From assembly GCF_018069865.1 (NCBI RefSeq), contig NZ_JAGQDG010000009.1:62001-126000 (forward strand): a stretch of 64,000 nucleotides of DNA, in the 5' to 3' direction. This document shows, piece after piece, positions 1 through 64,000 of the stretch. Position 1 is the first letter of the stretch. Each line of letters opens with the position of its first letter. The translations under genes were made by a program, and so were the position numbers. The notes below the pieces were generated by a model, which saw only the letters and a list, made by a program, of their open reading frames with translations, searched no databases and had not been told where the DNA came from. Source of the stretch: Ideonella paludis. Lineage in GTDB: Bacteria; Pseudomonadota; Gammaproteobacteria; Burkholderiales; Burkholderiaceae_C.

Positions 1-972
1 TTGCTCGTTGTAATAGCCGGTGTGGTCACCGTAGGGGCCTTCTAAGGCATGGAGGTAGCCATTCACAGACTTCAGCGGCACGCCATGCTCGCTCACCCCT
101 TCCCAGCCCTCGGGCGCCGGTGGGATATGACCTTCTAACACCATCTCGGCGCGGGCCGGCACCTGCAGCTTCAGCTCCCCCTCGCCCACTTGGGTGTCGG
201 CCAGCTCGGTGCGGCCCCCACGCAAGAGCCCGGCAAATTGGTACTCGCTGAGGCTGTCCGGCACCGGCGTGACAGCCCCCAAGGTGGTGGCAGGGTCTGC
301 GCCCAGCGCGACCGCCATGGGAAAGGGCTGACCCGGGTTGGCACGGGCAAACTCGCGGAAGTCCAAGGCGCCGCCGCGGTGCGCCAGCCAGCGCATGATG
401 ACCTCGCGCGAGCCGATCACTTGTTGCCGATAGATGCCCAAGTTTTGGCGCCGACGCGGACGCGCCACCGACTGCGGGCCGCGCGTCACCACCAAGCCCC
501 AGGTGATCAGCGGTGCGGCGTCGCCCGGCCAGCAATACTGAATCGGCCACCGGCTGAGGTCCACCGCCGAGCCTTCCAACACCACCTCCTGACAAGGCGC
601 ATGGCTGACTTTGGCCGGCTTCATGTCCCACACCGCTTTGGCCATGTCCCAGAGCTTGCCGGCTTCCTTGAGCGACTGCGGTGGCTCAGGCTCCTTGAGG
701 GCCGCCAGCAAGCGGCCCACATCGCGCAGGTCGGACACCGACTCTGCCCCCATGCCCAGCGCCACGCGGCGGGGCGTGCCAAAGAGGTTGCCCAGCACCG
801 GGCTGCTAAAGCCGGTCGGACGCTCAAACAGCAAGGCGGGGCCTTCGGCACGCAAGACCTTGTCGCACAGCGCCGTCATCTCCAGGTGCGGAGACACCGG
901 CACGCTGACGCGCTGCAACTCATTGCCACGTTCCAATCCGCTGATGAAGTCTCTTAAATCACGGTATTTCAT
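1..972 (-). CDS. ubiD: UbiD-family 4-hydroxy-3-polyprenylbenzoate decarboxylase, 5' part
   Basis: This is the N-terminal 324 codons of a UbiD decarboxylase; the 3' end lies outside the window. UbiD removes the ring carboxylate of 4-hydroxy-3-polyprenylbenzoate in ubiquinone synthesis, using prenylated FMN made by UbiX. Reading the complement from the ATG at 972, the protein begins [14 protein letters not shown], and the segments GALFERP-like, [28 protein letters not shown] and GDHTGYY are typical of the family. No strong Shine-Dalgarno precedes the ATG, but it gives the usual UbiD N-terminus. The normal length is about 490 residues, so roughly two thirds is present. The next gene is divergent. 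Confidence 0.93.
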
Positions 973-1245
973 TGAATTGGGTAATAAGAGAACGATTCGT
1001 TATGCTTGACTGGTTATTTGGGCACTCTCTACAATGCGCCAACGCAAACCATTACGGGTTAACCCTGGCTCCTTCGTTTTGAGCCCTTTGGGGATAGCCC
1101 CTCCCGCCGCCGGGGCCCTGTCCACAAAGTGGTCAGAGACCCACAGGCAGACGATTATCGCCACTGCAGGCCACACCGCTGGGCAGCCATGCCCCGATGG
1201 CCCCGAGGTGCCCAGGGCACTTGCAGTGCGACACAAAGGAAGCTG

Positions 1246-2223
1246 ATGCCCCAGGTTCAATGGATCAAGCGCATGGTGACGAGCAGCCAGAACGCCGTCA
1301 CAGTATTTGCAAAAGACGTCGGCCACGGCCTGCTCGAAGTCAGCCACAACATGTTGGCCTTGGTCGGCCTTTTGGTGATTGCCATCGCCATGTTTGCCGC
1401 CGGGCGCGCCGACCTGCGCCTGAGCATGGAGCGTGAAGTCCTGGGCTGGCTGCAGGAGCGCCACGGCCGGCGTGCCGGCGTGGCGGTTGCCGACTACGTG
1501 GCAATGCCCGATGACCCCGAGCACCTCTCCTTGGCCCGCGCGCTGGCGGTTGACCCCGCCCAACTGACCCGTCAGCAAGCCGCCGTGACGACATGGCTGT
1601 CTCGCCGCTACCGCGTGGCCCCCGAGCCTGTGGCCCGCATCGTGCAAGAAGCCTGGCATGTGGGCCAAAAAGCTGGCGTCGAGCCGACTCTGATCTTGGC
1701 CATCACTGCCATTGAATCGAGCTTCAACCCCTTTGCCCAAAGCCCCGTGGGCGCGCAAGGTCTGATGCAGGTGATGACCCGCGTGCACAACGACAAGTAC
1801 CAAGCCTTTGGGGGCAGATTGGCAGCTTTCGACCCCGTGACCAACCTGCGCGTGGGTGTGCAGGTGTTGCGGGAGTGCATTGCGCGTGCGGGTGGCCTCG
1901 AAGCCGGTCTGCGCTATTACGTTGGCGCAGCCAATTTGGACGATGACGGCGGCTATGCCGCCAAGGTTCTGGGCGAGCAGCAGTATCTGGAGCGCGTCGC
2001 GGCCGGCCAAAGTGTGCCTGTCACCGCACCCATGATCATCGTCGCCTCTGGCGCCGCAGCGGCGTCGGCCCCTGCGGCTGTGCCGGTGTCTCTGCCCACA
2101 GCCGCACCATCTGCCTCCTCGTCCCAGGAGACGCCGGGTTCCAGCCACAGCGCACCGAAAGCCAATGAGGCCTCCGAGACGCCCACGCGCGAGCAAATCG
2201 CTCTGGCCGACGTCGCTCGCTGA
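1246..2223 (+). CDS. Membrane-anchored lytic transglycosylase (SLT domain)
   Basis: A 325-residue protein that likely cleaves the beta-1,4 MurNAc-GlcNAc bond of peptidoglycan. One membrane segment at about residues 32-50 (ALVGLLVIAIAMFAAG) anchors it. The SLT domain follows at about 145-250: the catalytic Glu is in AITAIESSFNP, followed by GAQGLMQVMT, the AFDPVTNLRVGVQVL motif and RYYVGAAN. The last 75 residues are a low-complexity Ala/Ser/Pro tail. I chose ATG 1246 because AAGGA lies just upstream; an in-frame ATG at 1129 would add 39 unconvincing residues. It appears to be a single-gene unit, divergent from ubiD. The exact family (MltC/EmtA/Slt-like) is not resolved. Confidence 0.85.
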   Translation: MPQVQWIKRMVTSSQNAVTVFAKDVGHGLLEVSHNMLALVGLLVIAIAMFAAGRADLRLSMEREVLGWLQERHGRRAGVAVADYVAMPDDPEHLSLARALAVDPAQLTRQQAAVTTWLSRRYRVAPEPVARIVQEAWHVGQKAGVEPTLILAITAIESSFNPFAQSPVGAQGLMQVMTRVHNDKYQAFGGRLAAFDPVTNLRVGVQVLRECIARAGGLEAGLRYYVGAANLDDDGGYAAKVLGEQQYLERVAAGQSVPVTAPMIIVASGAAAASAPAAVPVSLPTAAPSASSSQETPGSSHSAPKANEASETPTREQIALADVAR

Positions 2224-2305
2224 ACCCTGCGGCATCGCCGCCACGTCGCAGCCCTTTACGGCGTTCTGGGCTGGGCTGCCCTGCTGAGGGGCGTTACACT
2301 TCACC

Positions 2306-2440
2306 CACTGCGCGACTGGCGATAAGTCAGTGCCGTTGGCGGCTTTGGCCCGCCGCGGCCTGCCGAGGTGGATCACCACTGGGAAGCGCAGGGCCAGTGC
2401 TGTAAAGCCTGGCTTCAGACAGCCGTTCGCCTGGGCACCC
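2306..2440 (+). promoter_or_regulatory. ZTP (pfl motif) riboswitch in the glyA leader
   Basis: The leader carries the three conserved blocks of the pfl/ZTP aptamer (Rfam RF01750 as I recall it). These are GCGACTGGCGATA (2311-2323), GTGGATCACCACTGGGAAGC (2368-2387) and the pseudoknot-side CGCCTGGGCA (2428-2437). The GTGG..CCAC hairpin is intact. ZTP riboswitches sense the 10-formyl-THF shortage alarmone ZMP/ZTP and switch on purine and one-carbon genes such as glyA and purH. About 70 nt separate the aptamer from the glyA start. I see no clean terminator with a T-run there, so the output mechanism is open. Confidence 0.88.
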
Positions 2441-2508
2441 CACCCTTTGTGCTTCCTTGTGAGGCCGCTGCGGCTGGGTTCATTCGCCCTGACTTGAAGG
2501 AAACCTCC

Positions 2509-3759
2509 ATGTTCGACCGCACCCAATCGACCCTGTCCAACGTCGATCCCGAACTGTTCGCTGCCATCCAAGCTGAAAACCAGCGCCAGGAAGAGCACAT
2601 TGAGCTGATCGCCTCCGAGAACTACACCTCGCCGGCCGTGATGGCCGCGCAGGGCTCGCAGCTGACCAACAAGTACGCCGAAGGCTACCCCGGCAAGCGC
2701 TACTACGGCGGCTGCGAAAACGTCGACGTCGTGGAGCAACTGGCCATCGACCGCGTCAAGCAGTTGTTTGGCGCCAACTTCGCCAATGTGCAACCCAACT
2801 CAGGCTCTCAAGCTAACCAGGCCGTGTTCTTCGGCCTGCTGCAGCCGGGTGACACGGTTCTGGGCATGAGCCTGGCTGAAGGCGGCCACTTGACCCACGG
2901 CATGCCGCTGAACATGTCGGGCAAGTGGTTCAAGGTGGTGAGCTATGGCTTGGATGCCAATGAAGCCATCGACTACGAGGCCATGGAAGCCAAGGCCCGT
3001 GAGCACAAGCCCAAGCTGATCATCGCGGGCGCATCGGCCTACGCCTTGCGCATTGATTTCGAGCGCTTCGCCAAGATCGCCAAGGAAATCGGCGCCTATT
3101 TCATGGTGGACATGGCCCACTATGCGGGCTTGATTGCTGCCGGTGTCTACCCCAACCCGGTGCCTCACGCGGATGTGGTGACCTCCACCACGCACAAGAG
3201 CCTGCGCGGCCCGCGCGGCGGCATCATCCTCATGAATAACGAGGACATCGCCAAGAAGATCAACAGCGCCATCTTCCCGGGCATCCAAGGCGGCCCCCTT
3301 ATGCACGTGATCGGTGGCAAGGCGGTGGCCTTCAAAGAAGCGCTGACGCCGGAGTTCAAGGCCTACCAAGAGCAGGTCGTGAAGAACGCTAAGGTCTTGG
3401 CGGAAACCTTGATCGAGCGCGGCCTGCGCATTGTCTCGGGCCGCACCGAGAGCCATGTGATGCTGGTCGACCTGCGCCCCAAGAACTTGACTGGCAAGGA
3501 AGCTGAGGCCATCTTGGGCGCAGCCCACATGACCTGCAACAAGAACGGCATCCCCAACGACCCGCAAAAGCCGATGGTCACCAGCGGCATCCGTTTGGGC
3601 ACGCCGGCCCTGACCACCCGTGGCTTTAAGGAAGAGCAGGTCCGTGCCACGGCTCACCTGATCGCCGACGTGTTGGACAACCCGCATGACGCGGCCAATA
3701 TCGCGGCCGTGCGTGAGAAGGTCTCTGCCCTGACCCGTCAGTTCCCGGTCTACCGCTAA
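2509..3759 (+). CDS. glyA: Serine hydroxymethyltransferase
   Basis: A 416-residue PLP enzyme that interconverts serine and glycine with tetrahydrofolate, the main source of one-carbon units. The full family length is present. Hallmarks are [14 protein letters not shown] near the N-terminus, [28 protein letters not shown], the PLP-lysine motif [14 protein letters not shown] (about residue 230) and [14 protein letters not shown]. The ATG at 2509 is preceded by GAAGGAAACC, which fixes the start; an upstream in-frame ATG at 2368 lies inside the riboswitch and is ignored. Expression is probably controlled by the ZTP riboswitch just upstream. nrdR follows 26 nt downstream and is probably co-transcribed. 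Confidence 0.98.
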
Positions 3760-3785
3760 GCCCGCCCTAGCCGCCCCGTCGCATC

Positions 3786-4229
3786 ATGCGTTGCCCTTTC
3801 TGTGCCCACGATGAAACCCAAGTGGTGGAGACCCGTGAGTCGGACGAAGGCGATGTGATCCGGCGGCGGCGGCGCTGCACCAAGTGCGATAAGCGCTTCA
3901 CCACCTATGAGCGGGCGGAGATCGCCCTGCCCGCCATCGTTAAACGCAGTGGCGCCCGGGTGGAGTTTGACCCAGCCAAACTGCGAGCCTCGATGACCTT
4001 GGCGCTGCGCAAACGCCAGGTCAGCATCGAGCAGGTGGATGCGGCCATCGAGCGCATCCAAGACAAGCTGCTGGCCAGTGGTGTGCGTGAAGTGCCCTCC
4101 ACCCGCATTGGTGAGTTGGTGATGCGGGAGCTCAAGCGCCTCGACAAGGTGGCTTATGTGCGCTTTGCGTCGGTGTACCGGAGCTTTGAAGACGTCGACG
4201 AGTTCAGTCGCCTGATCAAAGAAATCTGA
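3786..4229 (+). CDS. nrdR: Transcriptional repressor NrdR
   Basis: A 147-residue zinc-ribbon/ATP-cone repressor of ribonucleotide reductase genes. The N-terminal zinc ribbon has CPFC (residues 3-6) and CTKC, followed by [10 protein letters not shown]. The ATP-cone, which senses ATP/dATP, covers about residues 46-136 ([23 protein letters not shown]). Length is normal for the family. It lies directly after glyA. In many proteobacteria nrdR is followed by ribD, but here a minus-strand pilin operon sits between them. Confidence 0.97.
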
Positions 4230-4254
4230 CGCGCGCTCGGGGCGCCCGCCTGCG

Positions 4255-4689
4255 TCAGCGCCAGCAATCGGCCGCCGCTTTGCTGCCGGAAGCGCCCTTG
4301 ACACCCTTGTGGTCCAAGCTGAGCGCTCCGCAAGCGGCATCTACATGCCGCGGTGTGGCCATCAACTTGAACGCATACTCGTCGGCAGTCGTAGTCTCGT
4401 TGTCCAAGCTGATGCTGTAGTGCTGGTGCGAGGCAGCCGCGCCTTTAGGTGCAGCTTGATAGTCTGGCGGCAGCTCCGCATGCTTGAAGGTGTTTTTGGC
4501 CGCGTAGTAGCGCTGCATGTACTGCGCGGCGTCCATCAGCACCGTGTGTGCGTCGCTGCGACGGCTGCGCAGAACGTACTCGGTGTACGTCGGGTAGGCC
4601 AAGGTCGCCAAGATGCCGATGATGGCCAGAACAATCATCAACTCCACCAAGGTAAAGCCACGTTGGCGCACCGCCAAGGCCTGCCTCAC
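4255..4689 (-). CDS. pilE: Type IV pilin, PilE-like
   Basis: A short type IV pilin of 144 residues. The prepilin peptidase site is RQRG|FTLVELMIVLAIIGILATLAYP, with the usual Glu five residues after the cleavage point and a long hydrophobic alpha1 helix. The C-terminal half contains two Cys (VDAACG and ADCW) that could form the pilin disulfide loop. I favour the GTG at 4689 because it overlaps the pilY1 stop as GTGA and gives an 11-residue leader. An ATG at 4722 would add 11 residues and overlap pilY1 more. It is the last gene of the fimT-pilVWXY1E operon and may act as a minor rather than the major pilin. Confidence 0.88.
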   Translation of the reverse strand: MRQALAVRQRGFTLVELMIVLAIIGILATLAYPTYTEYVLRSRRSDAHTVLMDAAQYMQRYYAAKNTFKHAELPPDYQAAPKGAAASHQHYSISLDNETTTADEYAFKLMATPRHVDAACGALSLDHKGVKGASGSKAAADCWR

Positions 4690-7600
4690 TGCGGCTGAGG
4701 CGGTGAGATGATCTGCTTCCATACACGGTCTGAGATTTTGCAGTTCAGGTTTGCGCAATAGGTGCGCCAATACATCGCACCGGTGGATGAACTCGCAAGG
4801 CCACCTGCCTCGCCCGGCGCGCCCCTGCCAATGATGCGCGTCACGAACTGCGCCCCCTCCGCGGCGGATTCATAGCCTGCAGCCCACGGGCTCTTGTCTT
4901 CAGATGCACCATCTGGCGCATGACTGAGACGGTCTCGTTGATCGACCAGGCCGTCCCCATTGATATCCAATACGGGTCGCTCGTAGACCTCGCCGGAGAT
5001 CGCCAGGAACACGAAGTGATGACTTTGGCCCGCCGAGCTTTCGCATGGTGCAGGGTCTGCGCCGGGCAGCACAGTTTGGAAGAACGCAAACTCATCTACC
5101 ACGTCAGCCGAATGGATCACTCGCTGCCCACCCGCTGTGGGCTCACCCGCCCGCCCCCCCGGCAGGGTCAAGTCCATGTACCAGCCGCGCTGAGTGTCCC
5201 AGTTCACCTTGTAAGACGATGTCTGAAAGAAGCGGCGCTGGCTGCCATCGGCCTGTGTCACTTGGACCGGCGTGGTGGTGATGAGCTGCTGCAAGAGGTC
5301 AGAGCGCTGATTGCTCAAGCTGGCCCACGGCGCCTGGGTGCCCGAGGAGACACCTGCACTGCGGTCCCACACCCCATACAAGGACTGCATATCGGTGTTG
5401 TGTCGGTCCGGGTCGTCCAGCAGCTTGCCGGTTCCAAACACAATCACCTGCCCACCCAAATAGTGAGGCGCCACACTGGGCTTGACCGTGATGGGTTGGG
5501 GGCGGCCCGCAGCGCTCTTGGCCTGAAAGAGCGGCACACCGCCGAAGCCAATGCGCCACGCTGCCGGGTCAGCCTTGTCGTCAAAGTCGATACGCCAGAC
5601 CTGTCCAGTCAGGTCAACACCATAGAGCGCGAGCAACTCGCGCCCAGCGTTGCGCAGCACGCGCACGCCGGTGAGGCCGTTGCCGCCCGAAGGATCCAAC
5701 ACCCGCTTGTGCAGGCGCCGCGACTCTAAGTCCACCGCAAACAGCACAGCATGACCTGCCGGGCTGTGGCTGCCGTTACCAAAGAAGGCATACCACTTGC
5801 CTTGGATGCGTCCCACCTCTGGCGCGGTATGGATGTATCCCAGATCAGGGTCATCCTCCTCAGAGAAATCCCACAGCACCGCGTTTGTGGCCGTTGCAGG
5901 CACAGACAGCTCGGCGGGATGGGTGACATCCAAGGCATAGACCCCTCTGCCGCCAGACCCCAAGGTGCCGATCAAGACATTGCGCCAACGGCCTGCGAAT
6001 TGGGCATCACTCTCCAGCATCGCACCATCTACAAAGTACTGGTGAGGTTGAATCGCCGTGCCGTAGTGTGGATCCGCCAGCACCGCTGCTTTGCGCTGCA
6101 CGCCTTTGGGCATGTAGGCCAGGCGCTCCACGCCGGTCGCGGCGTCAAAGCCATGCAGAAAGCCGCCGCCTCCCCCCAGATACACCATGCCGTCGCGGGC
6201 GGACTTTTGCACCAGATGCTGGGCGTAGCCCTCCCAGGTGTAGCCCAGGTTGACCAGGTTCTTCACATAAACGGGCGGCGCATTGACAAAGTCAGGGAAC
6301 TGGGCGCCCTCCCGGGGGCGCAGCTTATCGCTCGTCACCCCTTCTTCTCGCGTATCACCGCGCAGGTAGTCAATGATGGCCTCCGCTCGTTCTGAACCCG
6401 CAATGCGCGCCTTCAGTGCGGTAGGCATGCTGGCGTCAAACCGCACTGCAGCCGAGCTGCCAGGGTCCCAGGTCAGCATCGTACGGGCCTCCCAGGCGGG
6501 GCGAACCTCAGAGGCCTTCCAGGTGTACTGGTCGCCGGACCTGAAGACCCAGCCTCCCATGCCATCTGAGGCCATGGCATAGGCGGTCAAGTCCCCGCTC
6601 CAAACGCTGCTCTGGTAGCTCGGCACAAACTTCAGCAAGCCAGACTGGGCCACTGCGCCAGACCCCGCGATCCCAGCGTCAACCCGCGCTGAAGCGCTGG
6701 CGCGGCCAATGGCCTGCTTCAAGGCCGAGGTCAACTCATGGGAGTTACTGGCTCGGAAGAACTCGCCGCCCGTGTTGACTGCCGCATGAAAAAGATCGTC
6801 AATCTTTTCGGCCAAGATGGTGTCACCACCCGACCCAGGATTAGGCCATGACAGGCTGCCACTGCGCAGTCGCGCCAAAGTGTCTTGGCGCTCCGCCGCT
6901 GTGTTGGCAGGCAGTTGCCCCGAGACGCCCAAACCGACCGTGAACTGACCCAGGTGCTGCCAGGAATGCGGATCGGCCAAGTCGCCAGTCAGCGGTGCGA
7001 CCTTGTTCGGCACCGTGGTGGCCAGGTCGCGCACATAGAAGTAAGAGGCGTAATCGGCCAAGGTGTTGCTGAAGCCATCGCTGAAGGGTGGCCGCGCCAC
7101 ATAGCGATCCACCAGCTTGGGATGGCGCGCTTGCATGTCGGGCTCTAAGGCTTGCGCGGGACCATCGTTGCCATCGACATTTCCCACGTTGATGGCCACA
7201 TCACCGTTGTCATAGCCATCCGTCATCAAGATGTTGTAGGAGCGCCGGCACGACAAGGCCTCACTGTAGGCCGAGGGATGGGCAGCCGAAGGGTCGGTGC
7301 GCCAAGGGCTGCCGGTGCTGCGCGCGCCAATGGCTGCGCCGTTGTCCTCAGCAAAGGTGAAGTAGCTTCCGACACGCAGCATGGCCAGCTTCAGGGGCGA
7401 GCCCGAAGCCGCCTGCAGGCTTTGGATATCGGTCAGCACGGCAGCGCGATGGGCGTCGGAAAACTCTCTTACCCCCTTGCGCACCACCGTGGTGGCAAGT
7501 CCATCCACGGGCTGGGGACCCGAGTTGACGGAGGCGGTCCCAAAGCGCGGCGCCGTCGCCGGGGTGGCGCCGCCGACCACCTCCGAGACGGACGCCTTGG

Positions 7601-8441
7601 TCAGCAACAGGCGTGAGCGATAGAACTGGAACCAATTGGCGAAGTTCTGCCGCTCTTCGGCCTGGGTGCATTGCCTCGCTGCGCAGTCCGTGCGCGCAGC
7701 ATTTTTGAGCGCAGGTGAATGGGCGTTCAGGTCATTGATGTCGTATTCCTCGTAGCTCGTGGCGAGATGCGGATTGGCACCGGGCCTCAGCACGTAATAG
7801 AGACCCGGATACCAATCTCGCTGAGCAAACTCACAGACGTTGAAAGCCACGCACCAATGCCGTGACGGGGCGTTGCCGCCCCAGTATGAGCCAGTGAGAT
7901 TGAACGTTAAATCCACCGTGTTGGTGGGAAAGGTCAGCACGGGGTCCCAGCGTGCGGCTGTCGGCAAGGCGTTGGCAAATCGAGTGCCATTGGGCTGCAG
8001 CCAGGGCTGATAGCGCACCGCTGGGTCGTAGTACAGGCGGTTGACGGCCGCGGCGCGCATCTGGCGCTGAAAAACATTGGGATCCCCCTTGAGCGCTGGG
8101 ACCACCGCATAGCCCGCAACGCCGCTGCCCAGATAGGCTTGATGTGTAGGGTCAGAGAGGTGAAGGTCCATGAAGTACTGCCAAGCAGGGCTGGTGTACT
8201 GGGACGGGAAGGTCACGGTGTACCCGTTCACTGTGGTGACGCCTTCAGGGATGTAGTTGACCTGCATGGAGCCCGAGTCATCCACGGTGATCATGATGTT
8301 CGGTGCTGGCGCAGGGGCAACCCGGTGGAGCAAAGGACTTTGCGCGGGGCCCCCTTCTGCCAGTGCGGCTTCTCTGAGCGCCAAGGCCCCCAGAACCGCG
8401 AGGACCACGGCGTGCGACATCATGAGCGACACCCTGCACAT
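4686..8441 (-). CDS. pilY1: Type IV pilus tip adhesin and assembly factor PilY1
   Basis: A 1251-residue secreted protein with a signal peptide (residues about 8-28) and a von Willebrand A-like N-terminal region. A MIDAS-type DDSGSM lies at 54-59. The C-terminal half contains the PilC/PilY1 beta-propeller segments (MVYLGGGGGFLHGFDAATG, NVLIGTLGSGGRGVYALDV, YAFFGNGSHSP). A calcium-loop-like DINGDGLVDQRD is near residue 1160. PilY1 sits at the pilus tip with the minor pilins and controls pilus extension, adhesion and surface sensing. The ATG at 8441 has GGGAGAG upstream. It lies 15 nt after pilX and overlaps the proposed pilE start. Confidence 0.93.
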   Translation of the reverse strand: MCRVSLMMSHAVVLAVLGALALREAALAEGGPAQSPLLHRVAPAPAPNIMITVDDSGSMQVNYIPEGVTTVNGYTVTFPSQYTSPAWQYFMDLHLSDPTHQAYLGSGVAGYAVVPALKGDPNVFQRQMRAAAVNRLYYDPAVRYQPWLQPNGTRFANALPTAARWDPVLTFPTNTVDLTFNLTGSYWGGNAPSRHWCVAFNVCEFAQRDWYPGLYYVLRPGANPHLATSYEEYDINDLNAHSPALKNAARTDCAARQCTQAEERQNFANWFQFYRSRLLLTKASVSEVVGGATPATAPRFGTASVNSGPQPVDGLATTVVRKGVREFSDAHRAAVLTDIQSLQAASGSPLKLAMLRVGSYFTFAEDNGAAIGARSTGSPWRTDPSAAHPSAYSEALSCRRSYNILMTDGYDNGDVAINVGNVDGNDGPAQALEPDMQARHPKLVDRYVARPPFSDGFSNTLADYASYFYVRDLATTVPNKVAPLTGDLADPHSWQHLGQFTVGLGVSGQLPANTAAERQDTLARLRSGSLSWPNPGSGGDTILAEKIDDLFHAAVNTGGEFFRASNSHELTSALKQAIGRASASARVDAGIAGSGAVAQSGLLKFVPSYQSSVWSGDLTAYAMASDGMGGWVFRSGDQYTWKASEVRPAWEARTMLTWDPGSSAAVRFDASMPTALKARIAGSERAEAIIDYLRGDTREEGVTSDKLRPREGAQFPDFVNAPPVYVKNLVNLGYTWEGYAQHLVQKSARDGMVYLGGGGGFLHGFDAATGVERLAYMPKGVQRKAAVLADPHYGTAIQPHQYFVDGAMLESDAQFAGRWRNVLIGTLGSGGRGVYALDVTHPAELSVPATATNAVLWDFSEEDDPDLGYIHTAPEVGRIQGKWYAFFGNGSHSPAGHAVLFAVDLESRRLHKRVLDPSGGNGLTGVRVLRNAGRELLALYGVDLTGQVWRIDFDDKADPAAWRIGFGGVPLFQAKSAAGRPQPITVKPSVAPHYLGGQVIVFGTGKLLDDPDRHNTDMQSLYGVWDRSAGVSSGTQAPWASLSNQRSDLLQQLITTTPVQVTQADGSQRRFFQTSSYKVNWDTQRGWYMDLTLPGGRAGEPTAGGQRVIHSADVVDEFAFFQTVLPGADPAPCESSAGQSHHFVFLAISGEVYERPVLDINGDGLVDQRDRLSHAPDGASEDKSPWAAGYESAAEGAQFVTRIIGRGAPGEAGGLASSSTGAMYWRTYCANLNCKISDRVWKQIISPPQPQ

Positions 8442-8456
8442 GCTCTCTCCCTGAGG

Positions 8457-8990
8457 TCAGAGGGCGCTCGATGAGCCCAAAGCCACTGTGGACTGCAACC
8501 AGACCACGGAGCCCGTTTTGGTGCGGCCAGCGCTGTCAGCGCTGAAATCCGGGCTGAAGCCTCGCGCGGTGACGTAGTAGCTTTGCCCACCTGGGATGCC
8601 GGTGGCCTCCACCAAGCACTGAGGCCGAGCCCTGGGCGTGATGCTGCTGGATGGAGTGCCAAAGGCCTGATCGGGCACCACCACAGCCTTGGCATCCTCG
8701 CCCACCCAATTTGCAAAGTCCGCCCAGAGGTACTGAGGCGGCTCCATCGTTGGCGCAGGGTGCAGGACGATGGCGCGCACCGACTCTGGAAGCTCGATTT
8801 GCGCCTCACAGTACCGAAGTCCGAGGTGAGCCGCCTGCAAGGCAAAGTTCTGCACCCGAGCGCTATGAGCCAGCATGTCGGCATTCAAGCCCCCACGCAT
8901 GATGGCCATAGAGGTGAAGCCAATGACGACCAGCATCACCAAAGCGACGATCAGGGCCACGCCCCGCTGTGTCGATCTGCACACGCGCAT
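8457..8990 (-). CDS. pilX: Minor pilin assembly protein PilX
   Basis: A 177-residue minor pilin of the PilX family. The N-terminal segment STQRGVALIVALVMLVVIGFTSMA is a class III-like signal without the canonical Glu+5, which is normal for PilX. PilX helps prime pilus assembly and links the minor-pilin tip complex with PilY1. The start is ATG 8990, preceded by GAGGAGGAGC. Longer in-frame reading upstream would overlap pilW with no ribosome site. It has 13 nt spacing from pilW and 15 nt to pilY1, so it belongs to the same transcript. Confidence 0.85.
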   Translation of the reverse strand: MRVCRSTQRGVALIVALVMLVVIGFTSMAIMRGGLNADMLAHSARVQNFALQAAHLGLRYCEAQIELPESVRAIVLHPAPTMEPPQYLWADFANWVGEDAKAVVVPDQAFGTPSSSITPRARPQCLVEATGIPGGQSYYVTARGFSPDFSADSAGRTKTGSVVWLQSTVALGSSSAL

Positions 8991-9003
8991 CACCCGCTCC
9001 TCC

Positions 9004-9885
9004 TCACAAGACTCTGTTCTGCAACACCACCGTGCTGTGGAAGGTGCGAAACATGCGTCGATCTCCGTCCGCAGGGATGGTGGGCTTTGCAAAGGGGTCA
9101 CAGCCCTGGTAGGGCGTGACTGCATCCATCACCGGGCCGCTGCTGGAGACGACCACACAGAGCCTGACGGAAACCACATCGTCATAGCTCGCACCGGCCG
9201 CCACCAACTGCTGGGCATTGAGATAGCGGCGCGCCTCCCGGCCACCGGGCTCCGCCAAGCCGTAGAGCACTTGGAGGCGTTGAATGTTTTCGACCAGCGC
9301 TTGGCCGCCCGTGGCACCGGCCGAGGAGCCGCGGCAATACAGGGCCGGGCCACCGCTGCCGGAGGAGGCAATGTAGAAGCGGCTATAGGAGAGGAAGTAG
9401 CGGCCGGACGAAGGGTCGTTCACCTCTGCCAAGCCGTTGCCAATGCAATCCAGCGGCGCTTTGGGCGATCCGCCCATGATGCTATTGCCCTCATCAGCCT
9501 CGAAAGCCACGGCAATGGCGTGCTGGCTGCCTGAGCCGCAACTCAACGCGCCTATGTCTTTGGAGAGATCCGCAAAGCCTGAGTTACACCCGAACAAGCT
9601 GCGCCCTGAGTAGGCAGGGATGATCTTGCCGCCGCTGAAGGCCATCGGTCGGCTGTAGCCCGCCTGTGCAATGTGGGAGCGCAAGATGCTCAAGGCGACC
9701 ACCGCATCTTCATTGATCTGCGCCATGGCTGCGCTGTGTTTGTTGGCAGTGCCTGAGGCGAGGTAGGCCGCCAACACCGCGCCCACCACGACCATGCCGA
9801 TCACCATGGCGATCATCAGCTCAATGAGTGACAGCCCACGCGCAGGTGCCAGGGCCATCCATGAGCGCGAGCAGGTTGCACTCAT
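9004..9885 (-). CDS. pilW: Minor pilin PilW
   Basis: A 293-residue PilW-type minor pilin. The prepilin site is PARG|LSLIELMIAMVIGMVVVGAVLAAY, with Glu at +5. The soluble part is large, as usual for PilW, and has several Cys (GCNSGF, LSCGSG, LDCIG). The start ATG at 9885 overlaps the pilV stop as ATGA, which decides it over in-frame ATGs at 9909 and 9858. PilW works with FimT/PilU, PilV and PilX in the initiation complex at the pilus tip. Confidence 0.88.
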   Translation of the reverse strand: MSATCSRSWMALAPARGLSLIELMIAMVIGMVVVGAVLAAYLASGTANKHSAAMAQINEDAVVALSILRSHIAQAGYSRPMAFSGGKIIPAYSGRSLFGCNSGFADLSKDIGALSCGSGSQHAIAVAFEADEGNSIMGGSPKAPLDCIGNGLAEVNDPSSGRYFLSYSRFYIASSGSGGPALYCRGSSAGATGGQALVENIQRLQVLYGLAEPGGREARRYLNAQQLVAAGASYDDVVSVRLCVVVSSSGPVMDAVTPYQGCDPFAKPTIPADGDRRMFRTFHSTVVLQNRVL

Positions 9886-10451
9886 CGGGCCACCCTGAAG
9901 TACAGGCACATGGGACGGGGCGTGGCCGAGAACTTCGGCGGACAGGACTTGGCCAACTCCGCCTCAGACAAAACGCTGGCTTGATCCGCATCCAGGGCTG
10001 CGGGATCCCGCCATATGACCCACAGGTCGGCACCGTCTGACTCAGGGTCGTAGCTCAGGTAGCCCGTCCCCGCGGGCAGGCTGTTGAATAAAGTGGCCTG
10101 CCAATGCGCCAGATCCAGCACCGCGATCTGCAACGCTTCACAGGGAGAGATGCACAGGTTGGCGGGCGCTTCGGGACGGCTGCTGGCCAAAGCCGTCGGC
10201 TTGAGCTGGTAGGCGCCAGCATCGGCGGCTGACGCATTGGCGCGCAGGCGTTCGGCCAAATCGGCGGCAAGCAATGACGCCACTGAGCGAAATTCGCTGG
10301 TCTTGCCTAGGCGGGTGGCCGTGCTCATCAGGCTCGCCAAAGCCAAAATGCCCACTGAGACCACCAGAGTGGCCACCAGCACCTCAATGAGGGACATTCC
10401 CCTCAACGGACGTGGCTGGGGGCATGCTGCGTGCAGTCGCAAGAAGCGCAT
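9882..10451 (-). CDS. pilV: Type IV pilus modification/minor pilin protein PilV
   Basis: A 189-residue minor pilin. The signal is PLRG|MSLIEVLVATLVVSVGILALASL, with Glu at +5, followed by a pilin-like alpha-helix and the segment AADLAERLRANASA seen in PilV proteins. The ATG at 10451 has GGGAGGGCGG upstream. It overlaps pilW by four bases and follows fimT by 61 nt. Its role is in minor-pilin priming of type IV pilus assembly at the inner membrane. Confidence 0.87.
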   Translation of the reverse strand: MRFLRLHAACPQPRPLRGMSLIEVLVATLVVSVGILALASLMSTATRLGKTSEFRSVASLLAADLAERLRANASAADAGAYQLKPTALASSRPEAPANLCISPCEALQIAVLDLAHWQATLFNSLPAGTGYLSYDPESDGADLWVIWRDPAALDADQASVLSEAELAKSCPPKFSATPRPMCLYFRVAR

Positions 10452-10512
10452 CTCAGACCGCCCTCCCAGCCCGGCACAAGCTCATCAATGGCATGAGCAG
10501 CATCCTTGGCGT

Positions 10513-11085
10513 TCAACAGGCGGGGCCTGCCACCAAGCGCGGCCGACCGGGCTTGTTGACGCACACCAGGACTTGCAGAGGATGGCTGACGCCCTCGATA
10601 GGCGTGCCGGGCGGCAAGACCGTGAAACGCGCAGAGGCACTGGAAGACACGCCGATGGCGAGGTAAGTCATGGCCTCAATCGTGGAGGTCACACGCCCCA
10701 GTTGCGGCGAGCCTTGGCGAACCAAGAGCACCGGTTCGCCCGCCTCCAGAGTCCCGCGCTGTGCGTGATCCACAAAGACCACCCAACCAGCGCTCCAATC
10801 TTTGGCATCCTCGGCACACACAGGACGCTCTGCAGAGGCGCCGGCGAACAAGGGACAGACCGTCACCTCTGCATCGCGACGCATGGCCTGGGCTCGCGCC
10901 AGCCGTAAATCACTGCGCAAGGCCTCTGCTTGGACCAGCACCGCCCTCTCATCGATCGATTGACGCAAGAAGGGCAGCGACTGAAGCATCAAAATGGTTG
11001 CCACCGCCACGCCGATCAGCAACTCAATGAGGGAGACCCCGTGGCAGCTTCCATGAGAGGGGCGGAGAGGACAGATCGTTCGCAT
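10513..11085 (-). CDS. fimT: Pseudopilin FimT/PilU (GspH-type), first gene of the minor-pilin operon
   Basis: A 190-residue GspH/FimT-family pseudopilin. The cleavage site is CHG|VSLIELLIGVAVATILMLQSLP, with Glu at +5. The GspH-like C-terminal domain contains DLRLARAQAMRRDAEVTVCP and WSAGWVVFVD, which are typical of FimT. The start is ATG 11085 with AGGA about 8 nt upstream. As the first gene of the operon, its promoter should lie in the 160-nt divergent gap shared with ribD. Confidence 0.85.
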   Translation of the reverse strand: MRTICPLRPSHGSCHGVSLIELLIGVAVATILMLQSLPFLRQSIDERAVLVQAEALRSDLRLARAQAMRRDAEVTVCPLFAGASAERPVCAEDAKDWSAGWVVFVDHAQRGTLEAGEPVLLVRQGSPQLGRVTSTIEAMTYLAIGVSSSASARFTVLPPGTPIEGVSHPLQVLVCVNKPGRPRLVAGPAC

Positions 11086-11156
11086 GGCAGAGTCCTGGTC
11101 AGGAGTGCATGAGTGGGTACTGCGAACTGCGCGGGCAGTGTCCGGCAGACGGTGCT

Positions 11157-11206
11157 TCAGGACATCCCCCTCGCGGGGGCTTGCGCCTCCCCCCAAAGGA
11201 GCCAAG
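11157..11206. repeat. GC-rich hairpin element between fimT and ribD
   Basis: The gap contains CCCCCTCGCGGGGG (11165-11178), a short hairpin with a GC-only stem, followed by TTGCGCCTCCCCCC and AAAGGAGCCAAGG. I recognise this general form (CATCCCCCTCGCGGGGGC...CCCCAAAGGAG) as one that recurs between genes in many Burkholderiales genomes, but I cannot verify copies elsewhere. No further copy was noticed in this window. Confidence 0.4.
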
Positions 11207-11246
11207 GGTCTACACTGAGTCTTGTCTCGATCAAAGCCCCACCCCC

Positions 11247-12350
11247 ATGACCGATTTGGATACCCTGCACTTGCGCTCAGCTCTCGCGCTGGCTGAGCAG
11301 GCCGTGGGTCTGAGCGACCCCAACCCCCGTGTCGGTTGTGTGTTAACGAATGCCGCTGGCACAGCGGTCCTGGGCCAAGGTCATACCCAAGCCGCAGGGC
11401 AAGCGCATGCCGAGGTCATGGCTTTGCGCGATGCGGCACAGCGAGGCAGCGACTTACGTGGCGCGACGGCCTATGTCACTCTGGAACCCTGCGCGCACCA
11501 CGGGCGCACGCCGCCCTGCTGCGACGCGCTGGTGGCCGCCGGACTGGCGCGGGTGGTGGTGGCCCTGGGAGACCCCAATCCCGCGGTCAATGGCCAAGGC
11601 GTGGCTCGCCTGCAAGCCGCCGGCATGCAGGTGCAATGGGCGTCCGAGGACATTGCGCAGGCCGCCCGCGAGCTGAACATCGGTTTCATAAGCCGCATGG
11701 AACGCGGCCGCCCTTGGGTGCGGGCTAAGGTGGCCTGCTCCTTGGATGGCCGCACTGCCCTGGCAGGGGGCCAGAGCCAGTGGATCACCGGGCCCGAGGC
11801 CCGCGCAGATGGGCACGCCTGGCGCAAGCGGGCTGGCGCAGTGCTGAGCGGTGTCGGCACCGTGCTGGCCGATGACCCGCGCCTGGATGTGCGCTTGGTG
11901 GCCACCCACCTTCAGCCGCAGCGCGTGATCGTCGATGCCCGGCTGGACACCCCGCCCAGCGCGAATTTATTCAGCAGCGGAGCTGCACCACTGATGGTGG
12001 CGGCACAGCCGCACCCTGAGCGTGTGGCCGCGCTTCAGGCGTGCGGCGCGGAGGTGCTGTGCCTACCCGACCGCCAAGGTCGAGTCGATCTCGCGGCCCT
12101 GTTGGCAGAGTTGGCGCAAAGAGGCATCAATGAACTGCATGTGGAAGCGGGTGCGGGACTGAACGGCGGATTGGCTCAGGCCCAACTGGTCGACGAGTGG
12201 TTGATCTACATGGCGGCCATGTTGATGGGCCCCGGACGAGCCCTGGCGGAGCTACCCGCCCTGGGCGATTTGGGGCAGGCCCAACGCTGGCGCTTTCATG
12301 AGATCACGCCGGTCGGCCCAGACCTTCGCCTGCGCCTACGCGGGCTTTGA
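11247..12350 (+). CDS. ribD: Bifunctional diaminohydroxyphosphoribosylaminopyrimidine deaminase / 5-amino-6-(5-phosphoribosylamino)uracil reductase
   Basis: A 367-residue RibD catalysing the second and third steps of riboflavin synthesis. The N-terminal deaminase (about 1-145) has the zinc motif HAEVMAL with PCAHHGRTPPCCDAL. The C-terminal reductase (about 150-365) has VRAKVACSLDGRTAL, SGVGTVLADDPRLDVR and HVEAGAGLNGG. ATG 11247 gives the normal N-terminus; the longer in-frame extension upstream runs through the GC hairpin and is not credible. It is followed 45 nt later by ribB. The usual ribE (riboflavin synthase) is not between them. Confidence 0.95.
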   Translation: MTDLDTLHLRSALALAEQAVGLSDPNPRVGCVLTNAAGTAVLGQGHTQAAGQAHAEVMALRDAAQRGSDLRGATAYVTLEPCAHHGRTPPCCDALVAAGLARVVVALGDPNPAVNGQGVARLQAAGMQVQWASEDIAQAARELNIGFISRMERGRPWVRAKVACSLDGRTALAGGQSQWITGPEARADGHAWRKRAGAVLSGVGTVLADDPRLDVRLVATHLQPQRVIVDARLDTPPSANLFSSGAAPLMVAAQPHPERVAALQACGAEVLCLPDRQGRVDLAALLAELAQRGINELHVEAGAGLNGGLAQAQLVDEWLIYMAAMLMGPGRALAELPALGDLGQAQRWRFHEITPVGPDLRLRLRGL

Positions 12351-12395
12351 GTGGCGCCCCTCGGCCACGGCAAGCCCGCCGCCTACAATGCACAC

Positions 12396-13493
12396 ATGCC
12401 GATTTCACCCATTCCAGAGCTGGTCGCCGAGCTGGCGGCTGGCCGCATGGTCATTTTGGTGGACGAAGAAGATCGCGAGAACGAAGGCGATCTGGTTTTG
12501 GCCGCCGAGCATGTGACCCCCGAAGCCATCAACTTCATGGCCAAATTTGGCCGTGGGCTGATTTGCCTGACCCTGACCAAAGAGCGTTGCGAGCGCCTGC
12601 GGCTGCCGCCCATGGCCAGCCGCAATGGGACCGTCCACGGCACCGCGTTCACGGTCTCTATTGAAGCGCGTGAAGGCGTGACCACCGGCATCTCGGCTGC
12701 AGACCGTGCTCGCACCGTGCAAGCTGCTGTGGCCAAAGACGCCACAGCGAACGACTTGGTTCAGCCTGGCCATATCTTTCCGCTGCAAGCCCAAGATGGT
12801 GGCGTGCTGATGCGCGCCGGGCACACAGAAGCCGGCTGCGACCTGTCTGCGATGGCGGGCCTGACGCCCTCGGCCGTGATCTGCGAGATCATGAACGATG
12901 ACGGCAGCATGGCCCGTCTGCCCGACTTGGAAATCTTTGCTCGCGAGCATGGCTTGAAGATCGGCACGATTGCCGACCTCATCACCTACCGCAGCCGCAA
13001 TGAAAGTCTGGTCACGCGCCTGGGTCAGCGCCCGCTGCAGACCGCGCAGGGCCTCTTTGAAGCCCATGTCTTCAAGGACCGCTCGGGGGGCGTTCACATG
13101 GCCCTGACCAAGGGGCAATGGAGCCCTGCCGACGAAGTGCTGGTACGCGTGCACGAGCCGCTGTCGGTGATGGACCTGCTCGATGCCAGCAGCGCTAACA
13201 GCCACTCTTGGGCCTTGCCCAAGGCATTGGCTGCCCTGCAGGCCGCCCCCCACAGCGTGGCGGTGCTGCTCAACTGCGGCCAAGAAGCGGCCGATGCCTT
13301 GGTCGGCAGCCTGCTGCCCGGCAGCCAAGCCGCCACCGCTCGCGGCAGCATGGACCTGCGCACTTACGGCGTGGGTGCGCAAATCCTGCGTGAGTTGGGC
13401 GTGGCCAAGATGAAGCTGCTGGGCAGCCCAAGACGCATGCCCAGCATGACGGGCTACGGGCTGGAAGTGACCGGCTTTGTGGCTGCTGACTGA
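12396..13493 (+). CDS. ribB: 3,4-dihydroxy-2-butanone-4-phosphate synthase with degenerate GTP cyclohydrolase II domain (RibBX type)
   Basis: 365 residues. The N-terminal half (about 1-200) is a complete Rib[14 protein letters not shown], the SRNGT-type loop, [25 protein letters not shown] and [12 protein letters not shown]. It converts ribulose 5-phosphate to the four-carbon unit of riboflavin. The C-terminal half resembles RibA ([33 protein letters not shown]). It lacks the three-Cys zinc site of GTP cyclohydrolase II; only one Cys (LLNCGQEA) remains. It should therefore not be called bifunctional RibBA. Such RibX domains are known and seem to modulate RibB. The start is ATG 12396. ribH follows. 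Confidence 0.93.
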
Positions 13494-13528
13494 TCTCTCC
13501 CGCACACAACCACAGGAAGGACCCCTCC

Positions 13529-13993
13529 ATGCTCGGTGCAGACAAAGGCCAAAGCGCATCGCTCGACGGCGAAGACCTGGCCATTGGCATTGTTCGCGCT
13601 CGCTTCAACGACGCGATCACAAGCAAATTGGCGCAAGCCTGCGTGGCAGAGTTGGCCGCCCTTGGGGTGGCCGAGAAGCACATCACCCTGGTGACCGTCC
13701 CCGGCGCCTTGGAAGTGCCAGTGGCGCTCAAGGCGATGGCCGACACGGAAGACTATGACGCCCTGATTGCCCTGGGCTGCATCATCCGCGGTGAGACCTA
13801 CCACTTTGAATTGGTGGCCAATGAAAGCGGCGCGGGAGTGACCCGCGTCTCACTGGACCACCAGATCCCGATTGCCAACGCGATATTGACCGTTGAAAAC
13901 GAAGCCCAGGCCTGGGCCCGTACCGAAGAAAAGGGGCGCGATGCTGCCCGCGTGGCCGTTGAAATGGCCAACTTGATGGACGATTTGTTGTGA
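13529..13993 (+). CDS. ribH: 6,7-dimethyl-8-ribityllumazine synthase
   Basis: A 154-residue lumazine synthase, which joins the RibB and RibD products into 6,7-dimethyl-8-ribityllumazine. Conserved pieces include [46 protein letters not shown] and [16 protein letters not shown]. The ATG has AGGAAGG upstream. It overlaps nusB by four bases (GTGA), so the two are translationally coupled. Confidence 0.97.
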
Positions 13994-14493
13994 CTTCAGA
14001 TGTGAACCCCGGCGCCAAGACCGCCTCCCCCGCAAGCCCCAAGCGCGCTGCCCCCAAGTCGGCTCGCCGTCGCTCGCGCGAGATTGCGCTCCAAGGCCTG
14101 TACCAGTGGTTGATCTCTGGGGAGGATGCGGGGGTCATCGACGCCCATATGCAGGACCAAGAAGGGTTTGGCGCCTGCGACAAGGCGCACTTCGACGCGC
14201 TGCTTCACGGCTGCATTCACGAAGCCGCAGACCTTGACGGCGTGCTGGCCGCCCATGTGGACCGTGCGACCCAAGAGTTGTCACCCGTTGAGCATGCCGT
14301 GCTGATGATCGGGGCTTATGAGCTGAAACATTGCATGGACGTACCCTACAAAGTCGCCATCAATGAAGCCGTGGAGTTGGCCAAGAGTTTTGGCGGCACC
14401 GACGGCCACAAGTATGTGAACGGCGTGCTGGACAAGGCTGCCGCCGACCTGCGCCCCGCTGAGGTCGCCGCGCTGCGCAAGCGCGCCCGCTGA
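13990..14493 (+). CDS. nusB: Transcription antitermination protein NusB
   Basis: A 167-residue NusB, which pairs with NusE (S10) on boxA RNA in rRNA antitermination. Conserved parts are [15 protein letters not shown], the [15 protein letters not shown] region, [20 protein letters not shown] and [11 protein letters not shown]. The basic N-terminal extension (about 25 residues) is longer than in E. coli. The start is GTG 13990, overlapping the ribH stop, as in the common ribH-nusB arrangement. Confidence 0.96.
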
Positions 14494-14544
14494 GTTTTGC
14501 CTGGCCTGGCGGGCTGCCAGGCCCTTCACTGCCCTGGTGCCCCC

Positions 14545-15729
14545 ATGAAGATTGCCGCACGCCTGGATCACATCGATCCCTTCTATGTGATGGAGTGCGC
14601 CAAAGCGGCGGCCGACATCGCCCGCAGCCCCGTCTGCGACCCCGCCCAGGGCGGGCGGCGCATGATTTACCTCAACATCGGCGAGCCGGATTTCACCGCC
14701 CCGCCCGCTGTGCAAGCCGCTGCGCATGCAGCCATTGACGCTGGCCGCACGCAATACACCGACGCCGTGGGTTTGCTCGCTCTGCGGCGCAAAATCTCGG
14801 GCTGGTATGCCAGCCGCTTTGGGGTTGAAGTCGCGCCAGAGCGCATCATCATCACCGCAGGCGCATCCGCCGCGCTGCAACTGGCCTGCTTGGCCTTGTT
14901 TGAGCCCGGTGACGAGGTGCTGATGCCCGACCCGTCCTACCCCTGCAACCGTCACTTTGTGGCGGCCGCAGGCGCCAAAGCCGTGGGCTTGGCCGCCGGC
15001 CCCAGGGCCCGGTTTCAATTGGACGAGCACAGTGTCACGCAGGCCTGGACGCCGCAAACGCGGGGCGTGGTGCTGGCCTCACCGTCGAACCCGACAGGCA
15101 CCTCCATCGCGCCCGAGACGCTGAGCGCCATCGTCAGCCAGGTGCGCGCGCGCGGGGGCGTGACCTTGGTGGACGAGATCTACCTGGGCCTGTCTTACGA
15201 CGAACAATTCGCCCACACCGCCTTGGCCTTGGGCGACGATGTCATCTCGGTCAACAGCTTTTCCAAGTACTTCAGCATGACCGGCTGGCGCTTGGGCTGG
15301 TTGGTGGTGCCGCCCGCCTTGGTGGCTCCCATCGAGAAGCTCCAACAAAACCTGTTCATCTGCGCCTCGACAGTGGCTCAGCAAGCCGCCTTGGCCTGTT
15401 TTGAGCCGGAGAGCCTGGCCGAGTATGAGCGCCGCCGCCGTGCCTTCCGGGAGCGGCGGGACTTCATCGTCCCGGCCCTCAACGCCCTGGGGCTGACCGT
15501 GCCGGTGATGCCCGATGGCGCGTTTTACGCCTGGGCGGATTGCAGCGCGTTTGGCAACAGCTGGGACCTCAGCTTTGAGTTGATGCGGACGGCCCAAGTC
15601 GCCCTGACACCGGGGCGAGACTTCGGCCCCCATGCCGCTGCGCAGTACCTGAGGCTGTCATTTGCCAGCAGCATGGCCGATCTGCGGGAGGCCGTGGAGC
15701 GCCTCGACGTCGCGCTGAAATGTCGCTGA
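14545..15729 (+). CDS. PLP-dependent aminotransferase, class I/II
   Basis: A 394-residue fold-type I aminotransferase. It has the AspC/AlaT-like order YLNIGEPDFTAPP, ITAGASAALQLA, LMPDPSYPCNRHFV, ASPSNPTGTSI, VDEIYLGLSYD and the PLP-lysine motif SVNSFSKYFSMTGWRLGW. The C-terminal Arg that binds the substrate carboxylate is in YLRLSFASS. The donor and acceptor cannot be fixed from sequence; alanine/aspartate-type transaminases are the nearest look-alikes. The start is ATG 14545. It lies 51 nt after nusB and may be read from the same transcript. Confidence 0.88.
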   Translation: MKIAARLDHIDPFYVMECAKAAADIARSPVCDPAQGGRRMIYLNIGEPDFTAPPAVQAAAHAAIDAGRTQYTDAVGLLALRRKISGWYASRFGVEVAPERIIITAGASAALQLACLALFEPGDEVLMPDPSYPCNRHFVAAAGAKAVGLAAGPRARFQLDEHSVTQAWTPQTRGVVLASPSNPTGTSIAPETLSAIVSQVRARGGVTLVDEIYLGLSYDEQFAHTALALGDDVISVNSFSKYFSMTGWRLGWLVVPPALVAPIEKLQQNLFICASTVAQQAALACFEPESLAEYERRRRAFRERRDFIVPALNALGLTVPVMPDGAFYAWADCSAFGNSWDLSFELMRTAQVALTPGRDFGPHAAAQYLRLSFASSMADLREAVERLDVALKCR

Positions 15730-15779
15730 TCAGCCGCTCATTCGCAGAATTTGGTCACTCTTAGCGCACTCTGATACAT

Positions 15780-15802
15780 CGGCGAGGAAAGATTTCTCGC
15801 CG
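15780..15802. other. Inverted repeat between aminotransferase and kinase genes
   Basis: CGGCGAG (15780-15786) and CTCGCCG (15796-15802) form a 7-bp dyad around a 9-nt centre, 22 nt before the kinase ATG. There is no T-run after it, so it may be an operator or a leader hairpin rather than a terminator. Confidence 0.35.
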
Positions 15803-15823
15803 CCAGCGCTTATCCTTCAGGCC

Positions 15824-17455
15824 ATGCGACGGCCCTTCTTCTGGCGCCCGGCTCCTGCCCCTGCGCCTGAAGCCTCCCAAATCTCAGATTCCACCTTTGA
15901 AACCACCGTGGTGGTGGAGCCTCCCTGCCCGCCTGACAGCGAGCAGGCACCACCGGCCGCAGAAGCCGCGACGGACGCCAAAGAAGCGGCCGCCGCCATC
16001 GGCCACGTGGGCCGCTACACCCTGCAAAGCGTGCTGGGCGAAGGCGGTTTGGGCACCGTGTATGGCGCCTGGGACCCGCTGCTCTCGCGGGCCGTTGCGG
16101 TCAAGACCTTGCATCGTGGCGCCAGTCTGTCGCAAGACTCCACCATGCGCATCCTGCATGAGGCACGTGCAGCAGCCCGCTTGAGCCACCCACACATCGT
16201 GACGGTGTTTGATGCAGGCACCTCAGAGCGTGGTGTCTACATTGCCATGGAGCCGCTGCAAGGACAAGACCTGCGCCAAGCCCTGCGCGACGGCTGGCGC
16301 CCGACGCCCACCGAGGCGGCGGGCCTGGTCCGCAAAGTGGCGGACGCTTTGGAGTACGCCCACAACAAGGGTGTCATCCATTGCGACATCAAGCCCGCCA
16401 ACATCTTTTTGGTCAGCCGCAAACACCCCAAAGTCTTGGACTTCGGCATTGCGCGTCTGAGCCATGGCAGCCGCATGGCCGTGGACATGCCTGTCACGGG
16501 CTCGCCCTTTTATTTGGCGCCTGAGCAACTGCGCGGCGAGCACATTGACCGGCGCTGTGACGTCTACGCCTTAGGGGTGGTGCTGTTTGAAATGCTGACG
16601 GCTCAGCGGCCCTTTGTGGGCGACAGCATGGAGGCCATCAGCCAAGCCGTCTTGAACGCCCCAACGCCGCAGGCGCGCAGCATTGACAGCAAAGTGCCGC
16701 CCAATCTGTCGGCCTTGATTGCCAAAGCCATGGCCCGCAATCCAGCGGACCGGCCCGAATCCGCGCGTCAGTTTTCACAAGCCCTGCGCCGCTGGCTCGA
16801 GTCATCCGAAGCGGACGCCGTCCGCCGCAAGCAGCTCAGCCCCAGGAGGTGGGCGATGTTGGGCGGCGCCTCGCTGCTCGCGGCGCTGAGCACGGCCTGG
16901 CTGCAGAATCATTGGTCGCATGCCGAAGAGTCTCCTGCGGCCAACAGCCCTAGCTTGCAGCCTCCACCGACAGCCATGAGTTCGGGCCCCGATGCCCAAA
17001 CCCCGGCGCTGACACCCCCCGCAGGCGCCAGCAGTCCGTCCATCACGTCCCCCGCTGTGGCAACACAGGAGCAAGCAGACGCCAGCACAGCAGAGCCTAA
17101 AGCGCAGGTCGTGGCTTCTTCTGCCCCTGCCCCTGCCCCTGCGCCAGCGCCAGCGCCACGCAAACCGCCCACGGTGCCGGCGGCAAACAAGCGCAGCACG
17201 GAGCCCAGCACCAAAGTCGTGGAAAAGCCCGTCGCGCCCGCAGCGATGGGCACCCTTCGCCTCGCGGTCAGCCCCTGGGGTCAGGTTGAGATCGATGGCC
17301 GCGCCGTCGGGACGACACCGCCCTTAACCCAGATTCAACTGCCCGTTGGCACCCACACGGTCACCATTCGAAATGGTGATCTGCCCGCCTACACCACCTC
17401 GGTCACCGTCCATGAAGAGACCGGCGCCCGAGTGCAACACCGCTTCAATCAGTGA
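15824..17455 (+). CDS. Transmembrane Ser/Thr protein kinase with PEGA domain
   Basis: A 543-residue Hanks-type kinase. An acidic/proline N-terminus (1-60) is followed by the kinase domain (about 64-325): glycine loop GEGGLGTVYG (72-81), Lys94 in VAVK, catalytic loop HCDIKPAN (186-193), DFG (206-208) and the APE-like APEQ. A membrane segment lies at about 343-360. A Pro/Ala/Ser-rich periplasmic linker then leads to a C-terminal PEGA domain (about 475-543: VEIDGRAVGTTPP...LPVGTHTVTIRNG). The usual HRD arginine is Cys187, so it is a non-RD kinase. The stop shares a base with the ATG of the next gene, a TssQ-like lipoprotein. The substrate is unknown. Confidence 0.9.
   Translation: MRRPFFWRPAPAPAPEASQISDSTFETTVVVEPPCPPDSEQAPPAAEAATDAKEAAAAIGHVGRYTLQSVLGEGGLGTVYGAWDPLLSRAVAVKTLHRGASLSQDSTMRILHEARAAARLSHPHIVTVFDAGTSERGVYIAMEPLQGQDLRQALRDGWRPTPTEAAGLVRKVADALEYAHNKGVIHCDIKPANIFLVSRKHPKVLDFGIARLSHGSRMAVDMPVTGSPFYLAPEQLRGEHIDRRCDVYALGVVLFEMLTAQRPFVGDSMEAISQAVLNAPTPQARSIDSKVPPNLSALIAKAMARNPADRPESARQFSQALRRWLESSEADAVRRKQLSPRRWAMLGGASLLAALSTAWLQNHWSHAEESPAANSPSLQPPPTAMSSGPDAQTPALTPPAGASSPSITSPAVATQEQADASTAEPKAQVVASSAPAPAPAPAPAPRKPPTVPAANKRSTEPSTKVVEKPVAPAAMGTLRLAVSPWGQVEIDGRAVGTTPPLTQIQLPVGTHTVTIRNGDLPAYTTSVTVHEETGARVQHRFNQ
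17118..17160 (+). repeat. Short tandem repeat encoding Pro-Ala linker
   Basis: Tandem CCTGCC and GCCAGC units inside the kinase gene encode alternating Pro-Ala in the linker between the membrane segment and the PEGA domain. Such tracts can vary in length by slippage in multiples of six bases without breaking the frame. Confidence 0.6.
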
Positions 17456-17865
17456 TGACGTCGTCTTATTCAGGGGCTCCAGCGATGCGGCCGCTTTCCG
17501 CTTGGGCGGTGATCTGCCTTGCCGCCGCGCTGTCCGCCTGTACCACCCCTCAAACCAGTGTGGTCGAAGCCAGCAGCCGGCCCGCAGAGCGCGCCCTGCT
17601 TGATGGGCTGCGCGCTTATGACGAAGCCCGCTATGCAGATGCCGAACGCCTGCTGAACTACAGCCTGGGTCAAGGCTTGGGCAGCCCGGCAGACCAAGCC
17701 GCGGCACGCAAAACGCTGGCCTTTATTTATTGCACAAGCAATCGGGTCTCAGCCTGCGAACAGTCCTTCAGAGCTGCGCGAGCCGCCGACCCTCGTTTCG
17801 CACTGAGCAAGGCAGAAGCGGGCCATCCTTTGTGGGGCCCGGTTTACCAAAACTCACGTCGCTGA
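17455..17865 (+). CDS. TssQ-like small TPR lipoprotein
   Basis: A 136-residue lipoprotein with lipobox LSAC (about residue 27), probably anchored in a membrane. The rest is helical with one or two TPR-like repeats (RALLDGLRAYDEARYADAERLLNYSL, AARKTLAFIYCTSNRVSACEQSFRAARAADP). It resembles the TssQ family of T6SS-associated lipoproteins, from memory of that family. It is translationally coupled to the kinase (TGATG). No T6SS structural gene is in the window, so the T6SS link is inference. Confidence 0.65.
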   Translation: MTSSYSGAPAMRPLSAWAVICLAAALSACTTPQTSVVEASSRPAERALLDGLRAYDEARYADAERLLNYSLGQGLGSPADQAAARKTLAFIYCTSNRVSACEQSFRAARAADPRFALSKAEAGHPLWGPVYQNSRR

Positions 17866-17907
17866 AGCCGGGTGAGCAAGAGGCACTCGCGTATCATCGC
17901 GAGCGGC

Positions 17908-18417
17908 ATGACTGACTCTGTACCTCCCGCCTTGAACACCCCACCCGGGCCGCCCAGCACCCCTGCCGCCCGCAGGCCCGGACAAGAGCAAACGCGACCG
18001 CCCGACGCCGGCCCTGAAGCGGCGGTGTTCCACCACAGTGTCCGGGTCTACTGGGAGGACACCGACGCCGGCGGGATCGTGTTCTATGCCAACTACCTCA
18101 AGTTTTTCGAGCGCGCACGCACGGAGTGGCTGCGTGCGCTAGGCTTTGAGCAGCAGAGGTTGGTGGACGACACGGGCGCCATCTTTGTCGTGGCGGATGC
18201 TCAGATTCGCTATCTGCGCTCAGCCCGCCTGGATGACGCGCTGGACATCAGTGTCCAAGTTCAAGAGTTGACCCCCACCACCATGCGGATCTTCCAGCAA
18301 GCCCGCTGCAGCGGCGTCTTGCTGTGCGAGGCCACCATTCGAATTGCCTGCGTGCAGCGCGAGCGCATGCGCCCTTGCCGTATTCCCGCCCCCATTCTTC
18401 AAGCCATTCGCCCATGA
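17908..18417 (+). CDS. ybgC: Tol-Pal-associated acyl-CoA thioesterase YbgC
   Basis: A 169-residue hotdog-fold thioesterase. The YbgC signature is YWEDTDAGGIVFYANYLKFFERARTEWLRALG, with catalytic Asp in EDTDAGG, followed by VVADAQIRYLRSARLDD. The first ~40 residues are an extra Pro-rich extension. ATG 17908 is preferred; a GTG at 17872 in frame would add 12 residues. It overlaps tolQ by four bases (ATGA), the usual start of the tol-pal cluster. Confidence 0.93.
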   Translation: MTDSVPPALNTPPGPPSTPAARRPGQEQTRPPDAGPEAAVFHHSVRVYWEDTDAGGIVFYANYLKFFERARTEWLRALGFEQQRLVDDTGAIFVVADAQIRYLRSARLDDALDISVQVQELTPTTMRIFQQARCSGVLLCEATIRIACVQRERMRPCRIPAPILQAIRP

Positions 18418-19106
18418 ACCAGGATCTGTCGATTGTTTCCCTCATCATGCATGCCAGCTGGGTCGTCCAGTTGGTCATCGCGGGGCTCTTGCTGATGTCT
18501 TTGGCGAGCTGGGCTGTCATCTTCGGCAAGCTGATTGGGATCTCACGCATTCGGGGCCAAAACGAGAGCTTTGAGCAGGAGTTCTGGTCGGGCAAAAATT
18601 TATCGGACCTCTACAAGACCGCCAGCAACAAGGTCGACTCCGCGCCCATGGAACGGCTGTTCGCCAGCGGCATGCGCGAGTTCTTAAAGCTGCGTGACCG
18701 CCAACTTGATGCCGGCTCCCAACTCGACGGCGCGCGCCGTGCCATGCGGGCCAGCCTGCAGCGCGAGCTCGACACCATGGAAGGCAATATTGGCTTCTTG
18801 GCCTCTGTCGGCTCGGTCAGTCCCTATGTGGGCCTGTTCGGCACGGTCTGGGGGATCATGCATGCCTTTGTGGGCCTCTCCAACTTGCAGCAGGTCACCT
18901 TGTCGACCGTGGCCCCCGGCATTGCAGAAGCCTTGGTGGCCACAGCCATTGGTCTGTTTGCGGCGATTCCCGCCGTGGTCGCCTACAACCGTTTCTCGCG
19001 TGACATAGACCGCATCGCGATTCAGTTGGAATCCTTCATGGATGAGTTCTCCAACATCTTGCAGCGCAATGTGGGCAATGCCGCCGGCACGGCCCCGATG
19101 CGCTAA
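18414..19106 (+). CDS. tolQ: Tol-Pal system proton channel subunit TolQ
   Basis: A 230-residue inner-membrane protein of the MotA/ExbB/TolQ family with three membrane segments (about 17-38, 135-160, 170-192). The conserved cores are LASVGSVSPYVGLFGTVWGIM and APGIAEALVATAIGLFAAIPAVVAYN. With TolR it forms the proton-driven motor that energises TolA during cell constriction. The start overlaps the ybgC stop. tolR begins 15 nt downstream. Confidence 0.97.
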   Translation: MNQDLSIVSLIMHASWVVQLVIAGLLLMSLASWAVIFGKLIGISRIRGQNESFEQEFWSGKNLSDLYKTASNKVDSAPMERLFASGMREFLKLRDRQLDAGSQLDGARRAMRASLQRELDTMEGNIGFLASVGSVSPYVGLFGTVWGIMHAFVGLSNLQQVTLSTVAPGIAEALVATAIGLFAAIPAVVAYNRFSRDIDRIAIQLESFMDEFSNILQRNVGNAAGTAPMR

Positions 19107-19121
19107 AGCGAGACCCCCAAC

Positions 19122-19547
19122 ATGCCCGCAGTTGCATCCCGAGGTCGAGGCCGCCGGCGCGCGATGAGTGAGATCAATATGGTCCCCTTCATCGATGTGA
19201 TGCTGGTGCTGCTCATCATCTTCATGGTCAGCGCACCGCTGATCACCACCGGCGTCGTAGACCTGCCCTCCATGGGTAAATCCAAGCAGCGTCCGCAAAG
19301 CGTCATCGAGGTCATCATCGGCCCCGATGAGAAGCTCAAGATTCGCGTTGACAAGGCCGAGCCCAGCGCCATCAACGCCGCTCAACTCGCCGCCAAGGTC
19401 AAAGACTCACAAGCGGGAAACGCGGAGGTGCCCGTCATCATTTCAGCCGACAAACAAGTCCGGTATGAGAGCGTTGTCAAAGTCATGGACACCTTGCAGC
19501 GTGCTGGCGTGTTGCGGGTTGGCCTGGCCGTGCGCCAAGGAAGCTGA
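19122..19547 (+). CDS. tolR: Tol-Pal system protein TolR
   Basis: A 141-residue ExbD/TolR protein. A basic N-terminus (RGRGRRRAMSEINMVPFID) is followed by a single membrane helix, VMLVLLIIFMVSAPL, whose leading Asp is the proton-path residue. The periplasmic dimerisation domain follows to the end (VPVIISADKQVRYESVVKVMDTLQRAGV). It partners TolQ and lies between tolQ and tolA with short gaps. Confidence 0.96.
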   Translation: MPAVASRGRGRRRAMSEINMVPFIDVMLVLLIIFMVSAPLITTGVVDLPSMGKSKQRPQSVIEVIIGPDEKLKIRVDKAEPSAINAAQLAAKVKDSQAGNAEVPVIISADKQVRYESVVKVMDTLQRAGVLRVGLAVRQGS

Positions 19548-19552
19548 GGGCC

Positions 19553-20497
19553 ATGCACCCGGCCTTACGACACTCCGCCATTCCCTTAGACGCTTTGCAC
19601 CCACCGAAAGCGGATGGGACTGGCGCTGGTGTCGCGCTGTCCATCGTGGTCCATATCGGTTTGGTCACTGCGCTCACCCTGGGTGTGCAGTGGCGCAGCC
19701 AGTCGGATGAGGGCGTAGAAGCTGAGTTGTGGGCCAGCGTGCCTCAATTGGCAGCACCGCCGGCTGAAGCGCCGCCACCCCAGCAGCCTGCTGAGGCCCC
19801 TGCTCCGCCACCACCGCAGCCCACCAAGGCCAGCCCACCGCCACCCCCCCCACAGGCCGCGCAGCGCGACGCTGACATTGCGCTGGAGCAGGCCAAGAAG
19901 GCCAAGCTGGAGAAGCAGCGCCAGGCCGAGGCAGAAAAGCGCGCCGAGGCCAAAAAACAAGCTGAACAAGACAAGCTGGAAAAGGCCAAGGAAGACAAAG
20001 CCCGCAAGGACAAGGCCGACAAGGAGCAAGCAGCCAAGGACAAGGCCGAGCAAGACCGCAAGGAGAAGCTCGCCGCCAAAGAAAAGGCCAAAGCCGAGGC
20101 CGCCGCAGAGGCAGCCGAAGAAGCAGCGCGCGAAAAGGCCCGGCAGGCCCATTTGCAGCGCATGAAGGAGCAACTCTCGGGGAGTGGAGGCCCGCAAAGT
20201 ACGGGCACCGCCGCGAAGAGTGCGGGCCCGTCAGCAGGCTACGCTGGACGCATCAAAGCTCGCATTCGACCCAATATCCGGCTGTTGGACCCGATCAGCG
20301 GCAACCCTGAGGCGACCGTGGAGGTCAAGGTCACACCAGACGGCACCATCATCGGACGTCGCCTGATGAAACCCAGCGGTGACAAGGCCTGGGATGAGGC
20401 CGTGCTCAGGGCCATTGATAGAACCGAACGCCTACCCCGCGACACCGATGGGAGTATCCCTCCGGTGTTCGAAATCAAATTCACCCCACAAGACTAG
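19553..20497 (+). CDS. tolA: Cell envelope protein TolA
   Basis: A 314-residue protein. An N-terminal membrane anchor (about 25-43, VALSIVVHIGLVTALTLGV) is followed by a Pro-rich stretch. A long Lys/Ala/Glu helix (about 100-210, repeats of AKEKAKAEAAAEAAEEA type) spans the periplasm, and a TonB-like C-terminal domain (about 225-314: VEVKVTPDGTIIGRRLMKPSGDKAWDEAV) binds outer-membrane partners. It starts 5 nt after tolR. Unusually, tolB and pal do not follow; a terminator hairpin and a convergent gene do. Confidence 0.94.
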   Translation: MHPALRHSAIPLDALHPPKADGTGAGVALSIVVHIGLVTALTLGVQWRSQSDEGVEAELWASVPQLAAPPAEAPPPQQPAEAPAPPPPQPTKASPPPPPPQAAQRDADIALEQAKKAKLEKQRQAEAEKRAEAKKQAEQDKLEKAKEDKARKDKADKEQAAKDKAEQDRKEKLAAKEKAKAEAAAEAAEEAAREKARQAHLQRMKEQLSGSGGPQSTGTAAKSAGPSAGYAGRIKARIRPNIRLLDPISGNPEATVEVKVTPDGTIIGRRLMKPSGDKAWDEAVLRAIDRTERLPRDTDGSIPPVFEIKFTPQD

Positions 20498-20521
20498 GAT
20501 CTGTTGACATACAAATCCTAG

Positions 20522-20557
20522 GCGCCACCCCAGTGCTCACGCACTGGGGGCGTGGCG
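20522..20557. terminator. Bidirectional terminator-like hairpin after tolA
   Basis: The hairpin arms CCCCAGTGC (20528-20536) and GCACTGGGG (20541-20549) enclose TCAC, and the pairing extends outward with mismatches (GCCAC/GTGGC). It lies between the convergent stops of tolA and the next gene. There is no strong T-run on either side, so efficiency is uncertain. Confidence 0.55.
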
Positions 20558-20559
20558 GC

Positions 20560-21057
20560 TCAGGTACGGCTCTTGTAGGTGGCGCGCAGCACGCGCATCA
20601 GTGCCTTTTTGTCCGGGTCTGGTGCGCCGCTGGCCACGCGCTTCTCAATGGCTTTATCCAACGCGCCTTCTAGGCCGTGGCGTGCCGTAGACCAACTCGA
20701 TTGCGCAGGCTTGCCTTCCGGTGAGGTCCAGGACGCCACCACATACAGCACGGCGGATTCCGAAAACTCTTCCCACACGAAACGGATACCCGCGGCGGGT
20801 GTGGAGCTGCGGACATTCGGCTGCCCTTTGGGCGCCCCGCCGCGGCCCTGGCCCACAATCAAGCCTTGGGCTTTGGCTTCTTCCATGGCGGCGCGCAAGG
20901 CTTTGCGCGGGCCACCATACTTATTGACGGAGAAAGACTTGGTTTCCCCAGGCCCTCCGCGGCCGCGGCGAAGTTGGTAGGACACCACCTCCCCCGAGTA
21001 GCGAAGCGCCACCACATGGGCGCGCCCAGGGGTCTTTTGACTCGTGCTCTGGCTCAT
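20560..21057 (-). CDS. Uncharacterised protein with two AP2-like repeats
   Basis: A 165-residue basic, soluble protein of unknown function. Two segments have the same pattern of a beta hairpin followed by a helix: KSFSVNKYGGPRKALRAAMEEA (about 40-61) and QSSWSTARHGLEGALDKAIEKR (about 119-140). This resembles the prokaryotic AP2-type DNA-binding fold ('F/W-S-V/T ... G ... AL..A...R'), which is my inference. The ATG at 21057 has AAGGAAGG upstream. It stands alone between tolA and tRNA-His, with about 225 nt of apparently empty sequence upstream. No signal peptide or membrane segment is visible. Confidence 0.6.
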   Translation of the reverse strand: MSQSTSQKTPGRAHVVALRYSGEVVSYQLRRGRGGPGETKSFSVNKYGGPRKALRAAMEEAKAQGLIVGQGRGGAPKGQPNVRSSTPAAGIRFVWEEFSESAVLYVVASWTSPEGKPAQSSWSTARHGLEGALDKAIEKRVASGAPDPDKKALMRVLRATYKSRT

Positions 21058-21228
21058 GAGAACCTTCCTTTACGGTGTTCGACAGCGATTCGGAGAATCT
21101 ACAGCGCGACATCATGGACGTAAGGTTACATGAAGCTTAGAAATACCCCCCAAATGAGTCGCTCAATCATCCTAACGTGTTGCTGACAAGCACAGTTTGA
21201 CGCCAAGGACAAACCCACACCCTGAAAG

Positions 21229-21263
21229 CAAAAAAGCCTGATTTCTGGAGAAATCAGGCTTTT
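21229..21263 (-). terminator. Rho-independent terminator of tRNA-His
   Basis: On the minus strand a 12-bp-class stem (AAGCCTGATTTC / GAAATCAGGCTT) is followed by a run of T residues. It starts about 20 nt after the 3' end of tRNA-His. Confidence 0.88.
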
Positions 21264-21282
21264 GACGCTAACGCGAATTGGG

Positions 21283-21359
21283 TGGGGTGGCTAATGGGAC
21301 TCGAACCCACGACAACCAGAATCACAATCTGGGACTCTACCAACTGAGCTATAGCCACC
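21283..21359 (-). tRNA. tRNA-His (GTG anticodon)
   Basis: The minus strand folds as a full cloverleaf with acceptor GTGGCTA/TAGCCAC, D-arm AGCTCAGTTGGTAGAG, anticodon loop TTGTGAT with GTG, T-arm GGTTCGAGTCC and an encoded CCA. The extra G(-1) typical of tRNA-His is encoded at 21359, opposite C73. It stands alone with its own promoter and terminator. Confidence 0.96.
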
Positions 21360-21369
21360 ACTGGAGAAG

Positions 21370-21405
21370 CAGGCATTATAGCCTGTCTTTTAGACGATTT
21401 TGATC
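21370..21405 (-). promoter_or_regulatory. Promoter of tRNA-His
   Basis: A perfect -10 box TATAAT (minus strand, 21380-21375) lies about 16 nt before the tRNA-His 5' end. The -35 region overlaps the ppiD stop and is AT-rich but not consensus. Confidence 0.6.
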
Positions 21406-23338
21406 AGCCCCCTGCAGAAGGTGCTGATGCAGCGGCTGCGGTGCTGCCGGCCGCTGTGATCTTGACCTTCATGCGGCGCTTGAGCGCCTCATAGTAAGCC
21501 GCCTCTTCCGCCTTGGCCAAAGCCTGCGCGACATAGGGCTTGGCGCGCTCGTTGTCCGGATCGGCGGCTTCACGCGGCACCAGCTTGGTCACCTTAACGA
21601 CCGCATAGCCTTGGTTGCCCAAATCCACGCCCACCACGGCCGGGCCCTTGCTGATGTCGGCCTTCAAAACGGCCTCAATCACCTGGCGCGGCTGGTTCTG
21701 AGCCTGGGTGCGCGAGACCGTCTGCGGCGCAGACAAGACCTCATTGGCATTGGCCTTGACCGCTGCCAAGCGAGCTTCGCCATCCTTGGCGGCAGCCTTG
21801 GTGGCCTGCTCGACCCGGACCCGCTCTTGAACTTGCGCCTTCACTTCCGCCAGGGGCAACACACGCTCGGGCTTGTGCTCCACGATGCGGGCCGACACCA
21901 ACTGGTTAGGCGCAGTCTCAACCGCCTCGGTATTGCGCTTGTTCTTGATGGACTCCGCCGAGAAGATCGCATCCAGCAGCTTTTGCGAGGCCAGGGGGCC
22001 TGCAGCGCCCGGCGTGGGCGACTTACGCACCACGGCCTGCGACTTCACCAGCTTGTACTTGTCGATCACCGGCTGCAGGCTGTCCGACTGCTCATATACC
22101 GTGTTGGTAAAGGCTTCGGCTTCCTTCAGATAGGCTTCCTTCGCCTTCTGTGTGGTCACTTCAGCCACGATCTCCGCCTTCACGGCCTCAAAGGGCTTCA
22201 CATCGCCGCCGCGACGACCGGTCAGGCGGATGATGTGATAGCCGAACTCAGACTCGACCACATTGCTGATCTCATCGACCTTCAAGGCGAACGCGGCATC
22301 CTCGAAAGGCTTGGTCATTGCATTGCGGCCGAAGTAATCCAGGTCACCGCCATTGGGGGCAGAGCCTGGGTCTTGCGAGTTCTTCTTGGCCACCTCAGCG
22401 AAGCTGCCCGGCGCCTTGCGCACTTCCGCCAGCAGTGACTCAGCCTTGGCCTTCGCAGCCGCCTTCTCTTCGGGCTTGGCGTCCTTGTCCGCGGCAATCA
22501 AGATGTGGCTGGCACGACGCTCTTCAGGGGTGGTGTAGCGCCCCGCCTTCTTGTTGTTTTCGTAATAGTCCAGCAGATCCGCATCGTTCAAGGTGACCTG
22601 CTTCTTCAGCACCTCCAAATCCAGCACCGTGTACTCAATGCTGGCTTCCTCGGCCGAACGGAACTCCGCACTGTGAGCCTTGTAGAAGGCCTCAATGTCG
22701 GCGTCGGTGGGCTGCACCTTGGCCATGTAGTCCTGCATATTGAAGCGCTGAATCTGCACCTCTCGACGCTCCAACATCGCATCCAGCGCCGTGCCGGTGA
22801 CCACCGCACCAACGATCTGCGAGCCTGTCACACCTTGCGTCACCTGACGCAAGGTCATGTCACGCCGCACTGCGGCTTCAAAGCTGGCCGGCGTATAGCC
22901 TTGTTGAGCCAACATGTCGCCGTAGGCCTTGGTATCGAACTTGCCATCTGCTCCGCGCAGCTTGGCGAGCTCAGGCATGCGCTGCAGTTCCGCAGCCAGG
23001 CGCTCGTCACTCACCAACAAATGAGACTTGGCAGCCGCCGTGGCCAACACGCGCTCACGCACCAAACCATCCAAAGTGCTGCGCTTCATCTCCGGCGTGT
23101 CGAACATCTTCACGTCAACATTGGGCATCTGTTGACGGATGCGCTCAATCTGCTGGCGATGCGCTGCTTCCAACTCGGATTGCTTGATCTCGCCACCCGC
23201 AATCTCCGCCACTGTCTGATTGGAAGCATCCATGAAGGAGGAATAGCCCTGCACACCGAAAAAGACGAAGGAAGGGAAGATCAGCAGCACCAGAAGGAAC
23301 TGCAACCAACGTTTGTGATCGCGAACAAAATCGAACAT
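21404..23338 (-). CDS. ppiD: Periplasmic folding chaperone PpiD (SurA-N/parvulin)
   Basis: A 644-residue inner-membrane-anchored periplasmic chaperone. The N-terminus has one membrane helix (about 12-31, [16 protein letters not shown]), then a SurA-like N domain. A single parvulin domain lies at about 270-375 ([50 protein letters not shown]). A long C-terminal helical region follows. PpiD sits at the SecYEG exit and assists newly exported proteins. ATG 23338 has AAGG upstream. It is transcribed as a single gene toward tRNA-His. Confidence 0.93.
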
Positions 23339-23826
23339 GTGTCAGCCTTGTAGGGAGGGCAGTCGCGCAAGCGCCAGATGCAACAAAGGCGAACCGGGGT
23401 TCGCCTTGAGGAGGGTCAGTATGCGAGGTTTCGGATTCTAATCAAAGCTTTGATCACTGACCTCAGGAGCGTGGCGGTGACGGGTGCCGAGAGGGCAAAC
23501 CCCAGCACAACTGGGTCAGCGAGTCCGCGCACCGACCTATCACCTTGATCTTTGACTTCTTCAGCCCGTTGGGAGCGCCCAAGCACTGAGCGACTGCGGG
23601 TGCAGACGCTTTCGAGATTGAGATACCGCGAGGTGTATCAGTTTGGCGCATGCACTGACAGGTGTCTCCAGATCGGCCCGTTGAAAGCGGCAAACAGCGC
23701 TGATCAAGGGGTATTTTTGATTCCTTGAGCGTTAGCAGCCTGCCCACACAATCCTTGGGCGGCTGGCTGAGTGCTGGGATGCCCTCGCTCCGCGGGCAGG
23801 TTCAAGCCAGGCCGCAAGGAGTCCTG
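23339..23826. other. 488-nt non-coding region between ppiD and the chemotaxis receptor
   Basis: No credible gene is seen. It holds two near-perfect palindromes: AAGGCGAACC/GGTTCGCCTT (23386-23407) and ATCAAAGCTTTGAT (23441-23454). Both sit in the first 120 nt upstream of ppiD and could be operators or leader hairpins. The rest must contain the receptor promoter, but no clear -35/-10 stands out to me. Confidence 0.5.
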
Positions 23827-25815
23827 ATGATCCCCGCCCTGAATACACTGCGTGCTCGACTGGTGGCCACCACCGGCGCCTTGGTGCTTCTGAGCCTGCT
23901 GACGCTGGTCAGCTACAACCACGTCGCTGCCCGCAGCTCCGCCCTCTCCGACCTGGAGGCCCACACCCGCTCACTGGCTCATTCACATGCGGTCAGTATC
24001 AGTGACTGGGTGGCCTCGAGGCGCGCTGTGGTGCAGTCGTTCACCGGGGCGATGAGCGACGCCGACCCGGTGCCGCGCCTTGCCCAGGCCGAGAAAGCGG
24101 GTGACTTCGACACCACCTATTTCGGCTTTGCCGACAAGCGCATCGCCTTCTCAAAGCCCCAGCAACTGCCCGAGGGCTATGACCCCACCAGTCGTCCCTG
24201 GTACACCCAAGCTGCGGCAGGCCAGGCCGTGGTGCTGACTGAGCCCTACGTCGACGCCAGCACGAAGAAGCTGGTCATCACTTTTGCCACAGCCATTCGT
24301 GAGGGCGGCGCAGTCAAGGCCGTGGCCGCCGGTGATGTGTTCATGGACGGCGTCTCGAAGAACATTGCCTCCATCCGACCGACCCCCTCCAGCTTCGGCT
24401 TCGTCGTGAGCAAAGACGGCAAGGTCATGGTTCATGAGCAAGTGGAACGCGTCCTTAAGCCTGCCACCGACATGTCGGCCGACCTCAACTTGGCCCTGCT
24501 GGCGCAGGCCGGTACTCGTTTGAGCGAGTTCAACATGGCCGGCCGGGAGATGCTGATGACGACGCAGGCCATTGAAGGCACACCGTGGACCTTGGTGGTC
24601 GCACTGGACAAAGCAGAGGCACTGGCCGGCGTGTCGGCCATGCTATGGCAGTCGCTGCTGGGCAGCGCTGCGCTGGCCCTGGTGTCGCTGCTGGCAGTGG
24701 GGGGCCTGCTGGCCTCACGCTTGAAGGGCCTGGCCACCTTGCGCGACGCCATGCGCGAGGTGGCCCAAGGCGATGGCGACCTGACGCGCCGTCTCCAGGC
24801 TGATGGCAGCGATGAGCTCGCCGCCATCGGCCACCACTTCAACCAGTTTGTCGACAAGATCCAGCACACGCTGGTCGAGATCCGTGCCACCAGTGAATCG
24901 GTACGCATCGCCACCGAGGAAATTGCCACCGGCAACCAGGATCTCTCGACCCGTACCGAACACACCGCCTCGAGCCTGCAGGAAACCGCCAGCTCGATGT
25001 CGCAGATGACAGGCCAGGTCGGCCACTCGGCCGAGACTGCTCGGCAGGCCAACCAACTAGCCTCCTCCGCTGCCGATGCAGCGCGCCGCGGTGGCGAAGT
25101 GGTCGACCAAGTGGTGGGCAGCATGGACCAGATCACTCATAGCTCCCGCAAGATCGCCGAAATCATCGGTGTGATTGATGGCATCGCCTTCCAGACCAAT
25201 ATCCTCGCGCTGAACGCAGCCGTAGAGGCCGCCCGCGCTGGAGAGCAGGGCCGAGGCTTTGCCGTGGTGGCCGCAGAGGTGCGCTCATTGGCTCAACGCT
25301 CGGCCACCGCCGCTCGGGAGATCAAGACACTGATCGACACCTCGGTGACCCATGTGGCCACTGGCGCCGAACAGGTCAACCGCACCGGCACGGTGATGCA
25401 CGACATTGTGTCGAGCGTAAGACGAGTGGCCGACATGATCGGCGATATCGCCTCGGCCTCAGAGGAGCAGCGCGATGGCATTGCCCAGGTGAACGTGGCC
25501 GTGGCCCAGTTGGACCAAATGACTCAGCAGAACGCGGCTCTGGTGGAGGAAAGCGCTGCAGCAGCAGCGAGCCTGAAAGATCAGGCCACCCGACTGGCCA
25601 ATGCCGTGGCGGCCTTTCGCATCGGCGAGAGCGGGGGCCCGCAGGGGGCCGCTTCGGGTGCCTCGCGCCTGGCTCGCATGGCACCAATGTTGATGTCCAC
25701 CGTGCCAGGCGCGGTCAGCCGTGACCACACCTCAGCGTCGAAGCCCGCCATCAAAGCAATGCCATCACAGGCGCTCTCGACAGCCAACGCCGACCAGAAC
25801 TGGGAAACCTTCTGA
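23827..25815 (+). CDS. Methyl-accepting chemotaxis protein with Cache sensor and CheR-binding tail
   Basis: A 662-residue chemoreceptor. TM1 is at about residues 10-29. The periplasmic part (about 30-270) looks like a double Cache sensor ([42 protein letters not shown]). TM2 is at about 280-300, then HAMP ([19 protein letters not shown]) and the signalling hairpin with the conserved tip [37 protein letters not shown]. The protein ends in NWETF, the classic pentapeptide that tethers CheR and CheB. ATG 23827 has AAGGAG upstream. The ligand is unknown; Cache domains commonly bind amino or organic acids. No other chemotaxis gene is nearby. Confidence 0.93.
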
Positions 25816-26161
25816 ACGCCGTAGCCTGCAGCGTCGGCTGCCAGGCAGCCTCAGTCTTGGGCGCCAGCGTCTCGCCTCTCAGGGCTTGATGCGCCGGTCA
25901 AGCTCGGCCTGAGCGACCACAAGCGCAGCAGCGGCCAATTAACGACCCGCCACCCGTTGCGTTCGCAGGGTGTGGTGGTGGCCAATTCAAGCTCCTTCAT
26001 TCCGGTGGAACGAACCGGGATCAAGACGATTGGCACAACTATGGAACTTTGGCGCTACGGCGTCGTTCCAGCGCCCGCAAACGGAAATCGACGGGGAAAT
26101 CGACGGGATCGAACAGACAAAAAAAGTCCCTGAATATCAGGGACTTTCCGTGCAGTAGCAG
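25816..26161. other. 346-nt non-coding region between the chemoreceptor and tRNA-Val
   Basis: No gene is supported. It holds a GGCTGCC/GGCAGCC dyad (25836-25850) after the receptor stop, and two perfect tandem copies of GAAATCGACGGG (26084-26107). It also contains the tRNA-Val terminator (listed separately). The middle part shows nothing I recognise. Confidence 0.5.
26118..26149 (-). terminator. Rho-independent terminator after tRNA-Val
   Basis: On the minus strand AAAGTCCCTGA pairs with TCAGGGACTTT around a 3-4 nt loop and is followed by a T-run. It starts 13 nt after the tRNA-Val CCA end and would end the hupB-tRNA-Val transcript. Confidence 0.88.
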
Positions 26162-26237
26162 TGGTGGGTGCTGAGGGGCTCGAACCCCCGACCTACGCCT
26201 TGTAAGGGCGCCGCTCTACCAACTGAGCTAAGCACCC
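26162..26237 (-). tRNA. tRNA-Val (TAC anticodon)
   Basis: A complete minus-strand cloverleaf: acceptor GGGTGCT/GCACCC region, D-arm TAGCTCAGTTGGTAGAGC, anticodon loop CTTACAA with TAC, T-arm GGGGGTTCGAGCCCC and an encoded CCA. It begins only 9 nt after the hupB stop codon, so it is very likely processed from the same transcript. Confidence 0.96.
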
Positions 26238-26246
26238 ACTGCGCAA

Positions 26247-26519
26247 TCAGTTCAGTGCGTCCTTCAGGCCCTTGCCTGGACGGAACTTAGGCACCTTGGC
26301 CTTTTTGATCTTGATCGCTTCGCCCGTCTTGGGATTGCGGCCTGTACGGGCCGCACGAGTGGCGACGGCAAATGTACCAAAGCCAACGATCGACACGCTG
26401 CCGCCCTTCTTGAGGGTGGTCTTCACGCCGCCGATGATCGCTTCCAGAGCGCGCGCTGCGGCGGCCTTGGAGATGTCGGACTTCTGGGCGATGTGCTCGA
26501 TCAGTTCAGATTTATTCAC
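26247..26519 (-). CDS. hupB: DNA-binding protein HU-beta
   Basis: A 90-residue HU nucleoid protein that bends DNA as a dimer. The sequence shows [25 protein letters not shown] and the DNA-contacting arm [34 protein letters not shown] chose GTG 26519 (VNKSELI) because GAGGGGG lies about 7 nt upstream and it gives the family N-terminus. tRNA-Val follows immediately. A good sigma-70 promoter lies about 110 nt upstream. Confidence 0.96.
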
Positions 26520-26628
26520 GAAGGTACCCCCTCTCAAATGACTCAAAAAATCGCGTGGTGGGCGTCAAGGCACTGCCCATGCAGCACCCGATCTGAAAGA
26601 TGGTTCGCCCGGATGGGGCGAAAAAATC

Positions 26629-26657
26629 ATTACAGCCGTCGCACCTGCCGGTGTCAA
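26629..26657 (-). promoter_or_regulatory. Sigma-70 promoter of hupB-tRNA-Val
   Basis: On the minus strand TTGACA (26657-26652) and TGTAAT (26634-26629) are separated by exactly 17 nt. The position, about 110 nt upstream of the hupB start, fits a strong housekeeping promoter for the hupB-tRNA-Val unit. Confidence 0.8.
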
Positions 26658-26724
26658 GCGCGGATGCGGATTCTATGCGCAGTCTGAGCCTGTTCTGCAG
26701 CAGGAAGGCAGGAGATTGTGCGGA

Positions 26725-27801
26725 TCATCCTGGAAGTGTTTCGGCAATGGCACGACCCAGATCAATCGTTCCGGCTTTGCCGCCTAAATCAGGCGTACGT
26801 GGTGCCTCGGGGTCCGCCAGCACCGCCTCGATCGCAGCGACGATGGCGTCATGCGCTTGGGGGTACCCCAGAAACTGCAACATCATGGCGCCTGACCAGA
26901 TCTGCCCAATGGGATTCGCGACACCCTGACCGGCAATGTCTGGCGCCGAGCCGTGGACGGGCTCAAACAACGACGGCCATTGCCGCGTGGGGTTGAGGTT
27001 GGCAGAAGGCGCAATGCCAATCGTCCCCGTGCAGGCCGGGCCCAGGTCGGAGAGGATGTCACCAAAGAGATTGCTGGCGACGACCACATCAAACTGCTGA
27101 GGACGGCGCACAAAGTGGGCGGTGAGGATGTCGATGTGGAACCGGTCCACCCTCACCTCAGGGTATTGGGGTGCCATGGCCGCCACACGCTCGTCCCAAT
27201 ACGGCATGGAGATGGCGATGCCATTGCTCTTGGTGGCCGAGGTCAGGTGGCGCTTGGGCCGCGATTGGGCCAGCTCAAAGGCGTACTTCAAGACCCGGTC
27301 GATGCCGTGGCGGGACATCACGGTCTCTTGGATCACGATCTCGCGCTCGGTGCCCTCATACATCCGGCCACCCAGACTGGTGTACTCGCCCTCGGTGTTT
27401 TCGCGCACGATCAGCATGTCGATCTCACCCGGTGCGACGCCAGCCAAAGGCGAGCGCACACCAGGCATCAGGCGGGCGGGGCGCAGGTTGATGTACTGGT
27501 CAAACTCACGCCGAAATTTGAGCAAGGAGCCCCACAAAGACACGTTATCAGGCACGGTGGCCGGCCACCCTACCGCCCCAAAGAAGATGGCGTCATAACG
27601 CGCCAGCGTGGCCTTCCAGTCCTTGGGCAGCATGTCACCGTGCTGCTGCCAGTAGGTGCAGCTGGCGAAGTCGAAGTGATCGAGCTGCAGCGAAATGCCA
27701 AAGCGGCGAGCGGTGGCCTCCAGGACCCTCAAGCCTTCCGGGACCACTTCGTGCCCGATGCCGTCGCCCGGAATGACCGCAATGCGGTGTGTCTTGTTCA
27801 T
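26725..27801 (-). CDS. Tartrate/D-malate dehydrogenase (isocitrate/isopropylmalate dehydrogenase family)
   Basis: A 358-residue NAD-dependent beta-decarboxylating dehydrogenase. Motifs are IAVIPGDGIGHEVVPEG, FGAVGWP, NLRPARLMPG, VRENTEGEYTSLGGR (substrate binding), SATKSNGI, DILTAHFV and the metal-binding NLFGDILSDLGPA. The TtuC/DmlA subgroup is suggested by DNVSLWGSLLKFRREFDQYIN. Substrates could be tartrate, D-malate or related hydroxy acids. leuB is less likely because leuCD is not adjacent. The start overlaps the stop of the upstream EamA exporter gene by four bases, so the two are coupled. Confidence 0.85.
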   Translation of the reverse strand: MNKTHRIAVIPGDGIGHEVVPEGLRVLEATARRFGISLQLDHFDFASCTYWQQHGDMLPKDWKATLARYDAIFFGAVGWPATVPDNVSLWGSLLKFRREFDQYINLRPARLMPGVRSPLAGVAPGEIDMLIVRENTEGEYTSLGGRMYEGTEREIVIQETVMSRHGIDRVLKYAFELAQSRPKRHLTSATKSNGIAISMPYWDERVAAMAPQYPEVRVDRFHIDILTAHFVRRPQQFDVVVASNLFGDILSDLGPACTGTIGIAPSANLNPTRQWPSLFEPVHGSAPDIAGQGVANPIGQIWSGAMMLQFLGYPQAHDAIVAAIEAVLADPEAPRTPDLGGKAGTIDLGRAIAETLPG

Positions 27802-28703
27802 TTCACAGCTCCAGATCGGCGGACCACCAAGGCCACGCCTGCCACAGTGAGCGCCGCCCCCATCAAGGACAGCGCGGTCAACGCCTCATCAAACAACAGC
27901 CAGGCCAACACGGCGGTGCAAGGCGGCACCAAGTACATCAGGCTGGTGACCTGCGTGGCCGCACCGCGCTGGATCAACCACACCAGCAGCGAGCTGCCGC
28001 CGATGGTCAAAACCAACACTGACCACGCCATGGCGCCCAGCAGTTGCGGCACCCAGTGCACGGGCTCGGTCTCCAAGAACGCCAAGGGTGCCGTCAGCAA
28101 CAAGGCCCCGATGAGTTGCACCGTGTTGGCCGACCGCACATCGACGGCTTGCACAAAGTGTTTTTGATAGAGCGTGCCCACTGTGATGGAGGCCAGCGCG
28201 CCCAGCGCCAGCACGAGGTTGGTGGCAGAGATTTCTGGCGTGCCCACCTTGCCGCCCACCACCAGCACCAAGCCACCAAAGCCCAGCGCCAAGCCCAGCC
28301 ACTGCCAGCGCCCAATTTGGCCGCGCCCACCTTGGGCAGACAACCAAATGGCCGTCAGCAGCGGTTGTAAACCGACGATGAGGGCGACGGCCCCCGCCGT
28401 GAGGCCCAGCTTGACGGCGGCCCATACACCGCCCAAATAGCCTCCATGCAGCAGCATGCCCGCCACCAGCAAATGCCGCCACTGCGCGGCGCCCTGAGGC
28501 CAAGCAACGCGGCTCAGCCGCACCCAGCCGCACAGCAGAATGATGGAGAAAACATAGCGCCAGGCCAGAAAGCTCATCGGCGGCGCATGCGGCATACCAA
28601 AGCGCGCCACCACAAAGCCGGTACTCCAGATCAGCACAAACACCGCAGGTGCCATGCTCACCCAAGGAGAGTCGACGGAGGTGGGGGAGCCAGCAGACTG
28701 CAT
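27798..28703 (-). CDS. EamA/DMT-family transporter
   Basis: A 301-residue inner-membrane protein with about ten hydrophobic segments in two homologous EamA halves. The first (about 15-145) starts VFVLIWSTGFVVARFGMPHAPP, and the second (about 155-292) contains SITVGTLYQKHF and ends ALTVAGVALVV. Such proteins export metabolites or amino acids by exchange or proton motive force; the substrate is unknown. It overlaps the tartrate/D-malate dehydrogenase gene by ATGA, so the transporter may move a related acid, though that is only a guess from position. Confidence 0.85.
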   Translation of the reverse strand: MQSAGSPTSVDSPWVSMAPAVFVLIWSTGFVVARFGMPHAPPMSFLAWRYVFSIILLCGWVRLSRVAWPQGAAQWRHLLVAGMLLHGGYLGGVWAAVKLGLTAGAVALIVGLQPLLTAIWLSAQGGRGQIGRWQWLGLALGFGGLVLVVGGKVGTPEISATNLVLALGALASITVGTLYQKHFVQAVDVRSANTVQLIGALLLTAPLAFLETEPVHWVPQLLGAMAWSVLVLTIGGSSLLVWLIQRGAATQVTSLMYLVPPCTAVLAWLLFDEALTALSLMGAALTVAGVALVVRRSGAVK

Positions 28704-28727
28704 GAGAGGGCGCCGTGCGACGCGCGC

Positions 28728-29297
28728 TCAACGCGCCTTGGCGCGGATCTCCGGCAAGGCCTTTTGCAGGTAATACACCATGGACCAAATGGTCAGCACC
28801 GCCGCAGCAATGATGAGCAAGGTGCCCCACAGCCGCGTATCGATCAGGCCGAACAAATTGCCGTTGTAGAGCAAGAAGGGAATCGCCACCATTTGCACCG
28901 AGGTCTTGAGCTTGCCCAGCATGTGCACCGCCACGCTGCGCGAAGCGCCGATCTGAGCCATCCATTCACGCAGCGCAGAGATGGCGATCTCACGGCCAAT
29001 GATGATCAAGGCGATCAAAGCATCGACGCGGCCATGCTCCACCAGGATCAGCAAAGACGCACAGACCAAGAATTTATCCGCGACGGGGTCGAGAAAGGCG
29101 CCGAAGGCCGAGGTCTGGTTGAGCTTGCGCGCCAAGTAGCCATCGAGCCAATCGGTGAGTGCAAACACGACAAACATGACGGTCGCCAACAGATTGCGGG
29201 TGGCCATGTCCCAGCTTTCCATCCCATAGACGAACACGATGAGCGGGATCGCCGCAATACGCGCCCAAGTCAAGAGAGTGGGGATGGTGAAAAACAT
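28728..29297 (-). CDS. pgsA: CDP-diacylglycerol-glycerol-3-phosphate 3-phosphatidyltransferase
   Basis: A 189-residue membrane enzyme making phosphatidylglycerol-phosphate. The CDP-alcohol phosphotransferase motif is complete: DGYLARKLNQTSAFGAFLDPVADK. It has four or five hydrophobic segments. ATG 29297 gives the family N-terminus FFTIPTLLTWARI. An upstream in-frame ATG would run into the convergently spaced lipoprotein gene. It follows uvrC and the TonB-like lipoprotein gene in the same direction, a common uvrC-pgsA neighbourhood. Confidence 0.94.
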   Translation of the reverse strand: MFFTIPTLLTWARIAAIPLIVFVYGMESWDMATRNLLATVMFVVFALTDWLDGYLARKLNQTSAFGAFLDPVADKFLVCASLLILVEHGRVDALIALIIIGREIAISALREWMAQIGASRSVAVHMLGKLKTSVQMVAIPFLLYNGNLFGLIDTRLWGTLLIIAAAVLTIWSMVYYLQKALPEIRAKAR

Positions 29298-29332
29298 GCG
29301 CGCATTCTGCCCTTGAAACCGCCCACGCGACG

Positions 29333-29848
29333 TCACTGATCCAAGATCATCGGCTTGAAGCGCCGCGCATCGTCATAGAGAAAGGTCTCGCGGAACTTCC
29401 AGGGCTTGGGCAGGCGCCCCACATCGCCAAAGGGCGCGGCGCGGCGCACGGCCTCTTTGGCCAACTCCACCGTGTCTTTGGCTTGGGTGGGCACGCGCAC
29501 CACCTCAATGCGGTCGATGCTGCCATCCGCCCTGACGGTGATGTCCAGCACGGGGATGGCCAACAGCGGATCAGGCGGGTCACTCAGATAGGTTTTATCG
29601 GGGTTGGCTGCCACCATGCGCTTGGCAGCACGCAGGCGGTACTCGTCCCACGTTTTCACCGGCCCTTGCAAGTTGGGCATCGCGGCTTGGGGCTCGACCT
29701 TGGCGCTGGGTGCGACAGGGGCTGCAGGCTTGGCTGGCGCTTGGGGCGCCCGGCTTGCACACCCGGACACCAAGGCCGTCACCCCAGCCGCCACCGCAGC
29801 AGAGACGACCATCACAGCACGGCCCAAAACAGTCTCAGCGAAGCGCAC
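29333..29848 (-). CDS. Lipoprotein with TonB C-terminal-like domain
   Basis: A 171-residue protein. The N-terminal signal ends in lipobox VSGC (about residue 30). A Pro/Ala linker follows, then a TonB/TolA C-terminal-like fold (about 90-160): [23 protein letters not shown] and [14 protein letters not shown]. It has no N-terminal anchor of the TonB type, so it is probably not an energy transducer and may be a periplasmic lipid-anchored partner. GTG 29848 is the likely start: AGGAGA lies 7 nt upstream, and the gene overlaps the 3' end of uvrC by 14 bases. pgsA follows 35 nt downstream. Confidence 0.75.
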
Positions 29849-31916
29849 GATAAATCTCCTCTGCCAAATCTCTAGAAATGCCATCCACAGTGGCCAAGTC
29901 TTCCACACTGGCGGCCGCTACACCCCGCACACCGCCGAATCTTTGCAACAGCCGTGCACGTTTTTTGGGGCCCACACCCGGAATATCTTCCAGCCGGCTG
30001 CCACCCGTGCGCACGCTGGCCCGCTTGGCGCGCATGCCGGTGATGGCAAAGCGATGGGCCTCGTCGCGAATCTGTGCGACCAGCATCAGGGCGGCGGCGT
30101 CGGGCGGCAAGGTCAGCTTGTCTCGCCCATCGGCAAAGACCAGCTCTTCCAAACCCACTTTGCGGCCCTCGCCCTTCTCGACGCCGACCAAGAGGCTGAG
30201 CGGCAGGCCCAGTTCCTCAAACACCTCACGCGCCACCCCAATCTGGCCTTTGCCGCCATCGACCAAGACCACATCAGGCAAGCGCTGCTTGCCCCCGACG
30301 GGCGCCCCGCCCTGCTCGGCGGCCGCCTCACGCCAGGCTTGGGCCAAGCGGCTGTAGCGCCGAGTCAGCACCTGGCGCATGGCGGCATAGTCATCGCCAC
30401 CCGTGATGCCTTCGATGTTGAAACGGCGGTACTCGGCATTGGCCATGCGGTGGTTCTCAAACACCACGCAAGACGCTTGTGTGGCCTCGCCCGCCGTGTG
30501 GCTGATGTCAAAGCACTCAATGCGAACTTGGTCGATGTCCTCCACCGCCAAGTCCAGCACCTCCACCAAAGCCCGCGTGCGCTCCCGCTGCGAGCCCTCT
30601 TCCGACAGCAAGCGCGCCAGTGCCAACTCGCAGCCGGTGATGGCCATGTCCAGCCAAGCACGGCGCTGCTCACGCGGCTGATGCTGGGCCTGGATCTTCA
30701 CGCCCGTCTGCTCACTCAAGGCCTTGAGCAGTTCTTTGTTAACGGCATGGCTGGTCACCAACAAGGGCGGAGGCGCCCCTTGCAGATAGTGCTGGCCCAT
30801 AAAGGCCTCAAGCACCTGCTGCTCGGCCAGTGCCAGGCTTTGAGCGGCGGTCAACTCGGGTGCGGCAGCCGGGTCATCAGTGGCCAACACGGCTTCAGCC
30901 AAGGCGGTGGCGTCCTCGACGTGGCTAGGGAAAAAGGCTCTGTCCCCCAAATGCCGGCCCCCACGCACCATGGCCAGGTTGACGCAGGCCCGCCCGCCCG
31001 CCAGCTTGACCGCCAGAATGTCCACGTCTCGGATGGCGGACGAGGCTGAGCTCTCCTCCACCGACTGCTGATGCTGCACCTTGGCCAGCAGCGAAATGCG
31101 GTTGCGCAGCTCGGCCGCTTTCTCAAAGGCCAGTACCTCCGCATGCGCCATCATTTGCGCCTGCAGCTCGTCCATCACCTGCTGCTGCTCACCCAGCAAA
31201 AAGCGCTCGGCATCCAAGACATCGCGCTGATAGTCCTCGTGCGAAATCAGACCCACGCACGGGCCAGAGCAGCGGCGGATTTGATACAGCAAGCAAGGCC
31301 GCGAGCGGTTGTTGAACACTGCGTCTTCACAAGTCCGCAGGCGAAACACCTTTTGGATGGTCTGGATCGCTTCGCGCACGGCCCAAGCATTGGGATAAGG
31401 CCCGAAGTAGCGATGCCGCCGGTCCACTGCGCCCCGGTAATAGGCCACCCGCGCAAAACGCGCAGCCGTGGGCGAGGCCTTGGCATCTTGGGCCCGCGTG
31501 CCAGTGAGCTTGATGTAGGGGTAGCTCTTGTCGTCCCGAAACAAGATGTTGAACTTAGGGTTCAGAGCCTTGATCAGGTTGTTTTCCAGCAGCAAGGCCT
31601 CGGCCTCGCTGCGCACCACCGTCGTTTCCATGCGGGCAATGCGCGCCACCATCAGGCCAATGCGCGTGCCGCCCAAGTCCTTTTGAAAGTAACTGGACAC
31701 CCGCTTTTTCAAGCTCGCGGCCTTGCCCACATACAGCACCTGATCGGCGGTGTCGAAGTAGCGATAGACCCCCGGCAAGGCCGGCAAGGCGGCCACCTCG
31801 GCCAGGAGGCGCTCGCGCGTTGCTGCGTCGGGCAGGCTAGGCGCACTGGCTGCCGGCGCAGGGCTGGGCTCGGGGGCCGGCGTCTGGTCTGGGGGCGGAG
31901 TTTCCGTGGGGCTCAT
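29835..31916 (-). CDS. uvrC: Excinuclease ABC subunit C
   Basis: A 693-residue nucleotide-excision repair endonuclease that makes the 3' and 5' cuts around lesions marked by UvrAB. An N-terminal Pro/Ala-rich stretch (1-45) is followed by the GIY-YIG domain (GVYRYFD...VLYVGKA), the Cys-rich [15 protein letters not shown], a UVR region and the RNase H-like nuclease ([30 protein letters not shown]). It ends with a C-terminal helix-hairpin-helix pair ([21 protein letters not shown]). ATG 31916 is taken as the start; it is divergent from earP with a very short gap. Confidence 0.96.
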
Positions 31917-31951
31917 CGGGTGCGCATTGTGCCGCTTCGATAATGCCGCCC

Positions 31952-33103
31952 ATGACAAACACCCCAGCCCCCCGCTTGGCCCTGGCCCGCTGGGACATCT
32001 ATTGCCGGGTCATCGACAACTTTGGCGACATCGGCGTGTGCTGGCGGCTTTGCCAAGATTTGGCCTCGCGCGGCCACAGCGTGCGCCTGGTCACCGATGA
32101 CGCCAGCGCCTTGGCCTGGATGCGCACGCCAGGCGGCCAGCCGGTGGAGGTCCTGGTCTGGTCCGCGAGCGAGGCTGCCCCCTTGCCCGGCCCCGCGGCC
32201 GACGTGGTGGTGGAGGCCTTTGGCTGCGACCCGCCAGCGGCTCATGTGGCTGCTTGGCGCCAAGCGTCGATACCGCCGGTGTGGCTCAACCTGGAGTACC
32301 TGAGCGCCGAGCCTTATGTCGAGCGCAGCCATGGCCTGCCCTCGCCGCAGTGCTCTGGGCCGGGTGAAGGCCTGAGCAAATGGTTTTTCTACCCAGGTTT
32401 TACCGAACGCACGGGCGGCCTGTTGCGCGAGCCCGATGTGCAACAGCGCCAGCAGCGCTTTGACGCACGCCACTGGTGGGGCCAGATGGGCGTGCCTTGG
32501 CACGCAGCCCTGCGCACCGTGAGCCTGTTTTGCTACCCGCAAGCGCCCTTGCCCGCCCTGCTGGCGGCCCTGCCGGCCTGGAGCGAGGGGGCACCCGTGC
32601 TGCTGCTGTGCACGGCCAGCGTGAACGCCATGCTGCTGGAAGAAGCCCTTCAATCGCAGGGCTTGGCGCAGCGCATTCAAGTGCAGCGCCTGCCCTGGCT
32701 GAGTCAGGCCGACTACGACCACCTGTTGTGGGCCTGCGACCTGAACCTGGTGCGGGGGGAAGACTCTTTGGTGCGGGCCCAGTGGGCAGGTCGCCCCTTT
32801 TTGTGGCAGCTCTATGCCCAGGACGACGGCGCCCACGGCCCCAAGCTCGACGCCTTTTTGAGCCTCCACCTGGCCGGGGCCGAGGGCTCAGCCTGGGCAC
32901 CGCTGTTGCGCCAAGCCATGCAGCAATGGAATGGCTTGGCGCTAGGCTCGAGGGCTTTGGCGCTGCCTGAGGGGGCAGCCTGGCAGGCCCATGCGCTGGC
33001 CTGGCGTGAGCGCTTGAGCCAACAGCCGGATTTGTGCACGCAGTTGTTGGCCTTCGCCCAGCAAAAGGCCCAACATGGGGCTGGTGGCACTGCGCCGGCC
33101 TGA
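31952..33103 (+). CDS. earP: EF-P arginine-32 rhamnosyltransferase EarP
   Basis: A 383-residue inverting GT-B glycosyltransferase that adds rhamnose from dTDP-rhamnose to Arg32 of EF-P. The N-terminal acceptor/catalytic motif is [20 protein letters not shown], with the two family Asp residues. The nucleotide-sugar motif is [27 protein letters not shown]. An in-frame ATG at 31943 is an alternative start. efp lies about 190 nt downstream in the same direction and encodes Arg at position 32, which fits. Confidence 0.94.
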
Positions 33104-33112
33104 TAGAATCGC
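33101..33112 (+). promoter_or_regulatory. Possible -10 element of the efp promoter
   Basis: TAGAAT at 33104-33109 directly follows the earP stop codon, about 185 nt before the efp ATG. No good -35 box is visible at the right distance, so this is only a candidate. Confidence 0.35.
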
Positions 33113-33295
33113 GGGTTTTCCGCATGGGGCGAGCGCGTCACCCAAGGTCACCCGAGGGGTTCTGAGCAAGCTGTTCAGGGCCATCACCGCAGGGATTGCT
33201 GCCGCTGGCTTTGTCGTCAGCGCTCCAGCGATCAACCCGCAGGGCGACGACGAGCAAGGTAGCCCCGCCCCCACCACCCGAATCTGGAATTCACC

Positions 33296-33850
33296 ATGAA
33301 AACCGCACAGGAAATCCGCGCCGGCAACGTGATCATGCAGGGCAAAGACCCGATGGTCGTGCTCAAGACCGAATACAGCCGTGGAGGCCGCGGCGCCGCC
33401 ACCGTGCGCATCAAGATGAAGAGCCTGCTCAGTGGTTTCGGCGCCGAAACCGTGTTCAAGGCTGACGACAAGATGGACCAGATCATTCTGGACAAGAAAG
33501 AGTGCACCTACACCTACTTCGCTGACCCGATGTATGTGTTCATGGACGCTGAGTACAACCAGTTCGAGGTGGAAGCCGAGAACATGGGTGACGCCATCTC
33601 CTACCTCGAAGACAACATGACGGTTGAAGTCGTGTTCTACGACGGCAAGGCCATCTCTGTTGAGTTGCCCACCACCGTGGTGCGCGAGATCCAAACCGAC
33701 CCCGCCGTCAAGGGCGACACCTCGGGCAAGGTGCTCAAGCCTGCCAAGATCGTCGGCACCGGTTTTGAGATCTCCGTGCCCATCTTCGTGGAAAACGGCG
33801 ACAAGATCGAAATCGATACCCGCACCCACGAGTACCGCAAGCGCGTCTGA
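33296..33850 (+). CDS. efp: Translation elongation factor P (arginine type)
   Basis: A 184-residue EF-P that relieves ribosome stalling at polyproline. Three domains are present: an N-terminal KOW-like domain (1-65) and two OB folds ending [26 protein letters not shown]. The tip of the modified loop reads [11 protein letters not shown] and carries Arg at position 32, the residue rhamnosylated by EarP, not the Lys used by EpmA. earP is just upstream. A terminator follows 20 nt after the stop. Confidence 0.98.
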
Positions 33851-33870
33851 TCCCCAGACACCGCACAATC

Positions 33871-33895
33871 AAGGCACCTTCGGGTGCCTTTTTTG
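33871..33895 (+). terminator. Rho-independent terminator of efp
   Basis: AAGGCACC-TTCG-GGTGCCTT with a stable UUCG tetraloop is followed by TTTT. It lies 20 nt after the efp stop codon. Confidence 0.92.
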
Positions 33896-33915
33896 TGTCT
33901 GCCGCCTCCCCTGCC

Positions 33916-34869
33916 ATGGGCCACTTCGACTTTCATCACGCGCTGACCACGCCCTTTCGCATGCAACCGGGCCTGCGCAAGCTGGCCGCCGGCGCGCCAC
34001 AACTCACGCCGCTGCGCCCGGGGGCCCGGCACCTGCGTGAAAAGCAGGCCGTGCTGGCCCATTGGCCCACCCAAGCCCTGCTGCAAAGCCCAGGGTTTGA
34101 CGCGACACCCGCGTTATGGGCCTTGGCACTGCAGGCCCAGCAAGAACACCCCGAGGCCTTTGAAGTGAGCGAGGACGCTTGGCATGCCCGCCACCTCGGC
34201 TGGCGGGTTGATGCCCAAGGTCAGGTGCTGCAAACCCGGGCCTTGTGGCCCGATGCCGGCCCGTGCCTGCAAGCTCTGGCCCCGGCTTGGCGCCAAGCCG
34301 CGCTGTTGTGCTTGGCCTTTGCAGAGGACTTTGCCATTCTGGATGCGGCCTCTCAGCGCGTGCACTGGCTGGCCATCTGCCTGCCCTCGCACTGGGCGCC
34401 CGAGCAAAAGATTGGCCTGAGCTTTGCGGAGCTTCACGCGCCCGTGGCCGACAACCAGTTCCTGACCTCGGCCAGCGCCCACCTGGTGCGTTTGGTCACT
34501 TCGGCCCAGCGCTGGGAGCGCTTTGTGTGGACCATCACCTCACAACCCCGGCTCCATGCCCACCCTCGGCGCATGGACGCCGAGCGCTGGCCGGCGAGCC
34601 TGCAGGGTGACAGCCTCGTGGACAGCGCCTGGTGGCGCACCGAGCGCCAGACTTTCATCCCGTTGGTCGAGCGTGGCCAAGCAGTGTTCACCATCCACAC
34701 CGAGGTTACGCCGCTGCGGCAGGCGCTGCCAACGCCGGAGCACGCCGCCTTGGTCCATGACAGCTTGGCCAGCATGAGCCCGGCTGTATTGGCCTACCGC
34801 GAGCTGAGCGCGGTGCACGCCCCGCTGCTGGCTTGGCTGGCCCAGCAAGCCCAAGGCGCGCGGCCATGA
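33916..34869 (+). CDS. DUF3445 protein (heme-dependent oxidative N-demethylase-like)
   Basis: A 317-residue soluble protein resembling the DUF3445 family, whose studied members are heme-dependent oxidative N-demethylase subunits. Family-like parts include FRMQPGLRKL near the N-terminus, WLAICLPSHWAPEQKIGLSFAELHAPV and the C-terminal RTERQTFIPLVERGQAVFTIHTEVTPL. ATG 33916 is chosen since upstream codons lie in the efp terminator. It is coupled to the downstream mnmC-like gene by ATGA overlap. The substrate is unknown and the heme ligand cannot be confirmed here. Confidence 0.75.
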   Translation: MGHFDFHHALTTPFRMQPGLRKLAAGAPQLTPLRPGARHLREKQAVLAHWPTQALLQSPGFDATPALWALALQAQQEHPEAFEVSEDAWHARHLGWRVDAQGQVLQTRALWPDAGPCLQALAPAWRQAALLCLAFAEDFAILDAASQRVHWLAICLPSHWAPEQKIGLSFAELHAPVADNQFLTSASAHLVRLVTSAQRWERFVWTITSQPRLHAHPRRMDAERWPASLQGDSLVDSAWWRTERQTFIPLVERGQAVFTIHTEVTPLRQALPTPEHAALVHDSLASMSPAVLAYRELSAVHAPLLAWLAQQAQGARP

Positions 34870-36722
34870 TGCCGCTGCTCGGGCCCGGCGCATGGGCGGG
34901 CTCGCCCTGCTTTGTGCTGCTGAACACCGCATGGGACGATGGCGCTCATTTCATCGCCACCTGGGCGGCGTGGCGGGCGGACGCCCAGCGCCCCCAGCGC
35001 TTGGTCTATGTGGCCATCACCCCCACCGCTGCGCGCGAGGCATGGCGAACCGCCCTGCCCCACAGCGCCAGCGCGGACCTGGCCGCGCAGTTGGTTGCTG
35101 CCTGCCCGCCCGCCAGCCCCGACCTGCACGTCCTGCAGTTTGAGGGCGGTGCCGTGACCGTGCACCTGGCCGTGGGCACGCCGAAGCACTGGCTGCCGCA
35201 GCTGCAACTCAGCGCCAACGCGCTACTCCTGCCGGCACGCGAAGAGGCCGAGCACAGTCGCCTCTTCTCAGCCTGCGCCAGGCTGTCCGCACCGGGTGCG
35301 GTGGCCCTGACCCCGGACACCGCCGCCGCCCGCCAAGGCTTGCAAACCGCCGGCTTCATCATCGACCGGTCTACCCGTGGTCTGCTGCGCGCCCAGCGGC
35401 CACAGGCGCACGAGCCCGGCTACCGGCCGCTGCCCCCGGCCCCGCGCGGTCGGCGCCCCGCCGAGCCCTCGGGGGCTGCGGTGGTCATCGGCGCCGGCTT
35501 GGCTGGGGCGGCCGCTGCGCAGGCCCTGGCGCGACAAGGCCTTCAAGTCACCGTGCTGGAGCAAGCGCCCGAGCCCGCCCAGCGCGCGTCAGGCAATGTG
35601 GCGGGGCTGTTCCACAGCGTGGTCCATGCCCAAGACGGCGCCCATGCCCTGCTCTTGCGGGCAGCGGCCTTGTATGCCGCCACGCATTACCCAGGCCTGA
35701 TGAGCGCAGGCGCGCGTGGTGAAGTGCAGGGCTTGCTGCGTGGCATGTTGGACGACGAAGCTTCGCCGACCCCACCTGCCCAAGGCCCAAAAGTAGAAGC
35801 ACTGCAAGCCTTGCTGAAGCGGCTCGGCTTGCCCCCCGAGCATGTGCAGGCTGTGGGTGCAGAGACCGCGAGCGCCTTGGCCGGCACAGCCTTGCCCATC
35901 AGCGCTTGGCACTGTGTGCAAGCCGGTTGGATGAACCCGCCCAGTGTGGTGCAGGCCTGGCTCACCACCCCCGGAGTGACGCTGCAAACTCAAGCCCCGG
36001 TGCAGGCGCTGCGACGAGGCAGCGCCGAACACACCTGGCAAGCGGTCGATGTCCAAGGCGCCGTCTTGGCCGAAGCGCCCATCCTGGTGGTGGCCAGCGC
36101 CCAAGACAGCGCGCGGCTGCTCGCCCCTTGGAGCGACGCGGGTGCATGGCCGCTGGAGAACACACGCGGCCAAGTCACGCACATCCCCCCCGCACAGGCC
36201 GCCGCGTGGCAGGCGCCCCGGCCTCGCCTCCCGGTGGCCAGCGGCGCCTATGCCCTGAGCCTGCCGGAGGATCTGGGCGGCGGCCTGCTTTGCGGCGCCA
36301 CCAAGCAATGGGACGACGCCGACCCCACGGTAAGGGCCGAGGACCACCACCACAATCTCGGCCAGTTACAGCCCTTGTTAGGCTGGACCGCACCGCCTGA
36401 AGCTGACTGGGCCAACTTAGCCGCGCTGGGCGGCCGTGTCGGCTGGCGCCTGGCCGCGACAGACCGCTTGCCCGTGGTGGGCGCGATCGCCTCCACCGCG
36501 TTGGCGGGCATGCGGCAGCTCGAGCAGCCCCGTCATGTGCCCCGGGTGGAGGGGCTTTATGTCTGCACCGCCTTCGGCGCCCGAGGCTTGACCGTCGCGC
36601 CCTTGATGGGCGAGGTGCTGGCCGCCTGGGTTACAGGCCGCCCCATGCCACTGCCCAGCCGGGTGCTGGACGCGATCGACCCGGCGCGTTTCATCGCGCG
36701 GGCGCAGCGTCAAGGGGTCTGA
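34866..36722 (+). CDS. mnmC: MnmC-like tRNA-modification protein: intact FAD oxidase half, eroded methyltransferase half
   Basis: 618 residues, near the usual MnmC length. The C-terminal part (about 205-618) is a DAO-type oxidase with VVIGAGLAGAAAAQALARQGLQVTVLEQ, RASGNVAGLFH and the C-terminal LYVCTAFGARGLTVAPL. It should remove the carboxymethyl group of cmnm5s2U34. The N-terminal MnmD methyltransferase half aligns by order but has lost key motifs. The SAM loop normally written as G-F-G-x-G-L-N-F reads NTAWDDGAHFIATW, and the DAFFLDGFAPAKNP block reads ANALLLPAREEAEHS. The methyltransferase is probably inactive. The start at ATG 34866 overlaps the upstream stop. Confidence 0.85.
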   Translation: MMPLLGPGAWAGSPCFVLLNTAWDDGAHFIATWAAWRADAQRPQRLVYVAITPTAAREAWRTALPHSASADLAAQLVAACPPASPDLHVLQFEGGAVTVHLAVGTPKHWLPQLQLSANALLLPAREEAEHSRLFSACARLSAPGAVALTPDTAAARQGLQTAGFIIDRSTRGLLRAQRPQAHEPGYRPLPPAPRGRRPAEPSGAAVVIGAGLAGAAAAQALARQGLQVTVLEQAPEPAQRASGNVAGLFHSVVHAQDGAHALLLRAAALYAATHYPGLMSAGARGEVQGLLRGMLDDEASPTPPAQGPKVEALQALLKRLGLPPEHVQAVGAETASALAGTALPISAWHCVQAGWMNPPSVVQAWLTTPGVTLQTQAPVQALRRGSAEHTWQAVDVQGAVLAEAPILVVASAQDSARLLAPWSDAGAWPLENTRGQVTHIPPAQAAAWQAPRPRLPVASGAYALSLPEDLGGGLLCGATKQWDDADPTVRAEDHHHNLGQLQPLLGWTAPPEADWANLAALGGRVGWRLAATDRLPVVGAIASTALAGMRQLEQPRHVPRVEGLYVCTAFGARGLTVAPLMGEVLAAWVTGRPMPLPSRVLDAIDPARFIARAQRQGV

Positions 36723-36880
36723 GGCGAAGGGGTGTCAGCCGCGGCAGGCTCTGCAGCCGCTTCGTCAGCGTCCGGCAGAGGCGGCAGGCCCGCCGCCTTG
36801 CGGGCCGCCTTTTCTTCCTTCTTGCGCTTCTTGGCCAACTCGCGTTGGCGCTTCTCGTAGCCGTAATTAGGGGTCGCCAC
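36710..36880 (-). CDS. Small basic protein of unknown function (NYxYEKRQRELAKKRKKEEK type)
   Basis: A 56-residue protein. The first half is highly charged (NYGYEKRQRELAKKRKKEEKAARK), probably one long helix, and the tail is acidic/Ala-Pro. I recall similar short proteins across Burkholderiales but no function. GTG 36880 is preferred because AAGGAC lies 6 nt upstream; an ATG at 36910 would add ten residues. Its 3' end overlaps the convergent mnmC 3' end by 13 bases. Confidence 0.65.
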   Translation of the reverse strand: MATPNYGYEKRQRELAKKRKKEEKAARKAAGLPPLPDADEAAAEPAAADTPSPQTP

Positions 36881-36999
36881 AGGCTGTCCTTGAAGTGAGT
36901 AGGAGGGCATCTGCCCCCGAAAGGAGCCTTTGGGCGGCGGCGGCACGCTTGGAGCGTGGCGCAGTCACCGGCATCAGGATACAAGCAAAAAGGAAGGTC

Positions 37000-37668
37000 T
37001 CAGCGCGCGAAGCTCAGCGTGCGCACGCCGGACGGTGTGCCCAACAAGCACACCTGGGCCGCATGGCGGGCAAAGATGCCCACGCTCACCACGCCCGGCC
37101 ATTGGTTGACCTCGGTCTCCATGGCCAGCGGGTCGGTGATCTTCAGGCCGCGCACATCCACGATGATGTTGCCGTTATCGGTCACCACGCCGGCGCGCAC
37201 TGTCGCTTGGCCGCCATAGGCAGACGCAAACCGGCGCGCTACCTGGGCGGCGGCCATGGGAATCACCTCCACGGGCAGCGGGAAGTTGCCCAAGGTCTGC
37301 ACCAGCTTGGATTCGTCAGCGATGCAGACAAAGGCCTGGGCCAAGTCAGCCACGATCTTCTCGCGGGTCAGCGCGGCACCACCGCCTTTGATCATGCAGC
37401 CGCTGTGGTCGATTTCGTCGGCTCCGTCCACATACACGGGCAGCGACTCGACCTCCGAGGCCTCAAAGACTTTGATGCCATGGGCTTGCAGCCGCTCAGT
37501 GCTTTTCACCGAGCTGGAGACCGCGCCCTGGATCTGGTCCTTCATGGTGGCCAAGGCGTCGATGAAGCAATTCACCGTTGAGCCTGTACCCACCCCCACG
37601 ATGCTGCCCGGGACCACATGGGCCAGTGCAGCTTGCCCCACCAGGGCCTTGAGTTCGTCTTGCGTCAT
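37000..37668 (-). CDS. rpiA: Ribose-5-phosphate isomerase A
   Basis: A 222-residue RpiA that interconverts ribose 5-phosphate and ribulose 5-phosphate. Family motifs are [16 protein letters not shown]-like near the N-terminus, [40 protein letters not shown] and a C-terminal [19 protein letters not shown]. The start overlaps the stop of the NYN-cold-shock gene by four bases, so translation is coupled. Confidence 0.97.
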
Positions 37669-38666
37669 GGGGCCGGATTATCGCTGGGCGGCAGGCCGCT
37701 GACATCGTCGCGCAGGTGAATCTCCACGGCATTGGGGCCACGCTCGGTGCTGACCACCCTGAAGCGCACGGGCGAGCCCGCGCTCAGATCCGCCAACTCG
37801 CAGTTCTGCAAGGCGCTGAAATGGAAGAAGAGATTGGTCTGCGCGCCTTCGGGGCGGATAAAGCCGTAGCCCTTGTCGGTGTTGACATTGGCAATCGCCC
37901 CCACCGTGGCCTGCAGCAAGAACTGCGGGTCGTCTTGCGGGCGGTTGGGCGGCGCCGCGCCGACCGGAGCCTCGGGCACCGGGCTGGGTGCGCCAGCCTC
38001 GCGCACGCGCTGCACAAAGATCTGCGCCACGGAGGAATCCCGCTGACGGCCGCGGCTGTCGATCTCGTCGGCCATCATCACCGGGTAGGTCACCTCGTTG
38101 ATCAGCGCTTGCGAAGTGCGGGTGGCGATGGTGCGGCCCTCGCGCTGGAACTCAAAGTCCCAGGCCAAGAGCATCACCCGCGTGCCCAGGGTGTTGAGCT
38201 TGCGCACCAGGGGCACAAAGTCGCCGTCGCCAGTGATCAGCACCGTCACGTCAAAGTGCTTTTGCACAGCCAGCTCAAAGGCTTCGAGGGCGAACCAGAC
38301 GTCAATGCCCTTCTCGGAGATGTCGCCATGCGCGTCCGCCGTGACAGGCAGGAAATGCAGGGTGACGCCTTCGCGGATCAAGACATCGTCAAACTGCCGC
38401 TCGCGGAACAGCACATCTTGCGCCTGCGCCAGCTTGGCCGGAAGGCGGCCGCGGAAGTAATGGGCGTCGACGATCTGGCAGAAGCGCTTCTCGACGCTCT
38501 CTTGCTGCGCGACTTGCTCGCGGATGAACTCGTGCAGGCCGCCAATGGAGAGCCTGGCGCGGCGCTCATGCTCATACAGGTAGTAGTTGGAGACGTGGGA
38601 GAGATAGGTACCGTCATAAAACACCCCGATGCGCAAAAGGCCTGGGTGCTGAGATGAGTTTTTCAC
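37665..38666 (-). CDS. NYN-domain (PIN-like) RNase fused to a cold-shock domain
   Basis: 333 residues. The NYN domain (about 10-205) has [10 protein letters not shown], the acidic triad region with [12 protein letters not shown] and [25 protein letters not shown], typical of LabA-like PIN-fold nucleases. A Pro-rich linker (about 225-250) leads to a cold-shock domain (about 255-320) with RNP1 KGYGFIRPE and RNP2 LFFHFSAL. The fusion suggests an RNA-cleaving protein with its own RNA-binding module. The likely start is GTG 38666, with no strong ribosome site. It is coupled to rpiA and divergent from pyrD. Confidence 0.88.
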
Positions 38667-38784
38667 AGATAAAGGAACAGGTTAAGAAGGTTGGACAATA
38701 GAGGGCTGCGAGCATCTCACAAATCGGCCGCTCTTTTTCCCGCCCCGGCCCGGGCTTTGCCGCCCACCCCTTTTTTCTGCACCC

Positions 38785-39825
38785 ATGGCCCTGATTCCCT
38801 ACGCCCTGACCCGCCCCTTCCTCTTTGGCATGGATGCCGAAGCCGCCCATGAGCTGACCTTGGGCCAAGTGGCCAAGCTGCAAAACACGCCCTTGCAGTG
38901 CCTTTGGGCCGAGACGCGGGTGAATGACCCGGTGACCGTGGCCGGGCTGAAGTTTCCCAACCGGGTGGGCTTGGCGGCGGGCCTGGACAAAAACGGCCGC
39001 TGCATCGACGGCCTGGGCGCCTTTGGCTTCGGCTTCATCGAGGTGGGCACGGTCACCCCCAAGGGCCAGCCCGGCAACCCCAAGCCGCGCATGTTCCGCC
39101 TGCCCGAGAAAAACGCGCTGATCAACCGCCTGGGCTTCAACAATGAAGGCTTGGCGGCCTTTTTGGCCAATGTCCAGCAGGCCAAGAGCTTCAGAGCCCA
39201 GGGCGGCATTCTGGGTTTGAACATCGGCAAGAACGCCGTCACCCCCATTGAGGACGCGGCAAGCGACTACCTCACCTGCCTTGACGGGGTGTATGCCCAT
39301 GCCGACTATGTGACGGTCAACATCTCCAGCCCCAACACCAAGAATTTGCGCGCGTTGCAAAGCGACGAGGCACTGGATGGCTTGCTGGGAGCCCTGGTCG
39401 AGCGCAAGGCCAAGCTGGCGGCTCAGCAGGGCAAGTCGGTGCCCATGTTCCTGAAAATCGCCCCGGACCTGGATGCCGACCAGATCAAGGTGATTGCGGC
39501 CACGCTGAAGAAACACGGCATGGACGGCGTCATCGCCACCAACACCACGCTGAGCCGCGAGGCCGTCCAAGGCTTGCCGCATGCCGAAGAAGCCGGCGGT
39601 CTCTCTGGCGCGCCGGTCTTGGAAGCCAGCAATATCGTCATCGCGGCCCTGCGAGCCGAGTTGGGCAGCGGCTTCCCCATCATCGGCGTAGGCGGCGTGC
39701 TCTCAGGGGCTGATGCGGTCTCCAAGATCAAGGCCGGCGCTGACCTGGTGCAGGTTTATACCGGCCTGATTTACCGCGGCGGCCCCTTGGTGAAAGAAGC
39801 CGCTCAGGCCCTCAAGCAGGCTTGA
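38785..39825 (+). CDS. pyrD: Dihydroorotate dehydrogenase (quinone), class 2
   Basis: A 346-residue membrane-associated FMN enzyme of pyrimidine synthesis. It has the class 2 N-terminal helix region ([16 protein letters not shown]), [60 protein letters not shown], the catalytic-Ser region and the FMN-binding [35 protein letters not shown]. The start is ATG 38785. It ends 14 nt inside the convergent doxX gene. Confidence 0.97.
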
Positions 39826-40279
39826 AGCGACGCTGCAGCCAAGGGCCCAGCCAAGTATCCAGGGCCAGCTTGCCGGGGCCCCACAGCACCAGAGCGGCCA
39901 GCAAGCTGCCCCAGAACAGATGCTGGGTCATGGCCGTCTCTGGGATGTCGCTGAGGCTGATCACAGCCATCACGTTCACCACCGACAGGCCGAGTGCGGC
40001 AAAGCGCCCGCCCAAGCCCAGCACCAAGAGCACGGGCAACACGATCTCACCGGCCGTGCCGGCCACGGCCGCCACTTCCGGGGGCAGCAGAGGCACGTGG
40101 TATTCCTCGGTGAACAAGAACACCGTGGTCTCCCAGTCGCGCAGCTTGGTCAAACCGGCCATGAAAAACACCTTGGCCACATAGAGCCGTGCGGCCAGTT
40201 GCGCCACAGGTTGAAGTTTTTCCAGAGCGCTGCTCAACAGCGTCCAGAGCGTCAGGCTTTTGGCCAACAGTGAAGTCAT
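39812..40279 (-). CDS. DoxX-family membrane protein of the bufferin locus
   Basis: A 155-residue protein with four hydrophobic segments and the DoxX core [47 protein letters not shown]. The biochemical role is unknown; DoxX proteins are often tied to redox or oxidative-stress functions. It lies 107 nt after bufC in the same direction, and DoxX genes are frequent companions of DUF2282/DUF692/DUF2063 clusters. Confidence 0.85.
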
Positions 40280-40386
40280 CAGGTTTTACCTTCAAGTCAG
40301 ATTAATAAACGGATAGGCGGACGCCCAGCCACCCAGCGCAGCCTGGTCGGGGCGCACTGCGGCTTGGAACCCGTCCGAAAGAGAAA

Positions 40387-41223
40387 TCAGAGGCGGCGCG
40401 CGCGGCTCAGCCAAGCCTCACCCAACGCCCGCATCAGCCACGACTGAAAATCAAAGTCCGTGTCTTGAACACCGCCCAGCGCTTGCGCCAAGCTGTGCCC
40501 CTCAGCCAAGCCCTGCATGAACTGCGCTTCGGCCTGGGTCACCTCGCTGACGCGGATCTGCCAGCCTTGGCGCCACAGCAGCGTCACGCCCGCGTGGCAA
40601 TAGGCTGGGGATAACAACTGTGCGACGGCCTCAGCGTCGGGGTGGGCCGCTTGATGGGCCTCTCGCAACGCAGCCAGCGGCCAGGGGCTGTGGATTTGCA
40701 TCAGGCCCGCCACCAAGTCCAGGCTCAAGGCGTCCGGGTCCACTTCAGCCAATAAGTGCAGGTCTGCGGCCCCTGGTGGCACATCCGCCAAGGTCGCCGC
40801 ACCGTGCACCGCCCAATCCAGACGGGCGCAATCCGGCAGCCAAGGAAACTCAGCCAAGGGCTCGAAGGTGGCCATCCAATCGGCCAAGCCTGCGCCCCAG
40901 CGGCCCAAGTCGCCGACCGTGGGTGGAGACTGCCACCACAGGTCACGCGCCAAGACCTGCATCGCGTCCTCGCCAATCATGGCCGTCACTGTGGGGTAGG
41001 CCGACATCAGCGCACGGTGCGCCACCGCCAAGCCGTTGGCGCGATAAGCCCGCAAGCCGGACAAAGCCTGGGCCTGAGCCCGCGGCCCCAGCAAAGCCGC
41101 CATGCCGGTGGGCAGATGATGCGGCATCTGCCGCCCCAACACACTGTTCAAAAAGGTCATCTGCGCCAAGGCCTCAGCGGCCACCGCGCTGTCCCCTCGC
41201 AGCAGGCTCTGTGACTCGCTCAT
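40387..41223 (-). CDS. bufC: HvfC/BufC-family RiPP maturation partner (DUF2063)
   Basis: A 278-residue soluble protein. The N-terminal DUF2063 domain (about 20-120) has [62 protein letters not shown]. The C-terminal half is less conserved. In bufferin and related pathways BufC is thought to bring the precursor to the DUF692 enzyme BufB. The start overlaps the bufB stop by ATGA. This close coupling with bufB and a DUF2282 gene makes the assignment firm at family level. Confidence 0.85.
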
Positions 41224-42080
41224 GCGGCCTCCCGCTGCGGGTGCGCCACCGAGCGGGAGACCCTCTCAGCACGACGGACCTCGTCCAACAAGACGTCCAA
41301 TTCGGGCACATCGGTGTCCCATTCGATCAAGGTGGGCACCTGACCCAAACGCGCCAGCGCGTGGGCATAGACCTGCCACACCGGCTCGTGGACGCGGCTG
41401 CCGTGGTCATCAATCACCAGCACACCGTCGTCGTTATAGCCCGCCAAGTGGATCTCGCCCACCACGCCGGGCAGGAGCGCATCGACCACCGCACAAGCAG
41501 CCGCCACAGGGTCGGGCTCGGCCGCGTTCAGCGCATTGACCACCAAGTTGTTGACATCCAGCAGCAGCCCACAGCCACTGCGGCGCGTCAATTCATTCAA
41601 GAACTCGGCCTCGCTCATGGTGCTGGTGGTCCAGCGCACATAGGCGGAGAGGTTCTCCACCAAGAGCGGGCGGCGCAGGCGGTCTTGCACCTGCTGCACA
41701 TTGCGGACCATGATGTCCAACGCTGCCGGGCTGAATGCCACCGGCAACAGGTCCGCCCCATGCACGGGCACCTGCCCAGGGCTCAAGGGTGCACGTGCGA
41801 AGGACGCATGGTCCGACACCCGCACGGGTTGCACGCGTTCCACCAAGGCCGCCAACTGATCCAGGTGCCACCGGTCTATGCCCGCAGCTGAGCCCAGGCC
41901 CAGGCCAACGCCATGCAGGCTGATGTCATAAAGCTCACGCCCTTGACGCAATACCTCCATGGCCGCCCCGCCCTCGGCAAAGAAATTCTCCGAGTGCACC
42001 TCCAAGAAAGCCAGGGGCTCGCGCCGCTCTAGCAGTGCTTGGTAGTGGGGGCTGCGCCAGCCCAAACCGATGTGGCTCAT
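41220..42080 (-). CDS. bufB: DUF692 multinuclear non-heme iron oxidative enzyme (BufB)
   Basis: A 286-residue TIM-barrel enzyme of the MNIO/DUF692 family, related to MbnB of methanobactin synthesis. Metal and core motifs seen in order are [54 protein letters not shown] and [14 protein letters not shown]. In bufferin systems this enzyme, with BufC, converts precursor cysteines to thiooxazole-type heterocycles that bind copper. It starts 10 nt after the bufA stop. Confidence 0.9.
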
Positions 42081-42089
42081 ACGATGCGC

Positions 42090-42371
42090 TTACTTCTTCA
42101 TCGACTTGGCTTTGGCTTCGTCAGCCGTCATGCCCTTCATCTCTTTGCAGGTCCCCTTCGCGACAAACTTCCACTCGCCCGGGTCGTTGTCCACCTTGGA
42201 CTGACCGGCGCACGAGTGAGTGCCCGCCAGGTTGGCGCAGTCATTGGCACCGGCTTTGGCAATGCCGTAGCACTTTTCCTTGCCCTTGTCTTGGGCATGC
42301 GCGCTGGCCGCACCCAAACCCAAAGCCAGAGCGGCAGCCAATGCAGAAGAGACGATTTGACGCTGATTCAT
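42090..42371 (-). CDS. bufA: DUF2282 bufferin-type RiPP precursor (BufA)
   Basis: A 93-residue secreted precursor. A Sec signal peptide (about 1-26, [19 protein letters not shown]) is followed by a core with four Cys (C34 in EKCYG, C45 in NDCAN, C54 in HSCAG, C75 in GTCKE), the DUF2282/BufA1 pattern. The signal peptide is kept as a leader during modification in this family. After export the peptide should bind copper, as known for bufferins. ATG 42371 has AGGAAA upstream; a GTG three bases earlier is possible. It is the first gene of bufA-bufB-bufC-doxX. Confidence 0.9.
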
Positions 42372-42397
42372 CACGATTTCCTAAAGGTTGAGTTGGA

Positions 42398-42415
42398 AGC
42401 ACCGAATCTGGTGCT
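42398..42415. other. Inverted repeat upstream of bufA
   Basis: AGCACC-GAATCT-GGTGCT is a perfect 6-bp inverted repeat located 27 nt before the bufA ATG, just at or after the predicted transcription start. It could be an operator or a leader hairpin. Confidence 0.4.
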
Positions 42416-42423
42416 GAGGATGA

Positions 42424-42449
42424 GTCGGGCTGGGGTCGCTCTCCTTACA
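42424..42449 (-). promoter_or_regulatory. Candidate ECF-sigma promoter of bufABC-doxX
   Basis: On the minus strand TGTAAGG (42449-42443) is followed after 15 nt by CGAC (42427-42424). This matches the general ECF pattern (a GTAA-type -35 and a CGWC -10). Transcription would start roughly 45 nt before bufA. The divergent ECF sigma gene next door is the obvious candidate to read it. No -35/-10 of the sigma-70 type was noticed here. Confidence 0.45.
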
Positions 42450-42480
42450 CTCGGCATGAAGATTTTTGGAGCCCGACGTC

Positions 42481-43044
42481 ATGGTCGATTTTGCGAAAGA
42501 AGTGGAAGCGCTGCGGCCGCAGTTGATGAAATATGCCCGCAGCCAACTGAGAAACGAGGCCTGGGCGGAGGACGCCGTCTCAGAAACGCTGCTGGCCGCT
42601 CTTGAAAAGCCGCAGGCCTTTGCTGGCACCTCGCAGCTCAAGACTTGGCTGGTGGGGGTACTGAAACACAAATTGGTGGATCAACTGCGCCACCAAAGCC
42701 GCGAAGCCACCATCCTCGACAAAGACGACGCCGAAGACATCGACACCTTGTTGTTTGATGAATCCGGCCATTGGCGCAACAAGCCCGGCGAGTGGACGGA
42801 CCAGCCAGAAAAGCTGATGGGGCAGCGGCAATTCTTGGCTGTGCTCGACGCCTGTGTGGAGCACCTCCCGCCTGCTCAAGGCCGGGTGTTCTTAATGAGA
42901 GAGTGGTTGGAACTCGACACGGAGCAGATCTGTAAGGAGCTGAGCGTCACCTCGACCAACCTGTGGGTTTTGCTGCACAGAGCGCGGATGCGTTTGAGAG
43001 AATGCTTGCAGACGACCTGGTTTAGCTCCTGCCAAAACACATAA
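42481..43044 (+). CDS. ECF-type RNA polymerase sigma factor of the bufferin locus
   Basis: A 187-residue sigma factor. Region 2 (about 8-75: LRPQLMKYARSQLRNEAWAEDAVSETLLAALE ... LKTWLVGVLKHKLVDQLRH) is joined by an unusually long linker (about 80-120) to region 4 (LPPAQGRVFLMREWLELDTEQICKELSVTSTNLWVLLHRARMRLRECL). The C-terminal Cys-containing tail is short. ATG 42481 has TGGAG upstream. It is divergent from bufA and followed by a small zinc-finger gene, its probable anti-sigma. Confidence 0.92.
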   Translation: MVDFAKEVEALRPQLMKYARSQLRNEAWAEDAVSETLLAALEKPQAFAGTSQLKTWLVGVLKHKLVDQLRHQSREATILDKDDAEDIDTLLFDESGHWRNKPGEWTDQPEKLMGQRQFLAVLDACVEHLPPAQGRVFLMREWLELDTEQICKELSVTSTNLWVLLHRARMRLRECLQTTWFSSCQNT

Positions 43045-43060
43045 ACATCTCTCAGTTGTC

Positions 43061-43270
43061 ATGAAACCTATGCTTTCGTGCAGGGAGTCTGCCTCCTTGT
43101 TGCTACGCGCCAATGATGTGCAACTCAGCATGGTGCAAAAGCTGCAAGTGCGGCTGCATCTGGCCATGTGCGGTGCCTGCACCAATTTCAGCAAGCAGGT
43201 CAAAGTGATGAATAGCGCGATGGGGCCCTGGCGCGCCTATCGCAACGAAGACGAGCACGCTGACCACTGA
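43061..43270 (+). CDS. Small zinc-finger anti-sigma-like protein
   Basis: A 69-residue protein with a Cys near the N-terminus (MLSCRESASLLL) and the zinc motif HLAMCGACTNF (H-x3-C-x2-C), the ZAS/zf-HC2 pattern of anti-sigma factors. There is no membrane segment, so it would be a soluble regulator that releases its sigma factor on a signal such as copper or oxidation. That signal is inference. It starts 16 nt after the sigma gene. Confidence 0.8.
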   Translation: MKPMLSCRESASLLLRANDVQLSMVQKLQVRLHLAMCGACTNFSKQVKVMNSAMGPWRAYRNEDEHADH

Positions 43271-43285
43271 AGGCGGCGCGAACGC

Positions 43286-43312
43286 AAAAAGGGGTGGCAC
43301 CTGGCCACCCCC
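43286..43312 (-). terminator. Rho-independent terminator of the secreted hypothetical gene
   Basis: On the minus strand GGGGTGGCC-AGG-TGCCACCCC-like arms form an 8-bp stem followed by TTTTT. It lies about 20 nt after the stop of the gene ending at 43333. Confidence 0.85.
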
Positions 43313-43332
43313 TGCATAGACGTGCGCGGCGC

Positions 43333-44589
43333 TCAGTGCGGCAGCCGTGCCTTGTCTGCGGCAGGCTTGCGCTGGGGCGCTGCGCTCAGGGGCGGTGGTA
43401 CCGGTGTGGCGCGGCCGGTGTCGATGTAGAAATTGACGCGCGGCGCAATGGCCGGAAACTCAGTGCCATCGAACACGCGCCGGACTTCACGCTCCAATAC
43501 CCAACGGATCTTGCCTTTGTTGCCAATCGGCTCCCAGGTTCGAATCATCTGGGTGGACGACGTCGGGCTGAGCCGGCGGGTTTGAACAATATTGGCGCCG
43601 TCAAACACCCAGCTCTCGATGGGCGCGCGCGTCTCCGTGCCTGCGGCCAGATCCTTCGAAATGCGCTCGCCGGTGCCGTCTCGGTACAAATAGATCAGGA
43701 AGGGGTTGTTGGTGTCAGTGAACAGCCCGCTGTCCCACTGCCGTGCGGCCTGAGTCAGTGTGCCGAACGTGCCGCCGACCAGAGAGCGGGTCACCAAAAT
43801 CTCTTGCACCCAGGCAGGCTTGCCGGCGACAAAATCGGCCATCAGCCACGTTTCAGCGCCGGTGCTGGTGTCGGTCTTCAGGCGTGTGTAGCCACGGCTG
43901 AAACCCGGAAAGCTCAGCATCAGCCAGCCTTGGCTGTCGACAGCGGCAGGCACTGAGGTCCCTGTTCGCGCAAAGACCATGCTGCCCCCAGACACCAGCG
44001 TCGTCACATCGACCGCCAGCGTGTTGACAGGCGTTTGCAGGTCCGCACGAGGCAGCTCGGAAAACCCTGCCCAGCGCGCGCCCGGCACCGTGTCCGACAT
44101 CGAGGCACGTGCGGTCATGCGCAAATGACTTTGGGCCTCCACGACGTCGTCAATCGAGGTGCTCGAGAGCACCAAGCCCGCATCGCAGCCATCGAGGACC
44201 ACCTGATTGGAGTCCCCACTGATGGCGGTGGTGCCCGACCTTTCGGTGCCCGACTGCCTCAAAAAGGCATAACGGGTCTCCGTGCGGCGCACCGTCACCA
44301 CCTGGTTGCAACTGTCGTAATACCCGTTGGGCGTATCGAGCACTCGCGGGGTGCTCAGGGTCACGATGCGACGCGTCCCATCATCGGTATAGCTACCCGA
44401 CATCCGGCCTTCACTGTCCACGATGTCAGCCTTCATCTTGGTGTTGTTCCAGTCCACCAAATAGCTGGCATTGCGGCCGTGGGCGTCCACGTAATAGGCC
44501 GTTTGGATCACGGCTGCAGAGGCACTGGCGCCAAGCAAACTGGCGGACACCAACAGCGTCAAGCGCCTTGTGAGCGAAAAAATGGCCAT
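43333..44589 (-). CDS. Secreted protein of unknown function
   Basis: A 418-residue exported protein. The signal peptide (about 1-26, LTRRLTLLVSASLLGASASA|AVIQT) is clear, and the mature part looks beta-rich with many Thr/Ser/Arg residues. Two Cys (DSCNQ and DGCDA) might form a disulfide. I recognise no domain. ATG 44589 has AAGGAGAGG upstream, which fixes the start. It is a single gene with its own terminator; nothing links it to the sigma factor pair other than convergence with them. Confidence 0.7.
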   Translation of the reverse strand: MAIFSLTRRLTLLVSASLLGASASAAVIQTAYYVDAHGRNASYLVDWNNTKMKADIVDSEGRMSGSYTDDGTRRIVTLSTPRVLDTPNGYYDSCNQVVTVRRTETRYAFLRQSGTERSGTTAISGDSNQVVLDGCDAGLVLSSTSIDDVVEAQSHLRMTARASMSDTVPGARWAGFSELPRADLQTPVNTLAVDVTTLVSGGSMVFARTGTSVPAAVDSQGWLMLSFPGFSRGYTRLKTDTSTGAETWLMADFVAGKPAWVQEILVTRSLVGGTFGTLTQAARQWDSGLFTDTNNPFLIYLYRDGTGERISKDLAAGTETRAPIESWVFDGANIVQTRRLSPTSSTQMIRTWEPIGNKGKIRWVLEREVRRVFDGTEFPAIAPRVNFYIDTGRATPVPPPLSAAPQRKPAADKARLPH

Positions 44590-44688
44590 CGGCCTCTCCT
44601 TACATGGTTTGAGTGGCGCGATTGTGCAGACTTCATCACGAATCAACATCCCTGATTTCACGGAAGCGTCACGCGGCGCCTATGGCAC

Positions 44689-45345
44689 TCAGTCCAAACG
44701 CCCTTGGGTTTGGCGTAGATCGGCCACGCCGCGGAACTCCAGGCAAATCGCCAAGGCCCGCTGAATGGCCTGAACCTGCAATGCCAGCGCCATGCTGGGC
44801 TGTCCGGGCCTGTGGACCACCTGCTCGGGCAGCCAAGGCACATGGATGAACCCCGCCTGCACGCCGGGCCGGCCCGCGCAGGCGTGCATCAGCCCATAGA
44901 ACACATGGTTGCAGACAAAGGTGCCGGCGGTTTGAGACACGCTGGCCGGCAGACCCGCGTCGCGCAGGCCCGCCACCACCGCCTTGATCGGCAGGCTGCT
45001 GAAATAAGCTGCCGGCCCTGAGGCCAACACCGGCTCATCCACCGGCTGTGCCCCGGCGTTATCCGGAATGCGGGCGTCATCGACATTGATGGCCACCCGC
45101 TCCACACTGATCTCGCTTCGGCCGCCCGCTTGGCCAAGGCAGATCACCAGCGCCGGCGCTGTGCTGTCCAGGGCCTGCTGCAGCACGTGCAGCGCAGCCC
45201 CAAATGCACACGGCAGGATGCGGGCCTGCACCCGATACGCCCCCATCTGCGTGCCATCCAGGGCCAAGGCGATGGCTGCGCTGGGGTTCAAGGCATCGCC
45301 GGCAAAGGGCTCAAAGCCCGTGAGCAAAATGGTGGGAGCGGTCAT
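44689..45345 (-). CDS. pcp: Pyroglutamyl-peptidase I
   Basis: A 218-residue cysteine peptidase of family C15 that removes N-terminal pyroglutamate. The catalytic triad is visible: Glu in GGRSEISVERVAINVDDARIPDN, Cys in TAGTFVCNHVFYGLMH and His in AGFIHVPWLPEQ. The N-terminal ILLTGFEPFAGDALNPS is typical. ATG 45345 fits AGGA six bases upstream better than the ATG at 45351. It appears to be transcribed alone. Confidence 0.95.
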   Translation of the reverse strand: MTAPTILLTGFEPFAGDALNPSAAIALALDGTQMGAYRVQARILPCAFGAALHVLQQALDSTAPALVICLGQAGGRSEISVERVAINVDDARIPDNAGAQPVDEPVLASGPAAYFSSLPIKAVVAGLRDAGLPASVSQTAGTFVCNHVFYGLMHACAGRPGVQAGFIHVPWLPEQVVHRPGQPSMALALQVQAIQRALAICLEFRGVADLRQTQGRLD

Positions 45346-45485
45346 GTGCATTCCTGCAATCTGGGCGGGGAACTACCCGTCTTTCTGGGGCTTGATTCTC
45401 GCTTTTGGGCGCACCCCGTGCCTCTAGCATCAAGATAGCTCTCAAAGTGCGGCATGGTGCGCACTGGGCACGGGGTTGTCGGCCT

Positions 45486-48020
45486 ATGTCTGATCTGTCT
45501 GAATTGTCTTTGGTACCGCGCGACGAGGAGTTGGTGGCCGCCGCCGCAGGGCCGGCCTATCCGCAAGCCTTCGCCTGGCCCACGCCGCCCTATGCAGACT
45601 ACGCGGCGGCGGCACCACAGAGCGACGCCCAGGCCTGCGAGATTGAAGGCATGAATGGCAAGTCGCAGCAAGCCTTGATGACGCTGTTCGACATCCAAGC
45701 CGGCGTGGTGCATGTGCAAGTGCCGCCCTCGCGATCCATCATGCCGCTGCGCATGACCCACTTTCGCCGGCTCACGCTCACCGAGCCTCTGTTGCCCCGG
45801 CCCGCAGCCAGCGGCTCCAAGGCGGTCGCGCTGGAAGGCTTCCGGCTCGCGGTCGATTTTCAGATTCGATTGACGGGCGGCGGTGAGTTCAAGGGCCGCA
45901 CCGTCGGGCATGTGGAAAACCCGCTCGGCCTGTTCTTGTTCGAAAAGCTCGATGACGCTGGCGCTGTGCGGCGCATCTTCTTGCCGCGAGGCGCTTACGA
46001 ACAAGCGCGCATCGGCGAATTGGTGGGCGAGCTGCTGGTGCGCCAGAACACGGCCTCACCGGCCCAGATCGCCCAAGCAATCGCCGAGCAAAAAGAGCTA
46101 CGCGCGCAGAAAGTGGGCGACATCCTCATCAACCAGAAGGTGGTGTCGGCGAATCAGTTGAGCGAAGCGCTGGACGCGCAGTCGCGCATGCGCATGATCC
46201 GCATCGGTGAAGCGCTGATCGGGCTGGGCTTGATCAACCAAGAGCAATTGGACGCGGCGCTCGCGCAGCAGCAGGTGCAGCGCACCGTGCCGCTGGGTGA
46301 GCTGTTGGTGCGCGCCGGCCATATCCAGCGCAGCGACCTGCGCTTGGCCCTGGCGCGCAAGATGGGCTATCCGGTGGTGGACGTGGAGGCCTTTCCCGTT
46401 GACGCCCAGGCGCTGCGGCTGGTCAACATCACGGCCGCCAAGCGGCTGGGCGTGCTGCCCCTGCAGGTCTTGCCCGGCCGCCTGGTCGCCGCCATCGAAG
46501 ACCCCTCGCGCCGCGACGCCATCGACGAGTTGGAGTTCATCGCGCAATGCAAGGTCGTGCCGGTACTGCCGGCGACCGATGATTTGATGCGAACCATCGT
46601 CAGCACCTATGCCCGTTATGGCTTCGAGGACACGCCTGCACCGATGCTGGGTGAAGCTTCTTTGGTGGGCTCAGGGTTTGAGGGCGGTGTCACCGACACC
46701 TTGCTGGCCTCCTTGGACGATGCCGGCGCTGCCGCAGCCCATGACCAGGCCGACGAAAAGCCGATTGAGCAGGCTGACAACACCTTGGTGCGCCTGATCA
46801 ACACCATGATCGTGGACGCCCACACGCAAGGCGTCTCAGACATCCACATCGAGGCGGTTCAAGGCAAAGAAAAGGTGCGCATCCGCTTTCGGCGCGACGG
46901 CATGCTCAAGCCTTATGTGGAGCTGCCCCACACCTATCGCAATGCCTTGATCGCGCGGATCAAGATCATGTGCGACCTGGACATCTCCGAGCGCCGCCGC
47001 CCTCAGGACGGCAAGATCAATTTCGCCCGCTTTGTGCCGGGCTGCCCCATTGAGCTGCGCGTCGCCACCATTCCCACCGCCAACGGCCTGGAAGACGCGG
47101 TGATGCGTATCCTGGCCTCGGCCAAGCCCATTCCGCTGGACAAGCTGGGCATGTCAGAGCGCAATCTGCGAGAGCTGAAGGCCGCCATCGAACGCCCTTA
47201 CGGCATGGTGCTCTGCGTCGGCCCCACGGGCTCCGGCAAGACCACGACGCTGCACTCGGCGCTCAGCTACATCAACACGCCTGAGCGCAAGATCTGGACG
47301 GCCGAAGACCCGGTGGAAATCACCCAGGCCGGGCTGCGCCAGGTGCAGGTCAACCCCAAAATCGACTGGACCTTTGCCAAGGCCTTGCGCGCGTTCTTGC
47401 GGGCCGACCCGGACGTGATCATGGTCGGTGAAATTCGAGACGGTGAAACCGCCGGCATCGCGGTGGAGTCTTCGCTGACCGGCCACTTGGTGCTCTCCAC
47501 CCTGCACACCAACAGCGCGGCAGAGACCATCACCCGGCTGTTGGACATGGGCATGGACCCGTTCAACTTTGCGGACTCTTTGCTGGCGGTGCTGGCCCAG
47601 CGCCTGGTGCGCCGCCAATGCCCCAAGTGCCTGACCTCCAAGCCCGCCACCGGCGAGCAAGTGGAGGAGTGGCTGGACGATTACCTTCACGCCTGGGCCG
47701 GCCATGCTGAGGCGCCCTCTCGCGACAGCGTCTTGGCGGACTGGCTGCAGCGCTTCGGCAAAGATGGCCAACTGCAAGCCTTCCACAGCCCGGGCTGCGA
47801 CCACTGCGACCACACCGGCGTGCGCGGGCGTGCCGGCATCCATGAGCTGCTGACGGTCTCGCGTAATTTGCGGCGTTTGGTGCAAACCGGCTCGCGAGCC
47901 GAAGAGTTGCACCGTCAGGCCATGATCGAGGGCATGCACACCCTGCGCCAAGACGGCCTGGAGAAGATGCTGCAAGGCATCACCTCGATCGAGGAAGTGC
48001 GCGCCACCAGCAATGTGTGA
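45486..48020 (+). CDS. GspE/PilB-family secretion ATPase (orphan)
   Basis: An 844-residue type II/IV secretion-type ATPase. An unusual N-terminal ~180 residues (IQAGVVHVQVPPSRSIMPLRMTHFRRLTL and GLFLFEKLDDAGAVRR) precede two MshEN/GSPII_E_N-like modules (about 190-400, with repeated GELLVRQNTASPAQI and GEALIGLGLINQEQL). The ATPase core has Walker A GPTGSGKTT, Walker B DPDVIMVGEIRDGETA and a Cys4-type zinc site (CPKC ... CDHC). The MshEN modules could bind c-di-GMP. No cognate membrane or pilin gene is adjacent. The start is ATG 45486. Confidence 0.9.
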   Translation: MSDLSELSLVPRDEELVAAAAGPAYPQAFAWPTPPYADYAAAAPQSDAQACEIEGMNGKSQQALMTLFDIQAGVVHVQVPPSRSIMPLRMTHFRRLTLTEPLLPRPAASGSKAVALEGFRLAVDFQIRLTGGGEFKGRTVGHVENPLGLFLFEKLDDAGAVRRIFLPRGAYEQARIGELVGELLVRQNTASPAQIAQAIAEQKELRAQKVGDILINQKVVSANQLSEALDAQSRMRMIRIGEALIGLGLINQEQLDAALAQQQVQRTVPLGELLVRAGHIQRSDLRLALARKMGYPVVDVEAFPVDAQALRLVNITAAKRLGVLPLQVLPGRLVAAIEDPSRRDAIDELEFIAQCKVVPVLPATDDLMRTIVSTYARYGFEDTPAPMLGEASLVGSGFEGGVTDTLLASLDDAGAAAAHDQADEKPIEQADNTLVRLINTMIVDAHTQGVSDIHIEAVQGKEKVRIRFRRDGMLKPYVELPHTYRNALIARIKIMCDLDISERRRPQDGKINFARFVPGCPIELRVATIPTANGLEDAVMRILASAKPIPLDKLGMSERNLRELKAAIERPYGMVLCVGPTGSGKTTTLHSALSYINTPERKIWTAEDPVEITQAGLRQVQVNPKIDWTFAKALRAFLRADPDVIMVGEIRDGETAGIAVESSLTGHLVLSTLHTNSAAETITRLLDMGMDPFNFADSLLAVLAQRLVRRQCPKCLTSKPATGEQVEEWLDDYLHAWAGHAEAPSRDSVLADWLQRFGKDGQLQAFHSPGCDHCDHTGVRGRAGIHELLTVSRNLRRLVQTGSRAEELHRQAMIEGMHTLRQDGLEKMLQGITSIEEVRATSNV

Positions 48021-48053
48021 AGCGTGGCCCGGCTTCACAGCCCGGCCACACTT
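48020..48053. terminator. Bidirectional terminator-like hairpin between GspE-like and MoxJ-like genes
   Basis: AAGCGTGGCCCGGC and GCCCGGCCACACTT form a long stem with one or two mismatches around TTCACA, just between two convergent stop codons. Flanking T/A residues are short. Confidence 0.55.
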
Positions 48054-48065
48054 CAATTCACCGCC

Positions 48066-48920
48066 TCAAACCGGGCGCCACTTGACGCGCGACTTGGCGA
48101 AGATCTCCGCCAGCTTGCCGGACGAGGCCAGGCCATTCATGGCCGCCTGAAGGGCTTGGGCCAAGTCCACAGCTTCAGCCTTGACGGCGCAGCCGACCGC
48201 CCAGCCTTCTTTCATGCGGGGCACGGGCAGCGGCTCGATGGCATAGCGATCATCGCCCGCCAACACCGACTCCAACTCAGAGGCATGGCCAGCCGCCGCC
48301 GCCACCTCGCCGCGTTGCAGCGCCTGGGCCGCTTCGACCCCGTCTTTGAGCTTGGTGACGAGTTGCTCGCGGTAAGCACCGCCGTCTGCCCCGATCAGCA
48401 GCCAGCCGGCCAAGGTCTGCCCCGGCACTGCGATCTTCTTGCCCTTAAAAGCCTCCAGCGAGTCCATCTGAGGCACATCTGCGAGCCTGCGCGCCACCAT
48501 GACCCGCTCGCGGTAGTAGGGCGCAAAGATCTGGACGCGCTTGTTGGCCTCCATCAGAGGCCGGTCCACCGGCACATGCAGCATCACATCAGCGGGGCCA
48601 AAGCCCAGGTAGTGGCCGCGCCACACCAAGTTGCGCAGATCGTCGTTCATGTTTTCGTCCGCATTGAACGGCAACAGCGACAGCTTCAGCCCCAAGGCCT
48701 GCGCCAAGGCCTCGGCCATGTCCACCTCAATGCCTTTGCCTGCCACATGAAACGGCGGCAAGTCGTTGTAGACCGCCACGCTCAGGCGACCCGACGCCCG
48801 CAGCTTGTCCAAGGTGGGCGTCGGCCCGGAAGCCGTTTGCGCACCGGCCGCCGGCAGCAGCCCACCCAAGGCCAGGGCAGCGCCACCGCCCAACACATGA
48901 CGGCGTTGAATCTGAGACAT
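48066..48920 (-). CDS. Quinoprotein dehydrogenase-associated periplasmic binding protein (MoxJ/XoxJ-like)
   Basis: A 284-residue SBP_bac_3-type periplasmic protein with a twin-Arg-like signal peptide (QRRHVLGGGAALALGG). The mature domain has LRVAVYNDLPPFH-like LSVAVYNDLPPFHVAGKGIEVDMAEALAQAL, DVMLHVPVD and APYYRERVMVARR, as in the MoxJ_2 group that accompanies PQQ-alcohol dehydrogenases. ATG 48920 has GGAG upstream; an ATG six bases earlier is possible. It is the second gene after the cytochrome c-550 gene and shares its sigma-54 promoter. Its role in methanol/alcohol dehydrogenase maturation is known only for relatives. Confidence 0.85.
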   Translation of the reverse strand: MSQIQRRHVLGGGAALALGGLLPAAGAQTASGPTPTLDKLRASGRLSVAVYNDLPPFHVAGKGIEVDMAEALAQALGLKLSLLPFNADENMNDDLRNLVWRGHYLGFGPADVMLHVPVDRPLMEANKRVQIFAPYYRERVMVARRLADVPQMDSLEAFKGKKIAVPGQTLAGWLLIGADGGAYREQLVTKLKDGVEAAQALQRGEVAAAAGHASELESVLAGDDRYAIEPLPVPRMKEGWAVGCAVKAEAVDLAQALQAAMNGLASSGKLAEIFAKSRVKWRPV

Positions 48921-48959
48921 CAGCAACTCCAGACGAAAACAATGAAGGGCGATTAAATC

Positions 48960-49442
48960 TCAGAGCGGCTTTTCGCGGCGGGTTTCCAGATAAGCCTTGA
49001 TGGACCACATGGCTTCTTGCGACAAGGTGCCTTCAAACGGAGGCATGTAGACGGCACCGTTGCGGACGCGGCCCCGGCGCGCCGTGGTCAGGAAGAACTC
49101 ATCGATTTCATTGACGCAGGCTTGCTTGCGCTTGGCGTCCTTCAGATTGGCACATTCCCCATCCAGCTTGCGCAAGTCCGGCGCAATGCCACCAGAGATG
49201 GCTTCCAGGCCATGGCAACGCGCGCAGTTCTGGTTGTAGGCCGAAGTGCCAATCTTGATGGCTTCGGCGTGGCCCCGGTAAGGGTTCTCAGCGCGCCAAG
49301 CCTCACCGAGTTGCGGCAAGCTCTTGGTGTCCACAGCCTGCGGCGTGACATCACCGTGGGCACTGGCGGCGCCTGCGGCCAGGGCCAGCACAGTCATTGA
49401 GGCCAAGCGAGCCAAGCTCAGAGAAGTGCGAGAAGTGATCAT
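48960..49442 (-). CDS. pedF: Cytochrome c-550 (PedF-like)
   Basis: A 160-residue periplasmic monoheme cytochrome. A signal peptide (about 1-28) is followed by heme motif CARCH (about residue 74) and the sixth-ligand region YMPPFEGTLSQEAMWSIKAYLE. The extra pair of Cys (GECANLKDAKRKQACVNEID) is a feature of the c550_PedF group. It should take electrons from a quinoprotein ethanol/alcohol dehydrogenase. ATG 49442 has TAGGAGA upstream. A sigma-54 promoter lies 70 nt upstream and the MoxJ-like gene follows. Confidence 0.9.
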   Translation of the reverse strand: MITSRTSLSLARLASMTVLALAAGAASAHGDVTPQAVDTKSLPQLGEAWRAENPYRGHAEAIKIGTSAYNQNCARCHGLEAISGGIAPDLRKLDGECANLKDAKRKQACVNEIDEFFLTTARRGRVRNGAVYMPPFEGTLSQEAMWSIKAYLETRREKPL

Positions 49443-49509
49443 CTGTGTCTCCTAATGATGGTGTAAACCCGAAGTTTTGAGCGGTTTGAAGGCTGTCAGG
49501 CACTAAATC

Positions 49510-49525
49510 TGCAAGGGATGTGCCA
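49510..49525 (-). promoter_or_regulatory. Sigma-54 (-24/-12) promoter of pedF-moxJ-like
   Basis: The minus strand reads TGGCAC-N5-TTGCA, a perfect match to the RpoN consensus (GG at -24, GC at -12), about 68 nt before the pedF ATG. The sigma-54 activator gene is divergent next door. Confidence 0.88.
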
Positions 49526-49590
49526 GCTTTGAGTTTGGGCGTCTATGCATGGTTTGAGACTTCAGGCCATCGGGGAGAGTCCTAGTCAAA

Positions 49591-49637
49591 GTGTCCCGGT
49601 CTGGCACGCAAGCCGGTCCTTGACCGGACGATGACAC
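49591..49637. promoter_or_regulatory. Candidate upstream activator site for the sigma-54 regulator
   Basis: CCGGTC-CTT-GACCGG (49613-49627) is a perfect inverted repeat, flanked by GTGTCCCGGTC (49591-49601) and GACGATGACAC. It lies 70-110 bp upstream of the pedF -24/-12 promoter, the usual enhancer distance. Binding by the AcoR-like protein is inference. Confidence 0.5.
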
Positions 49638-49721
49638 AGTCGTACTGTTCGCCTGTTCAATTTAAGAGCAATTCGGAGACAAGCCGGTCGCCCCTTGGGG
49701 CCGGCGCCTTGGAGTATCTGC

Positions 49722-51842
49722 ATGGCAGCTTTTCTGCCGCCCGGCGCGCACAGCGCGGGCCAACGTCGTGGGACCGAGTCCACCAGTCGCAGCGTGGCGC
49801 GTTCCGGGCCCTTTGGGCCGTCGCACACCGAAGCGATCGAGCATTCGCATCAACGCTGTGCTGCTTTGGGGCTGTCGCGCATTGAGCGGCCCGACTTCTC
49901 GCCCCTGGGTCGCACCGACCTCACCGTGGCCAGGGAGCGCAATCTGCGCCTCTACAGCCACGCCGCGCCGGTGATGGAGATGCTTTACGAGCAGATCGTG
50001 GACACCGACTCCATGGTGGTGCTCACGGACGCCACCGGCACCATCCTGCACTCCACGGGTGATGATGACTTCCTGGGCCGGGCTGCCAAGGTCGCCCTGG
50101 CGCCCGGGGCCAATTGGTCCGAGGCCGCCAAAGGCACGAATGCCGTGGGCACCGCCTTGATGGACGAAGTGCCGACCCTGGTGCATGCTGAAGAGCACTT
50201 CATGCATGCCAACAATTTCCTGACCTGCTCGGCCGCACCCATCCTCGACCCACGCGGCAATATCTTGGGCGTGCTGGATGTTTCAGGCGAGCAGCGCAGC
50301 TATCACCAGCACACCATGGCGCTGGTCAAGATGTCGGCCCGCATGATCGAGAACCACTGGCTGACGGACGACTATCGCAATGTGATGCGTCTGCACTTCC
50401 ACAGCCGGGTCGAGTTCATCGGCACGCTGATGGAGGGCATTTTGGCCGTCTCGCCCGATGGCAAGATCGTCGGCGCCAACCGCGGCGCCCTCGAACTGTT
50501 GGGCCTCTCGGGGGCCGCCCTGCGCATGCACTCGCTCAGTTCGCTGTTTGGCACCGCCATCGGCAGCTTGGTGGACCGTTTCCGCTCACCATTGGCCGTT
50601 CCGCTACCGGTTGAGATGAGTGATGGCCGGCAGTTTCATGTGCTGGCCAAGTTCAACTTTCCCGTGTGGTCTCACCCCGACACGCCGAGCGACGAAGCGC
50701 GTTCCACCTTGCGGCAATCAGCCTCCGCCGCTGAAGAGGCCACGCTGCGCCCAGCCCCAGCGGCTGAACCCAGCGCAGAGAGCGCCACCAGCGGCCTGCG
50801 GCATCTTCAGACCGGCGACAGCCACATGGATACCGTGGTGGACAAGGTCCGCCGGGTGCTCAACCGGGACATCCCCATCCTCATCTTGGGAGAAACCGGC
50901 ACCGGCAAAGAACTGCTGGCTCGTGCCATTCACCAAGACTCCGAGCGCGCCCGCCAGCCCTTTGTGGCGGTCAACTGTGCGTCCATTCCCGAGACCTTGA
51001 TCGAGGCCGAACTCTTCGGCTACGAAGAAGGCGCCTTCACCGGTGCGCGCCGTAAGGGCTCGGTGGGCAAGATCGTGCAAGCCAGCGGCGGCACCTTGTT
51101 CTTGGATGAGATCGGCGACATGCCCCTGCAGTTGCAAGCCCACCTGCTGCGCGTGCTGCAGGAGCGTCAGGTCACGCCGCTGGGCAGCACCAAGTCGGTG
51201 TCGGTCGACGTCAGCATCATCTGCGCCACCCACCGCAATCTGCGCGAGATGATCGCCGCCAAGCAGTTCCGCGAAGACTTGTATTACCGGCTCAATGGCT
51301 TGGCCGTCAAACTGCCCGCCCTGCGAGAGCGCCATGACTTGATGGTGCTGACGCGCCGCATCCTCGAGCGCCAGGCGCCGGGCAAGCGGCTGGAGGTGGC
51401 AGACGACGTGCTGCGGCTCTTCCGCAGCTATGCCTGGCCCGGCAATATTCGGCAGCTCTTCAATGTGCTGCGCACCGCCGCGGTGATGGCTGCGGGCGAT
51501 GCGCTCATCACCCGGCACCACTTGTCGGATGACTTCTTGGACGAGGCCCAGCGCGCCGCCGCTGCCGCCCCCACCAGCACTGCGGATGCCCAAGCAACGG
51601 CAGCACCTGCGCCCGTAGCCGCGCCAGTTGTGCCGCCCGTTGCTGCGCCGCACTCTGCACCGCCAGAGACGGCGATGGCTGGCTCCGCGCCCACCGAGCC
51701 CTCTGCGCCCCGCTCCTTGCAGGACATGGAAATCGACGCCATTCGCCAAGCGGTTGACGCGGCCGGTGGCAACATCTCCGAAGCCTCCAAGACCTTGGGC
51801 ATCAGCCGCAACACCATCTACCGCAAGCTGCGCTGGAAGTAA
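49722..51842 (+). CDS. Sigma-54-dependent transcriptional activator, AcoR type
   Basis: A 706-residue enhancer-binding protein. It has an N-terminal GAF-like region (about 80-210, with NAVGTAL and AAPILDPRGNILGVLDVSGEQ), a PAS-like region (about 220-310), an AAA+ domain (about 355-590) with Walker A GETGTGKE and the sigma-54 loop GAFTGAR, and a Fis-type helix-turn-helix at the end (SEASKTLGISRNTIYRKLRWK). A long Ala/Pro linker (about 610-650) precedes it. This family includes AcoR, ExaE/MdpR-like regulators of alcohol or diol catabolism. ATG 49722 has GGAG upstream. It likely controls both -24/-12 promoters of this locus. Confidence 0.9.
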   Translation: MAAFLPPGAHSAGQRRGTESTSRSVARSGPFGPSHTEAIEHSHQRCAALGLSRIERPDFSPLGRTDLTVARERNLRLYSHAAPVMEMLYEQIVDTDSMVVLTDATGTILHSTGDDDFLGRAAKVALAPGANWSEAAKGTNAVGTALMDEVPTLVHAEEHFMHANNFLTCSAAPILDPRGNILGVLDVSGEQRSYHQHTMALVKMSARMIENHWLTDDYRNVMRLHFHSRVEFIGTLMEGILAVSPDGKIVGANRGALELLGLSGAALRMHSLSSLFGTAIGSLVDRFRSPLAVPLPVEMSDGRQFHVLAKFNFPVWSHPDTPSDEARSTLRQSASAAEEATLRPAPAAEPSAESATSGLRHLQTGDSHMDTVVDKVRRVLNRDIPILILGETGTGKELLARAIHQDSERARQPFVAVNCASIPETLIEAELFGYEEGAFTGARRKGSVGKIVQASGGTLFLDEIGDMPLQLQAHLLRVLQERQVTPLGSTKSVSVDVSIICATHRNLREMIAAKQFREDLYYRLNGLAVKLPALRERHDLMVLTRRILERQAPGKRLEVADDVLRLFRSYAWPGNIRQLFNVLRTAAVMAAGDALITRHHLSDDFLDEAQRAAAAAPTSTADAQATAAPAPVAAPVVPPVAAPHSAPPETAMAGSAPTEPSAPRSLQDMEIDAIRQAVDAAGGNISEASKTLGISRNTIYRKLRWK

Positions 51843-51848
51843 GGCACC

Positions 51849-52811
51849 CTACTCTTCCTCGATCTGCCGCCAAGCCCGCTGCCAATTCAAAGCATGGCGC
51901 GGGTGCTCGGCCCAGCCGGACGGCAGGCCGGGCCAGCGCGCAGGGGCGTCGGTTTCCAGGCCGCCGCCGGCTTGTCTGGCGCGGATCGTCCGTGCCAGTG
52001 TGTCCAGATAGTCGGCAGACTGGGCCAACAAAGCCGGGCCTTGGGCTGAGCCCTGCTCTGGCAGCCAGGTCAAGGCATTGCCATCGTGACGCACCAAGGC
52101 GCTCAGGTGCTTCAGGCTGGCTTGCAAGGTGCGCAAGTCGGCGTCGCGCAAATCGGGCGGCCCATCCGCCCACAAAAGGCCGGGCGCCGACCAAAGTGCA
52201 GCGCGCTTGAGCCGCCACACCAGCACCGGCTGCTGAGGCGTTCGCTGCAGCCTCCACCACACCCAAGGCCCCAACTCGCCGTGATCGCCTGACACCAAGC
52301 CGCCCGCCATGCCTTGCTCACCGGGCACCGTGACCACGCTGTCAGCGCCCAGATCCTGGGCCGCCGCCCCCATCCGCACCTTCAAGCGCTCCTCACAATG
52401 GGCACACTGCTGGTGCATGGCCTCTGCCACGGCTTGATGAGCCCAGAGGGCAGCCCTCGGCCAAGCCCTGTTGCCCAGCACCAGCTCGGGCCGAGCCCAG
52501 GGATTGACGATGTCGCTGACCTGCCAGCCGGTTTGCTGGGCAAGGCTGCAGGCCAAGGCTTGGCCCATCTTCGGCGACGGCCCGCTGCCCAAGAGCCACA
52601 CCCGCCCCTCGCTGGGCACCTGCACCGCCATCAGGGCCGACACCCGGCCGCGATTGGCAGCATCGGCATCACCCACCTCACCGGACAGCCAATACGCCTG
52701 ATCGGTCAAGCGCTGCCACACCAAGCCATCAGTCGAACAGGGCGCGGCCCACACTGGGCACAGCCACAGGCTGATCAGCAGGCCGACGGCCCAACGACAC
52801 TGTGTCAACAT
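51849..52811 (-). CDS. Degenerate metallo-beta-lactamase-like protein (quinoprotein relay metallohydrolase family)
   Basis: A 320-residue exported protein (signal peptide about 1-23). It follows the pattern of quinoprotein relay zinc metallohydrolases: AANRGRVSALMAVQV ... VWLLGSGPSP ... VSDIVNPWARPELVLGNRAW. Where active members have N-T-H-x-H-P-D-H-x-L-G-N, this one reads N103-PWARPEL-VLGN, so all first-shell zinc ligands of that motif are missing. It is probably a pseudoenzyme with a binding or scaffold role. ATG 52811 has AGGAG upstream. It is convergent with the regulator gene and divergent from the pqqB-like operon. Confidence 0.7.
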   Translation of the reverse strand: MLTQCRWAVGLLISLWLCPVWAAPCSTDGLVWQRLTDQAYWLSGEVGDADAANRGRVSALMAVQVPSEGRVWLLGSGPSPKMGQALACSLAQQTGWQVSDIVNPWARPELVLGNRAWPRAALWAHQAVAEAMHQQCAHCEERLKVRMGAAAQDLGADSVVTVPGEQGMAGGLVSGDHGELGPWVWWRLQRTPQQPVLVWRLKRAALWSAPGLLWADGPPDLRDADLRTLQASLKHLSALVRHDGNALTWLPEQGSAQGPALLAQSADYLDTLARTIRARQAGGGLETDAPARWPGLPSGWAEHPRHALNWQRAWRQIEEE

Positions 52812-52873
52812 CGAACACTCCTCTCTGCCCTGGCCAGGGCCGCTGTCACATCGGCGGATCATCGCCAGGTTTT

Positions 52874-52891
52874 CTGAGGGGCGACCCTCAG
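52874..52891. other. Inverted repeat in the pqqB-like upstream region
   Basis: CTGAGGG-GCGA-CCCTCAG is a 7-bp perfect inverted repeat about 45 nt upstream of the -24 element of the pqqB-like promoter. It could be an activator site, but it does not match the CCGGTC repeat near pedF. Confidence 0.35.
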
Positions 52892-52932
52892 TCTCATCAC
52901 TCAATTCGTCCTCGGAGTCGCCTCTGAGCCGG

Positions 52933-52948
52933 CGGCACAAGAATTGCA
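52933..52948 (+). promoter_or_regulatory. Sigma-54 (-24/-12) promoter of the pqqB-like/ABC operon
   Basis: CGGCAC-N5-TTGCA matches the RpoN consensus with the essential GG and GC at the right 10-bp spacing; only the first T is changed. It lies about 100 nt before the pqqB-like ATG. Confidence 0.75.
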
Positions 52949-53048
52949 CTGTGTGTCAGTTATTGCTCACATCGAGCCACAACGCACAGCGCACCCGCTT
53001 CATGCTCTTGACCGACATCTTCGCACCTGCGCCGGGAGAACAACGCCC

Positions 53049-53891
53049 ATGAAGGCCGTGATTCTTCAAGGCGCACCCAGCGCCCCGCCGCCCCCTGCTG
53101 CCTTAGGGCACGCCGCACGCACCTCGCGGCGCAGAGGCACAACCATGAGCCAAAACGCCAGAGACACAGCGCCCACCAGCCGTCATGGTGTTGTGGCGTT
53201 GTCCGACACCGGCGCGCAATGGGTGCTGGTCAACATGGCCGCCAATGTGGCCGACCGCCTGCAAGCCGATGCTGCCGCCAGCAACCACATTGGCTGGTGC
53301 GAGGCTCAGCACCGCGCCATCGTGTTGACCGATGCGCAGGTGGACCATGTGGCTGGCTTGCTCTCGCTGCGAGACGGCAGCCCCATCGACCTCTACGCCA
53401 CCCCGGCCGTCTTTGAGGCCTTGAGCCGCAGCCTGCCGGTACTGCCCGTGCTGCAGCATTACTGCGGCGTGCACTGGCACATCATCCCAGTCGCGGGTGA
53501 GACGCAATGCGCCAGCTTCCGCGTTGAGCAACTGCCGCATCTGGAGTTCACGGCGCTGGCCACCCAGGGCCCGACACCGCCCTACCTGGCCGAGCATGAA
53601 ACCCAATCCGCCGCCGGGCACAGCATTGCCATTGCCGTGCGCGACCGCGACAGCGGCCAGCGGCTGTTCTGCGCGCCAGGCGCAGTGGCCCTGGGCTATA
53701 CCGAGCTCGACTGGATGCGCAGCGCCGACTGCGTGTTGATTGACGGCCTGACCACCTGGCCCGCCGATGAGCCCGAAGACGACTGGCAAGCCCGACGCAA
53801 AGTGCTGCTAGGCGTCCCCCCGCGCGCGCAAGGCGGGGCTTGCCCGGATGGCTTTGAGTGCGCCAGTGATGGCATGGTGATCGACCTTTGA
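53049..53891 (+). CDS. Diverged PqqB-like protein lacking the metal motifs
   Basis: A 280-residue protein that follows PqqB along its middle: GVVALSDTGAQWVLVNMAANV, IVLTDAQVDHVAGLLSLRDGSPIDLYAT, VLPVLQHYCGVHWHIIPV, RLFCAPGAV, MRSADCVLIDGL and the end ASDGMVIDL. However, the N-terminal GGGFPQWNC-x-C-x2-C zinc motif is replaced by APSAPPPPAALGHAART. The C-terminal segment with HINNTNP is absent, so the protein ends about 20 residues short. It is probably not a working PqqB hydroxylase. ATG 53049 has GGGAGAA upstream. It is the first gene of the sigma-54 operon, 4 nt before the ABC ATPase gene. Confidence 0.78.
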   Translation: MKAVILQGAPSAPPPPAALGHAARTSRRRGTTMSQNARDTAPTSRHGVVALSDTGAQWVLVNMAANVADRLQADAAASNHIGWCEAQHRAIVLTDAQVDHVAGLLSLRDGSPIDLYATPAVFEALSRSLPVLPVLQHYCGVHWHIIPVAGETQCASFRVEQLPHLEFTALATQGPTPPYLAEHETQSAAGHSIAIAVRDRDSGQRLFCAPGAVALGYTELDWMRSADCVLIDGLTTWPADEPEDDWQARRKVLLGVPPRAQGGACPDGFECASDGMVIDL

Positions 53892-53895
53892 CACC

Positions 53896-54609
53896 ATGCT
53901 CCACATCGACACCCTGACCAAGCGCTACGGCCAGCGCACGGCGCTGAATCAGCTCAGCCTGCGCCTGCCTGCGGGCCAGTTCACGGCCTTGCTGGGGCCC
54001 AACGGCGCGGGCAAATCCACCTTGTTCCAAGTGTTGACGGGCTTGTTTGTGGCCGACGCGGGCGAGGCCGTGGTGGCGGGGCATTCCCTGCGCACCGAGG
54101 CAGTCAAGGCCCTGAAGCACATGGGCGTGGTCTTCCAGCAAATGTCGCTGGACCTGGACCTCAGCGTGCGCCGCAACCTGCAATTCCATGCCGACCTGCA
54201 CGGCCTGCCCCGCCAAGTCGCGCAGCAACGCATCCAAGAGGGCTGCGAGGCCTTGGGCACGGCCGCTGACCTAGACCGCCCAGTGCGTGAACTCTCTGGC
54301 GGCAACCGCCGCAAGGTGGAGTTGGTGCGCGCACTCCTGCACCGCCCGGCCGTGTTGTTGATGGACGAGCCCACCGTGGGACTGGACCCCAAGTCCCGCC
54401 GCGACCTGCTGGCCGCCGTGAAGGCCGACGTGGCCGCCCGCCAAACCACGGTGCTGTGGGCCACCCACCTGGTCGAAGAAGCCGAGGCCGCCGACCGCGT
54501 GGTGGTGTTGCATAAAGGTCAGTTGCTGGCCGATGGTCGGCCCGACGACGTTCAAGTTTCCCTCGGCGGCGCCAGCTTGGAAGCCGCCTTTATTCACGCC
54601 ACCCAATAG
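53896..54609 (+). CDS. ABC transporter ATP-binding protein, PQQ-alcohol-dehydrogenase-associated
   Basis: A 237-residue ABC ATPase with Walker A GPNGAGKST, the Q-loop VVFQQMSLDLDLSV, signature LSGGNRRK, Walker B VLLMDEPTVGLD and the switch His in ATHLVEE. It belongs with the downstream ABC-2 permease and periplasmic protein of the type found beside quinoprotein alcohol dehydrogenases (PedA-C-like). The transported compound is unknown. It starts 4 nt after the pqqB-like stop. Confidence 0.9.
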   Translation: MLHIDTLTKRYGQRTALNQLSLRLPAGQFTALLGPNGAGKSTLFQVLTGLFVADAGEAVVAGHSLRTEAVKALKHMGVVFQQMSLDLDLSVRRNLQFHADLHGLPRQVAQQRIQEGCEALGTAADLDRPVRELSGGNRRKVELVRALLHRPAVLLMDEPTVGLDPKSRRDLLAAVKADVAARQTTVLWATHLVEEAEAADRVVVLHKGQLLADGRPDDVQVSLGGASLEAAFIHATQ

Positions 54610-54629
54610 ATCTCACCCAGGAGACACTC

Positions 54630-55604
54630 ATGACTCGCCTCGCCCTTCGCAGCACGCTGGCTGCCGCAGCCGCCCTGGCCCTGAGCACCGCCGCATCGGC
54701 CCAAACCGCCTGGGTCTCCAGCGAAAAGGACAACAGCCTGGCCTTGGTGGACTTGAAGACCATGGCGGTCACCGGCACGGTGGCCACCTGCAAGCGGCCT
54801 CGGCACATGCAAATCGCCCCGGGCGGCAAGCAACTGATGGTGGCCTGTGGCGACTCACAGCAGGCCGATGTGATCGACCTCGCGACCAAGAAGTCCACCG
54901 CGAAGATCGGCCTGGGTGATGACCCCGAAATCTTCGACGTCTCGCCCGATGGCAAGACGCTCTACGTCAGCAATGAGGAAGACGCTGAAGTCGGTGTGAT
55001 CGACATCGCCAGCAACAAGCGCAAGAGCGCCATCAAGGTCGGTGAAGAGCCCGAAGGCGTGCTGCTCTCCAAAGACGGCAAGACGCTTTACGTGACCTCC
55101 GAAGTCGCCTCCTTGGTGCATGTGATCGACACGGCGACGGGCAAAGTCACCCAGAACGTCAAGGTCGGCAAGCGCCCGCGCCGCTTTGCCCTGACGCCCG
55201 ATGGCAGCCAACTCTGGGTCACCAATGAGCTGGGCGCCAGCGTCAGCATCCTCAGCACCAAAGACCACAGCGTCTTGGCCACCCTCAAGTTTGCCGTCAA
55301 GGGTGCCCGCGAGGCCGACATCACCCCGGTAGGCTTGGCCATGTCGGCCGACGGCAAGCAAGCATTTGTGGCCCTGGGCAAGGCCAACCATGTGGCCTTC
55401 GTGGATGTCGCCAGCCGCAAGGTGACCCAACTCGTGCTGGCCGGCAAGCGGGCCTGGGGCCTGGGGCTGAACAAGGCCGGCGACCGGCTGCTGGTGGCCA
55501 ATGGTCTGTCGGATGACCTGACCATCATCGATGTGCCGGGCGCCAAAGCCCTCAAGACCGTAGCCGTGGGCCGAGTGCCGCACAGCGTGGTGGTGGTCGA
55601 ATGA
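54630..55604 (+). CDS. Secreted YVTN beta-propeller protein, PQQ-catabolism-associated
   Basis: A 324-residue periplasmic protein. A signal peptide (about 1-23, ending ASA|QTAW) is followed by about seven YVTN-type blades (DNSLALVDLKTMAVTGTV, GKTLYVSNEEDAEVGVIDIASNK, GKTLYVTSEVASLVHVIDTATGKV, GSQLWVTNELGASVSILST and so on). This matches the beta-propeller that regularly lies within PQQ-linked ABC operons. SD AGGAG precedes the ATG. It overlaps the next gene by four bases. A role as docking or binding platform is inference. Confidence 0.9.
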   Translation: MTRLALRSTLAAAAALALSTAASAQTAWVSSEKDNSLALVDLKTMAVTGTVATCKRPRHMQIAPGGKQLMVACGDSQQADVIDLATKKSTAKIGLGDDPEIFDVSPDGKTLYVSNEEDAEVGVIDIASNKRKSAIKVGEEPEGVLLSKDGKTLYVTSEVASLVHVIDTATGKVTQNVKVGKRPRRFALTPDGSQLWVTNELGASVSILSTKDHSVLATLKFAVKGAREADITPVGLAMSADGKQAFVALGKANHVAFVDVASRKVTQLVLAGKRAWGLGLNKAGDRLLVANGLSDDLTIIDVPGAKALKTVAVGRVPHSVVVVE

Positions 55605-56749
55605 AGCGCTGGGGCTGCGCACTGTTGATGCTGGGGGCGGCCAGCGTTGAGGCCGCCGCGTTCAAGGCCACGCTGCTGGTGCTGGACGACGACCCCCGCT
55701 TACAACGCAGCCGCATCGAGCGCGCCTATCTGGGCCACCCCACGGGCCCAGCGGCTGACGCGGTGGCCGTGGCGATCAAAGAATCCAAGCTGGAGCTGGA
55801 TGCGGTGGGCGCCAGCCTCAGCATCGCCACGGTGTCAGCGGCCGATGTCAAGGGCCTGCAAGACGCCGCCCGCAAAGCCGAAAAAGCGGGTGACGTGGCC
55901 CTGCTGGCCGACCTGCCCGCCGATGCCTTGTTGGCGGTGGCCGATGCCGTCAAGTTGCCGGTGCTCAACCTCAGCGCCACGGACGACCGCCTGCGCCAGC
56001 AAGACTGCCGGGCGCAGCTCTGGCATGTCGCCCCCAGCGAGCGCATGCGCGCCGATGCGCTGGCCCAAACCCTGGTCGCCCGCAAATGGAGCACGGTGCT
56101 GCTGCTCACCGGCCCCAGCCCTGCAGACGCCCAGCGCAGCGCGGTGGCCCAGGCCGCACTCAAGCGCTATGGCCTGAAGCTGGCAGGGGCCAAGCCTTTC
56201 AAGCTCTCCGGGGACCCGCGCGAGCGCGACTTGGCCAACGCCACCTTGCTGACCCAAGGCAGCCATGATGTGGTGTGGGTGGTGGACAGCGACGGCGAGT
56301 TTGCCCGCAGCCTGCCCTACCGCACCGCCACACCGCGCCCTGTGGTGGGCGACGGCGGCCTGGTGGCCTTGGCTTGGCATGCTCAGTATGAGCGTTACGG
56401 CGCGCCGCAGGTCTCTCGCCGCTTCAGCAAAGCCAATGCCCGCCCCATGACCGCGCAAGACTGGCAGGCCTGGCTCGGCGCCAAGGCGCTCGCCGCCGCG
56501 GTGATGGCCGCCCCTAAAGGGCCTGCGGCGGCCGTGGCCAAAGCGCTGGCCAGCGCTGAGTTGGACGGCTCCAAGGGCGTAGCCCTCTCCTTCAGGCCTT
56601 GGGACGGCCAGTTGCGCCAGACCCTGCTCCTGACCGACGGCCAAGGTGTCATCAGCACCGCGCCCATCGAGGGCATCTTGCACCCCAAGAACGCGCTGGA
56701 CACCGTGGGCGCTGATGCCCCGGAAAAGCTCTGCAAGGTGGCACGATGA
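55601..56749 (+). CDS. Periplasmic substrate-binding protein, PQQ-ABC type
   Basis: A 382-residue Leu/Ile/Val-type periplasmic binding protein with a signal peptide (about 1-18). Features are FKATLLVLDDDPRLQRSRIERAYLGHPTGPAADAVAVAIKES, LADLPADALLAVADAVKLPVLNLSATDDRLR, CRAQLWHVAPSERMRADALAQTLVARKW and the C-terminal IEGILHPKNALDTVG. It is of the kind seen between the beta-propeller and the permease in PQQ-linked clusters. Coupled on both sides by four-base overlaps (ATGA). Confidence 0.85.
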   Translation: MKRWGCALLMLGAASVEAAAFKATLLVLDDDPRLQRSRIERAYLGHPTGPAADAVAVAIKESKLELDAVGASLSIATVSAADVKGLQDAARKAEKAGDVALLADLPADALLAVADAVKLPVLNLSATDDRLRQQDCRAQLWHVAPSERMRADALAQTLVARKWSTVLLLTGPSPADAQRSAVAQAALKRYGLKLAGAKPFKLSGDPRERDLANATLLTQGSHDVVWVVDSDGEFARSLPYRTATPRPVVGDGGLVALAWHAQYERYGAPQVSRRFSKANARPMTAQDWQAWLGAKALAAAVMAAPKGPAAAVAKALASAELDGSKGVALSFRPWDGQLRQTLLLTDGQGVISTAPIEGILHPKNALDTVGADAPEKLCKVAR

Positions 56750-57567
56750 CGCACGCCCTGCAGGCGCTGCGCGCCATCGTGCTGCGCGAGGTGATGAAGT
56801 TCATGCGGCAAACCAGCCGCTTGGCCTCGGCCGTGGTGCGCCCGCTGCTGTGGCTGGCGGTGTTTGCAGCGGGCTTTCGCAATGTGTTTGGCGTGGCCAT
56901 CAACGAGCCTTACGACACCTACATCCCTTATGACGTCTACATCGCGCCAGGCCTTGTCGGCATGGTGCTGCTGTTCAACGGCATGCAGTCCAGCTTGGCC
57001 ATGGTCTATGACCGCGAAATGGGCCTGATGCGTCTGCTGCTCACGGCCCCGCTGCCACGCTGGTGGATCTTGTTCGCCAAGCTCAGCGCCACCGCCCTGC
57101 TCAGCCTGCTGCAGGCGGCGGCCTTTGTGGCGGTGGCGGCCCTGCTGGGCACCACCTTGCCGCTGTGGGGGCCGCAGACGCCGATGGTGCTGCTGGCGGC
57201 GGTCAGTGCGGCGCTGATGTTGGGCGCCTTGGGCCTGCTGCTGTCGGTGCACATCAAGCAGTTGGAGAACTTTGCCGGCACGATGAACTTCGTGATCTTC
57301 CCCATGTACTTCATGTCCACCGCGCTCTATCCGCTGTGGAAGCTTGAAGAATCCGGCGCCGAATGGGTCTGGTGGATCGCTCGCTTCAACCCCTTCACCC
57401 ATGCCGTGGAGTGGATGCGCTTTGCGCTCTATGACAAAGACCCCGGCGTCGCGCCCTATGTGGTGCTGGGCACCTTGGCGGTATGCTTCGCCGCTGCCGC
57501 TTGGGGCTATGACCCGCAGCGCGGCTTTGGGGCGCTCACCAAACGTGGCCCAGGAGGCCCCCCATGA
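56746..57567 (+). CDS. ABC-2 type permease, PQQ-alcohol-associated (PedC-like)
   Basis: A 273-residue inner-membrane permease with about six hydrophobic segments and the ABC-2 core RPLLWLAVFAAGFRNVFG, YIAPGLVGMVLLFNGMQSSLAMVYDREMGLMRLLLTAPLPRWWIL and FAGTMNFVIFPMYFMSTALYPLW. It should form an exporter with the ATPase three genes upstream. It overlaps the binding-protein gene and the MotA-like gene by four bases each, so the envelope module downstream is in the same operon. Confidence 0.9.
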   Translation: MTHALQALRAIVLREVMKFMRQTSRLASAVVRPLLWLAVFAAGFRNVFGVAINEPYDTYIPYDVYIAPGLVGMVLLFNGMQSSLAMVYDREMGLMRLLLTAPLPRWWILFAKLSATALLSLLQAAAFVAVAALLGTTLPLWGPQTPMVLLAAVSAALMLGALGLLLSVHIKQLENFAGTMNFVIFPMYFMSTALYPLWKLEESGAEWVWWIARFNPFTHAVEWMRFALYDKDPGVAPYVVLGTLAVCFAAAAWGYDPQRGFGALTKRGPGGPP

Positions 57568-58196
57568 AGTTGTTCTCTTGGGCCGCAGGCTCGGTGCTGG
57601 ACACCGCCGAGCGCTTGTTCTGGGCCTGGGCCTTGTCGGCCGCGCTGGTCTTGTTTGGCGCCGCCTGGATGCAGCATCGCGGCCTGTGGCAAGCCCTGAT
57701 CCAAGGCGACCCCAGCGGCATCAGCTTGGGCATCGTGGGCCTGAGCGTGCTGACCACCGGCTGGTGCGGGCGTCGCGCCTGGCTGCTGCGCCAGCAGGCC
57801 CAAAGCGGCACGGCCTCCTCCTGGCGCGCCGCCTGGCGAGCGGACCGCCGCCAAGCGCCGGACATGGCAGCCAGCCTGCTGTCAGAGCGCAGCCACGGCC
57901 CCCATGAAACCGCTTGGTGGCTGGCTGCGGCCACCATCAAGCTGGGCCTGCTGGGCACGGTGGTGGGCTTCATCGTCATGGCCACGCAGATCGGCCGCAT
58001 GCCCACGTTTGACATCGACCAGGTCCAGGCCCTGCTCAAGCAAATGACCCAAGGCATGGCCATTGCGCTCTACACCACCCTGGTGGGCCTGATGGCCAAT
58101 CTGTGGCTGGGCCTGCAATTGCTGCTGCTGGACCGCATGGCCGACCGCATCGTGGCCGACATCGTGGCCGAGCCTCTGGGCGAGCCTGGAGCTTGA
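57564..58196 (+). CDS. MotA/TolQ/ExbB-like proton-channel protein
   Basis: A 210-residue inner-membrane protein with four predicted helices (about 19-36, 53-68, 118-141, 163-189). The last two carry the family core IKLGLLGTVVGFIVMA and MTQGMAIALYTTLVGLMANLWLG. The cytoplasmic loop between helix 2 and 3 is only ~50 residues. Start overlaps the permease stop by ATGA. The next gene, 4 nt away, encodes an ExbD-like partner, so the pair should form an ion-driven motor or transducer distinct from TolQR at 18.4 kb. Confidence 0.85.
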   Translation: MKLFSWAAGSVLDTAERLFWAWALSAALVLFGAAWMQHRGLWQALIQGDPSGISLGIVGLSVLTTGWCGRRAWLLRQQAQSGTASSWRAAWRADRRQAPDMAASLLSERSHGPHETAWWLAAATIKLGLLGTVVGFIVMATQIGRMPTFDIDQVQALLKQMTQGMAIALYTTLVGLMANLWLGLQLLLLDRMADRIVADIVAEPLGEPGA

Positions 58197-58200
58197 TGCC

Positions 58201-58803
58201 ATGGCCTTGCTGCGCCGACGCCGCCATGACGAGATCGACCCCTTCAGCGATCTGTTGTTCAACACCTTGCTGGCCTTTGTCATGCTGTTTGCGGTGGCTT
58301 TGGTGGTGATGAACCCCAAGGCCAAAACGGGCGTGATCGACGCCAAGGCCGAGTTCATCATCACCGTGACCTGGCCCGACCTCAACCCCAATGACATCGA
58401 CACCTGGGTCGAGGACCCGGCTGGCAACAAGGTGTGGTTCCGGGCCCGCGAGGGCGGCATGATGCATTTGGACCGTGACGACCGCGGTTTGGCCAACGAC
58501 ACGCTGGTGATCAATGGCCAGCAAGTGGTCAACCCACTGAACCAAGAGGTGGTGACGGTGCGCGGCTTTGCGCCGGGCGAGTACACCGTCAACCTGCACT
58601 ATTACGACACCAAGAACGGAGAGCCTGTCACGGCCACGGTCTCGGTCGTCAAGGTCAACCCGCGTGCCGAGGTGGTGTTCTATGGCACGGTGGACTTGGC
58701 CCGCAAGGGCGACGAGGCCACAGCCGCGCGCTTTGTGGTCAACCGGGACGGCGGGGTGGAGGGCGTCAACACCCTGCCCAAGACACTGATCGAGAGGATG
58801 TGA
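58201..58803 (+). CDS. ExbD/TolR-like anchor fused to a DUF2135-like periplasmic domain
   Basis: 200 residues. The N-terminus is basic, then DEIDPFSDLLFNTLLAFVMLFAVALVVM (about 10-37) forms one helix with an Asp (D17) placed like the proton-path Asp of TolR/ExbD/MotB. The periplasmic part (about 50-200) is a beta-sandwich-like domain: ITVTWPDLNPNDIDTWVEDPAGNKVWF, VTVRGFAPGEYTVNLHYYDT, which resembles the DUF2135/YfaP pattern (D-x-D-x-x-V-x-D-P-x-G). There is no OmpA/TolR-type domain. It is coupled with the preceding channel gene and overlaps the next gene. The combination is unusual. Confidence 0.7.
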   Translation: MALLRRRRHDEIDPFSDLLFNTLLAFVMLFAVALVVMNPKAKTGVIDAKAEFIITVTWPDLNPNDIDTWVEDPAGNKVWFRAREGGMMHLDRDDRGLANDTLVINGQQVVNPLNQEVVTVRGFAPGEYTVNLHYYDTKNGEPVTATVSVVKVNPRAEVVFYGTVDLARKGDEATAARFVVNRDGGVEGVNTLPKTLIERM

Positions 58804-59300
58804 TGGCCACCGATGCTTTGCTGTGGGCCTATATCGCCCTGGTGTTCTTGGTGGGCTTGGCCTGCTTGGCCTCGGCCTGGCCGCGGGCCTTGAAGGCGGC
58901 CTTGGTGCTGGCCACCGTAGGCCTTTATTTTTATGCGGAGCATGCGCTGGATGATGTCTGGGGCCGGCCTTCGCGCGCCGCCTTGCCCGAGCGCTTTGTG
59001 CTGCTGGCGGCGGTGATCGAAGAGCCCAGCAAAACCAAGCCCGGCGCGCTGTTTGTGTGGGTCAATGCGCTGGAGAACGGCAAACCCCTGGCCGAGCCCC
59101 GCGCCTATCGCCTGCCCTACACCAAAGACCTGCACAGCCTGCTCAATGAAGGTCTGAAGAAGGTCCGCCAAGGCGTGAGCCAAATGGGCACGGCCGAGCC
59201 CAAGCGCGGCCCCAAAGGCTTCTCCTGGCTGCGGCCGGGCAGTGACGAGCAGGAGGTCAAGATCCGCGACCTGCCCGTGCCGCAACTGCCTGAGAAGTGA
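58803..59300 (+). CDS. Membrane protein of unknown function in the envelope module
   Basis: A 165-residue protein with two N-terminal membrane helices (about 6-24 and 28-46: ALLWAYIALVFLVGLACLASAW, ALKAALVLATVGLYFYAEHAL). A soluble C-terminal part (about 65-165) contains VLLAAVIEEPSKTKPGALFVWV. I recognise no family. ATG 58803 with GAGAGGA upstream is favoured over GTG 58800. Position between the ExbD-like and lipoprotein genes suggests it belongs to the same complex. Confidence 0.6.
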   Translation: MATDALLWAYIALVFLVGLACLASAWPRALKAALVLATVGLYFYAEHALDDVWGRPSRAALPERFVLLAAVIEEPSKTKPGALFVWVNALENGKPLAEPRAYRLPYTKDLHSLLNEGLKKVRQGVSQMGTAEPKRGPKGFSWLRPGSDEQEVKIRDLPVPQLPEK

Positions 59301-59312
59301 GGCAGACCCGCG

Positions 59313-60041
59313 ATGTCTGAGGTCTCCCTTCTGCGACGAGGAACCGCGCTGCTGGCGGGGTTGGGCTTGGGCTTGGCCCTGAGCGCCTGCGCGCCCAAGC
59401 CGGTGGGCCACGACCTGTTTCCCCTGGGAGAAGGTCATCAATGGCGTTACGACGTGAAGACCGAGTGGGAGAACAACGTCATCGAGCATGAACCCTTGGT
59501 GATGGAAACCTTGGGCCAAAGCCCCTTGGACGATGGCCCCGCGTGGCTGCGCCGCAGCGATGCCGGCATCAGCTACTGGCTGCGCGGGGACGAGACCGGC
59601 ATCTACCGCGTGGCCACCAAGAGCGAGTTGGACGCCGACCCCCGCTACGACAAAGAACGCCGCTATGTGCTGAAAGCCCCGCTCACAGCGGGCAGCACTT
59701 GGCAAAGCGATACCACCGCCTATCTGCTGCAGCGCCGGCAAGAATTCCCCCGCGAGATCCGCCACACGCACCCCGCCGTCAAGATGGTCTACAGCATTGA
59801 AGCCACCGGTCTGGTGGTGGACAGCCGAGCGGGCCGCTTTGAGGGCTGCGTCAAGGTCAAGGGGCAAGCCAGCCTGCGCCTGTTTGCCGACCCTGTGGTG
59901 GGCTGGAAAGACATGCCCCTGATCACCCAAGAGTGGTACTGCCCCGGCGTGGGCCTGGTGCGCTTGGTGCGCGAGGAGCCAGCGAACTCCACCTTTTTGA
60001 CCGGCGGCACCTTGACGATGGAACTACTGGAATGGAAATGA
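59313..60041 (+). CDS. Lipoprotein of unknown function in the envelope module
   Basis: A 242-residue lipoprotein with lipobox LSAC (about residue 26). The mature part is mostly beta (HQWRYDVKTEW, YWLRGDETGIYRVAT, KMVYSIEATGLVVDSRAGRFEGCVKVKGQ, WYCPGVGLVRLVREEP), a pattern seen in outer-membrane-attached lipoproteins. Two Cys (EGCVK, WYCPG) may pair. It follows 12 nt after the membrane-protein gene and overlaps the TctC gene by four bases, so it is inside the operon. Confidence 0.7.
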   Translation: MSEVSLLRRGTALLAGLGLGLALSACAPKPVGHDLFPLGEGHQWRYDVKTEWENNVIEHEPLVMETLGQSPLDDGPAWLRRSDAGISYWLRGDETGIYRVATKSELDADPRYDKERRYVLKAPLTAGSTWQSDTTAYLLQRRQEFPREIRHTHPAVKMVYSIEATGLVVDSRAGRFEGCVKVKGQASLRLFADPVVGWKDMPLITQEWYCPGVGLVRLVREEPANSTFLTGGTLTMELLEWK

Positions 60042-61021
60042 TCACCCGCCGTCGCGCCTTGAGCCTTGGCGCTGGGCTGAGCCTGGCCGCCTTGGCGCCG
60101 CTGGGCAGCCGAGCACAGGGCGCCGAGCCCAGCTTTCCGCACCGACCCATCACCCTGTGGGTGCCTTGGCCCGCCGGGGGCGCCACCGACCTCACCATGC
60201 GCGTGCTGGCCGAAGCCGCTGGCCGCCACCTGGGCCAAAAAGTGCTGATCGAGAACCGGCCCGGCGCGGGCGGCACCTTGGCCATGCCGGTGCTGCAGCA
60301 AGCCGCGCCCGACGGCTACACCATTGCACAGTTGCCCCAGCCGGCGCTGCGTGCGCCCTGGACCCAAAAGGTGATGTGGGACCCGATCCGCGACACCACG
60401 CCGCTGCTGCAACTCAGCGGCGTGACCTTCGGCATCTTGGTGCCGGCGGCCAGCCCCATCAAAACCCTGGACGACCTGTTCGCGCTGGCCAAAGCCAAAC
60501 CCGGCGAGCTGAGCATAGCCACCAACGGCGTTGGCACCACCCCGCATGTGGTGATGGATGAACTGCTGGGCCACCGAGGCCTGCGCTATGTGCACGTGCC
60601 CTACAAAGGCACGGCCGAGCAGATGCTGGCGGTGTCCTCCGGCCAGGTGCAGGTGGGCGTCAACTCCAACGGCTTTGCGCCTTATGTGGACAGCGGCAAG
60701 CTGCGCCTGATCGCCACTTTGGCCGAGCACCGCACCAAGCGCTGGGCCCAAGTGCCCACGCTCAAAGAGCTGGGCCATGGCATTGTGGCGACCTCGCCCT
60801 ATGGCCTGGTCGGCCCCAAAGGTCTGCCCGGCGCCGTCGTACAGACCTTGCACGACGCCTTCAAAGCCGCACTGTTCGACCCGGCCCATCTGGCCGAACT
60901 CGCCAAGTACGACCAAGAGCCGCTCTACCTGGGCGCTGACGACTACGGCCGCAGCCTGCGTGAGGCCTACGCGGCCGAGAAACGCACGGTGGACAGACTG
61001 GGGCTGGCCAAAGCAGGGTGA
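60038..61021 (+). CDS. Tripartite tricarboxylate-type solute-binding protein (TctC/Bug family)
   Basis: A 327-residue periplasmic protein with a twin-Arg-type signal ([25 protein letters not shown]). The Bug-family motifs are PHRPITLWVPWPAGGATDLTMR, LGQKVLIENRPGAGGTLA, DGYTIAQL, HVPYKGTAEQMLAVSSGQVQVG and GLVGPKGLPG. No tctA/tctB genes are nearby, which is common for orphan Bug proteins in this order. ATG 60038 overlaps the lipoprotein stop (ATGA), placing it at the end of the sigma-54 operon. The ligand is unknown. Confidence 0.9.
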   Translation: MITRRRALSLGAGLSLAALAPLGSRAQGAEPSFPHRPITLWVPWPAGGATDLTMRVLAEAAGRHLGQKVLIENRPGAGGTLAMPVLQQAAPDGYTIAQLPQPALRAPWTQKVMWDPIRDTTPLLQLSGVTFGILVPAASPIKTLDDLFALAKAKPGELSIATNGVGTTPHVVMDELLGHRGLRYVHVPYKGTAEQMLAVSSGQVQVGVNSNGFAPYVDSGKLRLIATLAEHRTKRWAQVPTLKELGHGIVATSPYGLVGPKGLPGAVVQTLHDAFKAALFDPAHLAELAKYDQEPLYLGADDYGRSLREAYAAEKRTVDRLGLAKAG

Positions 61022-61098
61022 GATCCCTCCCCCCCACATTCGAGGGGCACTCGGGTCGCTGATGCATTGAAAATGCAGCCATCCACTCGAACCCGCCC

Positions 61099-61893
61099 AT
61101 GAAACTCATCGTCGTCTTTGCCACGCATCGCAGTGGCACCAATTACCTGGGGTCGGTGCTCAAGCAGCGCCCACAGATGTTCACGCTGGGGGAGTTGTTT
61201 CACCCTCAAGAGGCGTTTGGCTTGCGGCCCGCCCATTTGCAGCGCCTGGGCAAGTTGGCCTCTCAAACGTTCGCCAAGCCGAATGACCCGGCGCTCTTGG
61301 CTTGGCTGCACGAGCACCCTGTGCAAGCGGTGCAGACGCTCTATCAAATGGCCGAGCGCAAAGAGCGTGAGGCCATGTACTTCAAAGTCTTCTTCAGCCA
61401 CTTCACCACACCGGTGGTGGGCACGGTGGCCAAGCTGGCGGGGCTGCCGGGCTTCACGCCCGTGGTGTTGCAACGGCGCCCGCTGGACGTCTACATCTCC
61501 AATGCCAAGGCCACCCAGGTCGGCTCCTGGCAAAAGGCAGACACCACCGATTTGCGCATCACCCTCAGTGCCAAGCACTATGCCCAGTGGGCGGACAAGG
61601 CCCGCCGCTGGTATGCACAGGTCAATGAGGGCCTCAAAAAGGCTGGCGCGACGCCATGGCGCGTGAGCTACGAGCAGGATGTGGACATGGCGCCCGAAGC
61701 CTTGGCCGCGCATTGGGCCACGCACCTGGGCTTGGCCCCCCCAGCCGCCCTGGACACCAGCAAAGCCCTGGAGCGCCAAGACCGCAATCCGGACTGGCGA
61801 CTCAAGGTCAGCAATGCTGAAGAGTTTGAGCAGGCTTTGCGCCACGCCAAGCTGTGGGACGAAGCGCTGGGTGGCTTGGCCGGCCCACGCTGA
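61099..61893 (+). CDS. Sulfotransferase (Stf0-like)
   Basis: A 264-residue PAPS-dependent sulfotransferase. The 5'-phosphosulfate loop is FATHRSGTNYLGSVL, and the 3'-phosphate motif is VVLQRRPLDVYISNAKA. A C-terminal Trp/Lys-containing region (DRNPDWRLKVSNAEEF) is usual. The acceptor is unknown; envelope carbohydrate or lipid targets are typical. It stands alone, convergent with the histidine kinase gene. Codon use and neighbours give no clear sign of recent transfer. Confidence 0.82.
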   Translation: MKLIVVFATHRSGTNYLGSVLKQRPQMFTLGELFHPQEAFGLRPAHLQRLGKLASQTFAKPNDPALLAWLHEHPVQAVQTLYQMAERKEREAMYFKVFFSHFTTPVVGTVAKLAGLPGFTPVVLQRRPLDVYISNAKATQVGSWQKADTTDLRITLSAKHYAQWADKARRWYAQVNEGLKKAGATPWRVSYEQDVDMAPEALAAHWATHLGLAPPAALDTSKALERQDRNPDWRLKVSNAEEFEQALRHAKLWDEALGGLAGPR

Positions 61894-61925
61894 GTGCCTG
61901 GGCTGCTTAACGCCAAGTTCAGGGG

Positions 61926-63380
61926 TTAGGTGCCCGGTGCCGGCACCGGCACCGCTGCCGCCAGGCGCCAACCGGGCCGGGCCGCCTCAGGGTGAACCGG
62001 CCCCATCTCTAAGTCTGCCCCCCAAGCCCAGAGCCGCTCTTTAAGACCCGCCAATCCATGGCCGCGCAGCAGGGCTTGATCGGGATGGGGCTCGCCTCGG
62101 CCGTCGTCTTGCACCACCCAAGCCAAGTGCGCGCTCGCGCCGGCAGTCTGCTGCCACTGCAGGCTGAGGCTCACTGCCTGAGCCTGAGCGTGTTTGGCGA
62201 CATTGGTCAGCGCCTCTTGGCTGATCCGATACAGCATCAGGACCAAATCTCGCGGCAGCGGTGCGTGCGCGTGATCCTCCAAGCCAATGTCCACACTCAA
62301 TGAAAAGCTTGCACCGGCGCTGCGCCGCCACGCGGTGACCAATGATTGCAGCAAGGTTTGCAGCGTGGCCACCGTGCAGGCTTCATCACTCACCGTCAAG
62401 GGCCGCAGCTGTGCCAAGACCGAGGCAATGTCTTGCTGAATGGCCGCGCAATGCTGGTCCATCTGTTGCACCACGGCCTGCCATTCAGGCGCTTGCGCGG
62501 TTTGGCGCAGCAGCCAGCGGGTGTCCAGGCGAAGCGCCGTCAAGCGTTGGCCAAACTCGTCGTGCAACTCACGCGCCAGATGCGCCCGCTCCTCTTCTTG
62601 CAAGCCCAAAACTTGCTGGGCCAAACGGCGGCGTTCAGCATCGGCCTGGGCCAGAGCCCCATCCAAGTGACGCAAGGCCGCCGCCACGGCTTCCAACTCG
62701 GCAATGGGCATGGGCGGCAAGGACTGCACCTCAAAGTGACGCTGCCCCGGTTGGGCCTGCTCCAGCCTTTGAATGGCCGCCAAGAGGCGTGACAAAGGGG
62801 CCAAAGCGCGGCGTGTGTTCCAAGCCATCAGGGCCAGCAGGGCCAGCGACATCAAGATCAAGATCGCGCTGGCTTGCAGCAGCGACTGCAAGGCCTCGTG
62901 CTGCTCGCTCTGGGGCGCCGCGCTCAGCACCACGGACCAGGGCGCGCCCTGCGGCCGGGCCAGCGTCCAAGCCACAGTGAAGGGGTCGTCGGCATTGAAC
63001 AATCGCCTGTGCAGGCCAAGCCACAGCCCCTCCCAGGGCTCAGGCCAGGTCGAGGTCTCCAGCGCGGGGGGGCCGGCCTGGAGAATCAATCGGCCACTGG
63101 CATCCAGCACGCGCACGCTCAGGTGGCGCAACGGCCCCTCAGCCGCCCATTGGGTCAGGGCCCGCTCCGCCTGCGCGTCCTCTTGCAAACTCAGGGTGCT
63201 GAGCCTCTCCACCAGGCCAGCCACCGCTTTGGCCCCCTCCAATTCGTCCGCCACATCGTCCCGCATGCTCAACAGGCCCAGGCCCAGCAAAGCGGCCACG
63301 CCCACCGCCACCACGAAGGCAGCGCGACGCAAAATCTGGCCCGGTAGATCCAAGTGCAAGAGAGTGTCGGCGGCAGGCAT
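61926..63380 (-). CDS. Membrane sensor histidine kinase (HisKA_3, NarL-type)
   Basis: A 484-residue sensor kinase with two membrane segments (about 20-38 and 185-205) around a periplasmic domain, HAMP, and a HisKA_3 phosphoacceptor with LARELHDEFGQRLTALRLDTRWLL (the phosphorylated His in ELHDEFG). The HATPase has YRISQEALTNVAKHAQA and GHGLAGLKERLWAWG. ATG 63380 gives the normal short N-terminus; longer in-frame reading upstream is not credible. Its NarL-type response regulator is not in the window, and the gene ends next to the sulfotransferase. Confidence 0.88.
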   Translation of the reverse strand: MPAADTLLHLDLPGQILRRAAFVVAVGVAALLGLGLLSMRDDVADELEGAKAVAGLVERLSTLSLQEDAQAERALTQWAAEGPLRHLSVRVLDASGRLILQAGPPALETSTWPEPWEGLWLGLHRRLFNADDPFTVAWTLARPQGAPWSVVLSAAPQSEQHEALQSLLQASAILILMSLALLALMAWNTRRALAPLSRLLAAIQRLEQAQPGQRHFEVQSLPPMPIAELEAVAAALRHLDGALAQADAERRRLAQQVLGLQEEERAHLARELHDEFGQRLTALRLDTRWLLRQTAQAPEWQAVVQQMDQHCAAIQQDIASVLAQLRPLTVSDEACTVATLQTLLQSLVTAWRRSAGASFSLSVDIGLEDHAHAPLPRDLVLMLYRISQEALTNVAKHAQAQAVSLSLQWQQTAGASAHLAWVVQDDGRGEPHPDQALLRGHGLAGLKERLWAWGADLEMGPVHPEAARPGWRLAAAVPVPAPGT

Positions 63381-63521
63381 AGGCCATCCAAAGCACAAGT
63401 CGAAAGACCTATGATGACCCAAACCCGCGAACGGCAAGCTGCGCCGAACTGGTATTGGATCGGTATCCCTCGGCTGTTTCTCTATGAAGTTGAGCGTCTC
63501 AGGGTTTACAGCCTTGCCATG

Positions 63522-63548
63522 TGGTCTCATCTGGTACTATAGTGGTAT
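63522..63548 (+). promoter_or_regulatory. Possible operator: TGGT repeats upstream of the BadF-type kinase gene
   Basis: Three copies of TGGT[CA] are spaced about one helical turn apart (63522, 63532, 63543), with TATAG between the last two. They end 24 nt before the ATG. GntR-type sugar-amine regulators use TGGT-containing sites, so this could be such an operator, but that is weak inference. Confidence 0.3.
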
Positions 63549-63571
63549 CACTTCATCAAGGCCACGGCTTC

Positions 63572-64000
63572 ATGAGCACCACTCCCCCTAGCTCACCGCT
63601 CTATTTGATAGGTATCGATGGCGGCGGCACCGGCACACGAGCCCGCTTGGCCCTGAGTGATGGGCGCGTCCTGGCTCAAGGCGAAGCTGGGCCCTCGGGC
63701 CTGAGCCAAGGGGTGGAGCAAGCTTGGCAGCATGTGCAGCAAGCCATCGCCAAGGCCTTCGCTGAGGCTCAACTGCCCCTGCCCTCAGCCGCGGATTGCG
63801 CCGTGGGCCTGGGCTTGGCAGGGGCCATCTCGCCCGCTCGCGCCGAAGCTTTTCTGCAAACCGCCCCCCCGTATGCCTTGTTGGCCCTGGAGTCCGATGG
63901 CGCCACCACCTTGCGGGGCGCCCATGCGGGCCAGCCCGGTGCGGTCTTGGCGTTTGGCACAGGCAGTGTTGGCGAGGCCTTGTTGGCCAACGGCCGCAAA
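63572..64000 (+). CDS. BadF/BadG/BcrA/BcrD-type ATPase, N-acetylglucosamine kinase-like, 5' part
   Basis: The first 143 codons of an ASKHA-fold kinase; the 3' end is outside the window. The phosphate-1 loop is YLIGIDGGGTGTRARLALSDG (about 11-31), and the phosphate-2 region is LAFGTGSVGEALL (about 126-138). Between them GLGLAGAISPARAEAF and LESDGATTLRGAHAG fit the NagK/GspK-like subgroup that phosphorylates N-acetylglucosamine or glucosamine. The ATG at 63572 follows a region with TGGT repeats. It is divergent from the histidine kinase gene. Confidence 0.85.
   Translation, partial: MSTTPPSSPLYLIGIDGGGTGTRARLALSDGRVLAQGEAGPSGLSQGVEQAWQHVQQAIAKAFAEAQLPLPSAADCAVGLGLAGAISPARAEAFLQTAPPYALLALESDGATTLRGAHAGQPGAVLAFGTGSVGEALLANGRK

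What the first reader, a model, noticed from the sequence alone, without database searches (positions are those of the whole stretch)
57564..60041. Four-gene envelope motor-like module fused to the PQQ-ABC operon
A MotA/TolQ-like channel, an ExbD-like anchor with a DUF2135-like periplasmic domain, a two-helix membrane protein and a lipoprotein are encoded by overlapping or nearly abutting genes, and overlap the ABC permease gene. The pattern suggests an ion-driven complex spanning the envelope, run with alcohol oxidation. I know no such described system.
Basis: inference. Interest (0 to 1): 0.75.

Follow-up and report, generated by a model that had tools for sequence, protein, structure and literature searches.

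The report
Motor-like envelope module beside alcohol oxidation
Four neighbouring genes look like a small ion-driven machine in the bacterial cell envelope, and in many bacteria the same four genes sit next to the genes for oxidising alcohols with the cofactor PQQ, which suggests a so far undescribed part of that (often rare-earth-metal-dependent) system.

Summary
A PedA1A2BC-type PQQ-ABC operon runs, with overlapping or almost abutting genes, into a MotA/TolQ-family channel, a one-helix anchor, a two-helix membrane protein and a DUF3108-like lipoprotein. Channel, anchor and two-helix protein form a conserved core: anchor homologues occur in 31 of 274 sampled genomes of the class. The four-gene form is strongly tied to PQQ alcohol oxidation: PQQ marker genes lie in 73 of 80 loci (up to 10 kb each side) found by the lipoprotein alone, against 1 of 18 and 0 of 8 three-gene loci in two groups. 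Module and PQQ alcohol dehydrogenase co-occur in genomes (22 of 31 against 26 of 243). The channel is over the Pfam cut-off; the anchor carries an ExbD/TolR-like P-F-x-D motif, but its predicted periplasmic domain is a beta-sandwich most like TerD. Most likely a TolQR/ExbBD-like, proton-powered complex serving the quinoprotein system (metal or cofactor handling, or enzyme maturation). Motor activity is inferred: one lineage has lost the key Asp and many relatives have Lys for a pore Thr. New variant of a known kind; my searches found no description, only one transcript report of uncertain identity.

The parts
57564..58196 (+). Channel (chan): MotA/TolQ/ExbB-family membrane protein, 210 aa; Thr132 and Thr172 lie in the two segments that align with TolQ's pore segments; family-averaged hydropathy gives four stretches
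   Evidence: PF01618 34.2 bits over cut-off 22.9; family profile against E. coli TolQ 13.5 bits; hydropathy
58201..58803 (+). Anchor (anch): one TM helix with D-P-F-x-D motif (Asp13, Asp17) and a periplasmic beta-sandwich with invariant acidic residues (D65, D67, D93, D94)
58800..59300 (+). Two-helix membrane protein (tm2), 165-166 aa, conserved C-terminal P-E-K; soluble part inferred to be periplasmic
   Evidence: alignment A4 of 33; hydropathy and charge; no PDB match and no Pfam match over cut-off
59313..60041 (+). Lipoprotein (lipo), 242 aa, DUF3108-like half-barrel, fold resembling YmcC-like and LolA/LolB proteins
56746..57567 (+). PedC-type ABC permease, overlaps the channel gene by 4 nt
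   Evidence: TIGR03861 356 bits, cut-off 241
55601..56749 (+). PQQ-ABC substrate-binding protein (PedA1-like)
   Evidence: TIGR03863 362 bits, below its cut-off of 413.6
54630..55604 (+). PQQ-associated beta-propeller (PedA2-like)
   Evidence: TIGR03866 321 bits, cut-off 287
53896..54609 (+). PQQ-ABC ATP-binding subunit (PedB-like)
   Evidence: TIGR03864 319 bits, cut-off 302
52944..53891 (+). PqqB-like metallohydrolase at the head of the operon
   Evidence: TIGR02108 145 bits, below its cut-off of 245
48960..49442 (-). Cytochrome c-550 PedF (part of the PQQ island)
   Evidence: TIGR04494 205 bits, cut-off 122

Best explanation
The four genes encode a TolQR/ExbBD-like inner-membrane complex: a channel ring around a dimeric anchor helix, with a non-standard beta-sandwich head in the periplasm, a membrane adaptor (tm2) and a lipoprotein partner. 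In its four-gene form it belongs to the PQQ-dependent alcohol-oxidation system, next to the PedA1A2BC-type ABC transporter. Shown: the genes, their conservation, order and PQQ linkage; family membership of the channel. Inferred: oligomer, proton drive through Asp17, and the task, which I take to be energised handling of something the periplasmic quinoproteins need (metal, PQQ, or enzyme maturation).
For: Channel over the Pfam cut-off; its family profile aligns with both pore segments of E. coli TolQ at 13.5 bits (28.7 bits came from a profile that held two ExbB-like paralogue rows); Thr172 108 of 108. Anchor helix begins at a P-F-x-D motif; Asp17 kept in 107 of 111. PQQ markers in 73 of 80 named four-gene loci and in 50 of 52 with at least 15 kb of sequence. 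Controls by the same rule: three-gene loci 0 of 18, corrected to 1 of 18 because I had cut one short (L039; its longer stretch L159 holds dehydrogenase, binding protein, propeller and an inverted lipoprotein), 0 of 11 of those with 15 kb or more; 0 of 8 in the separate lineage; 1 of 9 outside the class. Class sample of 274 genomes: module with PQQ alcohol dehydrogenase 22 of 31 against 26 of 243, Fisher p 1e-12; with lipoprotein family 19 of 31 against 1 of 243, p 3e-20; with PQQ binding protein 19 of 31 against 8 of 243, p 2e-15. PedC-type permease within 300 nt upstream in 27 of 75 four-gene loci, with an in-frame start overlapping the permease stop by 1-4 nt in 15.
Against: Asp17 is Ala in 4 of 111 anchors, all in one lineage with a duplicated tm2, and in 6 of 12 further loci of one order. 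Thr132 is Lys in 59 of 107 channels. The anchor does not match the ExbD/TolR family by profile and the alignment that puts Asp17 on TolR Asp23 has no statistical weight (-0.1 bits). The core also exists in a lineage where only 1 of 8 genomes has a PQQ dehydrogenase and 2 of 8 a full-length PQQ binding protein, so PQQ is not its only use. 26 genomes have a PQQ dehydrogenase but no module. Many named loci are related Burkholderiales, so counts are not independent events. The P. putida ped cluster paper names no such genes by word search.
Confidence: 0.55

Rival explanations
1. A non-conducting scaffold: the channel-anchor pair has lost or never had proton coupling and merely holds the anchor head and lipoprotein near the quinoproteins.
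For: Asp17 to Ala with Asn21 to Lys in one lineage, Thr132 to Lys in many relatives; weakest PF01618 score of the 7 in the own genome; weak match to TolQ.
Against: Asp17 kept in 107 of 111 and Thr172 in 108 of 108; the window itself keeps Thr132, Thr172 and Asp17. Variation at the Thr132 position also exists among true motors such as MotA (recalled).
Confidence: 0.2
2. A general envelope-maintenance motor (for example peptidoglycan or outer-membrane care) that was captured next to the PQQ genes only in some lineages.
For: Three-gene loci mostly without PQQ neighbours; in one of them (L034) an L,D-transpeptidase, a DUF302 protein and a vWA-FHA protein are beside the core; a separate lineage of eight genomes, two of them about 1 Mb.
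Against: Of the 22 module genomes outside that lineage and outside one distant homologue (G076), 21 have a PQQ alcohol dehydrogenase (the exception, G200, is 64% complete); of 20 genomes with the lipoprotein family 19 have one.
Confidence: 0.2
3. An alternative energiser for an outer-membrane receptor (ExbBD-like) that brings lanthanides or lanthanophores in.
For: PedA1A2BC is needed for growth at low La3+ in P. putida (PMC6839425, passages); lanthanide receptors LanA and LutH are TonB-dependent (PMC12482762, passages); of 57 dehydrogenase frames in the loci, 47 carry the lanthanide-type Asp, 2 Ser, 8 untyped (two of these loci appear twice).
Against: No TonB-like transducer was recognised among the four proteins (TonB_C matches 2 of 64 anchors, best E 0.14). 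Lanthanide-type enzymes may be the commoner kind anyway; no baseline was run. Receptors near the loci were not searched.
Confidence: 0.12
4. Chance neighbours: four unrelated membrane genes in a dense operon.
For: None beyond the weak family matches of single proteins.
Against: Four genes together in 75 of 80 loci and core contiguity in the class sample.
Confidence: 0.01

Closest known systems
TolQ-TolR / ExbB-ExbD (proton-driven pentamer:dimer motors)
   Same: Channel in the same Pfam family, weakly aligned with both pore segments of TolQ; downstream one-helix anchor with P-F-x-D motif
   Different: Four hydrophobic stretches in the channel family (TolQ has three, recalled); anchor not matched to ExbD/TolR and with a TerD-like head in the model; tm2 and a DUF3108-like lipoprotein instead of TolA/TolB/Pal or TonB
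vWA-type motor partners beside tolQ-like genes (PMC12204202, passages)
   Same: tolQ-like gene with a non-ExbD/TolR partner that carries the pore Asp; unknown function
   Different: Head is a beta-sandwich, not vWA; that text does not contain the word PQQ
PedA1A2BC PQQ-ABC transporter of Pseudomonas putida
   Same: The window's ABC operon is of this kind
   Different: A paper on the Pseudomonas ped cluster names no MotA/TolQ/ExbB gene (word search)
Zorya ZorAB
   Same: Weak match of the channel to ZorA (16.2 bits)
   Different: Far below its cut-off of 100 bits; other neighbours
TerD proteins
   Different: No Pfam or profile-profile match. TerD calcium binding is recalled; one paper (PMC7159879, one passage) instead lists TerD domains as possible binders of nucleotide derivatives

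Membership tests
MotA/TolQ/ExbB channel family (PF01618) | Score over the Pfam gathering cut-off | tested here: met
   34.2 bits against 22.9
MotA/TolQ/ExbB channel family (PF01618) | Conserved pore threonine of the last helix (TolQ T178, number recalled) | tested here: met
   Thr172 in 108 of 108; its segment aligns with TolQ A-T-A-I-G
MotA/TolQ/ExbB channel family (PF01618) | Second pore threonine (TolQ T145, number recalled) | tested here: inconclusive
   Thr132 present in the window; Thr in 48, Lys in 59 of 107
ExbD/TolR family | Match to the family by profile | tested here: not met
   No ExbD/TolR family listed at E <= 1 for the anchor or among the 21 families matched by 64 members; no significant match to E. 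coli TolR
ExbD/TolR family | One TM helix with a membrane Asp near its start | tested here: met
   Helix 14-37 in the model; Asp17 in 107 of 111
5:2 ion-driven motor | Pentamer-dimer assembly, ion flow, rotation | not testable with these tools
   No complex prediction or experiment available
DUF2135 (PF09906) | Score over the gathering cut-off | tested here: not met
   13.3 bits against 22; 20 of 64 members at E <= 1, best 0.0022
TerD (PF02342) | Match by sequence profile | tested here: not met
   Not among Pfam matches at E <= 1; hhalign against a 9-sequence TerD profile (one row mis-extracted) not significant
TerD (PF02342) | TerD beta-sandwich fold | tested here: inconclusive
Zorya ZorA (NF033915) | Score over the curated cut-off | tested here: not met
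   16.2 bits against 100
DUF3108_like (PF21347), lipoprotein | Score over the gathering cut-off | tested here: not met
   Window protein 13.1 bits against 27; 59 of 63 family members match at E <= 1, best 1.1e-8
PedA1A2BC PQQ-ABC transporter (neighbour genes) | Curated cut-offs of the four NCBIfam models | tested here: inconclusive
   TIGR03861, 03864, 03866 over cut-off; TIGR03863 362 bits, cut-off 413.6

The most novel reading that the evidence does not exclude
A proton-driven envelope motor whose periplasmic head binds Ca2+ or lanthanide ions and loads metal (or PQQ) into quinoprotein alcohol dehydrogenases, together with a lipoprotein partner: to my knowledge (recalled) the first motor to serve enzyme maturation rather than transport, motility or envelope care.
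Probability: 0.2. Interest if true: 0.9.

Novelty: new variant of a known kind. Interest (0 to 1): 0.72.

Why it matters
How lanthanides or calcium and PQQ reach the periplasmic alcohol dehydrogenases, and what the PedA1A2BC transporter works with, are open questions (my reading). A conserved TolQR-like module that sits beside these genes in many betaproteobacterial and several gammaproteobacterial records is a concrete, deletable candidate. It would also extend the list of proton-driven envelope motors by one with a new kind of head, in a field where the authors of PMC12204202 write that more such systems remain to be discovered (passage).

Tried and rejected
Chance neighbours: rejected by conserved order. 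A strictly PQQ-bound core: rejected; most three-gene loci lie elsewhere. 'ExbD-like with DUF2135 head': the anchor matches neither family; the head is TerD-like by predicted fold only, and a profile-profile test with TerD was negative, with a small profile in which one of 9 rows was wrongly extracted. Sequence search of anchor and tm2 against the PDB gave nothing at E <= 1. Foldseek alone gave no useful anchor match (best E 3.6e-3, TM 0.15). The lanthanide-type motif in dehydrogenases of the loci (the motif rule is recalled) is suggestive only, as no baseline was run. Lipoprotein copies away from the module: comparing positions, I see a PQQ dehydrogenase within a few kb only for G066:C75 and G119:C6 (both stretches read), so there the link is co-occurrence in the genome, not adjacency. 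Membrane placement of the lipoprotein by the +2 residue is mixed: 13 Asp among 72, so inner or outer membrane is open. TonB-dependent receptors near the loci were not searched. No complex prediction was run.

Errors of mine that were mended: internal Met starts for many anchors (corrected); hits lost by an overlap filter (replace it); the channel profile used held two ExbB-like paralogue rows, which raised the TolQ score to 28.7 bits, against 13.5 bits without them; L039 was cut short when fetched, so its 'no PQQ genes' is wrong.

Loci differ in length. Groups were read from a tree of 53 rows, rooted at the midpoint, in which only every fourth named locus was used and L062, L086 and L089 (partial) were left out. 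The 31 module genomes include one (G076) with only a distant anchor and one (G164) with a broken copy.
Full report
What is there. The window belongs to a 4.8 Mb genome; its nearest named relative in the lipoprotein search is Ideonella sp. MAG2 (92% identity in the lipoprotein; 98% in the anchor). Around the finding lies a PQQ island: cytochrome c-550 PedF (48960-49442, minus), a sigma-54 type regulator, a weakly SoxH-like protein (51849-52949, minus), then an operon on the plus strand: PqqB-like metallohydrolase, ATPase, beta-propeller, binding protein and permease of the PQQ-ABC (PedA1A2BC) kind, followed by channel, anchor, two-helix protein and lipoprotein, and a TctC-type binding protein whose ATG overlaps the lipoprotein stop. 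The genome's two PQQ alcohol dehydrogenases lie on other contigs; one has the motif WDFDG, the other WDFSG (the rule that the second Asp marks lanthanide enzymes is recalled).

The core is conserved. Anchor homologues are in 31 of 274 genomes drawn from the class, in 17 of 398 from the phylum (10 of these 17 fall in one family outside the class, probably Alphaproteobacteria by inference), and in 26 of 36 of one order that includes a genome with a methane or ammonia monooxygenase gene. In the 34 class loci that I fetched plus the window, anchor and two-helix protein were found in all 35 and the channel in 33 (the two without a channel are a broken copy, L062, and a distant homologue on a 3.3 kb contig, L064). 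The lipoprotein is beside the core on the same strand in 7 of these 35, the window included; in one more (L039, read further as L159) it follows on the opposite strand.

The PQQ link. A search with the lipoprotein family alone, blind to PQQ, gave 198 loci, of which the best 80 were returned. In 75 of 80 the other three genes are found within 3.5 kb of the lipoprotein. At least one of eight PQQ markers (dehydrogenase, PedF, SoxYZ, SoxH, CXXCW protein, propeller, binding protein, PqqB-like) is in the locus in 73 of 80, and in 50 of 52 loci with 15 kb or more; a dehydrogenase in 51 of 80. By the same rule one search gave 0 of 18 three-gene loci of the class sample; one of these, L039, I had cut short, and its longer stretch L159 does hold a dehydrogenase, a binding protein and a propeller, so the true count is at least 1 of 18 (0 of 11 among those with 15 kb or more). 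The separate lineage gives 0 of 8 and loci outside the class 1 of 9; the four-gene loci of the class sample are positive in 6 of 7, the window included. In four further three-gene genomes a partial PQQ binding-protein match lies 19-29 kb from the anchor on the same contig (G091, G120, G164, G213; positions). The permease is directly upstream in 27 of 75, as in the window. Records in the list include Sphaerotilaceae, Comamonadaceae, Oxalobacteraceae, Polynucleobacter, Thiothrix, Thiotrichaceae and Algiphilus, and MAGs labelled Rhodospirillales and Nitrospirae.

Co-occurrence. In the 274-genome sample: module and lipoprotein family 19 of 31 against 1 of 243 (p 3e-20); module and PQQ binding protein, full or partial match, 19 of 31 against 8 of 243 (p 2e-15), full-length only 8 of 31 against 7 of 243 (p 4e-5); module and PQQ alcohol dehydrogenase 22 of 31 against 26 of 243 (p 1e-12). 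Relatedness is not corrected for, but the sample is spread over families. A tree of anchors separates eight genomes with full support, of which one has a PQQ dehydrogenase and two a full-length PQQ binding protein; of the other 22 with a near anchor, 21 have a dehydrogenase (the exception, G200, is 64% complete). So the four-gene form, and probably the whole larger group, works in organisms that oxidise alcohols with PQQ, while one lineage does something else.

Mechanism. I take the module to be a TolQR/ExbBD-like complex serving the quinoprotein system. Genes, order, conservation and linkage are shown, and the channel's family; ring, ion flow, force and task are inferred. Support for a metal or cofactor task: the neighbouring transporter is of the kind required for La3+-dependent growth at low concentration in P. 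putida (PMC6839425, passages); dehydrogenase frames in the loci are lanthanide-type in 47, Ser-type in 2 and untyped in 8 of 57 (no baseline); [quoted passage not shown] Against a motor: the loss of Asp17 in one lineage, Lys at the first pore position in many relatives, and the weak sequence matches.

Three-gene loci. One example (L034) has an L,D-transpeptidase, a DUF302 protein and a vWA-FHA protein beside the core. A recent paper proposes vWA proteins as partners of TolQ-like motors (PMC12204202, passages). The module here differs by its head, but the general idea, TolQ-like rings with unusual partners, is already in print.

Novelty. Searches for the combination and word searches in papers on the ped cluster, MotAB evolution and the lanthanome gave no description; most subscription papers and all bioRxiv preprints are outside that library. 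I rate it a new variant of a known kind.

Noticed in passing
60038-61021: A TctC-type (tripartite tricarboxylate) binding protein gene starts with an ATG overlapping the lipoprotein stop codon, so the operon may run on.
   Followed up: no
L045, L050, L051, L052, L171-L176: A lineage, including a genome with a methane/ammonia monooxygenase gene, in which the anchor's Asp17 is Ala and Asn21 is Lys, with two copies of the two-helix gene in 8 of these 10 loci (none detected in the other two).
   Followed up: partly
59 of 107 aligned channels (L041 and loci between L066 and L144): Lysine replaces the first pore threonine (position 132 of the window's channel); the window itself keeps threonine.
   Followed up: partly
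L034:7800-12345: Three-gene core flanked by an L,D-transpeptidase, a DUF302 protein and a vWA-FHA protein, a possible second form of the system.
   Followed up: partly
L063, L064: Much more distant anchor homologues with two-helix-like (both) and channel-like (L063) neighbours, perhaps a separate family of the same build.
   Followed up: no
G008, G066, G070, G119, G120, G133, G140, G200, G235, G246: Two to four matches of the DUF3108-like lipoprotein family per genome, mostly away from the module; the family is in 19 genomes with the module and one without.
   Followed up: partly
L177, L178: The window's genome has one lanthanide-type and one Ser-type (calcium-type by recalled rule) PQQ alcohol dehydrogenase on other contigs.
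   Followed up: partly
L159:1931-12982: Core followed by an inverted lipoprotein gene, a PQQ dehydrogenase, binding protein and propeller: a rearranged form of the linked cluster.
   Followed up: partly
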